Assembly (NCBI GenBank): GCA_000237975.1
Contig: CP003179.1
Coordinates: 2,046,001 to 2,110,000 of the forward strand
Length of the DNA: 64,000 bases
Direction of reading: 5' to 3'
From: Sulfobacillus acidophilus DSM 10332
GTDB lineage: Bacteria; Bacillota; Sulfobacillia; Sulfobacillales; Sulfobacillaceae
Part shown: positions 1-64,000 of the stretch, piece after piece
Numbering within the stretch: the first letter of the stretch is position 1
Layout: the number at the start of each line of letters is the position of its first letter
Notes under the pieces: generated by a model
Seen by the model: only the letters and a program-made list of their open reading frames with translations
Told to the model about the DNA's origin: nothing
The model's database searches: none
Position numbers and translations under genes: made by a program

Positions 1-19
1 CATTCTTAAATTCAGCCAT
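1..19 (-). CDS. Start of a gene running off the left edge (MAEFKN...)
   Basis: An ATG on the minus strand at 19 is preceded by a purine-rich GGGGAGA stretch. It opens a frame MAEFKN that leaves the window. It would be the next gene after the ATPase ending at 45. Too little is visible to name it. Confidence 0.3.
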
Positions 20-44
20 CCCATTCTCCCCGTTTTGATCCACA

Positions 45-1922
45 TCACGATTCCGTTAAAAAGAACAGGGCGTCGGTCAGTCGTTCTATCGCCCTTCGAT
101 GGTTTCGAAAATAGGTGGCACGGGATACGTGAAATTGTTCGGCTAGGGATTCATGCGATCCCGCCCGTTCCACATAGTACCGATATAAAAGTTCGCGGCC
201 CTCCGGCCAATCCCCAAGGTCAGCCGAATGAAGAGCATCCAATATCCGCACCTGAAAAATCTCGGCCGAGGTAAGCCCCCATGCCTGGCCCGCTAACTGA
301 TATAAAGCCGTTTCACTTAAGGAACCGGTATCGCGAATGACGTGGAGTGCTTGCTGCACCCAATCCACCAGCCGGGTTTTGGGCGGCAGGTCGCTAAGAC
401 GGGGCTTGACGACATCTCGCGCCCAGGCGAGGTACCCGGCCGATAAGTCGAGGTGCCAGACTATGCGCCCCATTTCGATGCGTTCGTCGCGAAATCCCAT
501 CCGACGCAAATAGGCCGATAGGATTTCCCGGAGTCCGGCCGGCGTGTCGATTGCAATCTCCCACCGAACGAACGCCGTCTGAGAAAATAACGCCACCGCC
601 ATACGAAAGATATGGGGTAACGCCCACCACTCGGATAGTTCGATATCCCGAATCGTCAGACAACGCGAGGTCAAATTATGCTCCACGGTAATCCGCACCG
701 CAAAGTCGCCGTCGTTACCGTCGATTACATACTCCCTCGGCCCGGCTTTGCCGTCTTTCGGATGCCACCGACCGACTCGGCAATCCGCCTCATGGACAGG
801 AAACAGCAGGTCCTGCACCAGCGCCGTGATTTGAGCCTCATAGAGTGCCGCTCGCTCCCCGCCACTTTCCTGGATCAGGAGATTAAGCCATCGCCGACGC
901 CACCACTCCCGCGACCAAGGCCGACTAAGGCCCAAGCCTTCTTGAATCGGAGCCCGCACTTCCGGTGCGATTTGATAAATCCCCCCCGCATGCTCTATCA
1001 CGAGCGGAAACGTCATCAATTCATCCCAATGTTTTCGCACCCGGTGGGCATCCAACACCCCCGAAAGCAGCCGTCGATCAAACCACGGTACTAAACTGGC
1101 CACCGCAATCAACGTATCGACCGTGTCATGGCCCCACCCGGCGCGCCAACGGAGCCGTCGGGAGCCCCGATGCAACATCTGTTCAATCAGAAATAAAGGC
1201 AGATGCCGACCAATGCGCTTTTGCACCAACGGGTCACTCGTTTTCAACCAAACTAAGCTATGGACCAACGTTTGTAGTACTTTCGGGTTGCCCTGGGACA
1301 GTTTTGTTACGAGCGCGATATCCTCGGATTCCCGAATTCCCGCATTTCGGGCGACTTGCTCGATCTGTGGGCCGTCTAGCGGCTGAATAGTCACCGTCGA
1401 TACCCGAGAAAGCCAGTCCGCATCCCCTACCCAATGTCCGCGGACGCGATCGGATCCGGCCAATACCCAGACAATGCGGGGACTCATCAGGGGAAATACC
1501 TGTTCTCGCAACCAGCGGTCTACCGAATACCATTGGTCATAGTCGTCAAGCGCCCATATCAAGCCGCGACGGTCGGCCACTTGATTCATTTCCCGCACCA
1601 TTTCTAAGACCGTTGCCGTCGATACCGGTTCTTTCCGCAATGTCTCTAAAACCCAGCGGGCCACCCCGGCGGGAGACATCTCAACCGCATGGGCCGGCGT
1701 ATAAAGGAAATCCGCTTCCTCATGCTGCGCCCACTCTAATAACTGGCGCACGTAAAATGTTTTGCCCGATCCGGGCCCACCTGCCAGATAGACGACACGG
1801 GGTAACGCGTGACCGTTTACCGCTTCGGCCGCCCACGGAGTGGGAACCCCCCACGGATCCGCGCTCATTAACCCTGGCCGCGTCCCCGATACCACCAAGC
1901 GCCCCATCTCTAACCGCTCCAT
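45..1922 (-). CDS. P-loop ATPase with C-terminal helix-turn-helix, paralogue 1
   Basis: A 625-residue protein if it starts at the ATG at 1922, which has a near-perfect AAGGAGGT site; a longer frame to 1979 lacks one. Walker A GGPGSGKT is at residues 48-55 and a Walker B-like LIWALDDYD follows, so the N-terminal third is a AAA/STAND-type ATPase. The middle is an all-helical region without a family I recognise. The last 50 residues end in a resolvase-like helix-turn-helix with SRATYFR. The next gene is a paralogue with the same layout and the same SRATY motif. Both lie downstream of the lut genes on one strand. I infer a signal-responsive ATPase regulator; the ligand and DNA target are unknown. 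Confidence 0.75.
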   Translation of the reverse strand: MERLEMGRLVVSGTRPGLMSADPWGVPTPWAAEAVNGHALPRVVYLAGGPGSGKTFYVRQLLEWAQHEEADFLYTPAHAVEMSPAGVARWVLETLRKEPVSTATVLEMVREMNQVADRRGLIWALDDYDQWYSVDRWLREQVFPLMSPRIVWVLAGSDRVRGHWVGDADWLSRVSTVTIQPLDGPQIEQVARNAGIRESEDIALVTKLSQGNPKVLQTLVHSLVWLKTSDPLVQKRIGRHLPLFLIEQMLHRGSRRLRWRAGWGHDTVDTLIAVASLVPWFDRRLLSGVLDAHRVRKHWDELMTFPLVIEHAGGIYQIAPEVRAPIQEGLGLSRPWSREWWRRRWLNLLIQESGGERAALYEAQITALVQDLLFPVHEADCRVGRWHPKDGKAGPREYVIDGNDGDFAVRITVEHNLTSRCLTIRDIELSEWWALPHIFRMAVALFSQTAFVRWEIAIDTPAGLREILSAYLRRMGFRDERIEMGRIVWHLDLSAGYLAWARDVVKPRLSDLPPKTRLVDWVQQALHVIRDTGSLSETALYQLAGQAWGLTSAEIFQVRILDALHSADLGDWPEGRELLYRYYVERAGSHESLAEQFHVSRATYFRNHRRAIERLTDALFFLTES

Positions 1923-2000
1923 CGGTACCTCCTTCCAAACCGTCCGTATGTGCGACGACGGCATTGGAACCCGATACATGCCGAATACCCCACAAAGATC

Positions 2001-2019
2001 TAGTAGTTTTCAACTACTA
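2001..2019. promoter_or_regulatory. 8-bp inverted repeat upstream of ATPase 1
   Basis: TAGTAGTT and AACTACTA are separated by 3 bases in the gap between the two ATPase genes, about 80 bp upstream of the 1922 start. It could be an operator, possibly for one of the flanking helix-turn-helix proteins. A second dyad, CGTCTCA/TGAGACG at 2056-2076, overlaps the stop of the upstream gene. Neither is followed by a T-run, so they do not look like terminators. Confidence 0.35.
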
Positions 2020-2059
2020 TTGTACCGAGTGGTTTTGCGGAAACTGTCTCAGATCCGTC

Positions 2060-4081
2060 TCAAGTTGGCTGAGACGAGGAGGGAGGGTGCATGCGAAGCC
2101 AAGCGGCTAATTGCCCCGTCGCTTGTTGCAGGCGGCGATAATATGTCGCGCGGCTGATATGAAAGGTTTCTTCCACCGTACGGGAATCCCGTGGAGAGCG
2201 GAGGTAGGCATACTCCAACAACGCTCCCGGCGTTGTGGACCGGGAGTGGTTTTTGAGTGCCTGAATGCCTTGACGAAGCCACGCCTCCGCCTCGACGGCG
2301 GTTAGGCCATAAAGGAGGCAAAAGCGCGAATAGGTCAGGCGCCGGCGATCCGGTAGCGCCCGCAGAGCGGAGATCACGTCGTCGTCCGTCAATTGGGTCC
2401 ACGAGAAACCGGCACGGTCCAGGCCGACCATCTGTTGAACCCAATGAATCACCCGCTCTCCCCGCCAATCGAGGGCATAGAGGACTTCCGACGCGTCGGC
2501 GTGCGTCACCGGAAAGGGATAGGGTTCGAACCCGAGACTCGCCAACAAAGTTTTGAGAGCGGGATTTTGGGCTAGTACTAACGCCCGGCGGCCGAAGTGA
2601 AGCGACAAGGTATGCCGAATAATGAGGCCGATTAAATCCCGCCGACTTAACCCGTCGAGGGGCGAAAGCCCGACCGCCACACTCAATAGCGTGTCGGCCT
2701 TCTCCCGCTCACACGCCGTAATCCCTAAGGGCGACTGAAGTAACTGCCGGACAAAGCCTGGGGAGAATTCCGCCAATAGCTCCAAGGTTTCCCGATAGAG
2801 CCAAACCGACGCATGAAGCGCCAGTGCCCGACCTTCCGTATTCCGGACGACCCGAATCATTTCCGGAAATAAGGCGCCCAGCCGGGTCAATAACGCCACG
2901 CTCGCGGCCGGTTCCAACGGCAAGCTTTGACGTCCCCAATTGGTCAATAGTGCCGGGAGGTCCTGAAGGTCTTCCGGGCGATAGCCGGTCAGGATGACGT
3001 CGTGACGGGGGGCGGCTAAATCGGCATAAGACGAGGCGTGTTGAAGACGATCCCGGACAATCCCTAAAAGACTTTCCGCAATGCGTACTTGTCGGGCCGG
3101 GGGCGAGCGATACCATTCTTCCAGTAATATGGCCGCGGCCCGATTTTGCATCCGTCGGTAGGTATCGGGCTCCCGCCAGAAAAAATCCTGCCGGAAAAAG
3201 TCATGGACCGCGTCATGTAACGAAACCAACCGGTCGGCGGTCTCTCTCACGAAAGAAAGACGCTTCAGCTGCTGCACTTCTGCGGCGGGTATCGCCCGAC
3301 CTAAGATGGCCTCTAACGTCGACAGGGGAACGTCCAAAACCAAACTTAACGCATCGACACACTCGTAAATCGCATCGTTCGGTATCTCCCGAAAGACCCG
3401 TTCGATAAAGGGTTCCAAGAGCCACTGGGATCGTTCCGCCGGCACACTTTTTTCCCAACTAGGCCAGATATCGGCCAACACGGCCAACATGAGGGGATTT
3501 CCGTGCGTGATTTGGTAGGCGTCCTCCACCCGTTCGGGAGTAAGACCCCGTGCCGAAAGAAATGCGGCGGTTTCGTGCACATCAAAGGCCTCTAGGCGAA
3601 ATTCCCGGAAGTGCGCCGATAAAAAGGGATCCCGCTCCCAATGCGCTAAAGGATTGGTGCGGGCGGCCGCAACGATCAGAATTTGATGGACCGGCACCAC
3701 ATGGCGAAACCGTTCCTCCATCCAATCGCCGATGTCGGCCCAAGCCTCAAAATTATCGATGGCCACGATTAATTTCTCATGACCCAGTGCCCGTCGTCCA
3801 TTTAAGAGTCGGGTGGTGAGTGGTCCGAGCGCTCGTAATACGTCCACGGGGGTTTTGCCGGTAATGCGTGCATCAAGCCAGACAACCCGAAGATCGGGCC
3901 GGCGAATCGATGCCAGCCACTGTAAAAAGGTCGATTTACCGAGTCCCGCCGGCCCTGTCACCACGAGCCACATCGTCGCCGGGCGGGGAGCCTGAAGCCA
4001 ACGCCAAACCCATTCACGCTCATCCGTTCGCCCCACCAAGGATTGGTCACGGCGCTGAAACTCATTGGGATTCAGGTTCAT
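2060..4081 (-). CDS. P-loop ATPase with C-terminal helix-turn-helix, paralogue 2
   Basis: 673 residues from the ATG at 4081, which follows GGAGGAATTC. An N-terminal VGRTDERE box and Walker A GPAGLGKS (residues 43-50) mark an AAA_16/STAND-type ATPase; IVAIDNFEAW is the Walker B region. A helical middle part follows, and the C-terminus carries a helix-turn-helix with SRATYYRRL, matching the neighbour at 45-1922. It begins only 36 bp after lutC, so it may be co-transcribed with the lactate genes and might control them, but that is inference. Alternative: a phage- or defence-type STAND protein, though nothing else here points to defence. Confidence 0.75.
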   Translation of the reverse strand: MNLNPNEFQRRDQSLVGRTDEREWVWRWLQAPRPATMWLVVTGPAGLGKSTFLQWLASIRRPDLRVVWLDARITGKTPVDVLRALGPLTTRLLNGRRALGHEKLIVAIDNFEAWADIGDWMEERFRHVVPVHQILIVAAARTNPLAHWERDPFLSAHFREFRLEAFDVHETAAFLSARGLTPERVEDAYQITHGNPLMLAVLADIWPSWEKSVPAERSQWLLEPFIERVFREIPNDAIYECVDALSLVLDVPLSTLEAILGRAIPAAEVQQLKRLSFVRETADRLVSLHDAVHDFFRQDFFWREPDTYRRMQNRAAAILLEEWYRSPPARQVRIAESLLGIVRDRLQHASSYADLAAPRHDVILTGYRPEDLQDLPALLTNWGRQSLPLEPAASVALLTRLGALFPEMIRVVRNTEGRALALHASVWLYRETLELLAEFSPGFVRQLLQSPLGITACEREKADTLLSVAVGLSPLDGLSRRDLIGLIIRHTLSLHFGRRALVLAQNPALKTLLASLGFEPYPFPVTHADASEVLYALDWRGERVIHWVQQMVGLDRAGFSWTQLTDDDVISALRALPDRRRLTYSRFCLLYGLTAVEAEAWLRQGIQALKNHSRSTTPGALLEYAYLRSPRDSRTVEETFHISRATYYRRLQQATGQLAAWLRMHPPSSSQPT

Positions 4082-4109
4082 GAATTCCTCCGTCTCCGGC
4101 AACCGGCCG

Positions 4110-4128
4110 AAGCCCCCTTAAGGGGCTT
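4110..4128. other. GC-rich hairpin at the lutC stop
   Basis: AAGCCCC and GGGGCTT flank a 5-base loop that includes the lutC stop codon. There is no T-run after it on the minus strand, so it is at best a weak attenuator or an mRNA processing structure between lutC and the ATPase gene. Confidence 0.3.
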
Positions 4129-4684
4129 GGGCGGTCCCATCAATGACGACCGTCAAGCGTTTGGGCCCATGGACGCCCAAAATCAGTTCGCCTTCAATGT
4201 CGGCGGTCATACTGGGCCCCGAAACCAATTTCACCAGCGGCGGTTTGGTCGTGCCGTAATTTTCCTGAAATAACCGATCGAGCCCGTCTTTTAAGGACGA
4301 CACCACCTGGCTTTGACGCACCAGCACCACATGCACCGGCGGTAGGAGACTGGGCCATAACGGCGTCGCGTCCGTCCCGTAAAGGACCAACGTTCCGGTA
4401 TCGGCCGCCGCCCAGGCCACGCCCGTGACTCCGACCGTGATCGCGTCCCGGTCGTGGGGCGCCTTTTCGACAGGAACCGGCCAGGTCGCCTCGATAATCG
4501 GGTGCCAAAAAGCGGGGTCGGGGATCCATCCGCCGGCTCGCCCCGTCCCCTCGGCCACGGGTTTTACGCCGGTCTCCCAAATCGTCGAGAACGCCGCAGT
4601 CAACTGAGACGGGCTATTCCCATAAAAAACGTCGGCACCGGCCTTTTCTAGTCGGCTGATTAGGTCTTTTACCGCTTCATCCAT
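4118..4684 (-). CDS. lutC: Lactate utilization protein LutC
   Basis: 188 residues, DUF162/LutC family. The start at 4684 overlaps the end of lutB, a sign of translational coupling, and has a GAGGG site; an upstream extension to 4780 would run deep into lutB. Family features visible are the central GVTGVAWAAADTGTLV stretch and the C-terminal GPSMTADIEGELILGVHGP. LutABC proteins form a cytoplasmic iron-sulfur complex that oxidises L-lactate to pyruvate. It is the last lut gene and is followed closely by the ATPase regulators. Confidence 0.92.
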   Translation of the reverse strand: MDEAVKDLISRLEKAGADVFYGNSPSQLTAAFSTIWETGVKPVAEGTGRAGGWIPDPAFWHPIIEATWPVPVEKAPHDRDAITVGVTGVAWAAADTGTLVLYGTDATPLWPSLLPPVHVVLVRQSQVVSSLKDGLDRLFQENYGTTKPPLVKLVSGPSMTADIEGELILGVHGPKRLTVVIDGTAQAP

Positions 4685-6128
4685 GCCGGGTCCCTCTTTC
4701 CCGGGTGCGCTGCCACCATTCATGAAAGGTTTCGTCCGCCACCGTCGGCATGGTTCGGGTCTGAAACCATCCGCCGGCAAATCCGGGCGCTCCCACTAAA
4801 CGCCCCTGGCGTCGATAAAATTTTTGGCCCAAGCGGGCAAACCGAACGGAACGGCGGTAACCGGCCGGCGAGGCCCACCATTGGGCCCACAGGCGATAAC
4901 TGGCCGCTTGGGTCCGCGGCACCCCGCCCCGTTTCACCTTGTCTGTCCTCAGCGATACGATCATGCGGGGCAAATCAATCCCCATCGGACAAATTTCTCC
5001 GCAGGCATGACAGAGGGTACACGCCACCGACGGCAACTCGGACCCCGTGGCCCATTGGCTTAAGGCCGGCGTTTCCACAACCCCGATGGGTCCCGGATAG
5101 ACGCTACCGTACGCGTGCCCGCCAAGCTGGCGAAACACCGGGCAGGCGTTAAGACATGCCCCGCAACGAATACAGGCCAACGCATCCTGATAGGGGGTAC
5201 CCCGCAGGGATAATCGCCCATTATCCACCAACACGACATACCACGCTTCCGGCCCCTCGGTTTGCCCGGGCCGCCGCGGGCCTTGAATGAGGGTCGTGTA
5301 CGAGGAGAGTCGGCGGCCGACCCCGCTTAAAGCCGGTTGGGTGACCGCGGCTTGGAAATCTTCCCATCGCGGCAACAATTTTTCGACCCCAATCACGCTG
5401 ATGAGGACTCGCGGTAGTGTCGTCACCATATCGGCGTTGCCTTCATTGGTAATCAGCACCACGGTGCCGGTTTCGGCAACCAAAAAGTTACCGCCGGTAA
5501 TCCCTGCATCCGCCTGTAAAAATTCCTGTCGCAACCGTTGACGGGCATACGCGGTGAGATCGGCGGTGTCTTCGGAGACCGGGGGACTTATCCCCTCCCG
5601 GCGCGCATCCTCGTCAAACAGGCGCCGAATCTGGGCACGGTTTTTGTGAGCCGCCGGCGCCAAAATATGGGACGGTTTTTCCCCGGCCAATTGAATGATA
5701 AATTCGCCTAAATCGGTTTCCCGCACCTTGACACCGGCCTCTAGGAGCCGGTCATTCAATTCCAGCTCTTCGGTGAGCATCGATTTACTTTTAATCACGG
5801 TCTTCACCTGATGCTGGCGTAAAATGGCCGTCACCCGTTCAACCGCCTCGTCGGCCGTTGTCGCCACGTACGTCACGGCCCCGTTTCGTTCCAGCGCTTG
5901 CCGAGCCTCGGTCAAAAGCTCCGGTAAGCGCCGAATGACCTCGCGTTTAGCCGCTAACGCGTGCCGGCGAGCTTCCTCTCCCGGCGGATATTGCGCATAA
6001 GCGTCCCGTTTGGCTTGGGTAAACCGGCGCGTTACCACCCCGATGGTGTGACGCATCGTGCCGTCGGCCAACGCCCGGTCCCGCCGAATAGGCCAGGGAG
6101 TTTTATCCGCCGGTAATTGTCCCCCCAT
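4677..6128 (-). CDS. lutB: Lactate utilization iron-sulfur protein LutB
   Basis: 483 residues, normal for LutB. The N-terminal two thirds are the LutB/LutC-like domain with GITGGNFLVAETGTVV. Two 4Fe-4S ferredoxin motifs follow: CIRCGACLNACP and CTLCHACGEICP. The C-terminus is the usual LutB tail. The start directly abuts the stop of lutA and the end overlaps lutC, so the three are one translational unit. Role: electron-transfer subunit of the L-lactate-oxidising LutABC complex. Confidence 0.95.
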   Translation of the reverse strand: MGGQLPADKTPWPIRRDRALADGTMRHTIGVVTRRFTQAKRDAYAQYPPGEEARRHALAAKREVIRRLPELLTEARQALERNGAVTYVATTADEAVERVTAILRQHQVKTVIKSKSMLTEELELNDRLLEAGVKVRETDLGEFIIQLAGEKPSHILAPAAHKNRAQIRRLFDEDARREGISPPVSEDTADLTAYARQRLRQEFLQADAGITGGNFLVAETGTVVLITNEGNADMVTTLPRVLISVIGVEKLLPRWEDFQAAVTQPALSGVGRRLSSYTTLIQGPRRPGQTEGPEAWYVVLVDNGRLSLRGTPYQDALACIRCGACLNACPVFRQLGGHAYGSVYPGPIGVVETPALSQWATGSELPSVACTLCHACGEICPMGIDLPRMIVSLRTDKVKRGGVPRTQAASYRLWAQWWASPAGYRRSVRFARLGQKFYRRQGRLVGAPGFAGGWFQTRTMPTVADETFHEWWQRTRERGTRHG

Positions 6129-6923
6129 TTACTCGTCACCCCCCGCCGGCGGCCATTGACCGGTCTCCGCGGCATCCACGACTTCCGCCAAGTACCAAAC
6201 CGGCGCCGGCCGGCCCAAAAAGTCCCGCCGCCCCGCTAAATGCAACAAACACCCGAGGTCGGCCCCGGTAACCCCCGAAGCTCCCGCCGCCAAAAACGGC
6301 TCAAAACTTGCCCATTTGGCATCGGCCAACGCGGCGGCCACGACCGGCTCGGTGATACTCGAGGTCCCGCCGAATCCACAACAATCGTCTGCCGTGTCCG
6401 GCTCTTCCGGGGATATGTGGGCGGCAATCAAGGCATCACGCGATGACCGCGTGTCTTTTAGGAGTCGCCGCATATGGCAACCGACATGGTGAACCACGGC
6501 AGCCGTCGGATCCGCCGGTTGCGGATCCGGGTGGGAGTGGGTCTTGAGCCATTGGCTGAATTCCACCACGCGTCGTCCGATCGCCTCCGCCCGTGTACGC
6601 CAGGCATCGACCGATTCGCCGCGTTCGGCGGCATCTTCGGCCAAAAGATCGGGATATTCGTGAATCACCATGGCGGCACACGATCCGGAGAGCATGACGA
6701 CCGGCTCCGGCGACCTTTCAAACACCTCGATAAAATGACGCGCCAGCGCGGCCGCTTCCCGACGATAACCGGCATTATAACTAAATTGCCCACAACACGT
6801 TTGGTCGGCCGGAAACCGCACCGTCGCGCCGCGCCGTTCCAACACCCGCAAAGCGGCTTGCCCGGCTTGGGGCCGGAAAAGATCGATGAGACAGGTCACA
6901 CATAATTGCACGTCCGATGCCAT
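6129..6923 (-). CDS. lutA: Lactate utilization protein LutA (CCG domain)
   Basis: 264 residues with the duplicated cysteine-rich CCG domains of the heterodisulfide-reductase/GlpC family: TCCGQF in the first half and DDCCGFGG in the second, each preceded by an upstream Cys (CVTCL, HVGCH). These ligate the iron-sulfur cofactor of LutA. First gene of lutABC, 12 bp downstream of the fumarylacetoacetase-family gene, so probably in the same transcript. Confidence 0.93.
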   Translation of the reverse strand: MASDVQLCVTCLIDLFRPQAGQAALRVLERRGATVRFPADQTCCGQFSYNAGYRREAAALARHFIEVFERSPEPVVMLSGSCAAMVIHEYPDLLAEDAAERGESVDAWRTRAEAIGRRVVEFSQWLKTHSHPDPQPADPTAAVVHHVGCHMRRLLKDTRSSRDALIAAHISPEEPDTADDCCGFGGTSSITEPVVAAALADAKWASFEPFLAAGASGVTGADLGCLLHLAGRRDFLGRPAPVWYLAEVVDAAETGQWPPAGGDE

Positions 6924-6935
6924 GCTTTGGCCTCC

Positions 6936-7823
6936 CTAAAGCGCGGGTCCGATCGTGGTGGTCAGTTGCCCAAGTCCGCTGATTTCGACGGTGAATTCGT
7001 CTCCCGCCTTTAACCATTCCCGTTCATTTTCCGGACGGCCTAAAATCACCCCTTCAGGCGTGCCGGTGAAAATCACGTCGCCCGCCTCCAACGTCATATA
7101 ACGGGAAATATAGGAAACCAACTCCGCACAGGAGAAAATCATTTCTCGGGTGTTGGAATGCTGGACGACACGGCCGTTTAAGCGGCCGCTAATTTCCAGC
7201 TGGTCGGGGTCGGGAATTTCGTCCCGGGTTACCAAATACGGCCCCATCGGACCAAAACCGTCGAGCCCTTTCCCCAAAAGCCATTGCCCGGTGCGAAATT
7301 GCAAATCGCGCGCCGACAGGTCGTTCCCGTTCATATATCCGAGGACGTAGTGAAGCGCGTCGTCGACCGAGACGTTCCGACAACGCCGCCCCATGACCAG
7401 GACCAATTCGGCTTCATAGTCGATTTGTTCGGCGCCGACGGGCGGATGGACCAGGGCGCGTTGGCCGACGACGGCGTTTTGATATTTATTGAACAAGACG
7501 GGGTATTCCGGAATGGCTTGTCGCGCCTCGATAGCATGGGGGCGATAGTTGAGACCGACACACAAAATTTTTCCCGGACGCGGCACGGGCGCAAGCCACT
7601 TATCCGGCTCCGGATCCGGTTCCGCCCGGTGACTGAAAAGCCATTGGCCGACTTGCTCAAGGCCGGTCAAGGCTTCGTGGCCGAAACGAAGAACCCGATC
7701 CATCGTCCACCGTTCGTCGCCGTATCCCATCCCCTTTCGAAGCCGGGCTACCTGATACGCGCCCTGGTCGGTCACCAAAAAAAGTTCTTCTTGATTATGT
7801 AGGATACCGCTCGCCAATTTCAC
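6936..7823 (-). CDS. Fumarylacetoacetate hydrolase family protein
   Basis: 295 residues if it starts at the GTG at 7823 (KLASGIL, the usual beginning of this family); a GTG at 7880 would add 19 atypical residues. The conserved core is visible: GLNYRPHA, the metal-binding acids in DYEAELVLVMG, GYMNGNDLSARDLQ, and FTGTPEGV near the C-terminus. Members hydrolyse or decarboxylate 2-oxo-diacids in catechol, homoprotocatechuate or tyrosine degradation; the exact substrate is not decidable. Lead gene of a likely operon with lutABC, suggesting use of organic acids that end in pyruvate. Confidence 0.88.
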   Translation of the reverse strand: MKLASGILHNQEELFLVTDQGAYQVARLRKGMGYGDERWTMDRVLRFGHEALTGLEQVGQWLFSHRAEPDPEPDKWLAPVPRPGKILCVGLNYRPHAIEARQAIPEYPVLFNKYQNAVVGQRALVHPPVGAEQIDYEAELVLVMGRRCRNVSVDDALHYVLGYMNGNDLSARDLQFRTGQWLLGKGLDGFGPMGPYLVTRDEIPDPDQLEISGRLNGRVVQHSNTREMIFSCAELVSYISRYMTLEAGDVIFTGTPEGVILGRPENEREWLKAGDEFTVEISGLGQLTTTIGPAL

Positions 7824-8281
7824 TTCATCACATCTCCCGTCCAAGGCGCGACCGTTCGCCGCCCGCCGAAATGTTGCCACATGTGGCGGATTGAGACACC
7901 GCCGGTCTCGGGCCGATGCGAGCCCTTCGCCGAAGAGGGCTAAAAAGGTCGTGTCTCCCCCGTCGGAACTCTCAAAAAGGGATTGGCATTCGCCCGATAA
8001 TGATTTTTATAGGAATATGATGGATTACTTTAACTCTGTCTGTCAAACGAAAGCCCAAGCCGCACGGGCTAAAGGGTCGCCCTCCCTAACCGGCCGTGGA
8101 TCGGCGACCCGCGGGATATGACATGAACGAGTGCTCCGGCCGCCTTTCTCTGGACATAAGGACCGACATCGTCCATGCTATGACTAAGTCACGGCCATCG
8201 ACGGTGACCCGCCAACCTATAACGGGTCGAACTCCCGCCTCGCCGAATCCGGACAACCCCTTTTAAAGAGGAGGGCTTTTC
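7824..8281. other. Intergenic region between divergent genes
   Basis: 458 bp without a convincing gene. A 76-codon plus-strand frame from a TTG at 7891 has no ribosome site. An imperfect hairpin (AGCCCT/AGGGCT) lies at 7921-7941. A minus-strand TTGACA at 8046-8041 and AT-rich DNA around 8001-8040 suggest the promoter of the fumarylacetoacetase-lut operon, but I see no clean -10 at proper spacing. Confidence 0.4.
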
Positions 8282-8974
8282 ATGGACTTCCGTCATATCC
8301 CCGGTGATCAAGGACTTTATCCCGACGCCGTGGTGCCCTATACCGTCACCGGAGAATTGGTCCCGATATTGGATTTTGCGCTCGAAAAGTCGCATGCCGT
8401 CTATTTTGAACACTACATCCTGCTTTACCGCGAGCCTTCGGTCAAATTGACCGCCGGAATGCCCAAAGGTGCGTTCAAGCGCCTGATTGGGCAAATGCCG
8501 GTGATATTGGCCAAGGCGGAAGGTCCGGGCCACCTCGCGGTCAGCCGGGACGGTCCCGGAGCCGTGGTGGGGATTCCTTTAAGTCCCGGTCAGCGGTTGG
8601 ACGTCCGGGAACACCAGTTTTTGGCGGCGTCGGCCACGATTCGCTATACCTTCACCCGAGTTCGCGGCATTGCCAACCTCCTCTGGGGCGGCAGCGGCTA
8701 TTTCATGGATTCGTTTGAGGCCGACCGCCAAGCGGGAATCGTCTGGATTCATGTTTACGGTAATTTGACCGAAGTGACCCTCGGGCCCCGAGATGTGCTG
8801 GATGTGGAACCCGGAGCCTGGTGCTATAAAGACGCGTCGGTGCGGATGACCACCGTGCCGGTCAATATCGCCACCGGCCTTTTCGCCAGCACATCCTTTA
8901 CCCTAAACCGCTTTCAAGGTCCGGGGCGTCTCGGTATTCAATCCTTGGCCGTCCATCTGGCCACCGACGAATAA
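8282..8974 (+). CDS. AIM24 family protein
   Basis: 230 residues behind a strong AGAGGAGGG site. The repeated beta-strand pattern, WGGSGYFMDSF and GPRDVLDVEPGAWCYKD match the AIM24/TerD-like beta-sandwich family (mitochondrial AIM24 homologues, widespread in bacteria). Biochemical role is not established. No signal peptide or membrane segment, so cytosolic. It stands alone upstream of the blaI-type regulator. Confidence 0.85.
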   Translation: MDFRHIPGDQGLYPDAVVPYTVTGELVPILDFALEKSHAVYFEHYILLYREPSVKLTAGMPKGAFKRLIGQMPVILAKAEGPGHLAVSRDGPGAVVGIPLSPGQRLDVREHQFLAASATIRYTFTRVRGIANLLWGGSGYFMDSFEADRQAGIVWIHVYGNLTEVTLGPRDVLDVEPGAWCYKDASVRMTTVPVNIATGLFASTSFTLNRFQGPGRLGIQSLAVHLATDE

Positions 8975-9047
8975 CCTGAGTTCCCACGTAGAAGGCCCAT
9001 ATGATACGGTAAGAGAAACATGACTTTCTTCGGGTGAGGGCGTTGAC

Positions 9048-9419
9048 ATGGAAAAAGGGGCACTTCGGGAACGGGTGTTACTGATTGTACAAGAGCGGGG
9101 GGCGGTCACGGCAACCGAGGTCTGGCAAGATATCCGCCAGCATCACCCCCTGTCCTTGAATACCGTGCAAACGGTGTTAAACCGATTGGTGCAAGACCGG
9201 ATTTTGACGCGGGACGTCTCCCGTCGCCCCTCCCGGTATCGCCTGAATCCGGCCGATGAGGTCCAACGCCGACAGGCCCACAAGACGGCGTTGGAATTGT
9301 CGACCCAGGTCGGGCCGGCCGGGTTAACCCACTTTGTCGAGTCGCTGGAAACCCTCAACCCGGAGTTGGTTCAACGGTTGGAACGGTTGTTGGCGGCCCG
9401 GCGGCAGGACCAGACATGA
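9048..9419 (+). CDS. BlaI/MecI-type winged-helix repressor
   Basis: 123 residues, the usual size. The N-terminal winged helix (TATEVWQDIRQ ... LSLNTVQTVLNRLVQDRIL) is typical of BlaI/MecI; the C-terminal half is the helical dimerisation arm normally cut by the BlaR1 sensor protease. The stop overlaps the ATG of the next gene in an ATGA, so the M56 protein is translationally coupled, exactly the blaI-blaR1 arrangement. The likely operator is the palindrome at 10270-10290. No beta-lactamase is visible, so the regulated target here is the downstream lipoprotein. Confidence 0.88.
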   Translation: MEKGALRERVLLIVQERGAVTATEVWQDIRQHHPLSLNTVQTVLNRLVQDRILTRDVSRRPSRYRLNPADEVQRRQAHKTALELSTQVGPAGLTHFVESLETLNPELVQRLERLLAARRQDQT

Positions 9420-10233
9420 GCATCCCCTCGATGACGCTTCACCGCCAGGCCTGGGCCCTGATTGCCCTGGGCTCCGGACTTTTCTTGACCCTGACCGGGA
9501 CCACCGCCATTTTGTGGCATCATATCCTCTGGTTGACCATGATGCCGCATCCCCACCCCCTAATCCCCGTACTGGGTGTCACACTCGTCGCCACCGGGAT
9601 GGCCGTCGTCGCTGGGGCCGGGCGGTCAAAGCCGGATATCGACTCATCACGTCCCATCGCCAGTGGTCGCACCGCATTCGCTCGCGTCTCATGCCCTTTC
9701 CGACCCCTCCCGTTTGGCCGTCGGCCCGCTGGCACCTCTATGCCGGCGACGACTTCAGCGGATTTACCTGGGGTATCATCCGGCCTCACATTGCCGTCTC
9801 CCGATCGTTTTGGGACCGATTAACCGAGAGCGAACGCTTAGCGGTGATGTGGCACGAAGCCCACCACGCCCGGTATCGGGTGCCGCTGGAAAAAGTCTTG
9901 TTGGCCCTACTGGATGCTCTTTACCCGGGTTGGGGCTATGGTCAGGTTTTACGCCGGCTCGCCGTGACCGAAGAGATTCTGGCCGACCGCTGGGCGATAG
10001 AGGCTCTGGGTGACGATACCCCGCTGATTAGCGCTTTACTGAAATGGTTACCGATCGACGGTCATGCCCAAGACACTTCCGTCGGGTGGGAGGACGCATT
10101 GTCCGCCCGCATTCACTTTTTGGAACATCCCACTCTCGTCGAAGCGCCCCCGTCGATAGCGTCCCCCGTGTTGGCCACCACCGCGCTCGAGGTGGCCATG
10201 ATCGCCCAAGGAATTATTTTTTGGTGCCATTAG
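9416..10233 (+). pseudogene. BlaR1-like M56 metallopeptidase, frame-disrupted
   Basis: Reading begins at the ATG at 9416 overlapping the blaI-type stop and gives two N-terminal membrane segments (LIALGSGLFLTL..., LIPVLGVTLVATG...). In this frame it ends in nonsense at 9823. From about 9610-9640 the homologous continuation is in another frame: VKAGYRL ... SESERL-like region, the zinc motif HEAHH, and EEILADRWAIEAL, running to 10233. One base change in length near the GGGGCCGGGCGG run would rejoin them. Either a real frameshift inactivates the sensor, it is a sequencing error, or ribosomes shift there. An internal start could also make only the soluble half. Confidence 0.7.
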
Positions 10234-10269
10234 GAAATGCTATGGCCCCCATCTTGTCCTCCTTCAGCA

Positions 10270-10290
10270 AATACGACATGATGTCGTATT
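10270..10290. promoter_or_regulatory. Perfect 21-bp palindrome, putative BlaI-type operator
   Basis: AATACGACAT and ATGTCGTATT flank one central G with no mismatch. It lies immediately before the AGGAGGTGTCCT ribosome site of the lipoprotein and overlaps a possible -10 (CATGAT, 17 bp after TTGTCC). Its position next to a blaI-type gene makes it the best operator candidate. No second copy was found upstream of the repressor itself. Confidence 0.7.
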
Positions 10291-10302
10291 AGGAGGTGTC
10301 CT

Positions 10303-11361
10303 ATGATCAAGATATCCCGCGGTGCGGTATGGGGAACCCTGTTGGCCAGTGCGCTGCTGGCGGGTTGCGGAACCACACAAGCCGCCGCCCCTATGTCAAA
10401 GCCGGTAACGACGGCGGCCCCGGCTCACCCCACGACCGGATCCGGCAGTTGGCTGGTGGGCGCTGCAGCCAGCCCCCCGAGCGGTGCCGGGAACGGCTTT
10501 TTATGGATAGAACATCAAAACCATTGGCATTTGGTCAGTTTGGGACAAGGCGCCAACGCCTTTCAAGCGGCCGTCTGGGGATCTTGGGTGTTTGTACCGA
10601 CTCTCACCGGCACAACCGACGTCGTCGACTGGACAACCCAAAAGCTGGTTAACACGTTGGCCACGCCGGTCGGCTCCCGCGTCGCCTTAGTGGATGCGGC
10701 AACCCACCGCCTCTATCTCATCGGACCCAACACGACCGCCGCCTATGCCTTACCCGGCTTGAAGCCCCTGTGGCAAAAGCCTGTCGGCGGAAATACGGCC
10801 GTGATTGCCGACAACCGCCTTTACCTGAACGCGCCTACTGCCAGCGTCACCACCATCTTAAATGCCGAGACCGGCGCTCTCGAACTAAATGTCCCGGTCG
10901 GCCATATAGAAGATATGGTCTTCGATCCCGCCTACCATACGCTCTGGATGGCCAATTGGTATAACGGTGATATGACCGTGCTTAACGTCACGACCAACCG
11001 GGTGGTGACGACGCTCCATGAAGCGGAAGGCGGCGGATTTAGCATGACGGATAAAATGGGGGCGATGAGCGGATATATGCAAATTGCCGCTGGCCCGAAC
11101 GGCCAACACGTCTACGCCGCCTCTTTCAGTGGAAATATCATGGAGTTTAACGCCAACACCAACCAATTTGTCCGGGACGTGCCGGCTCCGGTACCGATGG
11201 CCAAATTGTCGGGTTTGGCGATTGATCCGACGGGACAAATCGCCTACACCACGGTAGAAAGTCAAAACGAAACGATTGCCGTTTCTCTGAAGTCCGGCGC
11301 CCTTTTGGCATTGTGGCCGCATATTCAGTCCAATCGCTGGCTGACCTTCAGCGCACCATAA
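10303..11361 (+). CDS. Secreted lipoprotein with YVTN-type beta-propeller
   Basis: 352 residues after AGGAGG. A lipoprotein signal with lipobox LAGC is at residues 18-21, then a Thr/Ala/Pro linker, then repeated blades such as VGHIEDMVFDPAYHTLWMANW and IDPTGQIAYTTVES that resemble YVTN/NHL beta-propellers. Probably membrane-anchored on the outer face, serving binding or scaffolding. The palindrome just upstream suggests control by the BlaI-type repressor. Confidence 0.75.
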   Translation: MIKISRGAVWGTLLASALLAGCGTTQAAAPMSKPVTTAAPAHPTTGSGSWLVGAAASPPSGAGNGFLWIEHQNHWHLVSLGQGANAFQAAVWGSWVFVPTLTGTTDVVDWTTQKLVNTLATPVGSRVALVDAATHRLYLIGPNTTAAYALPGLKPLWQKPVGGNTAVIADNRLYLNAPTASVTTILNAETGALELNVPVGHIEDMVFDPAYHTLWMANWYNGDMTVLNVTTNRVVTTLHEAEGGGFSMTDKMGAMSGYMQIAAGPNGQHVYAASFSGNIMEFNANTNQFVRDVPAPVPMAKLSGLAIDPTGQIAYTTVESQNETIAVSLKSGALLALWPHIQSNRWLTFSAP

Positions 11362-11402
11362 GGTCCGCCGTCTGGTTTCCGGGGGCGATATATTAAAAGG
11401 TT

Positions 11403-11423
11403 CAGGGGGGCGTTGCCCCCCTG
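11403..11423. terminator. Intrinsic terminator between convergent genes
   Basis: A perfect 9-bp stem (CAGGGGGGC / GCCCCCCTG) with GTT loop. On the minus strand it is followed by CCTTTTAAT, on the plus strand by a weaker ATCTTCC. It probably serves both the lipoprotein and the chemoreceptor gene. Confidence 0.75.
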
Positions 11424-11452
11424 ATCTTCCCTACGATTCTGCGGTTTGGGTA

Positions 11453-13480
11453 TTACGCCGTTTTCGCCAACGCCGGATCGAGCGTTTCGGGCAATTGATA
11501 GCGGTCGACCAATTCGCCTAACGTGTCCGACACGGTGGCCAAGGTTTCCGATTGCCCTTTTAGCGTGTCTGCCGATTCGCTTAAATGATCCGCCGCATTC
11601 GATACGCTGTCCACCGCCCCGGCGGTTTCCTCCGCCCCGGCGGCCAAGTTTTGAACCGTCTCGGACGTCGATTGCGTCGCCGATGCCATCTCCGCGGCCA
11701 CGGTCGTATTGGCGTCGGAAACGGCCGAAATATGGTTCATCGCCTCCGCCACTTGGGCTCCCTGCCGACTGACGGTAGCCGCTTCCGCCACCACGCGGTT
11801 CATGGCTTGGGCGACCTGGCCCAAGGCCTCGTGCATACGGGTTAAGGCATCTTGTGCACGCCCGGCCATCTCATGGCCTTCCGCCATTTCCTGACGACCC
11901 TCGCTCATGGCGTTCACCGACACCGCCACATCTTGTTGAATGGACGAGACGATGCGGCGAATGTTCTCGGTTTCTTTGGCGGATTGCTCCGCCAGTCGGC
12001 GCACTTCGTCGGCTACCACCGCAAACCCACGGCCCGCTTCCCCCGCCCGCGCCGCCTCAATCGCCGCATTCAACGCCAACAGGTTCGTTTGATCGGCAAT
12101 ATCGGAAATGGCGCGAATAATGGTGTCAATTTCCTCCGAGCGTGCGCCCAACCGTTGAATCGCCGCCGCCGCGGTCTCGGTGACCTCGGTAATACGAGCC
12201 ATTTTAGCTAACGTCTGTTCGACTTCCGACCGTCCCGCATCCGTCACCCGCTGAGACTCGCCCGTCAACGCCTCAATATCCCGAATGGCTTCATCGAGGG
12301 CGGCTTCCGCCGCCTGCATGGCAGCCAGGCTCGCCGTGCCTTGCAATACCGCTTCCGCCTCTTTTTCCGTACCTGCCGCCACGGTATCGCCGGCCGCTTG
12401 TAATTGGTGCATTGACGCCGCAATTTGTTGTAATCCATGGGCCGATTGGGCACTGGCGACGGCCGCTTGTTGCATGGCCTGCCGAATTTGACGGGTAGCC
12501 GCGACCGTCCGTTCCGTCAATTGTTGAAGAGCCTTGGCCTCAACCCGCACTTGATGACCGGTGGCCTTCACCCGACCTAAAACCTCCGTCAGCGCGCGAT
12601 GCATCTCTAGCACCGCTTGTCCTAACCGATCGCGTGAACTTCGAGGCACCGGAGCTTTCCGCAAATCCCCTTGGCTAATGGCATCCGCCACCGCGCTGAG
12701 ATCCCCGAGATACCCGATTAATTGTTGAAAAGCGGTCGCCAATTGACCGATTTCATCCGTACCGGTCGCCTGTACCGCTTGATTCACATCGCCTTCGGCA
12801 AGCCCCCGAGCAACCCCCGCCAAGTCTTGTAATGGACGCGCAATGCCTTTCCATTGCATTAATAAGGCGCCTAATGCCACCAACATGGTAACCATCCAGC
12901 CCAATATGAGGATGTTGCGACTTTGATTGAGGTGCCGACGGGCTAATGCCAATTGGGTTTGGGTGACTTGTTTGACGTTGCCCGCGACGTTTGTCAGCGC
13001 GTGGTTCATTTGCTGCGTAGCCGGCGAGTTGGCCACGGTTTGCCAATAAATGGCTTGGCTCACCTGGCCGTGCAAAATCGCCTGGTGCGCTTTTTCGACG
13101 AACCCGTAATACCCTTGCCAGGCCGAGCTTAATTGCCGAACCCCGGTCGGATTAAAGTGATACCCGGCTAGTTCTCGCAGTTGGACCTCCAATTGCTGTC
13201 CAATTTTTTGATCTTTAAGCCATTTCTTGGTGACCGTTGCCGGTTGATGCTGGGCCGCCGCCAATAAATAGGCATTCATCACCCCGTCAAAATGGTTAAA
13301 CGAGGCCGCTACTTGACTGGTGGTCACTAAAAACGGCACGGCCTGCTCTTCAATCCGCGTGACATCCTGGTTAACTTGAGTAGTGCGCCAAACCATCCAA
13401 CTATCCGTCACCGCCAATAAAAATAAAATGATAGCCATCGTCCAGGCTAATTTCCCGCTAATTGAAATGCGTGACCACAT
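11453..13480 (-). CDS. Methyl-accepting chemotaxis protein
   Basis: 675 residues; start with GAGGAGG site. Topology: N-terminal membrane helix (about 10-30), a roughly 150-residue extracytoplasmic helical sensor of the 4HB type, second membrane helix ([16 protein letters not shown]), HAMP domain, then a long cytoplasmic coiled coil. The signalling hairpin is intact: [29 protein letters not shown] split over the tip, [13 protein letters not shown] after it. It relays an external signal to CheA. No che genes are in the window; the ligand is unknown. Confidence 0.95.
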
Positions 13481-13504
13481 AGAAAAACCTCCTCAACACA
13501 CTGT

Positions 13505-14248
13505 TCACGGATTGTCCTGACTCTCAAGCGGCATTTTCCCAAGAAATCCTTCTTGGTAGGCCCACGTCCAGACCTTGGCCGAGTAGGGCGATCCTAGCGC
13601 GCGGCCCGCCGCCGCATCCACCCCCACATCTTTCAAGGCCGAAACCCAAGACAACTCTTCCACGCCGAGCGCAATCACTTGGGCACCGGACTTTTGCGCC
13701 CGGGTGACCCATTCGGGCAATGGTTTACGCGGACTGACGATCCAGCGTTGGACCATCCCCCGATCCAACATCAAAAACGACGGACGAATCTCCTCCCACT
13801 TGGACGAAAGTCCCTCGGCCGTTTCTTGATGAAGCCAGGCGACATGATATCCCCAGCTTTGAATCAGGCGAATGCCGCTGCGGGCTCTTTGATGGCGGAC
13901 CGCGGAATCGGACGCGACCCACACGATGCGATGGGCCCAATCCCGAGGAATTTGCGAAACCGGACATTTGAGGCTCTCGGGACTTATTCGGATAAAGAAA
14001 AGGCCCGGTAACCGATACCCTGTCTCCAAGGCTCTTTGGACCACCAACCGATCGAGCTCGGGTGCCCGGTGAAGCTTTTCCGCCCAACGCCATAACAGCG
14101 GGACGGACGCTTCCAACCGAAACCGGGTCAGCACATCAAATCCCCAGAGGCCTCCCGTGACATGGTGGATCGGTTGAAACACGATCTCCACGTCCTCATT
14201 CCGAATGACCGCGTCCAACACCTCACGGGCCCAATCGTGGGGGATCAT
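13505..14248 (-). CDS. Degenerate EAL-domain protein
   Basis: 247 residues; the ATG at 14248 overlaps the stop of the upstream gene in an ATGA. The start VEIVFQPIHHVTGGLWGFDVLTR aligns with EAL domains, but the signature Glu-Ala-Leu is replaced by DVL, and the later catalytic DDxG and metal-binding residues are not recognisable. It is therefore probably not a c-di-GMP phosphodiesterase but a binding or partner protein for the GGDEF-EAL enzyme encoded just upstream, with which it is translationally coupled. Confidence 0.8.
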   Translation of the reverse strand: MIPHDWAREVLDAVIRNEDVEIVFQPIHHVTGGLWGFDVLTRFRLEASVPLLWRWAEKLHRAPELDRLVVQRALETGYRLPGLFFIRISPESLKCPVSQIPRDWAHRIVWVASDSAVRHQRARSGIRLIQSWGYHVAWLHQETAEGLSSKWEEIRPSFLMLDRGMVQRWIVSPRKPLPEWVTRAQKSGAQVIALGVEELSWVSALKDVGVDAAAGRALGSPYSAKVWTWAYQEGFLGKMPLESQDNP

Positions 14249-16392
14249 GGCCGGGTCCCTTCTTTCATCAGCAACTCCGGTTGCGGGCGGCCCAGCCAAA
14301 ATCCCTGGCCGCCGTCAAAACCCATTTGCACCACGCTCTCCCAATGGGTTTCGGTTTCGATACCTTCCGCAATTACCTGTCCTCCCCGTTGGTGTACCCA
14401 TTCGATTAACATCCCCGCCATATCCCGGGCCCTGGGGTAGGCGAGTAACGCCTGCGTCCACGTTAAGTCGACTTTCACCACGTCGGTCGGCCATCCCCAA
14501 AGCCGCCACAGATCGTGGGCTCCGGAACCCACGTCGTCGAGCGCCCATCGCCGGCCCGGCAGGGATTGGCGCCAAAAATCGGCGGTGAATACTTCATCCC
14601 CCTCTAATCGCCGTTCCGAAAGCTCCCACACGAGCTGATCGCGTCCGACGGATAAGGCCAATCGGTCTTCTACGGCCGAAAAGCCGGGATCGCCCAAAGT
14701 CTGGGGGTGGATATTACAGAAAAGGGAAATCCCTCCGGGCCAACTCCGCTGCTCCACCGCGCGGGCGATAGCCTCCAACGCCTTTAAGTCCGCTCGAATG
14801 CCGTCACCCATATGAAACGCATCGGAAAAAAACCGCGCCGGCGAAATCGCCTGATCCCCGCGTCGCGGACGCACTAACGCTTCATACCCCCAAAGATCCC
14901 GGACGGGACACCGATAGATGGGCTGAAAGACGACGTCTAATTCGGTGCCGTCGACCACCGAGGCTTGCCAGGTCGACGGCTTTGGACGCGCATGACGGAC
15001 TTGAGCCCAATAGCCCACCACGTCTTGACCCACCCGGATGGGTACTATCGTTTCTTCCGCCCACCACCGGGTGCCGTCCGGGCGCCGGTTTTCCATCGCG
15101 CCATGCCAGACACGACCGGCACTAATCGTGTCCCACAACTCTTGATAGACAGATTGAGGGGTATGGCCGCCTTGATGACGCCGAGGGTTGTAACCAATCC
15201 ATTGATGCCGGGACAACCCGGTCAACGCTTCAAAAGCGGGATTGACCGCCAAAATGGTGCCGGCCCGGTTGGTGAGCATGGCCGCTTCCGACCAGGGGTG
15301 CCAGAGAATGGCCGCCGCATCACTCAACCACCCCAGTTCCCCGTCCGGATCGCGGGTCGGCGAGTGGCTGAGGTCTACCCGCACCGGCGACTCCCCTTTG
15401 ACTTGGTTCTTCCCCGCTCGTTTGGCGTCTAAAAGCGCCTGGTCGGCCCGTTGCCAGGTCTCTTCCGTCAGGGATCCGGCCGCCCAGCCAATGGAGACCC
15501 CCATTTGCACCATCCGTCCCGGCGTCGGATAGGGTTCGACCGACGCCACGCGATGCAACCGATCGACCACCGAGGCCCAATCATCCTCCGTGCCTCCCGG
15601 CATCCAAACGCTAAACTCATCCCCGCCGTCGCGGACGACCGCGTCCTCCCGGCGACAGGCCTCTTTGAGACGTCGCGCAAATTCGCGTAAAATCGCGTCG
15701 CCGGCCGCATGCCCATAGGTATCGTTAATCCATTTGAAATCGTCAAGGTCCAAAACCGCTACGGCGCCCTCCGGGCTTGGCCCCTGAAGCCGCCAAGCCG
15801 CCAGGCCATAGCGGGATAGGGCACCCGTCAAGGCGTCGGCGTTGGCGCGTTCCGTTTGCACCGCTAAGGCCGTTTCCCGCTGAAGTTGATTAGCGGCATA
15901 GCCCAACAGCAAAATGCCCGCAGTCAACGTGACCAACGCATCCTGAATGCCGTCCGGGTTGACCAGAACACTTACCGCCAACACGGTGACCGCTGTGCCG
16001 GCCATGAGCAGTCGCCGTTGACGGCGAAACCGCCAGGCGGCCGCACCAATGACGAAAATCCAGCCGCCGTCCCATAAAAGCCGCGGCCAATCCCCCGCAT
16101 GATGCCCGAGTTCGGTCATCCAGCCGCCGAGTCCCAACGCTACCAATCGTCCGAGCAACAATCGACCGTCGGGTTCCAGATAGGCTAAAGACGCCATCGC
16201 CACCAAGGTGACACCGAGCGGCACCGGGATGACCGGTAAATTCGCGACCACCAACAACGCCACCGGTACCCCTAAGATAATCGCCAAGCGCGCGAATCGA
16301 CGAGGACCCTGGCGTACCAGGGACGGTATGCCGTCCCAGAGGCTTACCACCAACCCGGCGAGTAAAACTCCATGTAAAATTAAAAACAGCAC
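14245..16392 (-). CDS. Membrane GGDEF-PAS-EAL c-di-GMP protein
   Basis: 715 residues. Roughly six N-terminal hydrophobic segments (1-190), then a GGDEF domain with the motif intact (RDGGDEFSVW) and DLDDFKWINDTYGH, a PAS domain (NPAFEALTGLSRHQWIG), and an EAL domain with YEALVRP, LDDVGSG and AEGIET kept. Both c-di-GMP synthesis and breakdown are thus possible. The first codon is a GTG with a poor ribosome site, so the exact start is uncertain. Two inverted Spo0A-box matches lie 175-200 bp upstream. Confidence 0.9.
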   Translation of the reverse strand: MLFLILHGVLLAGLVVSLWDGIPSLVRQGPRRFARLAIILGVPVALLVVANLPVIPVPLGVTLVAMASLAYLEPDGRLLLGRLVALGLGGWMTELGHHAGDWPRLLWDGGWIFVIGAAAWRFRRQRRLLMAGTAVTVLAVSVLVNPDGIQDALVTLTAGILLLGYAANQLQRETALAVQTERANADALTGALSRYGLAAWRLQGPSPEGAVAVLDLDDFKWINDTYGHAAGDAILREFARRLKEACRREDAVVRDGGDEFSVWMPGGTEDDWASVVDRLHRVASVEPYPTPGRMVQMGVSIGWAAGSLTEETWQRADQALLDAKRAGKNQVKGESPVRVDLSHSPTRDPDGELGWLSDAAAILWHPWSEAAMLTNRAGTILAVNPAFEALTGLSRHQWIGYNPRRHQGGHTPQSVYQELWDTISAGRVWHGAMENRRPDGTRWWAEETIVPIRVGQDVVGYWAQVRHARPKPSTWQASVVDGTELDVVFQPIYRCPVRDLWGYEALVRPRRGDQAISPARFFSDAFHMGDGIRADLKALEAIARAVEQRSWPGGISLFCNIHPQTLGDPGFSAVEDRLALSVGRDQLVWELSERRLEGDEVFTADFWRQSLPGRRWALDDVGSGAHDLWRLWGWPTDVVKVDLTWTQALLAYPRARDMAGMLIEWVHQRGGQVIAEGIETETHWESVVQMGFDGGQGFWLGRPQPELLMKEGTRP

Positions 16393-16566
16393 CGATTTCC
16401 AGGGCGCCGTAATGCCACCCCTTTTCTATCAAATCGAGGAGAAGACCCCCCGGACGGAAATACCCTCGGTCGCAAAATACAATCAAATCTGAAGAGTGTC
16501 GTACTTTCTATTTTAGAGATTACAACGGGGTAAAAATCAACGTCCACGGCCTATTGTCCCTCATCA

Positions 16567-16595
16567 TTCGACAAAAAAGAAATTATAGTGTCGAA
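16567..16595 (-). promoter_or_regulatory. Two inverted Spo0A-box matches flanking a TATAAT
   Basis: TTCGACA (16567-16573) and TGTCGAA (16589-16595) are both exact matches to the 0A-box consensus TGTCGAA in opposite orientation. Between them, on the minus strand, is a TATAAT that could be the -10 of the GGDEF-EAL gene. The leader would be about 180 nt. Two exact heptamers this close are unlikely by chance but not impossible. Confidence 0.5.
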
Positions 16596-16612
16596 ATAGG
16601 GTAAGGTTCCGG

Positions 16613-16645
16613 TCATAAAAAAACGCTCCCCGGAGCCCGGGGAGC
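16613..16645 (-). terminator. Intrinsic terminator of the aldo/keto reductase gene
   Basis: A perfect 9-bp stem (GCTCCCCGG / CCGGGGAGC, loop of 3) sits after the stop of the minus-strand gene and is followed on that strand by a run of seven T. A classical rho-independent terminator. Confidence 0.92.
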
Positions 16646-16662
16646 AAATCGGTGACCCGATA

Positions 16663-17646
16663 TTAATACGGTCCACGAATAAAGTCGGCCACCTGGTTTT
16701 CATAAAACGTGCGCAAGCGCTCTTGCTCTTCGGCCGTAAACGGCGGCACCGCGAGGGCGGTTAGATTGGCTTTCACTTGCTCAATATTTTTAAACCCGGG
16801 AATAACACTGGAGATTCCCGCCTGATCCAAAATCCAGCGTAGAGCGGCGGCCGCCATCGTCTCCCGTCCTTCGGCAATCCAACGCAATTGATCCGCCAGC
16901 TCCACCCCTTTCTCAAAGGGTAATCCCGCAAACGTTTCCCCCACGTTAAAGGCTTGGCCGTCCCGGTTAAAGTTTCGGTGGTCGCTCGGGGAAAAGGTAT
17001 CGGTGGTCCGGAATTTGCCGGTTAAAAGCCCACTCGCCAACGGGACCCGGGCGAGAATGCCCACCTGTTGCCGTGCCGCCCGGGGTAAGAGTTCGTGTAA
17101 CGGCTTTTGCCGAAAAATGTTGAAAATCACCTGTAAGGAGGCCACGCCGGGATATTCCAAGGCTTTTAATCCCTCATAGACGGTTTCCACACTAACCCCG
17201 TAGTGCCGGATCAACCCTTCCTGGCGTAACCGGTCCAATACCTCAAACACCTCGCCCCGTTCAATGACCCAGGTCGGCGGGCAATGAACCTGGTATAAAT
17301 CAATCGCCTCCCGCCTCAGGCGGGCGAGACTGTCCAGCGCGTACTGCTTCACCGTGTCATAGGCATAATTCAGGGGATCCTCAAGATTTCCTCGCCGGCA
17401 AAATTTAGTGGCGACGATAATCTCCGGCCGGTGGCCGACGATTTGCCCCAAAAGGGTCTCCGACCGCCCGTCCCCGTAAACGTCCGCCGTGTCAAAGAAA
17501 TTGACTCCCTGATCGATCGCATACGAAATGGCGTTTAACGCCTCGGATTCCTCCACCGTCGCGCCCCAGGATCCCCCGATGGCCCAAGTTCCAAGCCCTA
17601 CCGCGCTCACCCGATAGCCGGTTTTCCCCAATTCCCGGTATTCCAT
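16663..17646 (-). CDS. Aldo/keto reductase
   Basis: 327 residues with an AAGGAGGAGA site. Catalytic tetrad residues can be placed: Asp and Tyr in DTADVYG, Lys in VATKF, His in YQVHCP. The N-terminal MEYRELGKTGYRVSAVGLGTW is typical of the AKR11/YghZ-like NADPH-dependent branch. Substrate unknown. It follows the DmpA-type peptidase gene by 18 bp, so the two are probably co-transcribed and end at the terminator just downstream. Confidence 0.92.
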   Translation of the reverse strand: MEYRELGKTGYRVSAVGLGTWAIGGSWGATVEESEALNAISYAIDQGVNFFDTADVYGDGRSETLLGQIVGHRPEIIVATKFCRRGNLEDPLNYAYDTVKQYALDSLARLRREAIDLYQVHCPPTWVIERGEVFEVLDRLRQEGLIRHYGVSVETVYEGLKALEYPGVASLQVIFNIFRQKPLHELLPRAARQQVGILARVPLASGLLTGKFRTTDTFSPSDHRNFNRDGQAFNVGETFAGLPFEKGVELADQLRWIAEGRETMAAAALRWILDQAGISSVIPGFKNIEQVKANLTALAVPPFTAEEQERLRTFYENQVADFIRGPY

Positions 17647-17664
17647 CAGATCTCCTCCTTATGT

Positions 17665-18600
17665 TCACGTTCTGGTGTTGGCCGAACGGACGGCACGGAT
17701 GACCGCCGAGGCCACCAAATCCGCCGCCGGCACGCCGACTCGACCCGCGGACGCGGGGACCGCCCCCACCGACACGGCGAATAAGGCGTCCCCGTCCCAC
17801 GGGGTGTGCACCGGGCGGATGGTCCGCGCCAATCCGGTGTGGGCCATTTTCGCCACCCGCAAAAGCTCCCCTTTCGACAGCCCGGCATTCGTGATCACCA
17901 CGCCCAGGGTAGTGGCTTGGCCGAAGGGCATATCGTCCAACGAGCCCCGGAAAGCATAATCCATGTCGTCCGGCCTGCCGTCATCCCCGAGCGGACCGGC
18001 AATCAGGCGTCCCTGACCATCCACCACGCTCCCGACCGCATTGACGACAACGAGCACCCCGATTCGAAGCCCGTCCGACGTGACCAGCGTCAGCGCGGCC
18101 TGCCCGCCTTTCATGGCCCGTTCCGGTCCCCGCAGTTTACCGACGGTGGCCCCGCTGCCGGCGCCGTAACTCCCGGCCGAAACGATTTGTAACCCTTGCC
18201 AGGCCCGCGTCACCGCCAGGACGCCATCCTCCACGGATAAAATCTCAGGACGTCCGTATTCAAGGTCAAAAAGGGCCGCCGCCACCACGATCGGTACCCG
18301 ATGGTGTCCGGCGCGAAATCCCCGCTGCCGAGCGGCCAACGCCGCCATTGCCCCCTCGGCGGTCCGAAGCCCAAACGCGCTGCCCCCGGTCAACACCACG
18401 GCATCCGGGCCCGGCACGAGATGATCCGGTTCTAAAACGGGTGTTTCCCGGGTAGCCGGAGCTCCCCCGGCAATGTGGACCGCTCCCCGGGCGCCTTCCG
18501 GTAAAACAATCGCCGTGAGTCCGGTGCCGGCCTCGGTACGCGTGACTTCTCCGACACCGACACCCGGCAAAAAGAGCCCATCGAGCCATACCGAAGCCAT
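17665..18600 (-). CDS. P1/DmpA family (S58) aminopeptidase
   Basis: 311 residues from the ATG at 18600, which has GGGGGTGAAG before it; upstream codons lack family similarity. The DmpA/PepS58 pattern is visible: LTGGSAFGLRTAEG near residue 90, a central GATVGKL region, and the autocleavage-type ITNAGLSKGEL segment. Family members are self-processing Ntn-type peptidases for N-terminal residues of small peptides or beta-peptides. No signal peptide. Confidence 0.85.
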   Translation of the reverse strand: MASVWLDGLFLPGVGVGEVTRTEAGTGLTAIVLPEGARGAVHIAGGAPATRETPVLEPDHLVPGPDAVVLTGGSAFGLRTAEGAMAALAARQRGFRAGHHRVPIVVAAALFDLEYGRPEILSVEDGVLAVTRAWQGLQIVSAGSYGAGSGATVGKLRGPERAMKGGQAALTLVTSDGLRIGVLVVVNAVGSVVDGQGRLIAGPLGDDGRPDDMDYAFRGSLDDMPFGQATTLGVVITNAGLSKGELLRVAKMAHTGLARTIRPVHTPWDGDALFAVSVGAVPASAGRVGVPAADLVASAVIRAVRSANTRT

Positions 18601-18697
18601 CGCTTCACCCCCGTTTCCGCGGCACGTGATCCCGGCACACCGCATATGCTGGTTGTTGGTAACCTTACCCACTTTTTGCAAAGGATGGAGAGCCTTT

Positions 18698-19882
18698 ATG
18701 CCACTGAATCCGCATCAAGTCATTCTCTATGCCGCCGATCCCGTCGACCTTTCGAGTGCTATGGCGGCGGCTGCCGTTACCGGCATCCCGCTCTGCCAAG
18801 TCACGGGCAATTTTGACGATGCCTGGATTTATACCGCCAGCGGCGACTACTTGGTCATTGCGGTCGGCGAGCCCGCGAATAACGCTCTTTACTATAACCC
18901 GTGCGGATGGGCCAATCCCGCCGGGGACAGTGCCGGTTTTACCCCGTTTGATTTGGCGGCGGGGCCCCGCGACACGCTTCCCGGACCCGACTGGTACGTC
19001 AATGCCGCCGGCCAAACCGCCTATCAATCGCTGGAGCTGGCCGCCGTCAACGCCTACTATGCCACGACCGGTACCCTGCTGCCCGGCATCACCCCCCCAA
19101 GCCCCATCAGCCCGACCATGACCTGTGCCGGTAGCCCCAATGTCTCTTGTCCCTGTGTTGGACTCTCTCCCCTGCCGCCGACCGGGATTTATTACGGCTC
19201 CGATTTGGGTACCAATGCCCTGCCGCCCATTAATTCCTGCGGCATGAGCTTTTACATCGGGCAAATGGGGGGCGGCACCGCCATCGGCACCAGTTCACCT
19301 TGCGGCTACACCATTTTCGGCAATTTTTCCAGTTTAGCCGCCCAAGCCGCCCTCAACAATCATGGCGCCGTCTATGGCTCCTGGTTTCTTCTGGGTCCCC
19401 GCTTTGCCAATGATTGTGCGGGAGCCGCCACACTGGCGGAGGCCGAGGATTGGGGCGTCCAGCAAGCCAACGCCGCCGTGGCCGCCGTCGGCCATTATGC
19501 CGAAATCAATCGCTTAACCGTCTTCGGCGACGTGGAGCCCGGCAGCTGGTCGGTTGATATCGCCCTCAATCAAGCGGTGATTTCGGGATTTATCCGGCAA
19601 ATTCAAGCGCTCGGTTGTCGGCCCGGCATTTATTCGGGCCCTTGCGCCTGGCAGGAGATAACCGGTTCCATGGCGTTACCGTGTGGCGTGGTCGTTTGGA
19701 CCGCTGAATTTAATTACGCAAGCCCGCCGGCCTGCCCGCCCCGCTTTATCCCGGAGCCCGACGCGCCGTGTCCGAGCTCCTATGAAGGCCCCCAAGGATT
19801 CGGCGGGATTCTGCCGAATATCTGGCAATATTATGCCTCCGATACCGTCGATTGGGATATCGCCGACGCCTTGCCGGAATAG
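18698..19882 (+). CDS. GH25/DUF1906-like glycoside hydrolase-fold protein
   Basis: 394 residues, start at 18698 behind AAGGATGGAG. The C-terminal half (from about 165) reads like the DUF1906/GH25 lysozyme-like TIM barrel: GIYYGSD, FGDVEPGSW with an acidic pair, GCRPGIYSGP, and the end NIWQYYASDTVDWDIA. The N-terminal 150 residues are unassigned and Cys/Pro-rich. No signal peptide is seen, although the family usually acts on cell walls, so export or function is uncertain. Divergent from the peptidase gene. Confidence 0.65.
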   Translation: MPLNPHQVILYAADPVDLSSAMAAAAVTGIPLCQVTGNFDDAWIYTASGDYLVIAVGEPANNALYYNPCGWANPAGDSAGFTPFDLAAGPRDTLPGPDWYVNAAGQTAYQSLELAAVNAYYATTGTLLPGITPPSPISPTMTCAGSPNVSCPCVGLSPLPPTGIYYGSDLGTNALPPINSCGMSFYIGQMGGGTAIGTSSPCGYTIFGNFSSLAAQAALNNHGAVYGSWFLLGPRFANDCAGAATLAEAEDWGVQQANAAVAAVGHYAEINRLTVFGDVEPGSWSVDIALNQAVISGFIRQIQALGCRPGIYSGPCAWQEITGSMALPCGVVVWTAEFNYASPPACPPRFIPEPDAPCPSSYEGPQGFGGILPNIWQYYASDTVDWDIADALPE

Positions 19883-19895
19883 GCGAAAACGGCTT

Positions 19896-21374
19896 CTATC
19901 GATAGACCGCCTCATTCCACTCTAACATCTGTCGAATCGAGGCCGCGGAACTCTCTCGGTTGATCACCACACACTCGATTCCGAGAGCATCCGCCCAGTC
20001 CTTTAATTGCTGACTGGTGACGCCGTAGGAAAAGACCGTATGATGGGCCCCGCCGGCATAAATCCAAGCCGCCGCCGATTCCTTGAGAGACGGGTGGGGC
20101 CGCCATAGCGCCCGCGCGACCGGCAGACGAGGCATGGGAGGAGGCGCAACGGCGGTGACTTCGTTCACCACCAGTCGAAATCGGGAACCCAAGTCCACCA
20201 AGGACGCCACCACCGCCTCGCCCGGTCGCGCATCAAATACCAACCGGGCCGGATCCTCCTTGCTCCCGATGGACAACGGCCACACCTCAATCCGAGGCGT
20301 CCCGTCGGCAATCGAGGGACACACTTCCAACATATGGGCACCTAAAATCGCCTCTTGCCCGGGTTCGAGGTGATACGTGTAATCCTCCATAAAAGAGGTG
20401 CCCTGAAAACGCGCCATTCGTTTGACGACCCGAAGCAGCGCGGCCGTTTTCCAATCCCCTTCGGCGCCAAAGCCATAGCCGTCGGCCATTAACCGTTGCA
20501 CCGCGAGTCCCGGCAACTGACGTAATCCATGTAAATCCTCAAACGTCGTGGTGACGGCATGAAATCCGCCATCCGCCAAAAAGTCCCGCAGCGCCAACTC
20601 CAGCCGGGCCTGATAGGCGACCGCGTTCCAACGATTCGCGTCATGTCGCACGTTATCGGCGACTTCATACGTCGACTGATAGAAATCCAGCAGGCGATCT
20701 ACCCGTTCATCGGCGACCCTGTTCACCCGTTCGGCCAAATCGCCGACTCCAAATCCTTTAACCGACCAGCCTAACCGGATTTGAGCCGCGACCTTGTCCC
20801 CTTCGGTGACCGCCACATCCCGCATGTTGTCCCCAAAGCGCGCTATCTTTAGCCGAAGGCTATCGCTTACCGCAGCCGCCGTATCCATCCAGCGGGCCAT
20901 GTCCCGGCGTAACTCCTGGTCTTGCCAGTGGCCCACCAACACTTTGCGGGGTGTCTTTAAACGGGCGGTCAAATGGCCAAACTCCCGATCGCCATGGGCC
21001 GATTGGTGCAGGTTCATGTAATCCATATCAATGGTATCCCAAGGGATGTCCCGGTTCATTTGGGTGTGGAGATGCAGCAACGGTTTTTGTAACGCCCTTA
21101 ACCCGGCAATCCACATTTGTGCGGGGGAAAAGGTGTGCATCCACACGATGACGCCGGCACAGCGGTCATCGTCATTAGCTTCCCGCAGAACTTGGCGGAT
21201 CCCGTCCGGGGTGGAAACGACCGGTCGGGCTATCACCGGATAGGGAAAAGCCTGATCCTGATTCAGATCGCGTACCATGTCGTCAATGTGCCGATTGATT
21301 TGCCGCAGGACCTCCGGCCCGTATAAGTGCTGGCTACCGGCAATAAACCAAAATTCATAGTCCGGAAATGACAT
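19896..21374 (-). CDS. araA: L-arabinose isomerase
   Basis: 492 residues, normal length. The start FPDYEFWFIAGSQHLYG is diagnostic. Catalytic Glu and His residues of the metal site fall in the region SFMEDYTYHL and GAHMLEVCP. It converts L-arabinose to L-ribulose in the cytosol. Last gene of the minus-strand run transporter-tatA-araB-araD-araA, 43 bp after araD. Confidence 0.97.
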   Translation of the reverse strand: MSFPDYEFWFIAGSQHLYGPEVLRQINRHIDDMVRDLNQDQAFPYPVIARPVVSTPDGIRQVLREANDDDRCAGVIVWMHTFSPAQMWIAGLRALQKPLLHLHTQMNRDIPWDTIDMDYMNLHQSAHGDREFGHLTARLKTPRKVLVGHWQDQELRRDMARWMDTAAAVSDSLRLKIARFGDNMRDVAVTEGDKVAAQIRLGWSVKGFGVGDLAERVNRVADERVDRLLDFYQSTYEVADNVRHDANRWNAVAYQARLELALRDFLADGGFHAVTTTFEDLHGLRQLPGLAVQRLMADGYGFGAEGDWKTAALLRVVKRMARFQGTSFMEDYTYHLEPGQEAILGAHMLEVCPSIADGTPRIEVWPLSIGSKEDPARLVFDARPGEAVVASLVDLGSRFRLVVNEVTAVAPPPMPRLPVARALWRPHPSLKESAAAWIYAGGAHHTVFSYGVTSQQLKDWADALGIECVVINRESSAASIRQMLEWNEAVYR

Positions 21375-21417
21375 AGGTCTCCTCCTTCGATGCGGACTTC
21401 TCGTGGCCGATTAGGGT

Positions 21418-22125
21418 CTAAGAGGCTTCCGGGGGCTGGCCGTAATAGGCGTTGGGGCCATGTTTGCGGTAATAATGGCGATCGAGAAGCGAACGCGGCA
21501 CCGAAGCCAAATGGGGATTTAACATCCAGGTATGATAGGCCATTTTGGCCACTTCTTCCAAAATGACCGCGTGATGCACGGCTTCCAGGGGATCGCGGCC
21601 CCAAGTGAACGGTCCGTGCCCATGCACCAACACCGCCGGTACCGCGAGCGGATCAGGGTTGCCGAGCGTTTCGACGATCACTTTGCCGGTTTCCCGCTCG
21701 TAGGCGCCTTGAATCTCGTCCGGCGAGAGTCGCCGGGTACACGGCACCGCCCCGTAAAAATGATCGGCGTGGGTGGTTCCTAGCGGCGGAATAGCGAGTC
21801 CGGCCTGCGCCCAACTGGTGGCCCAGGGCGAATGCGTATGGCAAATGCCCCCCAAGGTGCTGAAGTGTCGATATAAGACCAGGTGAGTCGGGGTATCTGA
21901 CGAGGGATTGCGATCCCCTTCAACCCGATGCCCGTCAAGATCCACCACCACCATATCGTCCACCGTGAGGGCGTCATAATCCACGCCGCTCGGCTTAATC
22001 ACCATCATGCCCTGGGACCGCAGAACCCCGGAAACGTTACCCCAGGTTAAGGTCACCAGCCGATGATGCGGCAACAACCGGTTGGCCAGTAAGACCGCTT
22101 CTTTCAGATCCTGTAATTCGGACAT
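21418..22125 (-). CDS. araD: L-ribulose-5-phosphate 4-epimerase
   Basis: 235 residues, class II aldolase fold. Visible motifs: [15 protein letters not shown], zinc histidines in [12 protein letters not shown] and in [10 protein letters not shown]. It makes D-xylulose 5-phosphate, joining arabinose to the pentose phosphate pathway. It starts one base after araB ends, so tightly coupled. Confidence 0.97.
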
Positions 22126-22126
22126 G

Positions 22127-23800
22127 TTATGCCTCCTCGTTTGCCGGCTGCTCCCGGTTCCGCCAAGCCTTTAAGTCATGCATGATATCCTGGCGGGTCT
22201 GGCCGAAGAATTCATAAAGTGTCCGATAATGGCGATAGAGAAGGTTATACGCCTCATGCCGGCTCACTCGTGGACGATAGGTGTGCCGGACGGGGGGCGC
22301 GAGTTGCCGTCCTAGACGCGCGACCAACCCGGCATCGCCCCCGGCGGCCGCCACCGCCGCAAACACGGCCGACCCGCGAGCAGGAATTTCCGACGAGTCC
22401 AGCACTTTTACCGGCAATCCGGTGACGTCGGCATAGATTTGCATCAACAACGGACTCTTGTGGGAAATCCCGCCCACCGCCACAATCTCGGTTACCGGCA
22501 CCCCATGCTCCACAAAGTTGTCGATCGTCCGCCGGGTGCCGAAGGCGGTCGACTCCAATAACGCCCGATAAATGTGCTCCGGCTTGGTGGATAAGGTTTG
22601 CCCGACCAGAAGTCCGCTTAATTCCGCATCGCCCAAAATACTGCGATTGCCGTTCCACCAGTCCAACGCGATGAGACCGGTTTCCCCCGGGCGGAGCGGC
22701 TCGGCCAACCGTTCGAGATAGGCGTAGATATTCAGGCCGGCCTGCGCCGCCTGATCGACATAGCTGGGCGGCACCGCTTGCTGGACAAACCAGGCATACA
22801 TATCCCCGACGGCCGCCTGCCCCGACTCATATCCGTAATATCCCGGCAAAATCCCGTCCGGGATAACCCCGGTAATCCCGGGTACGCGAATATCCTGAGA
22901 ACTTATCATTAAATTACAGATTGACGTACCGATGACCATGACCATGGGACCCGGCTCGGTGACGCCCGCGCCCACCATGGATACATGCGCATCCACATTG
23001 CCCACCGCTACCGTAACCGTGGTCGGAAGCCCTAACCGCCGGGCCATCGTCGGACTTAGCGTACCGGCGGGAGTTCCGACCGGATAAAACGTGTGACCCA
23101 ATTTTTCCCCCGGGTGCGTGAAATTGGGGTGGACGCGGGTGAAATACGCCAACGACGGAATGCCTTTTTGGGGATCCCAGAGCGCCTTATAGCCTGCAGT
23201 ACACGAATTTCGCATCAATTGGCCGGTGAGTTGCCAGACAATCCAATCGGTCGCTTCGACAAACCAGCGCATCGTGCGATAGGTCTCGGGATCGTCATGA
23301 AAGATTTCCAAGAGTTTGGGATAGTACCACTCGGAGGAAATACGCCCGCCATAGCGGGATAAAAAGGATTCACCCGTGTCGGCCGCCACCTCGGTTAACC
23401 GAGTGGCCCACGGTTGCGCCGCGTGATGCTTCCACAATTTGGGCCACGCATGGGGCCGTTTACGAAATTCCGGCAATCGGCAAAGCGGCGTGCCGTCCTC
23501 CAAAACCGGCAACACGGTACAGGACGTGGCATCCACCCCGATGCCGACGACCTGGTCCGCCGTCACCCGGCCCCGGCGCAACAATTCGGGAACGGCTTCT
23601 TCCAATACGTAAAGATAGTCGTCGGGATCCTGCAGCGCCCAATCGGGCGGCAGGATATGACCGCCCTCCGGCAACCGTTCATCCAACACCCCGTGAGGAT
23701 ATGGCACCTCGACGGCCGCCACCTCCTGCCCGCTATCCAGATCTAATAAGAGGGCCCGCCCGGATAATGTGCCGAAATCGACACCGATGGCATATGCCAT
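22127..23800 (-). CDS. araB: Ribulokinase
   Basis: 557 residues, FGGY kinase of the AraB length class. [17 protein letters not shown] is the N-terminal phosphate loop; YKALWDP and the [22 protein letters not shown]-terminal region (split here) are typical. It phosphorylates L-ribulose using ATP. The AraR-type operator at 23828-23844 is just upstream of its start, which has AGGAAACAGGTGAG before it. Confidence 0.97.
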
Positions 23801-23827
23801 GATGGCTCACCTGTTTCCTCTGTCGTT

Positions 23828-23844
23828 AAATGTCCGTACATAAA
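23828..23844. promoter_or_regulatory. AraR operator upstream of araB
   Basis: ATGTCCGTACAT in an A-rich context matches the AraR pattern (TTGTNCGTACAA in B. subtilis) and the site at 27217. It is 30 bp upstream of araB, so araBDA can be controlled separately from the transporter genes. Confidence 0.75.
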
Positions 23845-23938
23845 AATCTTCTCACAGGGGGCGAGACGGTACGGAATCTGCCGCACCCGCCCCGTCCCGC
23901 CCCCCTTAACTGGGGTTCACTCGCCGCCGTCTTCGTCC

Positions 23939-24145
23939 CTAACCGTCCTTCAGTTCGGAGTCGGAGGCGGCCGCCGGATTGACTTCAGGGGGTGCCACGT
24001 GCGTCCCGCTAACCGCTCCTTTGAAATCACGAATGGTCTGTCCCAACCCCTTACCTAGTTCCGGCAAACGTTTCGGTCCAAACACGAACACGGCGATAAT
24101 CAACAACACGATAAGGTGGGAGGGTGACAATAAATCTCCGAACAT
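23939..24145 (-). CDS. tatA: Sec-independent translocase subunit TatA
   Basis: 68 residues: short N-terminus, one membrane helix (LIVLLIIAVFVFGPKRLPELGKGLGQ with the FGPKRLPELG hinge), amphipathic helix and an acidic tail. Classical TatA/E. It follows the transporter ATPase gene by 17 bp and has an AAAGGTAGG site. Its presence in a sugar operon fits the Tat signal of the binding protein at 25975-27054. No tatC is in the window. Confidence 0.95.
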   Translation of the reverse strand: MFGDLLSPSHLIVLLIIAVFVFGPKRLPELGKGLGQTIRDFKGAVSGTHVAPPEVNPAAASDSELKDG

Positions 24146-24162
24146 GCTTTAGCCTACCTTTC

Positions 24163-24951
24163 TTAATAGCCGGTTCCGGTGGCCGAATCGCGATAATCGG
24201 CCATCACCAACCGCGTCAGCTCATCCACCGACGTTTCGTCCACGCGCCGATCGAAGGAAATTTCTCCCCTGCTCAGCCAATTGATCCGGTCGCATACTTC
24301 GAACACTTGGGCATAGTTGTGGGCGATTAACAAAATCGCGGTGTTAAAGCGCGTTTTTAAGTCCACCACCAAATCCAGAATCATGCGGCCTTCACGCGCC
24401 CCCATGGCCGCCAGGGGTTCATCCAGAATCAGTACTTTCGGATGCATGAATAGGCTTCTGGCCACGGCAATGGCTTGTCGTTGGCCACCCGACAAATATC
24501 CGACATCGGTTGTGACCGATGGTAATTCTAGTTTTAACGATTTCAGATATTCCCGCGTTTCGTGCTGCATCCGGCGATCATCCAGCAAGGGGAAAAATCC
24601 GAGGAGCTTTCGCACATGTTCCCGACGTAAAAACATATTGCGGTAGACCGGCAAATCGTTGACCAGGCCGAGATCCTGATACACGGTCTCAATGCCGTGG
24701 GCACGGGCATCATCGGGTGATCGGAAATGGACGGGCTCGCCGTTGAGGAAAATCTCCCCTCCGTCAGGGGCGTGAAAGCCGGTCAAGATTTTGATGAGCG
24801 TCGATTTGCCGGCGCCGTTGTTGCCGACCAACCCTAACACTTCGCCGGGATAGAGTCGCAAACTCACGTTCCGTAAGGCTTCCACCGGCCCGAAGCTTTT
24901 CCGGATACCGCGGGCTTCCATAATGGGCGTCACCGAAGCGGTTTGACTCAT
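24163..24951 (-). CDS. Sugar ABC transporter ATP-binding protein
   Basis: 262 residues, single ATPase domain: Walker A GNNGAGKS, signature LSGGQRQ, Walker B VLILDEPLAA. Sequence type resembles the XylG/RbsA N-terminal half, but it has one rather than two ATPase domains, so it must dimerise. ATG overlaps the permease stop in an ATGA. Energises import of a pentose, most likely L-arabinose. Confidence 0.93.
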   Translation of the reverse strand: MSQTASVTPIMEARGIRKSFGPVEALRNVSLRLYPGEVLGLVGNNGAGKSTLIKILTGFHAPDGGEIFLNGEPVHFRSPDDARAHGIETVYQDLGLVNDLPVYRNMFLRREHVRKLLGFFPLLDDRRMQHETREYLKSLKLELPSVTTDVGYLSGGQRQAIAVARSLFMHPKVLILDEPLAAMGAREGRMILDLVVDLKTRFNTAILLIAHNYAQVFEVCDRINWLSRGEISFDRRVDETSVDELTRLVMADYRDSATGTGY

Positions 24952-25958
24952 TGCCGTCCCCCCCTGACTCCCATCATCCGGATATTGAGAATCATGGCAA
25001 TGCCGATGGCAATGCCGAGTACGACGTCGAAGAGATAGGCGTTGACTCCCAGTAAATTCATCCCGTCATTGAGGGACGCAATCACGATCGATCCGATGAC
25101 CGCCCCCACAATCGTGCCCGAACCGCCCGTGAGCGCGGTGCCCCCAATCACCGCCGCGGCAATGCCCTGCAGCAGGATACTGGTGCCGCCGGCCAACGGA
25201 TCAATCGATTGCACATGAAAGGACTCTACAATCCCCACCAGCCCCCCGAGTAAGGCGGCCAAGACAAAATTCACCATTCGAATGCGATCCGTAGGAATTC
25301 CGACTTCCCGACTCCCCACGGCGTTACTGCCGACCGCAATAGTATAAATCCCGAACTTATTATGCTTGAGCAAGAAGTGCCAAACGGCCGCCACAATCAC
25401 GGCCCACCAGACAATCGCCCAAGGGGATGCCCCTAATAGTCCGGTGAGCCACCCCGATCCCGGGGTGGTGACCGGATAGCCGTTGGAAATCACCAGGGTA
25501 AGCCCTTTGACCGCGTACAACGTGGCCAGCGTGGCAATAAAGGACGGGACCTTGAGTTTCACATGCAATAACCCGTTGACCAAACCCACGGCCAATGCCG
25601 CAACCAATCCGGCGACCACCGCCAGAATCAGAGGCATGCCGGCTTGATAGGCAAAATACATGATAAAGGGGGAAAACGCGAAGACGTTTCCCACCGACAA
25701 GTCAATTTCCCCCAACACCATGACCATTACTTCCGCCACCGCGACAATGGCGATTTCCGCCGAGAGCTGAAAGACCACTTTGAGGTTGGCCAGGCTTAAG
25801 AACGAATTGTTCAGCAGTTGAAACACAATAATTAACAACACCGCCACAATGGCAATGCCGCTTTCCCGTTGCCGAAATATCCGACCGAGCCCCTGACCCA
25901 ACGTCTTTGGTGCGTGAGGGGCGGATTTTGTGTCGGTGCGTAATTGTTGCGACACCAC
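24948..25958 (-). CDS. Sugar ABC transporter permease
   Basis: 336 residues from a GTG at 25958 (GTG GTG TCG) behind GAGGGAG; an upstream extension would overlap the binding-protein gene. About ten hydrophobic segments and the BPD_transp_2 signature (EIDLSVGNVFAFSPF, GGTALTGGSGTIVGAVIG) place it with XylH/RbsC/AraH permeases. Confidence 0.92.
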   Translation of the reverse strand: MVSQQLRTDTKSAPHAPKTLGQGLGRIFRQRESGIAIVAVLLIIVFQLLNNSFLSLANLKVVFQLSAEIAIVAVAEVMVMVLGEIDLSVGNVFAFSPFIMYFAYQAGMPLILAVVAGLVAALAVGLVNGLLHVKLKVPSFIATLATLYAVKGLTLVISNGYPVTTPGSGWLTGLLGASPWAIVWWAVIVAAVWHFLLKHNKFGIYTIAVGSNAVGSREVGIPTDRIRMVNFVLAALLGGLVGIVESFHVQSIDPLAGGTSILLQGIAAAVIGGTALTGGSGTIVGAVIGSIVIASLNDGMNLLGVNAYLFDVVLGIAIGIAMILNIRMMGVRGGRQ

Positions 25959-25974
25959 AGTGCTCCCTCTTTCC

Positions 25975-27054
25975 CTAGATATTGGCCAGATCCAATTCCT
26001 TCGCGGTGCTGCCCTCAAACCGGCTTTCGGTCTTCAGATAGAGGCCGACATTTTTCTTGGTAATAAACTTAAGTCCGGTTTCCGTATCGTCTGGACTCAT
26101 TAAGCCGCCCGACAACTTGTACAAGTACAATTGCATAACCGGGTAAAAGCCTTGTTCATAGGGCTGCTGGTCGATGGTAAAGTCGAGGTAGCCGGTGTTA
26201 ATTAATTTCAGGGTCAACGGCAACAAGTCAAATCCCCCGGCATGCCACCCTTGAGCGGGCAGATTAAATTGCTGCATGACCTGTCCCACGCTCTGGGTGC
26301 TCCCGGCATCCACCGCAAACATCCCTTTAGCCGATTTATGTCCCAAGTACCAACTTTGTACCGCGCTCAATTCTTGTGAGACGAGCGCACCGGTGGCCAC
26401 CACGTCATACGTAATCGGATTACCGGCCGCTTTGATGGCCGCAATCGCCCCATCGATACGCGGCTGAATATTCGCCGAACCCGGCGTGGCGATGAAGAGG
26501 CCGATGTGACTGCCTGGCGGCACTAAAGAAAGAATTTTTTGCCCCATTTGTTGACCGGCTACATAGAGGTCTTGTCCAATATAAGACATGGCCGGGTTGG
26601 GCGAGACCGTCGCATTATACGCGACCACGGGAATGCCCGCCGCAATCGCTTGTTGAATCGGCCCGTTAAAGGCTTCGGGAGCGATAATCGACGTCGCGAT
26701 GCCGTCGGCATGACTCGCGATGGCGGTCTCGATGGCGTTAACCATCTCACTCACCTGGCTGGTTTCCGAACCGGTCCAAGAATACGTGCACCCGACCAAT
26801 TTACACGCGTCTTGAATGCCGTATTGGGTCGGTACGAAAAACGGATTGGTAGTCACATGATTGACAAACACAAAATGCCATTTCGGATGCGCGGGATAAT
26901 CCAAACCGCCGCCCGAAGCCGCCACACTCGTTGTACTTCCGCATGCGCTTAAAAGACCGCCCCCGACCAAAGTGGCGCCACCGACCAAGGCGCCCTTCAA
27001 AAGTCCCCGCCGGGATACCGGCCCAATAATCCCTTTGTCCTCCATTTCACTCAT
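25975..27054 (-). CDS. Tat-exported sugar-binding lipoprotein
   Basis: About 359 residues from the ATG at 27054 with a perfect AAGGAGGT site. The signal peptide holds SRRGLLKG, a twin-arginine motif, then a hydrophobic stretch and a lipobox LSACG, so it is a Tat-type lipoprotein. The mature part is a periplasmic-binding fold of the RbsB/XylF type (GQDLYVAGQQMGQKIL, AGGFDLLP). It binds the sugar, probably L-arabinose, for the permease. Tat export implies folding before export, and tatA lies in the same operon. Confidence 0.92.
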   Translation of the reverse strand: MSEMEDKGIIGPVSRRGLLKGALVGGATLVGGGLLSACGSTTSVAASGGGLDYPAHPKWHFVFVNHVTTNPFFVPTQYGIQDACKLVGCTYSWTGSETSQVSEMVNAIETAIASHADGIATSIIAPEAFNGPIQQAIAAGIPVVAYNATVSPNPAMSYIGQDLYVAGQQMGQKILSLVPPGSHIGLFIATPGSANIQPRIDGAIAAIKAAGNPITYDVVATGALVSQELSAVQSWYLGHKSAKGMFAVDAGSTQSVGQVMQQFNLPAQGWHAGGFDLLPLTLKLINTGYLDFTIDQQPYEQGFYPVMQLYLYKLSGGLMSPDDTETGLKFITKKNVGLYLKTESRFEGSTAKELDLANI

Positions 27055-27174
27055 AACCCCAACCTCCTTCACAAATTTGAGCCAAGACTTCATATGGTCG
27101 CACAATTCTGATTATGGATAAATGCGGTTATTTAAGGGTTTTTCACCCCCTACAGTTAGTTCGATTTTTGGCTC

Positions 27175-27203
27175 ATTGTACACTTGGCTGGCAGTCCAGT
27201 CAA
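27175..27203 (-). promoter_or_regulatory. Promoter of the arabinose transporter operon
   Basis: On the minus strand TTGACT (27203-27198), a 17-bp spacer and TACAAT (27180-27175) form a good sigma-A promoter 120 bp before the binding-protein start. The AraR operator lies 14 bp upstream of the -35. Confidence 0.7.
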
Positions 27204-27216
27204 TGTTTTCAATAAC

Positions 27217-27248
27217 ATTTGTACGGACAATTTAGGGTTTGATATACT
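27217..27248 (+). promoter_or_regulatory. AraR operator and araR promoter
   Basis: TTTGTACGGACAAT at 27218-27231 matches the AraR operator pattern. It overlaps a weak -35 (TTGTAC) placed 18 bp before TATACT (27243-27248) of the plus-strand araR gene, which indicates autorepression, and it sits next to the divergent transporter promoter. Confidence 0.8.
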
Positions 27249-27286
27249 AAAAGAAAAACTGACGCATTTAGTCAAGGAGTTTACCG

Positions 27287-28414
27287 ATGCCGCAACCACG
27301 CATTCCCCAATACATCACGATCGCTAACGAACTACGGCAAATTATTTTGCAGGGAGGGCAAGCCGGCGAACAGATTCCGACAGAAAGCGACTTGATGACG
27401 CGCTATGGGGTGAGTCGGCATACCGTACGCCAGGCCCTAAACCAGCTCGTCCACGAAAATCTCTTGGTTCGCGTGCCGGGGCGTGGCACCTTTGTGGCGG
27501 AGCCGCCCCCGTCAATCCCGGCCCCCACGGCCACCCAGAACTTGGTCGCCGTCATCATGACCTATATTTCGGATTACATTTTCCCCTCGATAATCAGGGG
27601 CATCGAGAGACAACTCCGCGAACACGGATTTAATCTCTTATTGCTCAGTACCCAGAACCAATTTGACCTCGAGCGCCGAGCGCTGGAAACGGCATTGGCC
27701 CAAGGGTGCCGCGGCATCATTTTTGAACCGGTCAAAAGCACCATGCCGAATCCTAACCGGGATCTGTACCAACACATTTATGCCGAGGGCTTGCCGGTGG
27801 TCATGTTGCATGCGGAACCCGCGGGCTTTCCGGCCTTTCATACCATCTTGTTTGACGACTTGGCCGGCGCCCAGCTCATCACCGAGCACGTGCTGTCGCA
27901 AGGCCACCGGGCCCTAGGCGGGATCTTTAAAATTGACGACAAGCAGGGCGTATCCCGGTTGAAAGGATACATCGCCGCGTTAAATCACCGTCATCTGGCG
28001 TTTAACCCGGATACCGTCTCGTTATTTACCACCGAATCGAAAGATATTGTCACGAAAGAATATGTCCGGGCGCGCTTCGGGGAGCGGGCGGATTCCCCGA
28101 CCGCGGTCGTCTGCTATAACGACGATATTGCCGTTCGCCTGGTTAAAAGCCTGCGGGCGGCCGGGCTCAGGGTGCCTGCCGATGTGTCCGTCGTCGGATT
28201 TGACGATTCGCCGTTGGCCACCGTGACCCACCCCGAACTGACGACCATTCGCCATCCGCAGGAAAAGATGGGGCGGTTGGCCGCCGACGACTTATTGCGG
28301 ATGATTCAGGAAAACCCGCCGCGAGCACAGGAAGGCACACGGATCGTATTACCCGCCGATCTCGTCGTCCGCCACTCGGTGGCCGCTATTCGCTTGTCGG
28401 GCAAAATGGCGTAG
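27287..28414 (+). CDS. araR: Arabinose repressor AraR (GntR head, LacI-type sensor)
   Basis: 375 residues. Residues 1-75 are a GntR winged helix (PTESDLMTRYGVSRHTVRQALNQLV, split over the helix pair); residues about 85-370 are a LacI-type sugar-binding domain (VVCYNDDIAVRLV, VSVVGFDDSPLA). This hybrid layout is that of B. subtilis AraR, which releases DNA on binding L-arabinose. It is transcribed divergently from the arabinose operon, with AraR-like sites at 27217 and 23828. Confidence 0.95.
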   Translation: MPQPRIPQYITIANELRQIILQGGQAGEQIPTESDLMTRYGVSRHTVRQALNQLVHENLLVRVPGRGTFVAEPPPSIPAPTATQNLVAVIMTYISDYIFPSIIRGIERQLREHGFNLLLLSTQNQFDLERRALETALAQGCRGIIFEPVKSTMPNPNRDLYQHIYAEGLPVVMLHAEPAGFPAFHTILFDDLAGAQLITEHVLSQGHRALGGIFKIDDKQGVSRLKGYIAALNHRHLAFNPDTVSLFTTESKDIVTKEYVRARFGERADSPTAVVCYNDDIAVRLVKSLRAAGLRVPADVSVVGFDDSPLATVTHPELTTIRHPQEKMGRLAADDLLRMIQENPPRAQEGTRIVLPADLVVRHSVAAIRLSGKMA

Positions 28415-28418
28415 GGCT

Positions 28419-28428
28419 GTCCGGACAT
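28419..28428. promoter_or_regulatory. TGTCCGGACA palindrome behind araR
   Basis: A perfect 10-bp palindrome matching the core TGTNCGNACA of the two AraR sites, 4 bp after the araR stop and between convergent genes. It may be an auxiliary AraR site for looping, or chance. Confidence 0.35.
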
Positions 28429-28439
28429 TTAAGGGAGTC

Positions 28440-29426
28440 TTAATAGCCCCAGGGATGGCGGCGATGCCAATCCCACGCCGTTTGCACAATCGTCGTCAAG
28501 TCGGAAAGCCGCGGGGTCCAGCCCAACCATTGTTGTGCCCGTTCGACCGAAGCCACCAATTGGGCGGGGTCGCCTGCCCGGCGCGGCCCATAGGTGACCG
28601 GAATATCCTGTTGGGTGACCAACCGGGCGGCATCGATCACTTGGCGAACCGAAAAACCCTGGCCGTTGCCTAAATTAAAGGCGTGGGCGCCGGGATGGTG
28701 CTCCAGCCATTCGAGGGCCAAACGGTGTGCTTCCGCCAAATCCAACACATGAATGTAATCGCGTACCGCCGTGCCGTCAGGCGTCGGATAATCGGTGCCA
28801 TACACGGGAACCGGCTCGTTTCGCAAAGCAGCTTGTAATACGCGGGGAATCAAATGGGTTTCCGGATGATGATCTTCCCCCAGGGGAAGGTTCGGGTGCG
28901 CCCCGGCGGCGTTAAAGTACCGTAACGAGACGGATGTGAGCCGGTGGGCTTGATACGCCCAAGCCAACATGTTCTCAATGACCCGTTTGGTCTCCCCATA
29001 AGGATTGGTCGGCCGCGTGGGGGCGTCTTCGGCAATCGGAACCGACATCGGTTCCCCATAAACGGCCGCGGTGGAGGAAAAGACCAGACGGGACACGCCG
29101 GCGTCTTTCATTGCCGATAATAACCGTTCGGTCCCTCCGACATTGTTGTGATAGTAGGCCAACGGGTCGGTCATACTGTGCCCGACCAGCGACAAGGCGG
29201 CAAAATGAATGACCGCGTCGATGTCCTGTTGCCTCAAAACAGCTGTCATTCGCTCGCTGTCCCGGATGTCGGCCGTTACCAGCCGCACCCCGGCAAAAGG
29301 CGCCAACGATTCCCGATGGCCGGTGGTCAGGTTATCCACCACCGTCACGTCATGCCCATGATCAACCAACACACTGACGGTATGGCTCCCGATATAGCCT
29401 GCCCCGCCGGTCACCAATATCCTCAT
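28440..29426 (-). CDS. galE: UDP-glucose 4-epimerase
   Basis: 328 residues from the ATG at 29426, chosen because it overlaps the galK stop as ATGA; an ATG 9 bp upstream is too close to the GGGGAGGA site. Short-chain dehydrogenase fold: NAD motif TGGAGYIGSH, catalytic Ser region SSTAAVYG and the YxxxK pair in NPYGETKR. Interconverts UDP-galactose and UDP-glucose. Last gene of the xyl-gal run. Confidence 0.97.
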   Translation of the reverse strand: MRILVTGGAGYIGSHTVSVLVDHGHDVTVVDNLTTGHRESLAPFAGVRLVTADIRDSERMTAVLRQQDIDAVIHFAALSLVGHSMTDPLAYYHNNVGGTERLLSAMKDAGVSRLVFSSTAAVYGEPMSVPIAEDAPTRPTNPYGETKRVIENMLAWAYQAHRLTSVSLRYFNAAGAHPNLPLGEDHHPETHLIPRVLQAALRNEPVPVYGTDYPTPDGTAVRDYIHVLDLAEAHRLALEWLEHHPGAHAFNLGNGQGFSVRQVIDAARLVTQQDIPVTYGPRRAGDPAQLVASVERAQQWLGWTPRLSDLTTIVQTAWDWHRRHPWGY

Positions 29427-30616
29427 GCCTGCCATTCCTCCCCGTTTACCGCGTGTACCCCCGGCCCCAAATCGGTCACCAAGAACGTCGGATCATAACC
29501 GAAACGACGGCGGTAACGTTCACCCACCGTCGCCTGAAAGCGGTCCAGCGCCGCCGTTTCCACCAGGGAAACGGTCGAGCCGCCAAATCCGGCCCCCGTC
29601 ATGCGACTGCCGATACATCCGGGTACGAGCCAGGCGCTTTCCGCCAGCGTGTCCAACTCCGGCCCGGTCACCTCATAATCATCCCGCAGCGATTCGTGCG
29701 ACCGGCGCATCCATTCCCCGAATTCGGCCAGTCGAGCCTGCATCAGGAGCCCGGGCGCCAACCGGGCGCGCTGATTTTCCCAAATGACATGATGCAACCG
29801 ACGCCTCAGCACCGGATCGGTCACGATGGCGAGGGCCCGGTCGTAATCGTCGGGCGTCAATTTCGCCAAATAGGTGATGGGCCACCCGGCCGAGCGTAAA
29901 GAGGCCAGAATGTGGTCGCACTCCTGCCGACGGGCCTGATAGGGCGATTGGACGAGATGGTGCGGCTTGTTGCTGTTGGTCACGACAATTTTCAACCCGT
30001 CCAACGGTACGGGCACTGATTCATAGGCCAGCGTCGCCGCCGACAACGATATCGCGTGACCGGGTTCGGCCAACGCCACGGCCATTTGATCCATAATTCC
30101 GCACGGTACGCCGACATATTGGGTTTCCGCCTCATGGGCAATCGTAGCCAACGTCACCCGATCGAGCGATAATCCACTGATTTCGGCCAGGACGAAAGCC
30201 GTCACCACCTCTAAAGAGGCCGAGGAAGAAAGACCCGCTCCTTGCGGCAAATTGCCCACATAATAGATATCCGCTCCCGAAATAGCCCAGCCGTGCTGCC
30301 GCATGGCCCACACCACGCCGGCCGGGTAATTGCCAAATCCTCGGTCCTCTCGCAAACTGAGTTCCGATTCCGTGACGGTGACCACCTGCCGGGCGGATTC
30401 CGAAAAAAACCGCCAGCGGTGATCCGCGCGCGGCCGCGCCCAGCACCAGGTGCCTGCCTGTATGGCCGCCGGCAGTACGTAGCCCCCGTTATAGTCGGTA
30501 TGTTCCCCGATTAAATTCACCCGCCCCGGCGAAAAGGCTCCCTTCACTTCGCTCCAGGGTCCGGGCGAAAACCTTAAAAACCGCTCGCGGAGGGAAATCC
30601 CGGTCGTCCTAGTCAT
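29423..30616 (-). CDS. galK: Galactokinase
   Basis: 397 residues, GHMP kinase. The galactokinase signature PGRVNLIGEHTDYN is near residue 31, the ATP-binding GHMP motif is LPQGAGLSSSASLEV, and the C-terminal GxGFGG motif is TGAGFGGSTVSL. Its start overlaps galT (ATGA) and its stop overlaps galE. Phosphorylates D-galactose. Confidence 0.97.
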   Translation of the reverse strand: MTRTTGISLRERFLRFSPGPWSEVKGAFSPGRVNLIGEHTDYNGGYVLPAAIQAGTWCWARPRADHRWRFFSESARQVVTVTESELSLREDRGFGNYPAGVVWAMRQHGWAISGADIYYVGNLPQGAGLSSSASLEVVTAFVLAEISGLSLDRVTLATIAHEAETQYVGVPCGIMDQMAVALAEPGHAISLSAATLAYESVPVPLDGLKIVVTNSNKPHHLVQSPYQARRQECDHILASLRSAGWPITYLAKLTPDDYDRALAIVTDPVLRRRLHHVIWENQRARLAPGLLMQARLAEFGEWMRRSHESLRDDYEVTGPELDTLAESAWLVPGCIGSRMTGAGFGGSTVSLVETAALDRFQATVGERYRRRFGYDPTFLVTDLGPGVHAVNGEEWQA

Positions 30617-31587
30617 CGGCTCGTCCCCCGTACCCGATCAATCGCCGCGCGTAATAACGGGGCCGTCTCCTCGACTAACGACGGATTGGCCGCCGCACCG
30701 GCGCCGGTCTCGGACGAGGAGAGAAATTTGATTTTATCCGCTGCCCGCAAAGGGGGATAAAATTCAATGTGAAAATGATAAAACGGCTCCGTGTCCGACC
30801 GCTGCGGCGGCGTTTGGTGAAGAACCATCATATAGGGAAATTCCCGATTGTAAAGGGCATCCATGCCGCGCGTCACCCACCCGAGGATTTCGGCCAAATC
30901 GTGTTCTTCGGCCTCGTTAAACCGCCTGAGATCCGCCACGTGCCGCGTCGGAGTAATCCACACCCCATACGGAAAATCCGTAAAATACGGCACATAGGCG
31001 GCAAAACGCTCGTTAACCGCAACCACCCGACGACCGTCCGCGACTTCGGCGGCATGAATGTCACATACCAAACAGCGGCCGGTCACCCAATGGTGATCGT
31101 AACACGCCTCCAACTCGGTCCGGATTTTGAGCGGAATAAACGGGTAAGCATAGATTTGCCCATGGGGGTGGGAGATGGTGGCTCCCACTTCCCGCCCGCG
31201 ATTTTCGAAGATCAGAATATATTGATGGTTCGGATCGGCCGCGAGCGCTTCATAGCGCGATCGCCAGAGTCGCACGACGGCCTCCAGGTGCGCCGGCGAT
31301 AACCGCGAGAGCGCCGCCTGGTGATCGGAGGAATACAGCACCACTTCACATTTCCCGTAAGCCGGCCGGGCCCGATAAAGATCGGAGAACCCTTCGGCTA
31401 CCGGACCCGGTTGGGGAGACAAAACCGGAAAATCATTATCATAGATAAATACCTCGTACTGATCGGGCACCCGTCCCGACCCCGGACAAAAAGGGCAGGC
31501 GGTGGCCGGCATATCCGGTCTCAATTGGCGGTTGGCGGCCACCATCGTCCAATCGCGCAATATCGGGTTATATCGTAATTCAGCCAT
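30613..31587 (-). CDS. galT: Galactose-1-phosphate uridylyltransferase
   Basis: 324 residues, HIT-type fold. N-terminal zinc ligands in CPFCPG and the active-site HPHGQ (ISHPHGQIYAYPF) are intact. Transfers UMP between UDP-glucose and galactose 1-phosphate. It leads the galTKE block, 155 bp after the GH3 gene, so it may be read through from xylAB or have its own promoter. Confidence 0.96.
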   Translation of the reverse strand: MAELRYNPILRDWTMVAANRQLRPDMPATACPFCPGSGRVPDQYEVFIYDNDFPVLSPQPGPVAEGFSDLYRARPAYGKCEVVLYSSDHQAALSRLSPAHLEAVVRLWRSRYEALAADPNHQYILIFENRGREVGATISHPHGQIYAYPFIPLKIRTELEACYDHHWVTGRCLVCDIHAAEVADGRRVVAVNERFAAYVPYFTDFPYGVWITPTRHVADLRRFNEAEEHDLAEILGWVTRGMDALYNREFPYMMVLHQTPPQRSDTEPFYHFHIEFYPPLRAADKIKFLSSSETGAGAAANPSLVEETAPLLRAAIDRVRGTSR

Positions 31588-31742
31588 CTACCGCGTCCCC
31601 GTTTCTGTGAGTCTCGTTATGCCCATCTTACCGCTTCCGAGGTGCTTACCGCAGGGATTCGCACAATTCCGGCACTCGTCTCCCCTCGAACATCGTCGGC
31701 CGATCGCCCCGCCCGGCGCCTACGGCGTGAGCACTCCCTGGG

Positions 31743-34073
31743 TCATGAGTGCGCAATCCGAAAAGTGAACCGGTTTCGTTGGGGCCAAATGACACGCTCA
31801 GGCACGGTGAGTCGATGATGTGCGCGGATGTGTTCGGAAGAACTGCCGATCCAGACATCCAGGGTTCCCGGATCAACCGCCCAAGCGCCGGTCGGATGAT
31901 AATAGGCCAAGATTTCGAGCGGCAAGATAAACCGTAACGTCTTTTGACTCCCCGGCTCTAACGGCACCCGGGCATACGCCTTCAGTTCCTTGACCGGTCG
32001 CGTCACGGTGTCCGACGGCATATGCACGTAGACTTGCACCACTTCGTCGCCGGCCCGGGCACCGACGTTTTCCATCTGTACCGCCACATGAACTTCGGAG
32101 GACAGCGGATCGTCGGCATGCCAATCCAGCCGAGCCGTACTCTCGGCATAGGCAAATTGGGTGTAAGAAAGGCCGTATCCGAACGGAAAGCGCGGCGTCG
32201 CCGATGAGTCGACATAATCCCCATGCCAATGCGACCGCCCGCCCGACGGGGTGTGGTTATAATATACTGGCACCTGGCCGACCGTGCGCGGATAACTGAC
32301 CGCCAGACGCCCGGCCGGATTATAATCCCCGAACAAAACGTCGGCCACCGCCGTGGCTCCTTGACCTCCGGGCAGCCAAGCCTCCACTAGGGCATCCACT
32401 TTGTCGATCCAGTCTCCCGTCACCGGTCGCCCGTTGATCAACACCACCACCACCGGAGTCCCGGTTTGACAGATTGCCTCGACTAAGGCCTCTTGGACCC
32501 CCGGTAACGAAAGATCCGTGCGGTCGCGCGACTCCCCGGTAGTGCATTCCAACGTCAGCCCCGCCTTATCCCCCACGACCAAAATCGCCACGTCGGCATT
32601 TTGGGCGACTGCCACCGCGGCCTCAAATCCCGTGCGATCGCTGCCGGTGACGGAACACCCGGCACGATACACCACATCGTCGGGGTTGCCGACCTTTTGC
32701 CGGATCGCGTGATAGATGGTGGGCATATCGCCTAATACCCCGTCCAGGGTCAGGGATTCCGGCAAAGGCTGGGAAAAGACGTTTCCTTGCTCGCGCATCT
32801 CGATTAAAGACTCGATATGACAGGGAAACGCATAATCACCCATGAGATTTCGCACCGAATTGGCGTTAGGTCCGATGACGGCCAAACGAAGCCCCGCCTT
32901 GGGCAAGGGCAATAACTGCCCTTCGTTTTTTAACAAGACGATGGATTCACGGGCCACTTCTAATGCCAGCCGATCGTTTTCCGGTCGGTTAAACACTTGG
33001 TACACCCGGGCCTCGTCCACCCACGGATTTTCGAACAAACCTAACGCCACTTTTTGCCGTAAAACCCGGGATACCGCCTGGTCCAAGCGGCTCACGGGAA
33101 TCCGTCCGCTTTTTACCGCGGCTAACAACGGCTCGCCATAGGCATCCCGATTGGGCAATTCCACATCGACTCCGGCTTCTAAAGCCATGTGCGCTGCCGC
33201 CGTCCGATCAGGCGCCACATGATGATAATCCTCGAGCATGGCGACGGCAAAATAGTCCGACACGGTGGTTCCTTGAAATCCCCATGCCTCGCGCAATATC
33301 TCCCGTAAAAGGCCGACATGCGCATGCAGCGGCACCCCGTCAAGCTCATGGTACGCCGGCATCACCGACTCCAATCCGGCCTCTTTAATCGCCGCCTCAA
33401 ACGGCAGTAACACCATCTCAAACAGCTCCCGCACCGGAATGTGGGCCGGAGCCCAATTCATTCCCCCTTCGGAAAAGCCGTAACCCGCAAAATGCTTGCC
33501 CGTGGCCACGATGCGGTCTGGCCAGCCCGCCGTTTGGAGGCCCTGGATAAACGCTATGCCGAGAGTTGCGGTCAATAAGGAATCCTCTCCGAACGTTTCC
33601 TCCATTCGGCCCCAACGGGCATCGCGGGTGATGTCCAACAAGGGCGCCAATGCTTGGTGGGATCCTACGGCGCGCATTTGTTGGCGGATGACATCCGCCA
33701 TGCGAAACACCACATCCGGATTCCAACTGCTGGCCACCCCAATCGCCTGCGGAAATAAAGTCGCTCCCTGCGCCATATATCCGCTGCAAGCCTCTTCATG
33801 GACCAAAGCCGGGATCTTTAAACGCGTCTGCTCACGCAAAAAGGTCTGGATTTGGTTGGCCAAGCGCGCGCTCGCCTCCGGCGGCAAATTGCTCGCCCCG
33901 CCAATCCGGGTGATTTGCCCAATGCCATGCCGGAAAAGCACCCGCGCTTTGTCTTCGGAAAACTCCAACCCGTCCAAAATCTCATAAACCCAGACCGCAC
34001 TTAATTGCGCCACTTTTTCTTCCAGGGTCATATCGGCTACTAGCCGGGCTACCCGCTCATCAATTTCGGTCAT
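31743..34073 (-). CDS. GH3 beta-xylosidase/beta-glucosidase
   Basis: 776 residues, three-domain GH3: N-terminal barrel with KHFAGYG and the nucleophile Asp in TVSDYFAV, the alpha/beta sandwich (NLMGDYAFP, VVVLINGRPV), and a C-terminal fibronectin III-like domain (YVHMPSDTVTRPVKELKAY). No signal peptide, hence intracellular. The operon with xylAB suggests xylo-oligosaccharides as substrate. Start overlaps the epimerase stop as ATGA. Confidence 0.93.
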   Translation of the reverse strand: MTEIDERVARLVADMTLEEKVAQLSAVWVYEILDGLEFSEDKARVLFRHGIGQITRIGGASNLPPEASARLANQIQTFLREQTRLKIPALVHEEACSGYMAQGATLFPQAIGVASSWNPDVVFRMADVIRQQMRAVGSHQALAPLLDITRDARWGRMEETFGEDSLLTATLGIAFIQGLQTAGWPDRIVATGKHFAGYGFSEGGMNWAPAHIPVRELFEMVLLPFEAAIKEAGLESVMPAYHELDGVPLHAHVGLLREILREAWGFQGTTVSDYFAVAMLEDYHHVAPDRTAAAHMALEAGVDVELPNRDAYGEPLLAAVKSGRIPVSRLDQAVSRVLRQKVALGLFENPWVDEARVYQVFNRPENDRLALEVARESIVLLKNEGQLLPLPKAGLRLAVIGPNANSVRNLMGDYAFPCHIESLIEMREQGNVFSQPLPESLTLDGVLGDMPTIYHAIRQKVGNPDDVVYRAGCSVTGSDRTGFEAAVAVAQNADVAILVVGDKAGLTLECTTGESRDRTDLSLPGVQEALVEAICQTGTPVVVVLINGRPVTGDWIDKVDALVEAWLPGGQGATAVADVLFGDYNPAGRLAVSYPRTVGQVPVYYNHTPSGGRSHWHGDYVDSSATPRFPFGYGLSYTQFAYAESTARLDWHADDPLSSEVHVAVQMENVGARAGDEVVQVYVHMPSDTVTRPVKELKAYARVPLEPGSQKTLRFILPLEILAYYHPTGAWAVDPGTLDVWIGSSSEHIRAHHRLTVPERVIWPQRNRFTFRIAHS

Positions 34074-35029
34074 TGGCTCACCTCGTCCATAGAGACTTCT
34101 ACCGTATAATCCAATTGCCGACGCTCTCCGGGATTTAGTCCGTCGACCCCGGTGACAGTCGGCGGAAGCGACAAGTTGACCGCATTATGCGTCCATGTAT
34201 ACGGCTCGACACAGATATAGGCGCTATCGAGCGAAGGCCGGTAGATGACCAGATGACGAAAAGACGGATCCGGCCGCCAGGCGAACGCAACCGGCCGGGA
34301 CGGATGGCGCATCCAGACGGCCGGATCAACCCCGTCGGCCAGACGATAGCAGGTATCGGCCACGACCGTTCCGGCCGGACGGCCACGATCCAAATCTCGA
34401 AGCACCTGAAGCTCCGGCAACAAGGCGCCCGAAGGCATGCCGTCATGCCCCATGGCCCATTCTTGCCCCGCGGGCAGGGTCACCCGCCAATCATGACCGG
34501 CTAAATTCCAAGTGGTGTGAAATCCCCAGCCGAACGGAATCGCCGCCGGTCCTTCATTTGTCACCACGACCCGAATCCTGACCGTGTAGGCCTCTAAGGA
34601 ATAGGTGACGCGGACATCGACCTGCGATCCGAGATAATCATGAAATCGCTGACGGGCTAATGTAGACGGTACGATCGTCAACCCGCGGGCGGTATCCGCC
34701 ACCTCCCAAGGAAGATCCCAGACAAAGCCGTGCAGATGGTTCGGTCCCTTGGTATCATTTGTGGGCCATCGATACGTGACGTGTTGCCATTCAAAGGTCC
34801 CTCCCCGAATGCGTCCCGGCGGAAACAGCAGAGGAATCCCGTATACATACGGTTCCGCTTGCCACATTGGACGCGAGTCGACCGATCGGAGGAGTTCTTC
34901 ATCGAGGGGCCGGTACACCAGGGACGTGATTTGTCCTCCCCAGTCCGGTACCACCGTCATCCGCCAACCGTCATTTTCCAGAATCCAGCTTTCATCGGCC
35001 GTACGCGTCAGACCGCGGCTTACCTTCAT
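34070..35029 (-). CDS. Aldose 1-epimerase family protein
   Basis: 319 residues; start at 35029 overlaps the xylB stop as ATGA, so the upstream Met codons are rejected. GalM-like beta-sandwich: FPPGRIRGGTF, NHLHGFVWDLPWE with the catalytic His region, and a Glu in CVEPYTWTHNAV. It probably equilibrates anomers of xylose, galactose or glucose released by the glycosidases. Confidence 0.88.
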   Translation of the reverse strand: MKVSRGLTRTADESWILENDGWRMTVVPDWGGQITSLVYRPLDEELLRSVDSRPMWQAEPYVYGIPLLFPPGRIRGGTFEWQHVTYRWPTNDTKGPNHLHGFVWDLPWEVADTARGLTIVPSTLARQRFHDYLGSQVDVRVTYSLEAYTVRIRVVVTNEGPAAIPFGWGFHTTWNLAGHDWRVTLPAGQEWAMGHDGMPSGALLPELQVLRDLDRGRPAGTVVADTCYRLADGVDPAVWMRHPSRPVAFAWRPDPSFRHLVIYRPSLDSAYICVEPYTWTHNAVNLSLPPTVTGVDGLNPGERRQLDYTVEVSMDEVSQ

Positions 35030-36483
35030 GTTTTCGTACGCTCCCACAACGGTATGATTTGTTCTATCCCCTTCAAGTACCCGGCAAACCCGTCTTCGTA
35101 GGTCGCCACCCAGTCCGATCGGGGCGTGGCAACCGCGTGGACCGTTAAGGGATACCGGTCGCTTTGGTTCAAGACGGCGTTTCGCGCAAGCCAGGCCGCT
35201 CCGACCGCCGCGCCCGGATCATGCGCCAAGTCTACCGGTTGATTGAATACGGAGGCCACAATATCTCCCCACAAGGCGCTTTGGGCCCCGCCCCCGGTCA
35301 TGACCCAGCGGCGCGGATTGACACCGCCGGATTCATTCATGGTGACGAAGCTATGTTTCAGGCTATAGGCCACCCCTTCCAAAACGGCCCGGGCCAAGTG
35401 GGCTCGCCGATGTGTGAGGGTCAGGCCGAGAAAGCCCCCGCGGGCCTCGGGGCGAAGAATGGGAGCCCGTTCTCCGTTTAGATAGGGCCAATACAAAAGA
35501 CCGTCGCTCCCCGCCTCGACGGTTGCCGCCTCGTCGTTGATAGCTTGGTATGTGGCGCCGGGATCGAGTTCATCGCGAAACCAGCGAAGCGAGAGCGCGG
35601 CGGCCTGGGTCACACTCATCCAATGCCATTGCCCGGTCTCGGCATGACAAAACGCGTGAATCGAGGGATGCGGCGGCCGTTGATATTGACTCAGCACCCA
35701 AAACAAGACGCCGCTGGTCCCGAGCGAAAGGCCTAAATCACCCGGACGTAATCCTGTTCCCACCGCACTGGCTTCCTGGTCACCGGCGCCGGCGACGAGC
35801 GGCACCCCTTGAAGCCCTGCCGGACCATAACGCACGGTACCCACGATTTCGTGGGATTCCGCCACCGATCCCCACCAGGCGGCCGGGATATTTAATTGCT
35901 CCAGCCAATCTTGCGCCCACGTCCGCCGACGGACATCAAACCCGTAGGTTCCGGAGGCGTCGGTCACATCACTGCCCCAGGACCCGGTCAGAATAAAGCG
36001 GAGCCAGTCTTTCGCCACCGCGACCCGCCGAATCTCGCGATATAGCTCCGGCTGGTGGTCGCGCATCCATAAAAGACGCAAGAGCGTGAAGTTGGTGAGC
36101 GGCTGATTGCCGGTAATCCCTAATAACGTATCCAATCCATAGGTTTGTTGGAGCGCATCGACATAAGGTGCCGTCCGCTGATCGGACCAAAGAATGGCCG
36201 AGCGGAGCGGCTGACCCTGATCGTCACAGACGACCGTGGTATGCATCTGGCCGGTTAGTCCCACGCCCCGAAAAGTAAAATCCGGTCGGCCCTTCACGAG
36301 CGCCGCCAATACCCGATCAAGCGCCCGCCGCCAATCCGCCGGCGATTGTTCGGACCAGCCCGGCTTCGGAGTCGCCGTCGGGTATTCGGCCGTCTCGGTT
36401 GCCAACACGGTGCCCATTTCATCAATGACCACACCCTTAAGACCCTGGGTGCCGACGTCAATCCCCAGAAATACGTCTGTCAT
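35026..36483 (-). CDS. xylB: Xylulokinase (FGGY kinase)
   Basis: 485 residues from the ATG at 36483 with AGGTGA 5 bp upstream. FGGY family: FLGIDVGTQGLKGVVID at the start, TGQMHTTVVCD, and the C-terminal VMTGGGAQSALWGDIVASVFNQ region split by the hinge. It makes D-xylulose 5-phosphate. Directly behind xylA. A gluconate-type FGGY kinase is the alternative, but the neighbourhood supports XylB. Confidence 0.92.
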   Translation of the reverse strand: MTDVFLGIDVGTQGLKGVVIDEMGTVLATETAEYPTATPKPGWSEQSPADWRRALDRVLAALVKGRPDFTFRGVGLTGQMHTTVVCDDQGQPLRSAILWSDQRTAPYVDALQQTYGLDTLLGITGNQPLTNFTLLRLLWMRDHQPELYREIRRVAVAKDWLRFILTGSWGSDVTDASGTYGFDVRRRTWAQDWLEQLNIPAAWWGSVAESHEIVGTVRYGPAGLQGVPLVAGAGDQEASAVGTGLRPGDLGLSLGTSGVLFWVLSQYQRPPHPSIHAFCHAETGQWHWMSVTQAAALSLRWFRDELDPGATYQAINDEAATVEAGSDGLLYWPYLNGERAPILRPEARGGFLGLTLTHRRAHLARAVLEGVAYSLKHSFVTMNESGGVNPRRWVMTGGGAQSALWGDIVASVFNQPVDLAHDPGAAVGAAWLARNAVLNQSDRYPLTVHAVATPRSDWVATYEDGFAGYLKGIEQIIPLWERTKT

Positions 36484-36492
36484 GAACGTCAC

Positions 36493-37629
36493 CTACCGCA
36501 TCCCGAGGAGTAGCTCCGTGACCAACTGATCGAGCTCTTCGTAGGCATATCCCCGTTCCCGCCACCAATTCAAACTCGCCTCGCCGTCGATGGCCGGGCC
36601 TTCGCTATGAAGCTTTTGGATACGGGCCAGGACCGCTTGGATCTCGCCGTCTTGATGAAACCGACGGACTTTCTCGCGATACGCCAAATAGCTCCGCATG
36701 GATCCCCGGGCAAACTGCCACACCCCCTCGATATCCTCCGTCCGGTAGGGATGCGCGTCGAAATGCCGCGGCCCGTCATATCCGCTATCTTCCAACAGTT
36801 TGACCAAATAGAACGTGCCTTTAAGATCATCCGATCCGAACCGTAAATCTTGATCAAATCGGGCAATCCGCTGATCGTTGAGGTCAATATGGAAAAGTTT
36901 TTGCTGGTCGATGGCCTGGGCCACTTCATGCACAGGATTCAATCCGGCCATTTTCGCATGCGCCACCTCGGGATTGACGCCGACCCGTTCCGCGTGATCC
37001 AGCGTTTGGATAAAGGCCAACATCGATCCCACCGTGGGCAGGTAAATATCGCTACGCGGCTCGTTGGGCTTGGGCTCCAACGCAATCCGCATCGGATAGC
37101 CGTTTCGAATAATGTGATCGGTCAACTCGTTTAGGCTCTCCCGGTACCACCGTAGCGCATCCCGGGGATCCTTGGCCGCATCCACCTCGGCTCCTTCACG
37201 ACCGCCCCAAAGGACAAAAATCGTCGCCCCCAACTCGTGTCCCAGATCCATGGCCCGCTTGGCCTTGTCCACGGCAAAGCGACGGACCGCGGGAGCAGCC
37301 GACGTTAAGGCGCCGTCTTTAAAGACAGGATCATAAAACAAATTGACCGTGACCATCGGAACCGCCAGATGATGGTCGTCTAACGCCGCCTTGAATTCGC
37401 GCACAATGCGGTCCCGCTCCGCCGGTGTGGCATCGATGGGCACTAAGTCATTGTCGTGAAGGGTTACCCCATAAGCGCCCAGCCGACTTAACTCCCGCAC
37501 AATGGTAGTCGGGGCGATCGTCGGACGAACGGCATCACCGAACGGGTCACGCCCCCGATTGCCGACGGTCCATAAGCCAAAAGTAAACCGGTCTTCCGGT
37601 TGCGGTACGAATCGCTCCTGGTCTTCCAC
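36493..37629 (-). CDS. xylA: Xylose isomerase
   Basis: 378 residues, GTG start with GAGGAGGAGA before it. The short class I (actinobacterial-type) form: [17 protein letters not shown] at the start, catalytic His in [15 protein letters not shown], the metal ligands in [21 protein letters not shown] and FHIDLNDQR. Converts D-xylose to D-xylulose. First gene of the operon, with the dyad at 37672-37693 over its likely -10. Confidence 0.96.
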
Positions 37630-37671
37630 GTTTGTCTCCTCCTCTATCCCGAGGACATGAATTAGTTCGGG

Positions 37672-37693
37672 TTGTGATTATTTTAAACCACAA
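37672..37693. promoter_or_regulatory. Putative XylR operator over the xylA -10
   Basis: A 22-bp dyad, TTGTGATT ... AACCACAA (7 of 8 paired), in the gap between xylA and the divergent ROK repressor. It covers a minus-strand TAAAAT that can serve as -10 of xylA. Position and symmetry fit a repressor site. Confidence 0.6.
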
Positions 37694-37818
37694 TCGGCCA
37701 TGACCAAGGGGTTTTACCGTAAAAGTTGCGAAAGATTTTTCCAGCCCTGAAGATTTCACCGGCAAAAGGCCGTGTGGTACGCTAAAGTGGACCATATTGG
37801 CTACGTAGGAGATTTGTC

Positions 37819-38985
37819 ATGCCCATATCCGTTGCACGCCATAGCCTGATGCGCAAAATGAACGAAATTGCCGTCCTGACCGTTGTCCGACGCCATGCCC
37901 CGATTTCGCGCCGTCGCATCGCCGAAATTACCGGTTTGACCAAATCCACGGTCACGGTGGCGGTTCAACGGCTCTTTTCCAAAAATATTCTCATGGAACT
38001 GGGCTCCGTCAGTACCGGGCCGGGTCGGCCCGAAATCATGCTCGGGCTTAATCCCCAAGCGGGTTATATTCTGGGGGCGGCCATCGATGTCGCGACCTAT
38101 CAAATTTTGCTTTTCGATTTAGAAGCCCACATCCTCTCGCAAAAAACGGTCTCCTATGATCCGAACGCCTCACCGGAGACGGTCTTGGAGCAAATCGCAA
38201 AAGACGCGGAAGCCGTGCGCCGTGAAATTCCCCATGAACATTATTGGGGTTTCGGCGTCTCCATTCCGGGCATTATATCCCCTACCGGCGACGTGGTTTA
38301 CGCCCCTAACCTGAAATGGTCTCATGTCCCGGTACGTGCACATTTGCTGGCTCGCTTAGGCGAACCGGTCTATGTCGTCAATGATGCGGACGCCGGAGCC
38401 GTCGCCGAATATTATTTTGGCGAAGCCCAACAAAGCGAGATTCTCCTGTATGTCTCTCTCGGGATCGGGATTGGCGGCGGGGCGGTCTTAGGCGGCAACC
38501 TTTTGCAAGGGACAACCGGTGCCGGAACCGAAATCGGCCATATGGTCATCGTCGACAACGGCCCCTATTGTCGGTGCGGGCGGCGAGGATGCTTTGAAGC
38601 GGTGGCCTCGGTGCGGGCCTTGGTCGAACGCGCCATGCGGGCGCGCGACGTGTGGCAATGGATGAGTCTTGATCAGATATTGGCCGGCTATGCCCAAAAC
38701 GAACCCTGGGCGGTACAGGCGGTGGACGAAACTATGCATTACCTGGAACAAGGTATGGTCAATATCGCCAATATTTTTGATCCCGATACGCTGATATTAG
38801 GCGGTCCCTTAGCCCGGTTAGGAGAAATGCTGCGGGCGCGCATCGCCGTTCGTCTTCACCAGGACACCATCGCCCCCGAACGGCGGGAAATAGCCGTGCG
38901 GCTAACCTCATTAGGCGAATTTACCAGCGCCCTCGGAGCCGGCGCCATGGTGCTGGATACCGCGGTAAGCCGCGAGGAATCCTAG
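37819..38985 (+). CDS. xylR: ROK family repressor, probable XylR
   Basis: 388 residues. N-terminal winged helix (ISRRRIAEITGLTKSTVTVAVQRL), then a ROK sugar-binding domain with GIGIGGGAVLGG and the zinc-binding CRCGRRGCFEAVAS. Divergent from xylA and upstream of the oligosaccharide transporter. Family knowledge and position make it the xylose-responsive repressor of both flanking operons; the inducer is inferred. Confidence 0.88.
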   Translation: MPISVARHSLMRKMNEIAVLTVVRRHAPISRRRIAEITGLTKSTVTVAVQRLFSKNILMELGSVSTGPGRPEIMLGLNPQAGYILGAAIDVATYQILLFDLEAHILSQKTVSYDPNASPETVLEQIAKDAEAVRREIPHEHYWGFGVSIPGIISPTGDVVYAPNLKWSHVPVRAHLLARLGEPVYVVNDADAGAVAEYYFGEAQQSEILLYVSLGIGIGGGAVLGGNLLQGTTGAGTEIGHMVIVDNGPYCRCGRRGCFEAVASVRALVERAMRARDVWQWMSLDQILAGYAQNEPWAVQAVDETMHYLEQGMVNIANIFDPDTLILGGPLARLGEMLRARIAVRLHQDTIAPERREIAVRLTSLGEFTSALGAGAMVLDTAVSREES

Positions 38986-39013
38986 GCACCGATACCCGGT
39001 GCCCATTCACCAT

Positions 39014-39090
39014 TTGACAGCTCCAACTCTGTCGAATATAAATAGATCGCGAACTAATCTGTCAAACCACGCTCCCTGGGACAGGTGGTT
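39014..39090 (+). promoter_or_regulatory. Promoter and dyad of the oligosaccharide transporter
   Basis: TTGACA (39014-39019), a 17-bp spacer and TATAAA (39037-39042) make a near-consensus sigma-A promoter. Downstream, AACCAC (39065-39070) and GTGGTT (39085-39090) form an inverted repeat. The AAACCAC half also occurs in the 37672 dyad, so XylR may block transcription here. Confidence 0.75.
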
Positions 39091-39113
39091 CGACTCTGAA
39101 GGAGGTCACCGGC

Positions 39114-40421
39114 ATGTATAAAAAATCCCGCACCTGGGCCGGCATCGGCACCGCAATGGTCTTATCCTCGATTATTGTCGGATGCGGCACATCCTCGCCG
39201 TCTTCCAATGCGAGTGCCGCAAACATTACCGTCTGGGATATCGCTACCGGCCCGGCGCAACAGTTGATCCAAAATCAAACCAATCAGTTCAACCAATCAC
39301 ACCCCAACATTCACGCAACGGTTGAATTTTTCCAAAACAATCCCTATAAGCAAAAGTTGCAAATCGCTATGGGGGCACATAATCCGCCCGACATTTTCTT
39401 TAACTGGGGTGGAGGCGTTCTACAATCGTACGTCGCCGCCAATGACGTGTACAACCTGACCCCCGCATTAAATGCCGATCCCGCCTGGAAAAACAAATAC
39501 CTGCCGTCGATGTGGTCAGCCGTCACGTTCAACGGCAAAATTTATGGCGTCCCGAGCAACTTCGTTCAACCGGAACTCTTTAATTACAACAAAGCCATTT
39601 TCGCCGAATATCATTTGACTCCGCCAGCCACCTGGCCCCAACTTTTAAGCGACATTCAAGTGCTTAAATCCCACAACGTGATCCCGATTGCGCTGGCCGG
39701 TGAAAGCCAATGGCCGGAGTTGATATGGGAAGAATATCTCGTGGACCGCCTGGGAGGGCCCCAAGCGTTTGATGCCGTCCTGGCCGGTAAGCCCAACGCC
39801 TGGTCTAACCCGGCCTTTATTCAAGCCAATACGATGATCCAACAGTTGGTAAAAGACGGCGCTTTTGAACCGGGCTTTAGCGCGGTCGGATATACGGCCG
39901 GTGGTTCCGATGCCCTGGTGTATACCGGGAAAGCCGCCATGCAATTAATGGGTAGCTGGGACTATCAAAATATCCAAGCGTCTGATCCCGCCTATATTAG
40001 TCAAGGGCATTTTGGATGGTTCGCATTTCCGGCCGTCCCCGGCGGTAAAGGAAATCCGGCTAACGTCGCCGGCAACCTGTCGAACTACTATTCCATTGCA
40101 GCCGCTTCCAAAAATCCTCAAGCGGCCGTAACCTACTTAAAGAGCGTGCCCCTCAACAGCGCCGAGGTGCACACCTATATTCAATTGGGTGACGTTCCGC
40201 CGGTAGTCGGCATTGCCCCCTTATTGGCCAAACAACCCAACGGCAACTGGCTCACCTACATCTATGACATGACCGCCAATGCACCCCACTTTCAATTGTC
40301 GTGGGACCAAGCCTTGCCGCCAGCTGAGGCCCAAGCCCTATTAACCAACTTAAGCGAGTTGTTCTTGAATCAGATTACGCCTCAGCAGTTTTCCCAAAAT
40401 ATGAATCAATACCTGAAGTAG
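39114..40421 (+). CDS. Oligosaccharide ABC transporter binding lipoprotein
   Basis: 435 residues after AAGGAGGTCA. Lipoprotein signal with lipobox IVGCG near residue 23. Family 1 solute-binding fold (ANITVWDIATGP, NNPYKQKLQIAMGAHNPPDIFFNW region, QLMGSWDYQN). Location beside XylR and xylAB suggests xylobiose or xylo-oligosaccharide uptake. No ATPase gene follows, so a shared MsmX/UgpC-type ATPase encoded elsewhere is expected. Unlike the arabinose protein, it uses a Sec signal. Confidence 0.92.
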   Translation: MYKKSRTWAGIGTAMVLSSIIVGCGTSSPSSNASAANITVWDIATGPAQQLIQNQTNQFNQSHPNIHATVEFFQNNPYKQKLQIAMGAHNPPDIFFNWGGGVLQSYVAANDVYNLTPALNADPAWKNKYLPSMWSAVTFNGKIYGVPSNFVQPELFNYNKAIFAEYHLTPPATWPQLLSDIQVLKSHNVIPIALAGESQWPELIWEEYLVDRLGGPQAFDAVLAGKPNAWSNPAFIQANTMIQQLVKDGAFEPGFSAVGYTAGGSDALVYTGKAAMQLMGSWDYQNIQASDPAYISQGHFGWFAFPAVPGGKGNPANVAGNLSNYYSIAAASKNPQAAVTYLKSVPLNSAEVHTYIQLGDVPPVVGIAPLLAKQPNGNWLTYIYDMTANAPHFQLSWDQALPPAEAQALLTNLSELFLNQITPQQFSQNMNQYLK

Positions 40422-40488
40422 TCACCCGTCCGGTCTGGTTGGGAGTCCCGAAACTTCTGGCCAGGCCGTTTTCTAAGGAGCGGTTCTG

Positions 40489-41382
40489 ATGAAGTTACGG
40501 AAACTCACGGCCACCCGGGTTCTTTTTATGCTGCCGTCCCTGTTTTTCTTTCTGGTCTTTGCCTTGGGCCCGATGCTGATGGCGGGGTATATGAGTTTTC
40601 TCAATTGGGACGGGATTACGACCCCCAAATTTATCGGTTGGGGCAACTGGATTCAGTTGTTTCACGATCCGGTAGCGGCCGAATCCCTAGGTCTTACCCT
40701 CAAAATGATGGTGGTCACCTGGCTTATTCAAACCCCCGTCAGTATGGCCGTCGGCGTGTTTTTGGCCGGACGGGAGCGTTGGCGGGCCATTCTGGGGGTA
40801 TTTTATTTCTTTCCCTTGCTTTTCTCCTCGGCCGCCATTGGGCTCACCTGGGAATATCTTTTAAATCCCAACTTTGGCCTGGTCGACAGTCTGTTTCAAA
40901 AACTGGGCCTGACAATGTTCGTCAAAGATTGGCTGGGTGAGCCCCATCTCGCGTTTTATACGCTGGCGGTGGTAATTGCGTGGCAGTTCATTCCCTTTCA
41001 TACGTTGCTCTATCAAGCCGGCACCCTCCAGATTCCTGAATCCTTGTTTGACGCCGCCAAAATTGATGGCGCGACTTCCTACCATGTCTTTCGGCACGTG
41101 ATTTTACCGCAATTGCGATATACCATCACGACGTCTTCGTTGTTGATGTTAACGGGTGCCTTGACCTACTTCGATTTAATTTATGTCATGACGAATGGAG
41201 GACCCGGCTATTCGACCACCATCTTACCGATGTATATGTACAAATCGGCGTTCGTCGATTTGGAAGTCGGTTATGGCAGTGTGCTGGCCGTGGTATTAGC
41301 CGCTTTAGGCATTGTGCTCTCCCTTATCATGTTGCGCACGACCGGATTTAGTCGGATGGAAAGTCAAATGGAGGGAGCCTAA
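40489..41382 (+). CDS. Carbohydrate ABC transporter permease 1
   Basis: 297 residues, six membrane segments, MalF/UgpA type. The EAA loop ESLFDAAKIDGATSYHVFRHVILP contacts the ATPase. AAGGAGC site; directly behind the binding-protein gene. Confidence 0.94.
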   Translation: MKLRKLTATRVLFMLPSLFFFLVFALGPMLMAGYMSFLNWDGITTPKFIGWGNWIQLFHDPVAAESLGLTLKMMVVTWLIQTPVSMAVGVFLAGRERWRAILGVFYFFPLLFSSAAIGLTWEYLLNPNFGLVDSLFQKLGLTMFVKDWLGEPHLAFYTLAVVIAWQFIPFHTLLYQAGTLQIPESLFDAAKIDGATSYHVFRHVILPQLRYTITTSSLLMLTGALTYFDLIYVMTNGGPGYSTTILPMYMYKSAFVDLEVGYGSVLAVVLAALGIVLSLIMLRTTGFSRMESQMEGA

Positions 41383-41383
41383 C

Positions 41384-42250
41384 ATGGTAAACCCAACCGT
41401 CGCCACGAGCCGTTCCCGTTCGCTCGCCAAACTTCTCAGCATCCAAAAGATGATTGTGGTGGTTTTGGCACTGATTTGGTTAGTTTTTTCCTTTTATCCC
41501 GTCGTCTATATGGTCCTGACGAGTCTCCGCTCCCAGAGCGGCTTTCTGTTAGGAATTCCTTGGCTTCCGCCCGCGCACCCTACCCTTACCAATTACGTCA
41601 CCGTTTTACAAAGCGGGTTTGCCCATTATTTTCTCAATAGCGCTATTGTCGCCGTCAGCGCGGTCTTTCTCATCGTCATTTCCGCATTGCCGATGGCTTA
41701 TGTTGTCGTACGGACGTTGAATCCGACCGTACGATTGATCTTTAACATTTTTCTCATTGGGCTGGCGATCCCGATTCAAGCCGCAATCATTCCGATCTAC
41801 GTCCTGATTGGGAAAATGGGGCTATATAACACGTTACTTGGATTGATTCTCCCCTCCGTGGCGTTCGGTCTGCCGTTAACGATTCTGATTCTGGTCAATT
41901 TTGTCCGCGATATTCCCAACGAACTCTACGAATCGATGGAATTGGAAGGCGTCACAGAATGGCAACTGCTGCGCCATTTGGTATTTCCGTTAGCCCGGCC
42001 CGCCCTTATCTCGGTAGTCATCTACAATTTTGTAGGTATTTGGAACAACTTTTTATTTCCCTTGATTTTAACCCAAACCCCGAATGTCCGCCTGCTTCCG
42101 CTAGCGATTGTGAGTTTTCAAGGCCAATTTTCTATGGACGTTCCCGCCATCATGGCCGCTGTGCTCCTCTCGGCCATTCCCTTGATTCTGGCTTACATTA
42201 TCGGACGGCGCTATCTCCTACGCGGGCTCACGGCCGGCTTTAACCGTTAA
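41384..42250 (+). CDS. Carbohydrate ABC transporter permease 2
   Basis: 288 residues from the ATG at 41384 with a GGAGGG site, one base after the first permease ends. MalG/UgpE type with six membrane segments and the EAA loop ELYESMELEGVTEWQLLRHLVFP. Completes the membrane part of the importer. Confidence 0.94.
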   Translation: MVNPTVATSRSRSLAKLLSIQKMIVVVLALIWLVFSFYPVVYMVLTSLRSQSGFLLGIPWLPPAHPTLTNYVTVLQSGFAHYFLNSAIVAVSAVFLIVISALPMAYVVVRTLNPTVRLIFNIFLIGLAIPIQAAIIPIYVLIGKMGLYNTLLGLILPSVAFGLPLTILILVNFVRDIPNELYESMELEGVTEWQLLRHLVFPLARPALISVVIYNFVGIWNNFLFPLILTQTPNVRLLPLAIVSFQGQFSMDVPAIMAAVLLSAIPLILAYIIGRRYLLRGLTAGFNR

Positions 42251-42518
42251 AACGTAAGCAAAATGTCTGCACCTTCCCGTGGGGGAGCAAGCGGATAAAT
42301 CGTTGGTCACCGATGGGGTGGTCGTTTCGGCGACGCACGCCGATAGCACCGGGCACGGAACCCGGAACCTCTCGAACAAATCTAGAAGATCCCAACAACC
42401 CGTTAGGGGGGTTACGGGAAAGGGCATCGTTCCGAGTCCCCGCCTCTTCCTCGGGCGTGCCTTTCCCGCACAAGAGACAACGATCCGGCACGCCTGGCGA
42501 AAGATTCAGGGCTTTTTC

Positions 42519-43862
42519 TCACGGCCTTTGGATCATCTCGCGGTACCAATGGGCACTGTCTTTTAACATGCGCGTCTGGGTCGGGAAATCGACATAAATT
42601 AGACCGAATCGTTTGCTGTAGCCAAACGCCCATTCAAAATTGTCCAACAACGACCAGACATAATACCCTTTAAGGGCCCCACCGTCCTGCACAAATCGTT
42701 GGGCAGCTACCAAGTGTTGTTGCAAATAGGTAATGCGTCCTTCGTCGTGCACCTGCCCATCCACCCCGAGATGATCATCAAACGCCGCACCATTTTCGGT
42801 GATGTAAAGGGGAAGCCCCTGGGTATATTCCCGTTCGAGACGTGTCAAGAGCCGATAAAGCGACTCCGGATGAATTTCCCAACCCATCGCGGTGCTCTCG
42901 GCCGGCTCCGGTTGGACATAACCTAAATTGAGCGGACCGTCTCCCGGCTTGTCAAACACGATAGAGCGGGTGTAATAATTGACTCCGAGAAAATCGAGGG
43001 GCGCCCGAATGACGGCGGCATCTTCGGGATGCATAAAATCATAAGAGCCCACTGTCGGGCGAAATACTTCCAGCATATCGGCCGGGTATTCCCCCCGAAA
43101 TAGCGGATCTAAAAACCAGCGATTGGCATAGCCGTCCGCCCGATGTGCCGCGTCGTGATCCCTCGCTTGGTCACCGGCGGGGTCAGCCACGGTCAGGTTC
43201 AAGGTAATCCCGATTTGCCCCTCGACCCCTAAAGAGCGAAACGTGTTGACTGCCTTCCCATGGGACAATAAGAGGTGATGAGAGGCGATCATGGCTTCCC
43301 GCCAATTCCGGTTCCCGGGCGCATGCTCCCCTAGCGCGTAACCCAAAAAAGCACTACACCACGGTTCGTTATGCGTAATCCAGAGCGGAATGCGCCGACC
43401 AAACTCTTGAAACAAAATAGCCGCGTAGTCGTTAAAATACTCCGCCACGTCTCGATTAAGCCATCCGCCCCGATCAGCCGCCCACTTCGGCAAATCCCAA
43501 TGATATAAGGTGACGGCCGGAATAATGCCGTGACGGTCGAGCTCATCGAGTACGCGGTGATAAAACGCGAGTCCACGCGGATTGGTTTTGCCGGGCCCCG
43601 GTTGGATGCGCGGCCACGCGATGGAAAACCGATAAGAGGTGACACCCAAATCTTTTATCAGGCGAATATCGTCGGCATATCGATGATAATGGTCGCAGGC
43701 GATGTCGCCCGTATCGCCGTTCAAAACGGCTCCCGGTCGATGACTGAAAGTGTCCCATTGGGACGGCACGCGTCCATCTTCATTGACCGCACCTTCAATT
43801 TGATACGCAGCCGTGGCCACACCGAAAAGAAAGTCGGCGGGAAAGTCTTCGATATGTCGCAT
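42519..43862 (-). CDS. GH1 beta-glucosidase
   Basis: 447 residues, typical GH1 length. DFLFGVATAAYQIEGA at the N-terminus, acid/base Glu in THNEPW, nucleophile Glu in YITENGAAF, and WSLLDNFEWAFGYSKRFGL near the end. Intracellular (no signal). Splits cellobiose or other beta-glucosides. It follows the MFS gene by 44 bp. Confidence 0.95.
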   Translation of the reverse strand: MRHIEDFPADFLFGVATAAYQIEGAVNEDGRVPSQWDTFSHRPGAVLNGDTGDIACDHYHRYADDIRLIKDLGVTSYRFSIAWPRIQPGPGKTNPRGLAFYHRVLDELDRHGIIPAVTLYHWDLPKWAADRGGWLNRDVAEYFNDYAAILFQEFGRRIPLWITHNEPWCSAFLGYALGEHAPGNRNWREAMIASHHLLLSHGKAVNTFRSLGVEGQIGITLNLTVADPAGDQARDHDAAHRADGYANRWFLDPLFRGEYPADMLEVFRPTVGSYDFMHPEDAAVIRAPLDFLGVNYYTRSIVFDKPGDGPLNLGYVQPEPAESTAMGWEIHPESLYRLLTRLEREYTQGLPLYITENGAAFDDHLGVDGQVHDEGRITYLQQHLVAAQRFVQDGGALKGYYVWSLLDNFEWAFGYSKRFGLIYVDFPTQTRMLKDSAHWYREMIQRP

Positions 43863-43906
43863 GATTCGTCTTCTCCTTCACGCTTTTTCCCGCCTGATGG
43901 CCGGTG

Positions 43907-45070
43907 TTACCGAAAGGCCGTTCGATGCGATAGCGGCGACGGCGGACTCGCCATAAACGGTACCAGCACGGCAATCGCGGCTAGGATGATCAATATCGTA
44001 AGCCAGGTTGTAGGCGCCGTGACCACCAAGGGGCCCAGCACCACCGGCAAAATCGCCACCCCTAGATTTGACGCCAAGCTGTAGCCGGCAGTCGCCAAAC
44101 CTGCCCCGGTTTCCGACCCCGCCGCTAGAGCCGAGGACTCCAAGGACAGCACATACCAACCGTTACTAAAAATCCCGAACCCGAAAAATACCCCTTCTAA
44201 TCCAAAGGCCGTTGGTGATAAACGCCCCACCAACAATAAACCGGATAGGGTTAAAAAAGCCACCGTCAGAACACCGAGAACCCGCTGGAGCCCAATCGGC
44301 CGCTCCACGCGTTCCGCCACCCAGCCAAACAAGATAGCCCCGGCTGCCGAGCCGAGAAAGGTCAGTGCCGTCAAGTTCCCCCCCAACGCCTCAGCCCCCG
44401 CTACATGGAGGTGAATCAGCGCCACCGTACTGACCGAACCGAACATCACGCTCACCGACGCCACCACAAAGCCGATTACCCACCAGGGCGATACCACCAA
44501 CCGCACTTTGCCGAGCGTCCGACGTTCTGCGCGATACGGACGAACGGCTCGCACCAGCCATCCACCAAACAGCACCGCCACGGCAAAACTCACTAGAAGG
44601 CCGGTAGCGGGAGGAACCCGAGACCCCGACAGCGCCCCTAACGCCATACCGAAAAACAGCGCCCCGATGACGAGCCCGGTTCCCCACTGCGAACGCGTCA
44701 CACCGGTCAGCCGTAAAACCGACCCGATTGGCGCAATCAATAAGGGGTAGGCCAATGCCGCGACCATTTGCCCCACCAGAAAAACCTGAAAAGAAGGCGC
44801 CACCACCCTGAGGAACAAGCCGACCACCGTGAGCCCGTATGCGGTCATCAAGACCGGTTGGGGCCCGCTCCGCGCGACCCAATAACCTGCGGGTATCGAC
44901 AATAAAATCATCGCGTATCCATAAAGAGATATTAACAAGAGGACATGACTTAAGGACTCATGATAGCGGGTAATGAGAAAAGGTACCAACGGGGCCAATA
45001 TGAACCAGGAAAACCCCAACGACAAGGCGAATAACGCATAGGCTAAGAGTACACGATTAGACGTTGCCAT
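43907..45070 (-). CDS. MFS transporter
   Basis: 387 residues from the ATG at 45070, which has a GGGAGGAAG site. Twelve hydrophobic segments; loop 2-3 motif GYWVARSGPQPVL is a degenerate MFS signature. Close to the GH1 gene, suggesting import of the glucoside that GH1 cleaves, but the substrate is not readable from sequence. Confidence 0.85.
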   Translation of the reverse strand: MATSNRVLLAYALFALSLGFSWFILAPLVPFLITRYHESLSHVLLLISLYGYAMILLSIPAGYWVARSGPQPVLMTAYGLTVVGLFLRVVAPSFQVFLVGQMVAALAYPLLIAPIGSVLRLTGVTRSQWGTGLVIGALFFGMALGALSGSRVPPATGLLVSFAVAVLFGGWLVRAVRPYRAERRTLGKVRLVVSPWWVIGFVVASVSVMFGSVSTVALIHLHVAGAEALGGNLTALTFLGSAAGAILFGWVAERVERPIGLQRVLGVLTVAFLTLSGLLLVGRLSPTAFGLEGVFFGFGIFSNGWYVLSLESSALAAGSETGAGLATAGYSLASNLGVAILPVVLGPLVVTAPTTWLTILIILAAIAVLVPFMASPPSPLSHRTAFR

Positions 45071-45172
45071 TCTCTTCCTCCCTGGGCATTTGTCCTTCCT
45101 TTCGCCAATATTTTTAGAAAATCCTGCAAGACACCCAGGCATTTCTCAATATATGAAATAAAAGCCCGCCGA

Positions 45173-45844
45173 TTATCGTACCGTGCCCATCACCAAGACC
45201 GGCGATGTCGGTTGCGCCGTGCCTCCCGCCGGTTCGACGGTAATCGCAAAAACTGACGCGTTACGAGGCCGCGGGGGCAAGACATCCGGGCGTTTGGTAA
45301 AAAGACCGGCAGGCAGCGGTTTTCCGCGCACAATCCACCAGCCCTCATACACATGAGCCGGCGGCAGCGAAGGTAAATGGGTCGCCCAAATGACCGCTCG
45401 ATTACCCCGTACCACCAGCACGGCATGATACGCTCCCGACACCGGGGAGGAGAGCTCAACCACCTGACCTTGACTCATCAGGGCTAAAATCGCGTCTTTC
45501 TGAAGCGCCTCTTGATGATAGCGATAAGCCACGCCCCAACCGCTCACCGCCAGAATGACGGCAGCCGCCCACCCGAGCCACGGGCCCACCCGAAAACGGC
45601 GGCGCGTGGGCGACCCCGTGCCCTGCAGCCGGGCTTGAAAAGCTTCTCGCATGGCGGCATGCCCTTGCCAATCCGGCTCCACCGTTGTCGGTTGGAGATG
45701 CGATAAAATCGCCTGATAATCCTGCCAAGCGCTACGGCATTCCTTGCAGGCCTCTAAATGGGATAAAATCGCGTCCTGGTCATCGGTTGGCAATCCACTA
45801 GCCGCCCAAATCGGTAAATTTAATTGAATGTCGTCATGCGTCAT
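45173..45844 (-). CDS. Anti-sigma factor with zinc-finger head
   Basis: About 223 residues starting at 45844 (an ATG at 45850 is also possible), overlapping the sigma gene. The cytoplasmic head has the zinc anti-sigma motif HLEACKEC; a membrane helix WLGWAAAVILAVSGWGVAY follows, then an extracytoplasmic RskA-like domain (HLPSLPPAHVYEGWWIVRGKPLPAG). It should hold the ECF sigma factor until an envelope signal arrives. Confidence 0.88.
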   Translation of the reverse strand: MTHDDIQLNLPIWAASGLPTDDQDAILSHLEACKECRSAWQDYQAILSHLQPTTVEPDWQGHAAMREAFQARLQGTGSPTRRRFRVGPWLGWAAAVILAVSGWGVAYRYHQEALQKDAILALMSQGQVVELSSPVSGAYHAVLVVRGNRAVIWATHLPSLPPAHVYEGWWIVRGKPLPAGLFTKRPDVLPPRPRNASVFAITVEPAGGTAQPTSPVLVMGTVR

Positions 45845-46391
45845 GGCCATCAACCCCCACCATTCGCCGCAATTTTTCCAATCCCAACCGAAGCCGGGTT
45901 TTCGCCGTGCCGACCGGAATTTGCTGGCGTCGAGCGGCCTCTTCGGCCGTTTGCCCCCGTAAATAAACGGCCGAAACCATTTGTTTTTGGGATTCCGGCA
46001 ATTGCTCCAACGCGTCATACAATTGTTCGCGGGTATCGCGGGCAATGACGGCTTGTTCAATATTATCGGCAGCCGCCAAGCCAACCCCCGCCTCCTCAAT
46101 CTCAACCGTCGGGGCGCGATTTTGGAGACGGCGGAGTCGATCAATCGCGCGACTTCGCGCGATGGTCATCAACCAGGCCGTTACCGGCGCCCGGCCGGCA
46201 TCATAGAGCGACGCCGATTTCCACACCTGCCAAAAAACGTCCTGAATGACCTCGTCCGCTTCAACCCGGTCGTTAATGAGTTTCCGGCAATATCCCGCGA
46301 CCAGACCGAAGTAGCGGTCATAGAAAGCCATCATGGCATCTTGATTGCCGGACGCGATGCGGGACAAAAGCTCTTGATCCGTTTCACCCAT
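45834..46391 (-). CDS. ECF RNA polymerase sigma factor
   Basis: 185 residues from the ATG at 46391 (ACGGAG upstream). Region 2 (YDRYFGLVAGYCRKLINDRVEADEVIQDVFWQVW) and region 4 (LPESQKQMVSAVYLRGQTAEEAARRQQIPVGTAKTRL) are clear. SigK-like type. Coupled to its anti-sigma gene downstream, with a membrane-protein gene upstream. Confidence 0.94.
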   Translation of the reverse strand: MGETDQELLSRIASGNQDAMMAFYDRYFGLVAGYCRKLINDRVEADEVIQDVFWQVWKSASLYDAGRAPVTAWLMTIARSRAIDRLRRLQNRAPTVEIEEAGVGLAAADNIEQAVIARDTREQLYDALEQLPESQKQMVSAVYLRGQTAEEAARRQQIPVGTAKTRLRLGLEKLRRMVGVDGHDA

Positions 46392-46476
46392 GCGTTGACT
46401 CCGTTGCTCACCGTCATTTACGAAATTCGATTCGCGAAAAACCCGCAAAAATCCTCTAATTTGTCCTACGTTTCCG

Positions 46477-47376
46477 TTAATCATGGCCGACAATCCGCCG
46501 CATGGCCGGAAACGGAGTGAAACCGCGCGGTTGCCGACGGACGCCCGGCATGGTGGATCCGATTACGACGGCAAGAGCCATTGCCACTAAGGGCGGCGTA
46601 TTCGGATCGGTTCCGGTCCCTCCTAGAACGCCAAAGTCCATTCCCGTCCACCACATGGTCGCCAATACCCATCCGGTCAGCGCCCACGTCGACCAATGCC
46701 GAGGAAAAGTGGTCCAAAGGACCGCCAACACACCCCAAAGCCCCGTCATGACCTCACGCCCCCACCCGGGATACACGGTGAGCCAATGCCCCAGGAGATA
46801 TTCCGGGCGGGACACCCATGCCGGTTGAGGACTCTGAGCCATTTGGATCAGTGCGGGTCCCATGTGCCGCCCGGCCACTTGACCCAGAAAAAGACCCAAT
46901 CCCCAATACCCCCGCATCAGCGCTATTGCCGCAGATTCTACCGTATCCGGCGCGAAAAGCAATATCGCCGACCAGACGACATATAAGAGGGCCGATCCGG
47001 GTGCGCCGGTCAAAAGACTCGCGGACGGTAGTAAAAGACCGCCGAAGCCTTCCCCGAATATCCACACGACGAGAGCCCATCCCAACGAGAGCCAAAGCCC
47101 CCAACGGTACCAACCGGGTCGTTTCATCAATAAGAGCCCGCCGATGCCCAATTGCAGGAAAGCCGCCAGTCCGTTCGCCCAGATTCCCCCCTCGCGCCAC
47201 AGATGGATGCCCTCCCGAAGTAAAAACAGGACCACCGGTGGTTGACCGACGACGACCGGTTGAAGGACTTGGTGCCAAAACAGCGGACTAAACATGGCCG
47301 GTTGACACTGCAAGAGCCCGTCGACCACCCATAAGATACCCAATACCTGGCGAATTCGCGTAGCCACAGATCCCAT
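46477..47376 (-). CDS. Polytopic membrane protein of unknown function
   Basis: 299 residues with GAAGGAGGAAG site. About eight hydrophobic segments; motifs such as GEGFGGLLLPSASLLTGAPGSALLY recur in uncharacterised actinobacterial and Firmicute membrane proteins. It leads the sigma/anti-sigma genes (85 bp gap), so may belong to the signal that the pair responds to. I do not recognise a named family. Confidence 0.65.
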   Translation of the reverse strand: MGSVATRIRQVLGILWVVDGLLQCQPAMFSPLFWHQVLQPVVVGQPPVVLFLLREGIHLWREGGIWANGLAAFLQLGIGGLLLMKRPGWYRWGLWLSLGWALVVWIFGEGFGGLLLPSASLLTGAPGSALLYVVWSAILLFAPDTVESAAIALMRGYWGLGLFLGQVAGRHMGPALIQMAQSPQPAWVSRPEYLLGHWLTVYPGWGREVMTGLWGVLAVLWTTFPRHWSTWALTGWVLATMWWTGMDFGVLGGTGTDPNTPPLVAMALAVVIGSTMPGVRRQPRGFTPFPAMRRIVGHD

Positions 47377-47447
47377 AGGGAACTTCCTCCTTCACGTCGA
47401 GACGAAGGGAGGCCCCCTTCTGCCGGGAGCCTCCGACTCGTCAGACT

Positions 47448-49871
47448 TTAACGGACGCGGGGTCGACGGGCGAGCCAACCGCCGGTCAGGAGTAATCCCG
47501 CCCCCATCCCCATCAGAGGCAAGATGGGCAGCCCAGTAACCGGCGACGTCGCCCCTTTCACCATCGACGGGGTATTCGTGGCAGGCGGGGTGACCGAGGA
47601 ATTCGCCGCCGCAAATTTAGCCGGAAATTGGCTGACGATCCCTTGGGCTAAATATTGCCCGGCGGTAAACATCGTGCCATACGCCTGTTCCATGGTCGTA
47701 ACCGCGGCCGCGTCGTTACCCTGAACGGCGTCGGTAAACGCCGACGTGATCTGGTTAATGTGGTCTTGCAGCACCGTGGACAACGTCCCCTCGTTTAAAT
47801 AGGGGTTGGCCTTGGCCAGAAACGCGCTAAATTGATTTTTGTAGGCCGTCAAAGAGGTTTGCGCCTCATTGGCCGCTTGGGTATCGCCTGCTTGAATATC
47901 CGCCGCATAAGTCAAGAAGTATTTGTGTTGATTCCACAAGGAGGCAAACGCCTGTCCCGCCGCCGCACCATAAATCCCGCTTATGGCCTGAGTCAACTGG
48001 GCGGTGTTTTGATCCATTAAGTTCATAAACACCGCCGTCCCCACCGGGTTATGGGCATAGGTGGACAGCATCGCCCCTTCTAATGCCACCGCATGTAGGC
48101 CTAATAACGCATCAAGGGACGCGACCAAATTGCCGGTAGGCGTGTTCGGCGACGAGTTGCCAAAAGTTGTCGGGAACTGCTCGGCAAACCCCGTGGCTAG
48201 ATAATCGCCGGCGGTAAACATCAATTGGTAAGCGGCGGTGGTTTCTTGGGCCGCCCCGCTCACATTCCCGTCGGCAAAATCATTAAAGGCCTGAATCTCC
48301 TGGTTAATATGATCCTGCAATACCGCCGACAGGGTGGCCGCGCTAAAATGCGGGTTCAGTTGGGCCAGCACATCGGCAAATTGGTTTTTATAGCGGGTCA
48401 ATGTCGCTTGATCGGCCTCTGCCGCCAACGCATCGCGAGCATAGGTGAAAAAGTATTGATGCTGGTTCCACAAAGCCTCAAACTGTTGGCCGGCCGCCGA
48501 CCCGTATATGCTCGACACGGCGGCCGTCAGCGCTTGCGTGTTTTGGTCCATTTGTGCCATGTAGCCGTCATAAGCGGCCGTGTTCCCCGCGTAGAGCGCT
48601 CGCATGGCCAGTTCCAACAAAACCGCGTGTTCTCCCAATAATTGGTCTAAGGTAATTCGCAAATTCCCGGCCGGGGTCCCGATTTGGGTATTGTCGAACT
48701 TTGAGGGAAATTGGGCTACAATGCCGTTGGCGAGGTAACCGCCGGCGGTAAACATGAGCTGATAATCCTGCATCAGTTCCGCCGCCGCGGCACTGGCATT
48801 CCCGTCCACGTAATCTTGAAAGGCCTGGGTGATTTGGTTGACATGATCTTGCAACACCGTGGAGAGCGTGCTTTCGCTCAAATGGGGGTTCGCCTGGGCC
48901 AAAAACTGACTGAACTGGTTTTTATACTGCGTGAGGAGCGTTTGGGCCTGAGCGGCGGCGGCGCTATTACCGGATTTCACCGCATCGACATAATTGAAGA
49001 ATTCCTGGTGATGGTTCCATAGACTTTGAAAGGCCTGGCCGGCGGATGGGCCATAAATCCCGCTCACGGCCTGGGTTAAAAGAGCCGTGTTGGCATCCAT
49101 TTGGGTCATGTACGCTTGATAGAGCGAGGTATTGCCGGCATATAAGGCTTGCATGGCCAACTCCAGTAATATGGCATGTTCACCCAACAGCTGATCCAAA
49201 CCGGCCTGGAGATTTACCGCCGCGGTGTCGGGACCGGTGGTTCCGAACTTCTGCGGGAATTGGGCGGCAATGCCACCGGCCAAATAGTCGCCGGCCGTAA
49301 ACATGAGATTGTCGGCTTGCACCAACTCAGCGGTCGCCGCGGCGTCATTACCGCCGGCATAGTCATTGAAGGCCTGGGTGATTTGGTTGATATGATCTTG
49401 CAACACCGTGGAGAGCGTGCTTTCGCTCAAATGGGGATTGGCCCCGGCCAGAAATTGGCTAAACTGATTTTTATAAAACGTGAGCCGGTTTTGAGCCTGG
49501 TTCTCCCCGCGCATCGCTTCGACATAACTGAAGAAATAGCGGTGCTGGTTCCATAATTGTTCAAAGGCGTTCCCGGTTTGCGTCCCATAAAGCTTACTCA
49601 CGGCAGCGGTCAATGCCGCCGTATTTTGCATCATGGCCTGATCCAGCGCTTCGGTTAAGGCGGTATTCCCTGCATAGAGCGCGTCCATTCGCATGGCCAA
49701 TAATAGCGCATGTTCACTGAGCAGTTGATCCAAATTGGCCCGTAAGGTTACGGCCGGCGTGACGGCTTGAACCCCGGCGGGACTCGAGGCGGCAAATGTC
49801 GTGGCGACCGGAGCCGCAATCATACCGGCACTGAATAAGGCGGCGCCGGCTATTTTCATCCATGAGTTCAT
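47448..49871 (-). CDS. Surface protein with four His-containing helical repeats
   Basis: 807 residues from the ATG at 49871 (AGGAGGT). Signal peptide 1-27 (cut near TTFA-ASS). Four tandem repeats of about 178 residues (roughly 43-212, 221-392, 404-570, 580-754), each predicted mostly helical, with LDQLLGEH, YAGNT, WNQH, YKNQF, NPHLSE and LQDHINQ. Conserved His are at 54/110/147/160, 232/288/330/343, 415/471/508/521 and, in repeat 4, only 593/649/704. The end has SPVTG (776-780), a hydrophobic helix and RRPRVR, resembling a sortase sorting signal. A sortase gene is divergent. The helices may bind metal, but that is inference. Confidence 0.8.
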   Translation of the reverse strand: MNSWMKIAGAALFSAGMIAAPVATTFAASSPAGVQAVTPAVTLRANLDQLLSEHALLLAMRMDALYAGNTALTEALDQAMMQNTAALTAAVSKLYGTQTGNAFEQLWNQHRYFFSYVEAMRGENQAQNRLTFYKNQFSQFLAGANPHLSESTLSTVLQDHINQITQAFNDYAGGNDAAATAELVQADNLMFTAGDYLAGGIAAQFPQKFGTTGPDTAAVNLQAGLDQLLGEHAILLELAMQALYAGNTSLYQAYMTQMDANTALLTQAVSGIYGPSAGQAFQSLWNHHQEFFNYVDAVKSGNSAAAAQAQTLLTQYKNQFSQFLAQANPHLSESTLSTVLQDHVNQITQAFQDYVDGNASAAAAELMQDYQLMFTAGGYLANGIVAQFPSKFDNTQIGTPAGNLRITLDQLLGEHAVLLELAMRALYAGNTAAYDGYMAQMDQNTQALTAAVSSIYGSAAGQQFEALWNQHQYFFTYARDALAAEADQATLTRYKNQFADVLAQLNPHFSAATLSAVLQDHINQEIQAFNDFADGNVSGAAQETTAAYQLMFTAGDYLATGFAEQFPTTFGNSSPNTPTGNLVASLDALLGLHAVALEGAMLSTYAHNPVGTAVFMNLMDQNTAQLTQAISGIYGAAAGQAFASLWNQHKYFLTYAADIQAGDTQAANEAQTSLTAYKNQFSAFLAKANPYLNEGTLSTVLQDHINQITSAFTDAVQGNDAAAVTTMEQAYGTMFTAGQYLAQGIVSQFPAKFAAANSSVTPPATNTPSMVKGATSPVTGLPILPLMGMGAGLLLTGGWLARRPRVR

Positions 49872-50023
49872 TGAATCTGACCTCCTTTGCGATTTCATTA
49901 GCCCATACGACGGCCGACCCGGATGCGATCTCTCCGAGCAGAAAAAATTTTTTTCCTAAGCAAAGATCGTTTGCCGGTGTTCTCGTCGTAGAGACCAATA
50001 AATACCGAGAAAGGGGTCAATTC

Positions 50024-51097
50024 ATGTTACGACGCCGCCAATGGGGATTCGGTCTCGCCGGAATCGGTTTGGGACTCATCGCGTTACCTATCTGGATTGG
50101 CCCGGCAGCCCGGGTCGCTGCAACCCAGCTGACCCGGCCTATGCCGGGGTCCCTTTCCACCCGTCGTCTACCAACGGCGGCCCCCGTGATACCGGCGCCG
50201 CCCAACGGTTCGGTGGTCGCCCAGCTCGTTATTCCCGCGTTGCGGCTCAATGTCCCGGTGGTACAAGGTACCGGATTCGGTCAACTCTTTTTCAATCCGG
50301 GCCATTATGCCGGTTCGGTGTTACCCGGAGAACCGGGTACCAGCGTCATTGCCGCCCATAATGCCACGTTTTTTCGCCATCTGAATGCGCTTCATCGGGG
50401 CAGCCGGATAACGGTCGAAACGCGACAGGGAACCTTTTTATTTGCCGTCACCGGCGCTCAAGTGGTTTCCGATACGGCCGGTTTGCCGAACACCGTCGCC
50501 CCTAGCCTGGATCTCGAGGCGTGCTATCCCTTAAATGCCCTTTATTTCACCCCCGACCGCTATATCGTCTTTAGCCGCCTCATCCGGTCCTCCACCGGGA
50601 AGCCTGTTCCCCTGTTGCCATCTGCCAAGCCGTCTGTTACCCGGTACCATGCCAATATTCCTACCAGCATCGAAAGCCGCTTTTCTTTGTCCCTGGCGGA
50701 CAATTCCTTGCCCATGGGAAGCCTCACCTATCATGCTCCCCACACCGCCGAGGTCCTGGCCTTTGAAGAGTCGCCGAACCCGCTGGAAGCGGAAACGGTG
50801 GCCATTTCATTATGGCTCGCCTATGTTGACGCCAGCCGGAGCGGCAATCGGTCCGCACTGGCGGCATTAGGTGTCCGGCAAAATCAGAATCCCTACTGGC
50901 AAGCGCGCTCTGTCGTCTTCGAGGCGCCCTTAAACGTTCAGATGACCGTCACCGGAACCGGTCTTCCAATCCGTATCATCATGACAAACGCCCTCGTCCG
51001 GATTAACGGCGAACCTTTTCAAACCCAGATGACCATAACGATTACGGGAACGACCCTCACCATTCAGGAGGTCGGCACGGCACCGTCAATATTGTAG
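50024..51097 (+). CDS. Sortase with long C-terminal extension
   Basis: 357 residues from the ATG at 50024 (GAAAGGGG). N-terminal membrane anchor (about 8-25), Pro-rich linker, then a sortase domain (65-190): His112 in VIAAHNATFF, Cys167 in LDLEACYPL and Arg179 in TPDRYIVFSR. The TLxTC of most sortases is replaced by LEAC, nearest to class D/E types. Residues 190-357 form an extra domain with beta-rich pattern that I do not recognise. Divergent from the repeat protein, its likely substrate. Confidence 0.85.
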   Translation: MLRRRQWGFGLAGIGLGLIALPIWIGPAARVAATQLTRPMPGSLSTRRLPTAAPVIPAPPNGSVVAQLVIPALRLNVPVVQGTGFGQLFFNPGHYAGSVLPGEPGTSVIAAHNATFFRHLNALHRGSRITVETRQGTFLFAVTGAQVVSDTAGLPNTVAPSLDLEACYPLNALYFTPDRYIVFSRLIRSSTGKPVPLLPSAKPSVTRYHANIPTSIESRFSLSLADNSLPMGSLTYHAPHTAEVLAFEESPNPLEAETVAISLWLAYVDASRSGNRSALAALGVRQNQNPYWQARSVVFEAPLNVQMTVTGTGLPIRIIMTNALVRINGEPFQTQMTITITGTTLTIQEVGTAPSIL

Positions 51098-51152
51098 CGG
51101 TGTTACCCGGAGGAAAAGGCCGAACGGAAAATCCCGCTGAATCACTCATATA

Positions 51153-51189
51153 CAAAAAGCCCCGACCGGTGATAATACCGGCGAGGCTC
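51153..51189 (-). terminator. Intrinsic terminator
   Basis: AGCC..CCGGT and ACCGG..GGCT pair around ATTATC with small bulges, followed on the minus strand by TTTTTG, just beyond the stop of the 51207 gene. It may also stop the convergent sortase transcript. Confidence 0.75.
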
Positions 51190-51206
51190 GGTTTACCGAG
51201 AAAGGG

Positions 51207-51647
51207 CTAATTGTCGTGACGATTCGCTTTCTGGGCGTTATCGTGTGACGAATCTTGATGATGAGAGCCCTGATCTTTCCCCTCGACATTGAGATGGGCC
51301 TCAATACCCATTGCGACCCATGCTTTGTTTTTAGACACCACCTGAGCCGTCACCGCAAGCTGATGGTTATTTAACGCCGTCATGATACCGGCAACGGTGC
51401 CCTGGGCTTCGAGAGAAACGCGGGTGCTCGGAGTCAGATCGATCGTCACGGTTTTTCCGGACGTCGTCTTGACGGTAATGGAAGGACCGGTCAGCGAACC
51501 GGTTTCAAACACCCCGCGGATCACCTGATGGGTTTGGTTTCCATGATCCTCTTGGCCCGGATGGTCATGAGCAAAGGCCACGCCCGACACCAGGATTAAA
51601 CTCCCGGCGACCGCCACCCCCGCCAACTTTGTGGCGATTTGTGTCAT
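51207..51647 (-). CDS. Small secreted DUF5666-like protein with His-rich ends
   Basis: 146 residues from the ATG at 51647, which suits the AAGGTG site. Signal peptide 1-25 ending AFA-HDH. The middle (GVFETGSLTGPSITVKTTSG ... VTIDLTPSTRVSLE) resembles the small beta-barrel of DUF5666. His/Asp/Gln clusters follow the signal and form the C-terminus (GSHHQDSSHDN), hinting at metal binding. No clear operon partner. Confidence 0.7.
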   Translation of the reverse strand: MTQIATKLAGVAVAGSLILVSGVAFAHDHPGQEDHGNQTHQVIRGVFETGSLTGPSITVKTTSGKTVTIDLTPSTRVSLEAQGTVAGIMTALNNHQLAVTAQVVSKNKAWVAMGIEAHLNVEGKDQGSHHQDSSHDNAQKANRHDN

Positions 51648-51884
51648 AGCCATCACCTTCTTTCGTTGGATTTCGTCACCAAAGGGGATCATTCGTTTCG
51701 CTCGACTAGACTCCTTTTTTGAACAGCAACTTTTTGCGCGAACCGATTCAAGCACGCCCCTTCAGTATGACGTACTCGGTTGGGACCCATTCACATAGAA
51801 ACCCAGCGCGGGCGGATGGGAACGAGCAAGGCGCATCTGTTCGTGAAATGTCTCTGTTATTGGCTATTGGTGCTGTACTCCGTT

Positions 51885-52500
51885 GATGAACCTGACCTTG
51901 CTAATCAAACTCCAACCGAATGCTGACCAAGCGCAGGCCCTACTCCTCATGATGGAACGGTTCAACGGTCGATACATCATCCCCCTCGTCATGGCGTTGG
52001 ACGGAATGCCTTCGAGGCCAAACCGACCTGATGTATCGAGACGATCAGTGCTATCTCGCGGTAGTCGTCGATGGGCCCGAACCGCCCGGTTTCAACCGAA
52101 CGATTGGTTGGGCGTAGATCTCGGAATTGTCCACCTGGCCGCCGACTCGAAGCACGAAATCGGCTAAACGTCTGCTCATGAAACGGCGGCACAAAGAACA
52201 ACGCTTTTCGGCGAATGAAAACCACCGGACTCCGAACAACCGTTGACGACAGCCCAAGACAGGAGGCGCGGGATTGCCCTGGAAGACTTGAATAGCATCC
52301 GGATCACGGTTGAGCGGGCTCAGCGGCGTCCGGCATAGTTGGACATTCCATCGGTTGCGGGGATTTCTCGAATATAAAGCCCGGATGGCCGGAGTGCGCG
52401 TCGTGGGATCCCCACAATACGTCGTGGACGTCTATCCCCCTACAAAAGCAAGCAGGACCACAAGCGGGCGGCAAAGGACTCAGTCAGGACTCAGGATGGA
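51885..52500 (+). pseudogene. Degraded TnpB-type (IS200/IS605-IS607) protein
   Basis: Pieces in several frames: NLTLLIKLQPNADQAQALLL at the start, WLGVDLGIVHLAADS (the first RuvC-like acid motif), then LRGFLEYKARMAGVRVV with a VSPQYVV-like continuation. Stops and frameshifts separate them and the C-terminal zinc finger is gone. A dead remnant; no intact terminal structure or tnpA seen. Confidence 0.7.
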
Positions 52501-53060
52501 ACATTGTTTGGGCTCGGGATGCAAAATCCGGAACCGTTTTCTGAAGCGAACGGAGAATTCCTTGAACCGTGTTCATCGGCTCGCGGCGGTGTGATGCCAG
52601 GTCTTCAAGCGCATGAAAAAAATCCTGCGGGGCAAGCTCTAGTTGATAGCACAAAAACTTATCGGGATGTTGAATATCGGTGTCGCAAAAACCGTCCGGC
52701 ACCCGGAAATCATTTAGATTCGCCGTGACCCAACACGTCCGCCCGACTGGCAATGGCTGCGGCGAGAACGTGGCGGTCTTTGATATCATTGGGCATGGAC
52801 GGAATCAGAGGGGTATAGTGACTCTGTTCGACCATGGCATCAGGAAACGTGTCCTTCATGATCTCGATCACATAGTGCGCACCCGCCCTGGCTGCAACAG
52901 GGTCGAGGGGTGATAGCTAGATATAAGTGCGTTCCAACTCGTCCAAGACATCGGGGCTCCATCGGATCTGGCAGATTCCGACCTCGGCAATGGTCAAAAT
53001 GACATCGCGCAAAGTCGCCGGGTACAGCACACAGGTATCCAAAAACGCGACGAAAGGCAT
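52484..53060 (-). pseudogene. Broken PIN-domain toxin (VapC50-like)
   Basis: The frame from the ATG at 53060 reads MPFVAFLDTCVLYPATLRD, a PIN-domain start with the first catalytic Asp. An in-frame TAG follows ELERTYI (about 52913). Reading on in the same frame gives FPDAMVEQSHYTPLIPSMPNDIKDRHVLAAA (second acids), and one extra G in ADVLG... then shifts the frame; deleting it gives ADVLVTANLNDF and the remaining C-terminus to 52484. The nuclease is therefore inactivated by a nonsense and a frameshift. The intact antitoxin gene is 3 bp upstream. Confidence 0.82.
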
Positions 53061-53063
53061 CCG

Positions 53064-53525
53064 TTAAGACTCCCGTTCGTCGACATCATCCGACGCATAG
53101 AGGCCGAGGGCCTCGGACGCGCGCACGAGTTCCTGAAGATGAGCCTTTCGCAGACGATCCCGGGCATTTTTGTAATCTAACAGATCGCCGAGCCGAATGC
53201 GGCGGTGCGACCCCACCCGATGAAAGCGGATTTTGCCCTCGTCCAATAAGCGAATCAAATACGGGCGGGACACTTGGAGCAAATCGGCCGCCTGTTGCGT
53301 CGTCAATTCTTGTTCGTAATGCAGAATCGAGACAGAATGGCCCTTCGCCAAATGTTGGGCCGCCGCCAGGAGCACACGAACCAAGGGCGCGGGCAGAGGG
53401 ACTTGACCGTGGTTGTTGTCCATCAGGACGTAGGCCGTATTCGGATGCGCCACTAAGTCGTCGGCAATGCGCTTCACGGTGTCCAGATCCTGACTGTCTG
53501 GGCCAATGAGGACATCATCAGCCAT
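53064..53525 (-). CDS. Excisionase-type antitoxin (VapB50-like)
   Basis: 153 residues, GGAGGAGC site. A MerR/Xis-like helix-turn-helix (LTTQQAADLLQVSRPYLIRLLDEGKI, split at the turn, then HRVGSHRRIRLGDLLDY) follows a variable N-terminus. Such proteins are the usual partners of the long PIN toxins like the broken gene next to it. Probably binds its own promoter at 53570-53598. Confidence 0.82.
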   Translation of the reverse strand: MADDVLIGPDSQDLDTVKRIADDLVAHPNTAYVLMDNNHGQVPLPAPLVRVLLAAAQHLAKGHSVSILHYEQELTTQQAADLLQVSRPYLIRLLDEGKIRFHRVGSHRRIRLGDLLDYKNARDRLRKAHLQELVRASEALGLYASDDVDERES

Positions 53526-53569
53526 CGGAGCTCCTCCTTTACCGGTCAGGTTACCCGGCCTTTACCCGC

Positions 53570-53598
53570 ATTATACGCAATAAGTGAAATAAACGCAA
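53570..53598 (-). promoter_or_regulatory. Promoter of the antitoxin-toxin pair
   Basis: On the minus strand TTGCGT (53598-53593), 17 bp, then TATAAT (53575-53570), about 45 bp before the antitoxin ATG. It abuts the truncated istB fragment, so the IS remnant ends close to here. Confidence 0.7.
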
Positions 53599-53605
53599 CC
53601 TCGCG

Positions 53606-53761
53606 ACGACCCGAAACAGCAATTGGGCGCCGAAGGGCTCAATCGGTAGATACCCCCGATCATTCAGGATGAGGAGATCCGTTCGCTTTAGATCCATAAA
53701 GGCCCGTTGCAAGGTTTCGGCCTAGAGGGCTTCGGTCAGCCGTACCACCAAGCCGGTGACG
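53606..53761 (-). pseudogene. C-terminal fragment of an old istB, split by an IS
   Basis: Reads VTGLVVRLTEAL, a stop, then AETLQRAFMDLKRTDLLILNDRGYLPI: the Walker B/GYLP region of IstB with Asp-to-Asn change. The missing preceding part (GKTHWAIGLG...) lies at 58567-58655 across the outer IS. The join at the GACG duplication restores GFTIVTGLVVRL exactly. Confidence 0.85.
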
Positions 53762-53763
53762 TG

Positions 53764-54603
53764 TCAACGCCGATCGAAATTTGATCCACTTGCGCCAACC
53801 AAATTTGACCCACCTAATGAATCCCCCGGGGATGCGGGGGTGGCCGGCGGAGTCCCCCACACGCCGGCCCGCTTCTTGTCTTTGAGTCGGTAACTGTCCC
53901 CGCGAATGTTCACCACGTGAGAATGGTGCAGCAAACGGTCCAAGATGGCCGTGGCGATGACGGGATCGCCCAATACGTCGCCCCAGTCGGCAAAGCCCTT
54001 GTTCGAGGTCAGAATGAGACTACCTCGCTCATAGCGAGCGGACACCAGTTGAAAGAATAACGTCGCGGCCACGCGAGATAAGGGCAGGTAGCCAAATTCG
54101 TCGACGATGAGCACCTTGGGCGATAGGTAGACCCGCATGCGCCGCTCCAACCGATGTTCGTGATACGCTTGCTCGAGGTCCTGCAATAGACGATCGGCGG
54201 TGACAAAATACGCCCCGAAGCCTGCCTCCACGGCCTTCATGCCTAATGCGATAGCGAGATGGGACTTCCCGACCCCGGGAGGTCCGAGGAAGAGAATGTT
54301 CGTGGCTTCCGCCACGAAGGCCAACGACGCGAGCGCTTGGATTTGCCGCGCATCAATCGACGGTTGAAAGGCCCAATCGAAATCTTCCAACCGTTTGACG
54401 GCGGGAAAGTGTGCCAGCCGCAAGCGGGCCTTCAGATACCGCTCCCGCCGAGCCTGGGTTTCCACACGCAAGAGGTCCTGGAGAAACTCCACATAGGAGA
54501 TGCCATCGTGACTGGCCCTGTCGAGACGATTCTCAAGGACCGCCGCGGCATCCAGCAACCCCAAGGTCTCCAGTTGTTGACGGACCTGTTCGAGAGGCAT
54601 CAT
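53764..54603 (-). CDS. istB: IstB ATPase of the outer IS21 element
   Basis: 279 residues. Walker A GPPGVGKS, Walker B VLIVDEFGYLPLS, sensor SNKGFADWG: complete IstB/DnaC-like helper ATPase. It overlaps the istA stop as ATGATG. The last 30 residues run into the element's terminal repeat. The partner istA is destroyed, so the element cannot move by itself. Confidence 0.92.
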   Translation of the reverse strand: MMPLEQVRQQLETLGLLDAAAVLENRLDRASHDGISYVEFLQDLLRVETQARRERYLKARLRLAHFPAVKRLEDFDWAFQPSIDARQIQALASLAFVAEATNILFLGPPGVGKSHLAIALGMKAVEAGFGAYFVTADRLLQDLEQAYHEHRLERRMRVYLSPKVLIVDEFGYLPLSRVAATLFFQLVSARYERGSLILTSNKGFADWGDVLGDPVIATAILDRLLHHSHVVNIRGDSYRLKDKKRAGVWGTPPATPASPGDSLGGSNLVGASGSNFDRR

Positions 54604-55222
54604 GGGATGGTTCCTCCAAACCGTGCGTATTCGTGCAAGTCACGGACTTCCACATCCGGGTCGGGGATCTGCTGCGCCCGACCCGGGCAGGTCGGGGTGG
54701 GACCGGTCAGCGGCAACGCGTCCCATTGATGGGGGAGGCGATACACGCTACCCGGGACGGGCGCCCGAGGATGTTCTGCGACTAGGACGCCGTCCACTCG
54801 AAACCGTACGCGCTCCCCGAGATCTTCCACCGTCACGGGGTGTCCCGCCACGGTCCATGGCACCCCGTACCGACTCCCGCCGTAGGCGACAAACCCATCG
54901 CGGCTCACCGTCCGGGTCTCGAGGAGGTACGGAGCCCATCGGGCGGGATCCGGTAACGGTTCCAAGGGTTCGGTCGCCAAACGGTCGATGGGGCGCTCGT
55001 GGGTCGTACCATGCGGCCGGACGTTCGCTACGGTGTCCAACCATTGGAGCAGCTGGCGATTCAGGTCAGCCAGGTCGGTGAAGGTGCGGCCCGGCCAAAA
55101 ATGATGCCGAATATACCCGATGGTCCGTTCCACGCGCCCTTTGGTCTGCGCCCGGTACGGGCGGCAGGCGCGCGGTTGGAACCCCAGCGCGAGGGCGGCG
55201 TCCAGAAACCGCGGCGTCCAGA
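54600..55222 (-). pseudogene. istA: C-terminal half of the outer istA
   Basis: From the insertion point the frame reads WTPRFLDAALALGFQPRACR, then YRAQTKGRVERTIGYIRHHF, with the last catalytic Glu of the DDE set, and the C-terminal beta-barrel domain. The upstream half is at 57793-58466. The frame can open within the inner IS end, giving a spurious longer ORF to 55322. Confidence 0.88.
55217..55222. repeat. Target duplication TCCAGA, left copy
   Basis: TCCAGA directly before the inner element's TGCAGATTTC end; the second copy is at 57793-57798. Removing the element and one copy restores GDVVWTPRFLD in the outer istA. Confidence 0.92.
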
Positions 55223-55240
55223 TGCAGATTTCACTCAAAT

Positions 55241-55316
55241 CCACCAGGCGTTTCGATAATTCGCCACCAGGCATTTCGGTTAACGGCCACCAGGGATTTC
55301 GGTTAATCGCCACCAG
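55241..55316 (-). repeat. 23-bp-spaced subterminal repeats, left end
   Basis: CCACCAG begins at 55241, 55264, 55287 and 55310, with ATTTCGGTTAA-like DNA between. They mirror units at the right end (57698-57773) and are probably IstA binding sites. Confidence 0.8.
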
Positions 55317-56079
55317 GGGCATGATAGTTGGTTGTACCGGATCCTGGCACGTTTGACAAGACCTTCCTCATGGATTCGCCTTGCACGGTCATCCGATGCG
55401 CATCATGCACAATCCGGTCCACCAGGGCATCGGCAACGGTCGGATCAGGAAACAGGTCATGCCATTGTTCCCAAGGAATCTGGCTCACGATGATGGTGGC
55501 CTTGAGTTGATAGCGGTCGTCCATGATCTCCAAGAGATCGTGACTCTCTTCGGCGGTAAAAGGTTGGGCGCCCCAATCGTCCAGAATCAAGACCTCCCAC
55601 CGACTGAGTTGGCGCAACCAGCGTGTCCACCCGCCTTGTTGTTTGGCCACAACCCCATCGCCAAAAAGACGGGCCGTGCGGTAATACCGCACCCGATAGT
55701 TTTGACGGCAGGCCGCATGACCTAAGGCGCAGGCCAAGTACGTCTTGCCCACCCCGGTCGGCCCGGTGATTAAGACATTTTGATGGGCCGCAATCCAGTG
55801 CCCTTGGGCCAACTCGCGGACGCCCGCGCCACGCACGTGGCGCGGGGCATGCGCATCCCAATCTTCGGGTGTTGCGGGCAGACGAAGCCGGGCTTCCGTC
55901 AGGCGCCGTCGTAACTGACGGTTTTGTCGAGCGTCCCATTCCCGATCCGCCAATAGTCCCAGACGTTCATCAAACGATAAGGCGAGACGGTTCGGGTCGG
56001 TTTGTTGTCGGTGCCATTCGGCGACCATCGCCGAGAGGCCTAAGGCATGCAAGCGTTCGGCAATCGAATGCGTTAACAT
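55303..56079 (-). CDS. istB: IstB ATPase of the inner IS21 element
   Basis: 258 residues. Walker A GPTGVGKT, Walker B VLILDDWGAQPF, and PWEQWHDLFPDPTVADALVDRI split by the arginine finger region. Starts inside the last codons of istA. Diverged from the outer IstB (DDWG versus DEFG), so the two elements belong to different IS21 subgroups. Confidence 0.93.
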   Translation of the reverse strand: MLTHSIAERLHALGLSAMVAEWHRQQTDPNRLALSFDERLGLLADREWDARQNRQLRRRLTEARLRLPATPEDWDAHAPRHVRGAGVRELAQGHWIAAHQNVLITGPTGVGKTYLACALGHAACRQNYRVRYYRTARLFGDGVVAKQQGGWTRWLRQLSRWEVLILDDWGAQPFTAEESHDLLEIMDDRYQLKATIIVSQIPWEQWHDLFPDPTVADALVDRIVHDAHRMTVQGESMRKVLSNVPGSGTTNYHAPGGD

Positions 56080-57617
56080 GACGAGTGCTCCTCCTCCGGA
56101 TTATGATAATAAGCAGACCCGCGAAGATGGGCATGACGGCGCGGGGTGGATCGGGCCGTCGGACGCTGAAGGGTCTCACAATAGGCCCGGACGTGGGGGT
56201 AGGACCACGTCTGGGCCGTGAGGGCCCGGTTCGCGGCCTCTTCCAAAATGGCCGGGCCATAGGTTTTGGCACAGTCCAAAATGCCGAGACATCGGCGGTA
56301 GATTTGTTCCGGAACACCGCCCCGCGTTAAAATGCCCACCACTAGGGTCCGCGTGTGGGGACCGATGGCCTCGGCCCGGGTGATCAAGGCTTCGGGGGTG
56401 ATGCCGGCTGCCCACGCCCGATGCGCGGGGGGCAGATGGTCCGGATGGGTCGACCGGGCCCCGGGCTGCCAGATGCGCGGATGACTCGCAATACGTTCGT
56501 GATCCTGAAAACATTCCACGGTCGTCGCCGTCACGCGAACATCGACGGTGGATCCCACCCATCGAGTGGGGACACGATAAAACGCCCGATCCCCTTGAAT
56601 GGGGTAGTCTTTGTGCACTTTGGCCTGCCGCCATTCTCCAAATTCGTAGGCGGTCGGCGGCAACGGCCGTAAGGCCGGCCGATCATCCGCGTCAAAGACG
56701 CTCTGCCGGGAACCCGACCATTTCTTAAAGGGCCGCTGGTTGAGTTGGGCGTTCAGTTCCGCTACCCGGGCCTGAGCCTGACCAAAGCTGGTGAAGCGTT
56801 CATGGCGCAAGACGGCTAAAATCCAACGTTCGACGAGAAGAACGGCCGCTTCGACTTTGGCTTTATCGCGAGGTTTGCGCACACGGGCCGGTAAAATCGC
56901 ACAGCCATAATGGTCGGCCCATTCCTGATACGTGGGATGAAGCCGCGGTTCATACCAATTCTCCTGGATCACGCCCGCTTTTGGATTATCCGGTACGATG
57001 AGGCGGGGGACTCCGCCAAAATATTCCAATGCATGGACATGCCCTGGGATCCACGACGCCGCACTCAAATCCCGATGAACTTCCACGAAGGTATCGTGGC
57101 GATATCCCAGGGTGGCCACAAAGAGATACCCGGGAACTGCGCCACCAGGCTCCTCAATGGTTAATGTCTTGCCTGCATAATCCACAAAGCAGCGATCGCC
57201 TGGAATATAGTGTTGTCGCATCGCGACCGTGACGGTCGCGGCAAAGCGCCGATAACGGGCGCAAAATGGTGTATAGCCGAGTCCCTCGGGATATTCCGTA
57301 CGGTATTCTAACCACAGTTGTTGGAGAGTGACGCCGGGACGCCGTAATTCCTGATGAATGGTGGGCCAATCGGGTTCCGTATATTGTCGGGGACGTCCCC
57401 GACGACCCGGGTAAATCCATTGGGCCAAATCATGATCCCGCAAGCCGTCCGGCAGGGGCCACGAATGACCGCTCGTGGTAAATCGCTGCACGACCTGGGC
57501 GACGGTGGTATGGTGAATGCCTAACGACCGGCCAATTTCGCGATACGATAACGCCAAGTCAAAGTGTAACCGTAAGATGTCGCGTACGAGCACAAAAGGT
57601 AACCTCCCTGTTTTCAT
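56073..57617 (-). CDS. istA: IstA transposase of the inner IS21 element
   Basis: 514 residues. N-terminal helix-turn-helix (LSYREIGRSLGIHHTTVAQVVQRF), then the DDE integrase core: Asp in CFVDYAGKT, Asp in IVPDNPKAGV, Glu in KAKVEAAVLLVERW, then the C-terminal domain. Appears intact. A GTG 24 bp inside the frame has a better GGGAGG spacing than the first ATG and may be the true start. Confidence 0.92.
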   Translation of the reverse strand: MKTGRLPFVLVRDILRLHFDLALSYREIGRSLGIHHTTVAQVVQRFTTSGHSWPLPDGLRDHDLAQWIYPGRRGRPRQYTEPDWPTIHQELRRPGVTLQQLWLEYRTEYPEGLGYTPFCARYRRFAATVTVAMRQHYIPGDRCFVDYAGKTLTIEEPGGAVPGYLFVATLGYRHDTFVEVHRDLSAASWIPGHVHALEYFGGVPRLIVPDNPKAGVIQENWYEPRLHPTYQEWADHYGCAILPARVRKPRDKAKVEAAVLLVERWILAVLRHERFTSFGQAQARVAELNAQLNQRPFKKWSGSRQSVFDADDRPALRPLPPTAYEFGEWRQAKVHKDYPIQGDRAFYRVPTRWVGSTVDVRVTATTVECFQDHERIASHPRIWQPGARSTHPDHLPPAHRAWAAGITPEALITRAEAIGPHTRTLVVGILTRGGVPEQIYRRCLGILDCAKTYGPAILEEAANRALTAQTWSYPHVRAYCETLQRPTARSTPRRHAHLRGSAYYHNPEEEHSSC

Positions 57618-57697
57618 ACTAGCCCTCCCGAATGCGTGGTATCGAGGGCAGACGCCCTCGATACCTCATTCGACAGCGCCGTGGCGAAATCATGGCG

Positions 57698-57773
57698 GTG
57701 GTGGAGATTTAGTGAAATTCATGGTGGGACATTAGTGAAATGGATGGTGGGAACTTAGTGAAAGAGATGGTGG
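57698..57773 (-). repeat. 23-bp-spaced subterminal repeats, right end
   Basis: ATGGTGG units (one GTGGTGG) begin at 57698, 57721, 57744 and 57767, alternating with TTAGTGAAA. On the minus strand these are CCACCAT, the same core as at the left end. Confidence 0.8.
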
Positions 57774-57792
57774 GGTATTTCCGAAATCTGCA

Positions 57793-58466
57793 TCCAGACG
57801 ACGTCGCCGTTCTCGTTGCGTCCCTGGACAACGGGTTTCATGTTGTCAAAGAGCACGTCCCGCGGACGACCACCAAAGTACTGAAAGGCATGCACGAGCC
57901 CTCGGATGACGGCCGTTCCGTCCGCGGTGGTTCCGAACTCGGCATAGGTCATGCGTGAGTGGCTCAAGACCATCACAAAGAGCCACAGCTTTTGGGGCCG
58001 CCCGGCCACATCGTCGTAGCCAAAGAACCCAAAGTCCACTTGCGCCTGCTGGCCCGGCTCGGTGTCAAACCGCCTCACCGCTGGAGGTGTCCGCGCCGGA
58101 CGGCGCGGATGGAGATAGTTCTTGACGAGCGTATACCCGCCGGTATAGCCCTGCTGGCGAATCTCGTGAAACAGTCGGGTGCCATTGGTGACCCCGCGCG
58201 CCACTTGGTTATCTAAATAAGCCTTAAAGGGGTCGAGTTTCGATGGCCTCGGGGTCCGACGGCGGCGGACCGGATCGGTCCGCAAGTATTTCTTTATGGT
58301 GTTACGGCGATCATGAAACACGCCTTTACCGCCGACTATCCGGATCGGTCCGCAAGTATTTCTTTATGGTGTTACGGGACAAGCCCGTCTGGCGACTGAT
58401 TTCTCGGATACTATATCCTTGTGCATGGAGATCACGGATCTTCATGACTTGCCCACTCCTTGTCAT
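57793..58466 (-). pseudogene. istA: N-terminal half of the outer istA, with duplication
   Basis: From an ATG at 58466: MTRSGQVMKIRDLHAQGYSI, REISRQTGLSRNTIKKYLRTDP, then a 38-bp repeat (58339-58376 and 58269-58306, offset 70 bp) that shifts the frame. Downstream the frame resumes with RRRRTPRPSKLDPFK, QVDFGFFGYDD (first catalytic Asp), DVLFDNMKPVVQG (second) and stops at the inner IS. Thus istA is broken twice: by a short duplication and by insertion. Confidence 0.87.
58269..58376. repeat. 38-bp direct repeat inside outer istA
   Basis: The same 38 bases occur at 58269-58306 and 58339-58376, 32 bp apart. The 70-bp offset is not a multiple of three, so the duplication frameshifts istA. Confidence 0.9.
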
Positions 58467-58566
58467 CGAGACACCTCACCTTTGGTCGGGTATTGGTGTC
58501 GGATTTCGTCAGGGGTGGGTCAAATTCTTTCCGGCGATCTGGATCATTTTAATTCTGGCGTTAACA

Positions 58567-58655
58567 GACGATCGTAAAGCCGACGGTTCGGCCGCGTTCG
58601 CACCCGGCAATCCCCAGCCCTATGGCCCAATGGGTTTTTCCGTGATGTAGAGTCA
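58567..58655 (-). pseudogene. Walker A fragment of the oldest istB
   Basis: Reads GKTHWAIGLGIAGCERGRTVGFTIV up to the GACG duplication, the Walker A region of an IstB. Continues at 53761. Nothing upstream of about 58655 is recognisable, and 58656-58807 holds no feature I can support. Confidence 0.8.
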
Positions 58656-58807
58656 CACAATGGAAATTATGGGTATGCGGATTTTGTGATGGATCGATGG
58701 CTTCTCATGGTGAAACGAAGCCACGACGCTTTGTGTTGATCGGACTTTCACTGGAGCCGAGGATAAACAATTCCACGTCGTTGATCGACTGGTATCTCGC
58801 TTGACAA

Positions 58808-60547
58808 TCAGCGTTCGAGCCCCGTCGTGTTTTGGATGACTCTGAGTGACGGGAGGTCGAACCGATGGGTGACCTCCGGGAACCCTATGGGTAAGGCCCC
58901 GTGATGAGAAAAGACCACAATTCCCTCCCAGTGTGCGAGCAGATCGATTAATCCTCGGGTGGCACGGGTATCGAGATAGATGAACGGTTCATCGAGGAAT
59001 AAAATGTTGGGCGAATCGGCCAGCGCTCGGGTCAATGACACAATTTGTCGTAGCCCGTCACTTAAATAGTCGCGGCCTGCGGTGCCAATGGGCGTCTGCC
59101 AGCCCTGTGACCAACATCCCATGTCGTGACCCAAAACCGCTAAGATATTTTCCGCCTGAGTGAGGTCAAGTGCAGGTCGGCCCCACCGGATATTATTTTC
59201 CAGCGTATCGCGGCTCACCTGCGGCGGCTGAAGCGCCCAACCGGTCCGACCGTGCACGACGATCTCCCCACGGATCGGGGGGATTAGTTGCCCGATGACG
59301 CTAATCCAATGCGATTTTCCGCTGCCATTCGGTCCTTGAATCCATAGACGCGATCCGGGTTGTAAGATCAGTGAGATCGGCTTGGGATCCGAGCCAGCAC
59401 GTGTGTCCTTCTCTCCGATCACGACCTCCGATAGACGCACGTAACTGTCTGCACCCGACACGCGATCGGCAACGGATACCGGGAGACCAATGTCGCTAGG
59501 TCCGAACTCTGAGCTCATGGGGAACGGCCCCATATCGTTGAGAATGCCGACACTCAGGGCATGAATACGGGCGAATCGCGAAGGTCCCTGGAGCAATCCT
59601 TTCACCGGCAAGTAGACTTGCATCGAAAAGGCATAAAACGCCAGCAGAGCTCCCAAGGAAAGTCGGCCATGAAGTTCCAGCCAGCTTCCATAAAGCAGCA
59701 GCGTCAAGGGACCCAAAAACATCATAAAACTCGACAGCGCTTGCGCCGTACTGAGCCAGGCGATACGCCGCACCGAATCATTTTGCAGCTGAACTAAGGA
59801 AGGGTGTGTCAGGTCATTTAAGTAAGACGGCGTCTGAAACGCATGGACGACCCGGGAAAGATGGAGCGCATGCACGATCGCCCCGGACGTGGCCGCGAGA
59901 TCGTGGTGAAATCGTTGGGTCCAGGTGGCTTGCAATCGCGCAAGCCAGAGTTCCATCGCCCCGACTGCGGGGACCATGACAAAGGCGGCGACGGTCATGG
60001 GGGAATCCAGTCGCGCCATGAGGACGATGAGAAGGATGAGCCATAGGGTGTCACGCGGTACACTGATCATCACACCCAGGACTTCGCGAGCCAGACTATC
60101 CAGGTCATTCAATAGGCGACTGCTGAAGCCGGCACTGGTCGCTTCCAGGTCCCCGGGGCGTAGGAGTCTCATCGAGGCCGAACGAATCCAGCGCGTACGT
60201 AATTGTAGTAACCGCGATTGAATGATGCGCTCTAGCGCGACAGACTGTCCCAGAGACGCCCCGATTTGCGCGAGGCCGACCACGATAATCCCCAGTAGAA
60301 GAAATGAGAGCATCTGCTGATGATGAGGAATGAGTACGCGGTTAATGAGATATTTCGTCAAGAGGGGACTAATCAGTTGTGTGCCTACCAACACGCACGA
60401 GGTCGCCCCCCCGATCAGGACCACACGCCATCCCGATTTGCCCATGACCATCTGCCAAACCATCCGCACCGACTTGACCGCGAATCGCAACGGAACGTTA
60501 CTGGTCAGCAACGCGGTCATCTTCTTCACGCGAGTGCCAACAAACAT
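58808..60547 (-). CDS. ABC exporter (fused permease-ATPase)
   Basis: 579 residues, AGGAGG site. Six membrane segments within 40-310, then an ATPase: Walker A GPNGSGKS (405-412), Walker B ILFLDEP (515-521), H-loop VVFSHH. The signature is YLSDGLRQ (494-501) instead of LSGGQRQ, and the nucleotide domain is compact, so activity may be altered. No N-terminal C39 peptidase. Position at the end of the radical SAM operon suggests export of the modified peptide or self-protection. Confidence 0.88.
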   Translation of the reverse strand: MFVGTRVKKMTALLTSNVPLRFAVKSVRMVWQMVMGKSGWRVVLIGGATSCVLVGTQLISPLLTKYLINRVLIPHHQQMLSFLLLGIIVVGLAQIGASLGQSVALERIIQSRLLQLRTRWIRSASMRLLRPGDLEATSAGFSSRLLNDLDSLAREVLGVMISVPRDTLWLILLIVLMARLDSPMTVAAFVMVPAVGAMELWLARLQATWTQRFHHDLAATSGAIVHALHLSRVVHAFQTPSYLNDLTHPSLVQLQNDSVRRIAWLSTAQALSSFMMFLGPLTLLLYGSWLELHGRLSLGALLAFYAFSMQVYLPVKGLLQGPSRFARIHALSVGILNDMGPFPMSSEFGPSDIGLPVSVADRVSGADSYVRLSEVVIGEKDTRAGSDPKPISLILQPGSRLWIQGPNGSGKSHWISVIGQLIPPIRGEIVVHGRTGWALQPPQVSRDTLENNIRWGRPALDLTQAENILAVLGHDMGCWSQGWQTPIGTAGRDYLSDGLRQIVSLTRALADSPNILFLDEPFIYLDTRATRGLIDLLAHWEGIVVFSHHGALPIGFPEVTHRFDLPSLRVIQNTTGLER

Positions 60548-60565
60548 CGTGGGCCTCCTATGCGC

Positions 60566-61240
60566 CTACCTTTTTAGCCACGTGCGTCCATAAATGATGG
60601 CTATCACAAACAGTATCAAGGCCCCTAGAGCCTGGGATAACTCGAACACAGGAACATAGATCTCGTGCTGGCGCACCCACGCCCCCACGCCATCAACAGA
60701 CGTGTGAAATGCCCACACGAGGCCAAGCATTTCGATACGCCGCGTTTTTATGAAGCCTACCAGCCACAGTCCGCTAGCAAGGTCGAACAAGGTAGCTCCC
60801 AAGCGCTCGACCGTACTCCAGAGGATGGTGGGTGGTAGTACTCCGGGAAATTGCGTGATCCCCAGGTATAGGATTTCGGCCAGCGAAAACCCTAAGCCCA
60901 CGCTTAGGCCTTCAAGCCAGGCGACATCCGCCGTCAGATCTGAACTTCCCGAGCGAATGGCGACGTATTTAGCGAACGTTTGGCCGGTAGCAGCGGCCAT
61001 GCCGAGGACTATCCACGGAATAAACTGGACGGAGGTACTTGTCATCAAGGAGTACCCGTGCACTAAGACCGATTGACCCATAATACCGACGAGAAACGCA
61101 GCGAATCCCAGAGGCACAGCAGAATAGGGCTTCTGCTGAACCGTTCGTCCAAACAAGAGAACCCGCCCGACGCCTTGGACAGCAAGAGCGACGCCCGAAT
61201 TGAGGATCACAAATAGCCCAAAAAAGCCAACATTGGTCAT
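60566..61240 (-). CDS. YhfC-like polytopic membrane protein
   Basis: 224 residues; the ATG at 61240 overlaps the previous stop as ATGA, so a longer frame to 61339 is rejected. Seven or so hydrophobic segments. Three spaced polar motifs recall the YhfC/CPBP/PrsW intramembrane protease group: GFSLAE (Glu122), ER at 145-146 followed by Asp153, and FHTSVD (His179, Asp183). The usual His in the second motif is absent, so protease activity is uncertain. It could cut a leader peptide or give immunity. Confidence 0.6.
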   Translation of the reverse strand: MTNVGFFGLFVILNSGVALAVQGVGRVLLFGRTVQQKPYSAVPLGFAAFLVGIMGQSVLVHGYSLMTSTSVQFIPWIVLGMAAATGQTFAKYVAIRSGSSDLTADVAWLEGLSVGLGFSLAEILYLGITQFPGVLPPTILWSTVERLGATLFDLASGLWLVGFIKTRRIEMLGLVWAFHTSVDGVGAWVRQHEIYVPVFELSQALGALILFVIAIIYGRTWLKR

Positions 61241-61434
61241 CGATTGGACACATAAATTACAACCGCGAAAAATATCAGCACGCCGAGCCAAAACAGTGCC
61301 CCGCCAGGTCGTGCAATATTGACGTTCCACCCGCCCCATCGTGGAACGAACACCCGCGGGTCATCGGGATTATAATAAATGATATATTGCCACCATGGGG
61401 TCTTTTTCTTGGGGTGCTCCTCGGCGTCTCCCAT
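61237..61434 (-). CDS. Small DUF5808-like membrane protein
   Basis: 65 residues, AAAGGAGA site. YYNPDDPRVFVPRWGGWNVN, then ARPG, is the DUF5808 pattern, followed by one membrane helix (LFWLGVLIFFAVVIYV). This domain often accompanies DUF1648/SdpI-type membrane proteins; an immunity or accessory role is possible. Coupled to the YhfC-like gene. Confidence 0.7.
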   Translation of the reverse strand: MGDAEEHPKKKTPWWQYIIYYNPDDPRVFVPRWGGWNVNIARPGGALFWLGVLIFFAVVIYVSNR

Positions 61435-61450
61435 AAAGGCAACTCTCCTT

Positions 61451-62527
61451 TCACGAGATTTCTTGGGCGGCTCCTTCTAGTGCTTTCGTAAACTTCTTTT
61501 TAAAAAGGAACCGAGTCATGACGGAGTCCATGACTTCCGGGTAGTGTTGCGCCAGAACTTCTTGGACACGCGAATTTTGATGAACGGAAACACACGCCTG
61601 GCACGGATGAACAGCGGCGTCTATATCGATTGTATCATCGTACTGGCGCGCAAACAGCAAAATGTTCTCTGGCCCGTCCACATTTAGCCAAATCTTGAGG
61701 AAGTCCTGAAACTGGTCGTCGTACAAATCCACGAGCCGCCGCGTGCGAACATCGCCGACCTTGAGCGCAGGGATATATTCCATCGTAAGACCACAACAGG
61801 AGGCTGCTTGATGGGCTGGAGTCACGACGAAGTTCTCTAGGATGTTATCACAGCCTCCCACGTCCATACGCCGTGCGGGATCGCGAATTAAGTTTTGGTT
61901 GTGGACGATATTGCGGTCGTTATGAAAGGGTATCCAGATGTTGCTAATTACCTGAAGCTTGTGCCGCGTGTTGGGGTGCATCCGCCAAAATTCCTGAATG
62001 AACAGATGTTCCATGGCCTGTTTAACCGTGAAAGCCGTTGTTTCACTTCCTTCGACAGCAATGAGCGTTTGAATTCCTAGCTCGGCAGCGCAGGCAGCAC
62101 CAATGGCGACGCGGTCATATGGGACGAACTTTTGATGATCATCGCCAGTACTCAAGTTTAATTCTGTTAATCCTGCATCAACGAGCGGCTCAAGACGAGC
62201 CAATGCGGCTCGTCTTGACGTAGCCCAGTATCCGTTGGTTACACATCGTACCGAAAGGCCTTGCGAAGAGGCGCGTTTCACAGAGGTGACCAGGTCGCCC
62301 CGTAGTAGGAAACATTCTCCCCCACTAAATACTACCATCTTTAACGTCGAAAATTCGCGAGCCCGGTCAATCACATCAAGTATATCGGGCAATGACAGGC
62401 GCTGATGTAGTTGGGGTCCACATTCAAAACAACATTCCTGACATGCAGCGGTACATTGATACGTGGCAAGGATTGTCATTGTTGTGGGACCTAGCTGAAC
62501 CCGATCACGAACGAAGTCTGGTACCAC
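61451..62527 (-). CDS. Radical SAM enzyme with SPASM-like C-terminus
   Basis: 358 residues from a GTG at 62527 behind GAGGGGG; an upstream frame to 62737 would overlap the 78-residue gene. Radical SAM motif C25xxxC29xxC32 in YQCTAACQEC, with extra Cys33 and Cys36; SAM-binding GGE in FSGGECF (68-74). C-terminal cysteines C226, C244, C245, C309 and C312 (GGCDNILENFV, ASCCGL, HPCQAC) fit an auxiliary iron-sulfur site of SPASM/twitch type. Family members modify ribosomal peptides. Neighbours support that; the chemistry is unknown. Confidence 0.85.
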   Translation of the reverse strand: MVPDFVRDRVQLGPTTMTILATYQCTAACQECCFECGPQLHQRLSLPDILDVIDRAREFSTLKMVVFSGGECFLLRGDLVTSVKRASSQGLSVRCVTNGYWATSRRAALARLEPLVDAGLTELNLSTGDDHQKFVPYDRVAIGAACAAELGIQTLIAVEGSETTAFTVKQAMEHLFIQEFWRMHPNTRHKLQVISNIWIPFHNDRNIVHNQNLIRDPARRMDVGGCDNILENFVVTPAHQAASCCGLTMEYIPALKVGDVRTRRLVDLYDDQFQDFLKIWLNVDGPENILLFARQYDDTIDIDAAVHPCQACVSVHQNSRVQEVLAQHYPEVMDSVMTRFLFKKKFTKALEGAAQEIS

Positions 62528-62588
62528 GATTATCCCCCTCACTTGTTCCGCGAACGTGAAATGATACTCCTCTGAACAATAGTTACGA

Positions 62589-62825
62589 TTAACTGGCTTC
62601 GGGTGCAGCCGATTCGACTGACACCGAATAGTCCAAGGCTTCGAGACGCCGAATTGCCCGGCGGACCACGGCCTGATCATCCTGCTGGTTAAAGTCCTTG
62701 GCGCCAAAATCTTCGTAGACGGCCCCCGTGTGCGCAAGAACGCATAGATCGCGATCAGGATGTGGCGCCCCGGTCGCCATCGGTCGTGCGCGAGGCTTTG
62801 CTGCCTTTGCAGGTGCGCGGAGCAT
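62589..62825 (-). CDS. 78-residue small protein next to the radical SAM gene
   Basis: Strong AAAGGAG site, start at 62825, 11 bp after the 215-residue gene and 61 bp before the radical SAM start. N-terminus basic, rich in Ala/Pro/Arg; centre CVLAHTGAVYEDFGAKDFNQQDD; C-terminus helical (VVRRAIRRLEALDYSVSVES). One Cys only. Could be a peptide substrate, a leader-binding partner, or unrelated; I recognise no family with confidence. Confidence 0.65.
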   Translation of the reverse strand: MLRAPAKAAKPRARPMATGAPHPDRDLCVLAHTGAVYEDFGAKDFNQQDDQAVVRRAIRRLEALDYSVSVESAAPEAS

Positions 62826-62836
62826 GAGCGTCTCCT

Positions 62837-63484
62837 TTAGGCCTGAATTCCTAACAATTGCTCTTTATGTTGTACCAAACTGTGGAATTCTGCGGCCATA
62901 GCGTTTTGTACGGATCGTGCAAACCCAACACCACTCACCATGTAGGCAGCTTGGGCCGCGCGCTGATATCCAATCTTTTGCTCTGGCGCGGGTACCCCGA
63001 GCGGAAACACAGGGATAACTAGGGCTATCGCCGCTACAACTACTACTACCGCCCCAACCTCATAACCAACGTAGACGTTTACGTCATAGCCGAGATTAAC
63101 ATTTACACGCGTATTGACGGTTGCAGACTCCGGTTGCGCCGCGTCCAAGGTAATTAGGTGGATGGAATTCAAAATTTGCTCGCGATCCGGGATCAATCGT
63201 CTATCGCGCAATGCATTGATGAATCGGTTTGGGTCTTGATCATCGGCATCGTATTCTAGGCAGAAATGCAAGAGCTCTACGGATGCATCTGACCCGTACG
63301 ACTTAAGGGCCGTGTACCACTGGCCTGGGTTGAACTCAGATTCCTCCAGAAGATTCACTAAGCCTTCAGATGGGGCCCAATCCCCCAGTGGCAGTCTGGT
63401 CCCTACCCGCTCGACGACAGCCTCATCTCTCGTGGTGGGAATTCCGTACTTGCGATCCTGTATCAGAGGTAATTCTAATTCCAT
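62837..63484 (-). CDS. Unusual protein with Val/Asn patch, candidate precursor
   Basis: 215 residues from the ATG at 63484 (AAAGGAG); a longer frame to 63532 lacks a site. Residues 1-118 are soluble and acidic. Residues 122-142 alternate Val/Asn with Tyr (VNTRVNVNLGYDVNVYVGY), 143-165 are a Val/Ala-rich hydrophobic run, and 168-215 an amphipathic tail. This leader-then-hydrophobic layout recalls long-leader peptide precursors (NHLP-like), but no such family motif is certain. It could instead be a membrane-inserted effector. Upstream of the modifying enzyme in the operon. Confidence 0.6.
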   Translation of the reverse strand: MELELPLIQDRKYGIPTTRDEAVVERVGTRLPLGDWAPSEGLVNLLEESEFNPGQWYTALKSYGSDASVELLHFCLEYDADDQDPNRFINALRDRRLIPDREQILNSIHLITLDAAQPESATVNTRVNVNLGYDVNVYVGYEVGAVVVVVAAIALVIPVFPLGVPAPEQKIGYQRAAQAAYMVSGVGFARSVQNAMAAEFHSLVQHKEQLLGIQA

Positions 63485-63593
63485 GATAGTCGAAAGCTCC
63501 TTTCCGTTCCGAGGATCAATCGCGGTGCTCATAGAAGGTGAATCACTGCATAGACAACTACAATTTTCAACTGTGACCTCTGGTCATGAGACG

Positions 63594-63821
63594 TTACAGC
63601 CTGTATCGGTCTGTATCCGCCGGATAGATGTCTTCGACGTCATCCTCCAGGACGGCAATCGCGTCGAGACCGCCCTTGGCAACTGCTAGGATTTGTTGTT
63701 GAAAAAGGGCCGGGTACTCGGATTTACAGGCACGACAAACTATCACGAAGAGGATGGACATTGGTCGAACATCATAATCCGTCCATAGACGGCACTTCGG
63801 ACAAAAATACTTATTTTCCAT
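63594..63821 (-). CDS. Small zinc-ribbon protein
   Basis: 75 residues with GGAAGGAAG site. Cys pairs in YFCPKCRLW and VCRACKSEY make a CxxC-CxxC zinc ribbon; the rest is acidic (VLEDDVEDIYPAD). Lies 109 bp before the 215-residue gene; possibly the same operon. Function unknown. Confidence 0.65.
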   Translation of the reverse strand: MENKYFCPKCRLWTDYDVRPMSILFVIVCRACKSEYPALFQQQILAVAKGGLDAIAVLEDDVEDIYPADTDRYRL

Positions 63822-63857
63822 GGCGCTTCCTTCCGCTATCTAACTGACAAGTCCCCC

Positions 63858-64000
63858 TTATTTGACAGTTGCGAAATATTTCGTCTCCAGTATACGAATC
63901 TCCTGCTTAAAGTCCGCTGGACTCAAATTAATTCGTTCGACACAAAGTGGCCTTATATGATAGTCCGGCAATATCGAGCACCCCGTTGCCATGCCTATTG
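63858..64000 (-). CDS. C-terminal end of a gene running off the right edge
   Basis: An open minus-strand frame enters at the right edge and reads GMATGCSILPDYHIRPLCVE, then RINLSPADFKQEIRILETKYF, and stops at 63858. Codon use looks natural. It ends 36 bp before the zinc-ribbon gene, so it likely belongs to the same operon. Family not recognisable from 46 residues. Confidence 0.5.
   Translation of the reverse strand, partial: IGMATGCSILPDYHIRPLCVERINLSPADFKQEIRILETKYFATVK

Follow-up and report, generated by a model that had tools for sequence, protein, structure and literature searches.

An unclassified sortase encoded beside its probable single substrate, a four-repeat surface protein with invariant histidines, in Sulfobacillus acidophilus

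A sortase gene clustered with that of its own substrate on the cell surface is known from the SrtB-IsdC heme uptake system, in which the substrate binds a metal cofactor (PMC3297441). Sorting signals of the SPxTG form have also been established: the substrates of C. difficile SrtB carry SPKTG or PPKTG, and SPKTG is essential for wall attachment there; C. difficile proteins with SPSTG and SPQTG are not anchored in vivo (PMC5569036). A locus of S. acidophilus DSM 10332, encoding a secreted repeat protein (REP) and a divergently oriented sortase (SRT), resembles both systems. The signal of REP has Ser for Leu in xPxTG, as in C. difficile, and SRT is encoded with its own surface substrate, as in SrtB-IsdC. 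It differs in that C. difficile SrtB belongs to another sortase class and has several substrates per enzyme, and in that SrtB-IsdC works with NEAT domains and heme transporters, whereas the REP locus has six-helix bundles, an ECF sigma factor and no such transporter. Since SPxTG signals and substrate-linked sortases were already known, the locus is a variant of the known sortase-substrate arrangement. What is new here is the unclassified sortase and the undescribed domain; the novelty claimed in the preliminary description of this DNA holds for these two and not for the signal.

The window, i.e. the whole stretch of 64,000 bp that was analysed (positions 2,046,001-2,110,000 of contig CP003179.1), contains the features listed in Table 1. 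The REP frame (ORF 47448-49898, minus strand) has its likely start at ATG 49870, with an AAGGAGG site just upstream, and on the same strand REP is followed by MEM, SIG, ANTI and an MFS protein. For SRT, ATG 50024 is the most likely start rather than 49862. The product of a gene convergent with SRT, at 51207-51755 on the minus strand, is secreted and has ends rich in His and Asp (AHDHPGQEDHGNQTH..., ...GSHHQDSSHDN).

Table 1. Features of the REP-SRT locus (window positions) and the BETA locus elsewhere in the genome
Feature	Position	Strand	Remarks
ANTI, anti-sigma factor	45173..45841	-	zf-HC2 + RskA_C
SIG, ECF sigma factor	45834..46493	-	SigK-like by NCBIfam best match
MEM, hydrophobic (membrane) protein, 299 aa	46477..47376	-	No Pfam/NCBIfam match; kept in most REP-sortase loci
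REP, secreted repeat protein, 807 aa	47448..49870	-	Signal peptide, four six-helix repeats (modelled), sorting signal
REP C-terminal sorting signal	47451..47552	-	ATSPVTGLP + hydrophobic helix + RRPRVR; SPVTG codons 47532-47546
REP repeat 4	47601..48134	-	Conserved His codons 48093-48095, 47925-47927, 47760-47762
REP repeat 3	48144..48668	-	Conserved His codons 48627-48629, 48459-48461, 48309-48311
REP repeat 2	48678..49217	-	Conserved His codons 49176-49178, 49008-49010, 48843-48845
REP repeat 1	49227..49751	-	Conserved His codons 49710-49712, 49542-49544, 49392-49394
ECF-type promoter element	49906..49930	-	GATCG-N16-CGTA, 35 bases upstream of REP start
SRT, sortase, 357 aa	50024..51097	+	N-terminal membrane helix; His112/Cys167 (LEAC)/Arg179; C-terminal extra domain aa ~205-357
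BETA + third sortase	L043:5718-7887 (genome 798 kb)		ATSPVTGLP tail as in REP; sortase begins 2 bases after BETA

REP consists mainly of four repeats of 175-180 aa each (~178). Its C-terminus, ATSPVTGLPILPLMGMGAGLLLTGGWLARRPRVR, has the tripartite layout of LPXTG-type signals (xPxTG motif, hydrophobic stretch and basic tail), and the stop codon lies 31 residues past the motif Pro. The first motif position is Ser instead of Leu; relatives have Ser, Ala or Thr. The four repeats and the SPVTG tail with its helix and basic end had been recognised in the preliminary description, and both are borne out. The label "His-rich" was overstated, as His makes up 17 of the 807 residues of REP (2.1%; Cys is absent); its interest is in the placement of these His, not in their number.

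That the divergent neighbour encodes a sortase, as had been proposed, is clear from its match to Pfam PF04203 (71.1 bits, cut-off 26.6; E = 9e-20), which places it in the sortase superfamily, and from its fold: the SRT model, of moderate quality (pLDDT 69), matched solved PDB sortases with Foldseek (E = 1e-10) and VIA (Z up to 16.3, 131 residues, rmsd 2.1). His112, Cys167 and Arg179 are invariant across 19 aligned sortases. LEAC, previously described as an unusual active-site motif, indeed contains Cys167; its aligned counterpart in B. anthracis SrtD is LTTC. Within the family LEAC is the standard form and LVAC and LIAC are variants, while more distant members have LITC, LVTC, LETC and LESC, among others.

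The best profile class was class D (NF058671/NF033746; E = 3e-23), which is like SRT in the core and in the His/Cys/Arg residues, and the class D structures of B. anthracis SrtD (2ln7) and C. perfringens SrtD (4d70) have a fold akin to SRT (Z 14.5-15.9). However, SRT falls far below both class D cut-offs (82.4 vs 140 bits and 76 vs 165 bits) and differs from this class by LxAC for LTTC, by an extra C-terminal domain of ~150 aa and by the SPVTG-type tail of its partner. All family members examined have this extra domain, extending ~165-195 residues beyond the Cys. In the SRT model it is mostly well predicted, with helices at 242-281 followed by strands at 303-354 in a long antiparallel sheet. 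The domain gave no sequence match, and the list of SRT fold matches was filled by the sortase core only; from the order of its secondary structure the domain is perhaps NTF2-like.

To find other tails of this type, as had been suggested, the genome was scanned for P(V/T/A/I/M)TG-x-P. This gave 27 DNA matches (19 for the reversed pattern), of which only 3 were true C-terminal signals, closing a long frame and accompanied by a hydrophobic stretch and a basic tail. They belong to REP, to its decayed copy and to BETA. The genome contains exactly three Pfam sortases, and one signal lies beside each. BETA is a protein of 366 aa that ends in ATSPVTGLPLAPIVGGG; its body is unrelated to that of REP and has two repeats of ~145 aa without a Pfam match. 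The decayed copy belongs to a second such locus at a distance of 46 kb (L042:4291-7764; genome 2140293-2143760), in which the sortase (63% identical), sigma and anti-sigma genes are intact; the repeat protein has lost its signal peptide and has a frameshift after repeat 1, and its promoter element is kept. A homologue of the 51207-51755 protein is found at the equivalent place in this second copy.

Within the class, 154 genomes were surveyed, and SRT falls in a clade of 28 sortases (support 98/95). A protein with an AT(S/T/A)PxTG-type tail adjoins 26 of these 28; 9 are REP proteins and 17 are of the BETA type, the most frequent sortase partner in the class, and one of the 26 tails (L058) is the variant SVSTG. 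The two exceptions are a sortase near a contig end (L067) and one that is unlinked to its REP substrate in genome G099 (L045), so adjacency is not absolute. In the tree the REP sortases are nested within the BETA sortases, from which the REP and BETA bodies seem to have been swapped under one shared tail. Full REP domains are present in 12 genomes of the class: 9 combine the tail with a REP-clade sortase, and in the other 3 (G097, G109 and G110) both are absent (Fisher exact 1 in 220, the genomes being related and not independent).

The one-to-one pairing in the genome and the co-conservation in relatives strongly support the dedicated sortase-substrate pair that had been postulated. Relatives lacking SPVTG, named earlier as an argument against it, do exist, but they are without a sortase of this clade or are anchored differently. 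Judged from genomics, SRT probably serves essentially REP only, and cleavage of SPVTG with attachment to the wall is highly probable. A separate sortase clade (L076-L080; LITC/LVTC) lies beside TGxPWAG-type tails, one partner (L079) being ice-binding-like (PF11999). In a sister clade (L061:6131-7051, L074:7909-9078, L073:8231-9460) the tail of the neighbour is either ATSPVTG or degenerate (ATSVETG, ATDVHAG), which looks like a motif that drifts together with its enzyme.

A single repeat (repeat 2) was modelled with high confidence as a six-helix bundle (pLDDT 92.2, pTM 0.85; helices 3-26, 30-55, 57-81, 85-109, 115-137 and 141-169), which backs the helical bundle proposed earlier. We aligned 54 domains, from Sulfobacillia to Bacilli, and kept a separate held-out set of 38. 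In the alignment His14 is invariant in all 52 domains with residues there, and His70, His125 and Gln169 in all 54; the three His are kept in 38/38 held-out domains. Of the "three to four" conserved His described before, three are thus invariant, and the fourth (NPH) occurs in 3 of the 4 repeats and is not kept in relatives. A different extra His, in helix 6, is present in all 38 held-out Bacilli domains and absent from the repeats in the window.

Each of the three His lies at most one residue from the midpoint of helix 1, 3 or 5 and points 9, 1 and 33 degrees, respectively, off the hydrophobic face of its helix; the scatter over the surface that would have spoken against a binding role was not seen by sequence. 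Asn43, Tyr98 and Met155 are at the matching level of helices 2, 4 and 6. The placement of the His, midway along helices 1, 3 and 5 and on their buried sides, suggests that, with these residues, they form one buried layer in the bundle. No Pfam or NCBIfam family covered the domain in profile searches. Searching PDB sequences with a profile of the repeats gave no convincing match, Foldseek with the repeat model gave none at E <= 0.001, and the best VIA-align matches were designed proteins and rhodopsins (Z 7-10), as for unrelated helical bundles. In the open-access literature no account of the repeat domain or of Sulfobacillus sortases was found.

SIG has sigma-70 regions 2 and 4 but lacks region 3, and the adjacent gene encodes a zf-HC2/RskA_C protein. 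The pair is like SigK-RskA (best NCBIfam match of SIG to SigK, E = 1e-42), but SIG scores 146 bits where the SigK cut-off is 226, and its presumed target is a repeat protein not described before. Homologues of SIG and ANTI adjoin REP in most Sulfobacillia loci, and also in L127, L128 and L131. An exact GATC(C/G)-N16-CGT(A/T) element is present upstream of 17 of the 20 multi-repeat genes, against no more than 2 for other spacings and a mean of 0.09 in shuffles. Of the 19 held-out genes 12 have it (other spacings at most 4); it is missing from 3 and 7 genes of the two sets, respectively. Among the single-domain genes 9 could be placed, and none of these has an exact copy; a tenth gene could not be anchored.

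Elsewhere in the genome, beyond the two REP copies, the strict element occurs at four sites, none at a sensible promoter position; one of the four is inside an oxidoreductase-like frame. Two looser sites at 36680-36836 of the window were dismissed, being at chance rate. A second copy of the element faces the SRT-MEM genes in L044, and the element precedes SIG in L183 and L184, which is consistent with autoregulation. The REP relatives in L183 and L184 have no sorting signal, nor has the one in L182. Promoter and gene linkage are observed; that SIG controls REP through this promoter is likely.

Of 398 genomes sampled from the phylum, 17 encode the repeat domain, and in one order (that of genome G317) 52 of 150 genomes do, with 1, 2 or 4 repeats per protein; proteins on Planococcus plasmids are among the relatives. 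Two-repeat forms from these Bacilli end in MPxTG(M/L)GG (19 of 19 held-out), a tail with weak matches to GVDTG_CTERM, and often lie next to a class F-like sortase (13 of 19); the models for class F and for this signal are NF033748 and NF058571. In these lineages both enzyme and signal differ from those of Sulfobacillus. Other two-repeat forms end in Cu_amine_oxidN1 (PF07833; E = 8e-24 in L127, the remainder by eye), and some of the single-domain forms have a LysM-like N-terminal sequence (by eye). From these different tails and from the stalk and LysM-like forms, the same repeat body appears to be held at the surface by several means.

A two-repeat relative on Planococcus versutus plasmid NZ_CP016541.2 is annotated as "copper amine oxidase", a name that it probably owes to fusion proteins carrying the Cu_amine_oxidN1 stalk. 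A particular connection with metal-rich acidic habitats, which the preliminary description considered, is unsupported: domain and promoter also occur in Planococcus- and Paenibacillus-like Bacilli.

Taken together, we propose that REP is a sortase-anchored, ECF-switched protein acting as a wall-bound binder or sink for a ligand, a reading to which we give a probability of about 0.6. The signal peptide would export REP and the C-terminal helix would hold it in the membrane, where the neighbouring sortase would cut SPVTG between T and G and join the protein to the cell wall. Release of the locus ECF sigma factor by the RskA-like anti-sigma factor would switch on REP through GATC(C/G)-N16-CGT(A/T). 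At the surface, the four bundles could then bind a transition metal or heme-like cofactor through the His layers of helices 1, 3 and 5, for which, going by sequence and model, we see roughly even odds. His-rich stretches near the N-terminus of several Bacilli members (e.g. AEDHGGGHGGNHGGM in L129) and the His-rich product of the gene at 51207-51755, which is secreted too, hint at a metal, without being proof.

It could be argued that the invariant buried His, which can also serve as a structural polar layer, form hydrogen bonds that set the register of the bundle, and that REP is a spacer, adhesin or protective coat without cofactor, made during envelope stress and anchored to the wall. An ECF sigma factor with a membrane anti-sigma factor is a typical envelope-stress arrangement, the repeat number (1, 2 or 4) varies as in spacers, and an unrelated body shares the tail, so that anchoring need not mean metal. 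However, absolute invariance of the His over very divergent domains exceeds the usual structural need, and the fourth His in helix 6 of the Bacilli domains (38/38), the conserved Asn and Tyr at the His level and the His-rich N-termini of several Bacilli members also argue against this explanation, which we consider less likely.

Far less probable still is that the repeats are diverged hemerythrins with a di-iron, oxygen-binding site. The whole-protein score for Hemerythrin (PF01814) equals the cut-off of 25.3 bits, but no single stretch exceeds it, and only 1 of 22 single repeats matches (E = 0.016). The repeat has six helices, not four, and the invariant residues do not show the HHxxE or HxxxH ligand pattern; with no single repeat in support, this identity was dropped. 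Nor does SRT look like a general housekeeping sortase whose many substrates include one that is encoded nearby by chance. The distance between sortase and REP in G099 would fit such an enzyme, and the motif scan could miss signals spelled otherwise; yet three sortases with three recognisable signals, one each, the 26/28 adjacency in the clade and the joint absence of tail and sortase make this improbable.

The locus is a matched set, in which an unclassified sortase and its probable sole substrate come with a promoter and with a sigma and anti-sigma factor, and the repeat belongs to a domain family with absolutely conserved, apparently buried His that is yet without a Pfam or NCBIfam model. 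Tentatively, and at somewhat less than even odds, these sequences may represent an unmodelled cofactor-binding multi-His domain across Bacillota, under one ECF promoter and with several independent surface anchors: Sulfobacillia would use the LxAC sortase, Planococcus-like lineages a class F-like one and Paenibacillus-like lineages the Cu_amine_oxidN1 stalk. If true, this would be a general surface response to metal or heme, overlooked since the proteins concerned are annotated as "copper amine oxidase" or as hypothetical. Binding of metal or heme by the His layer would thereby give a function to a widespread Gram-positive surface response.
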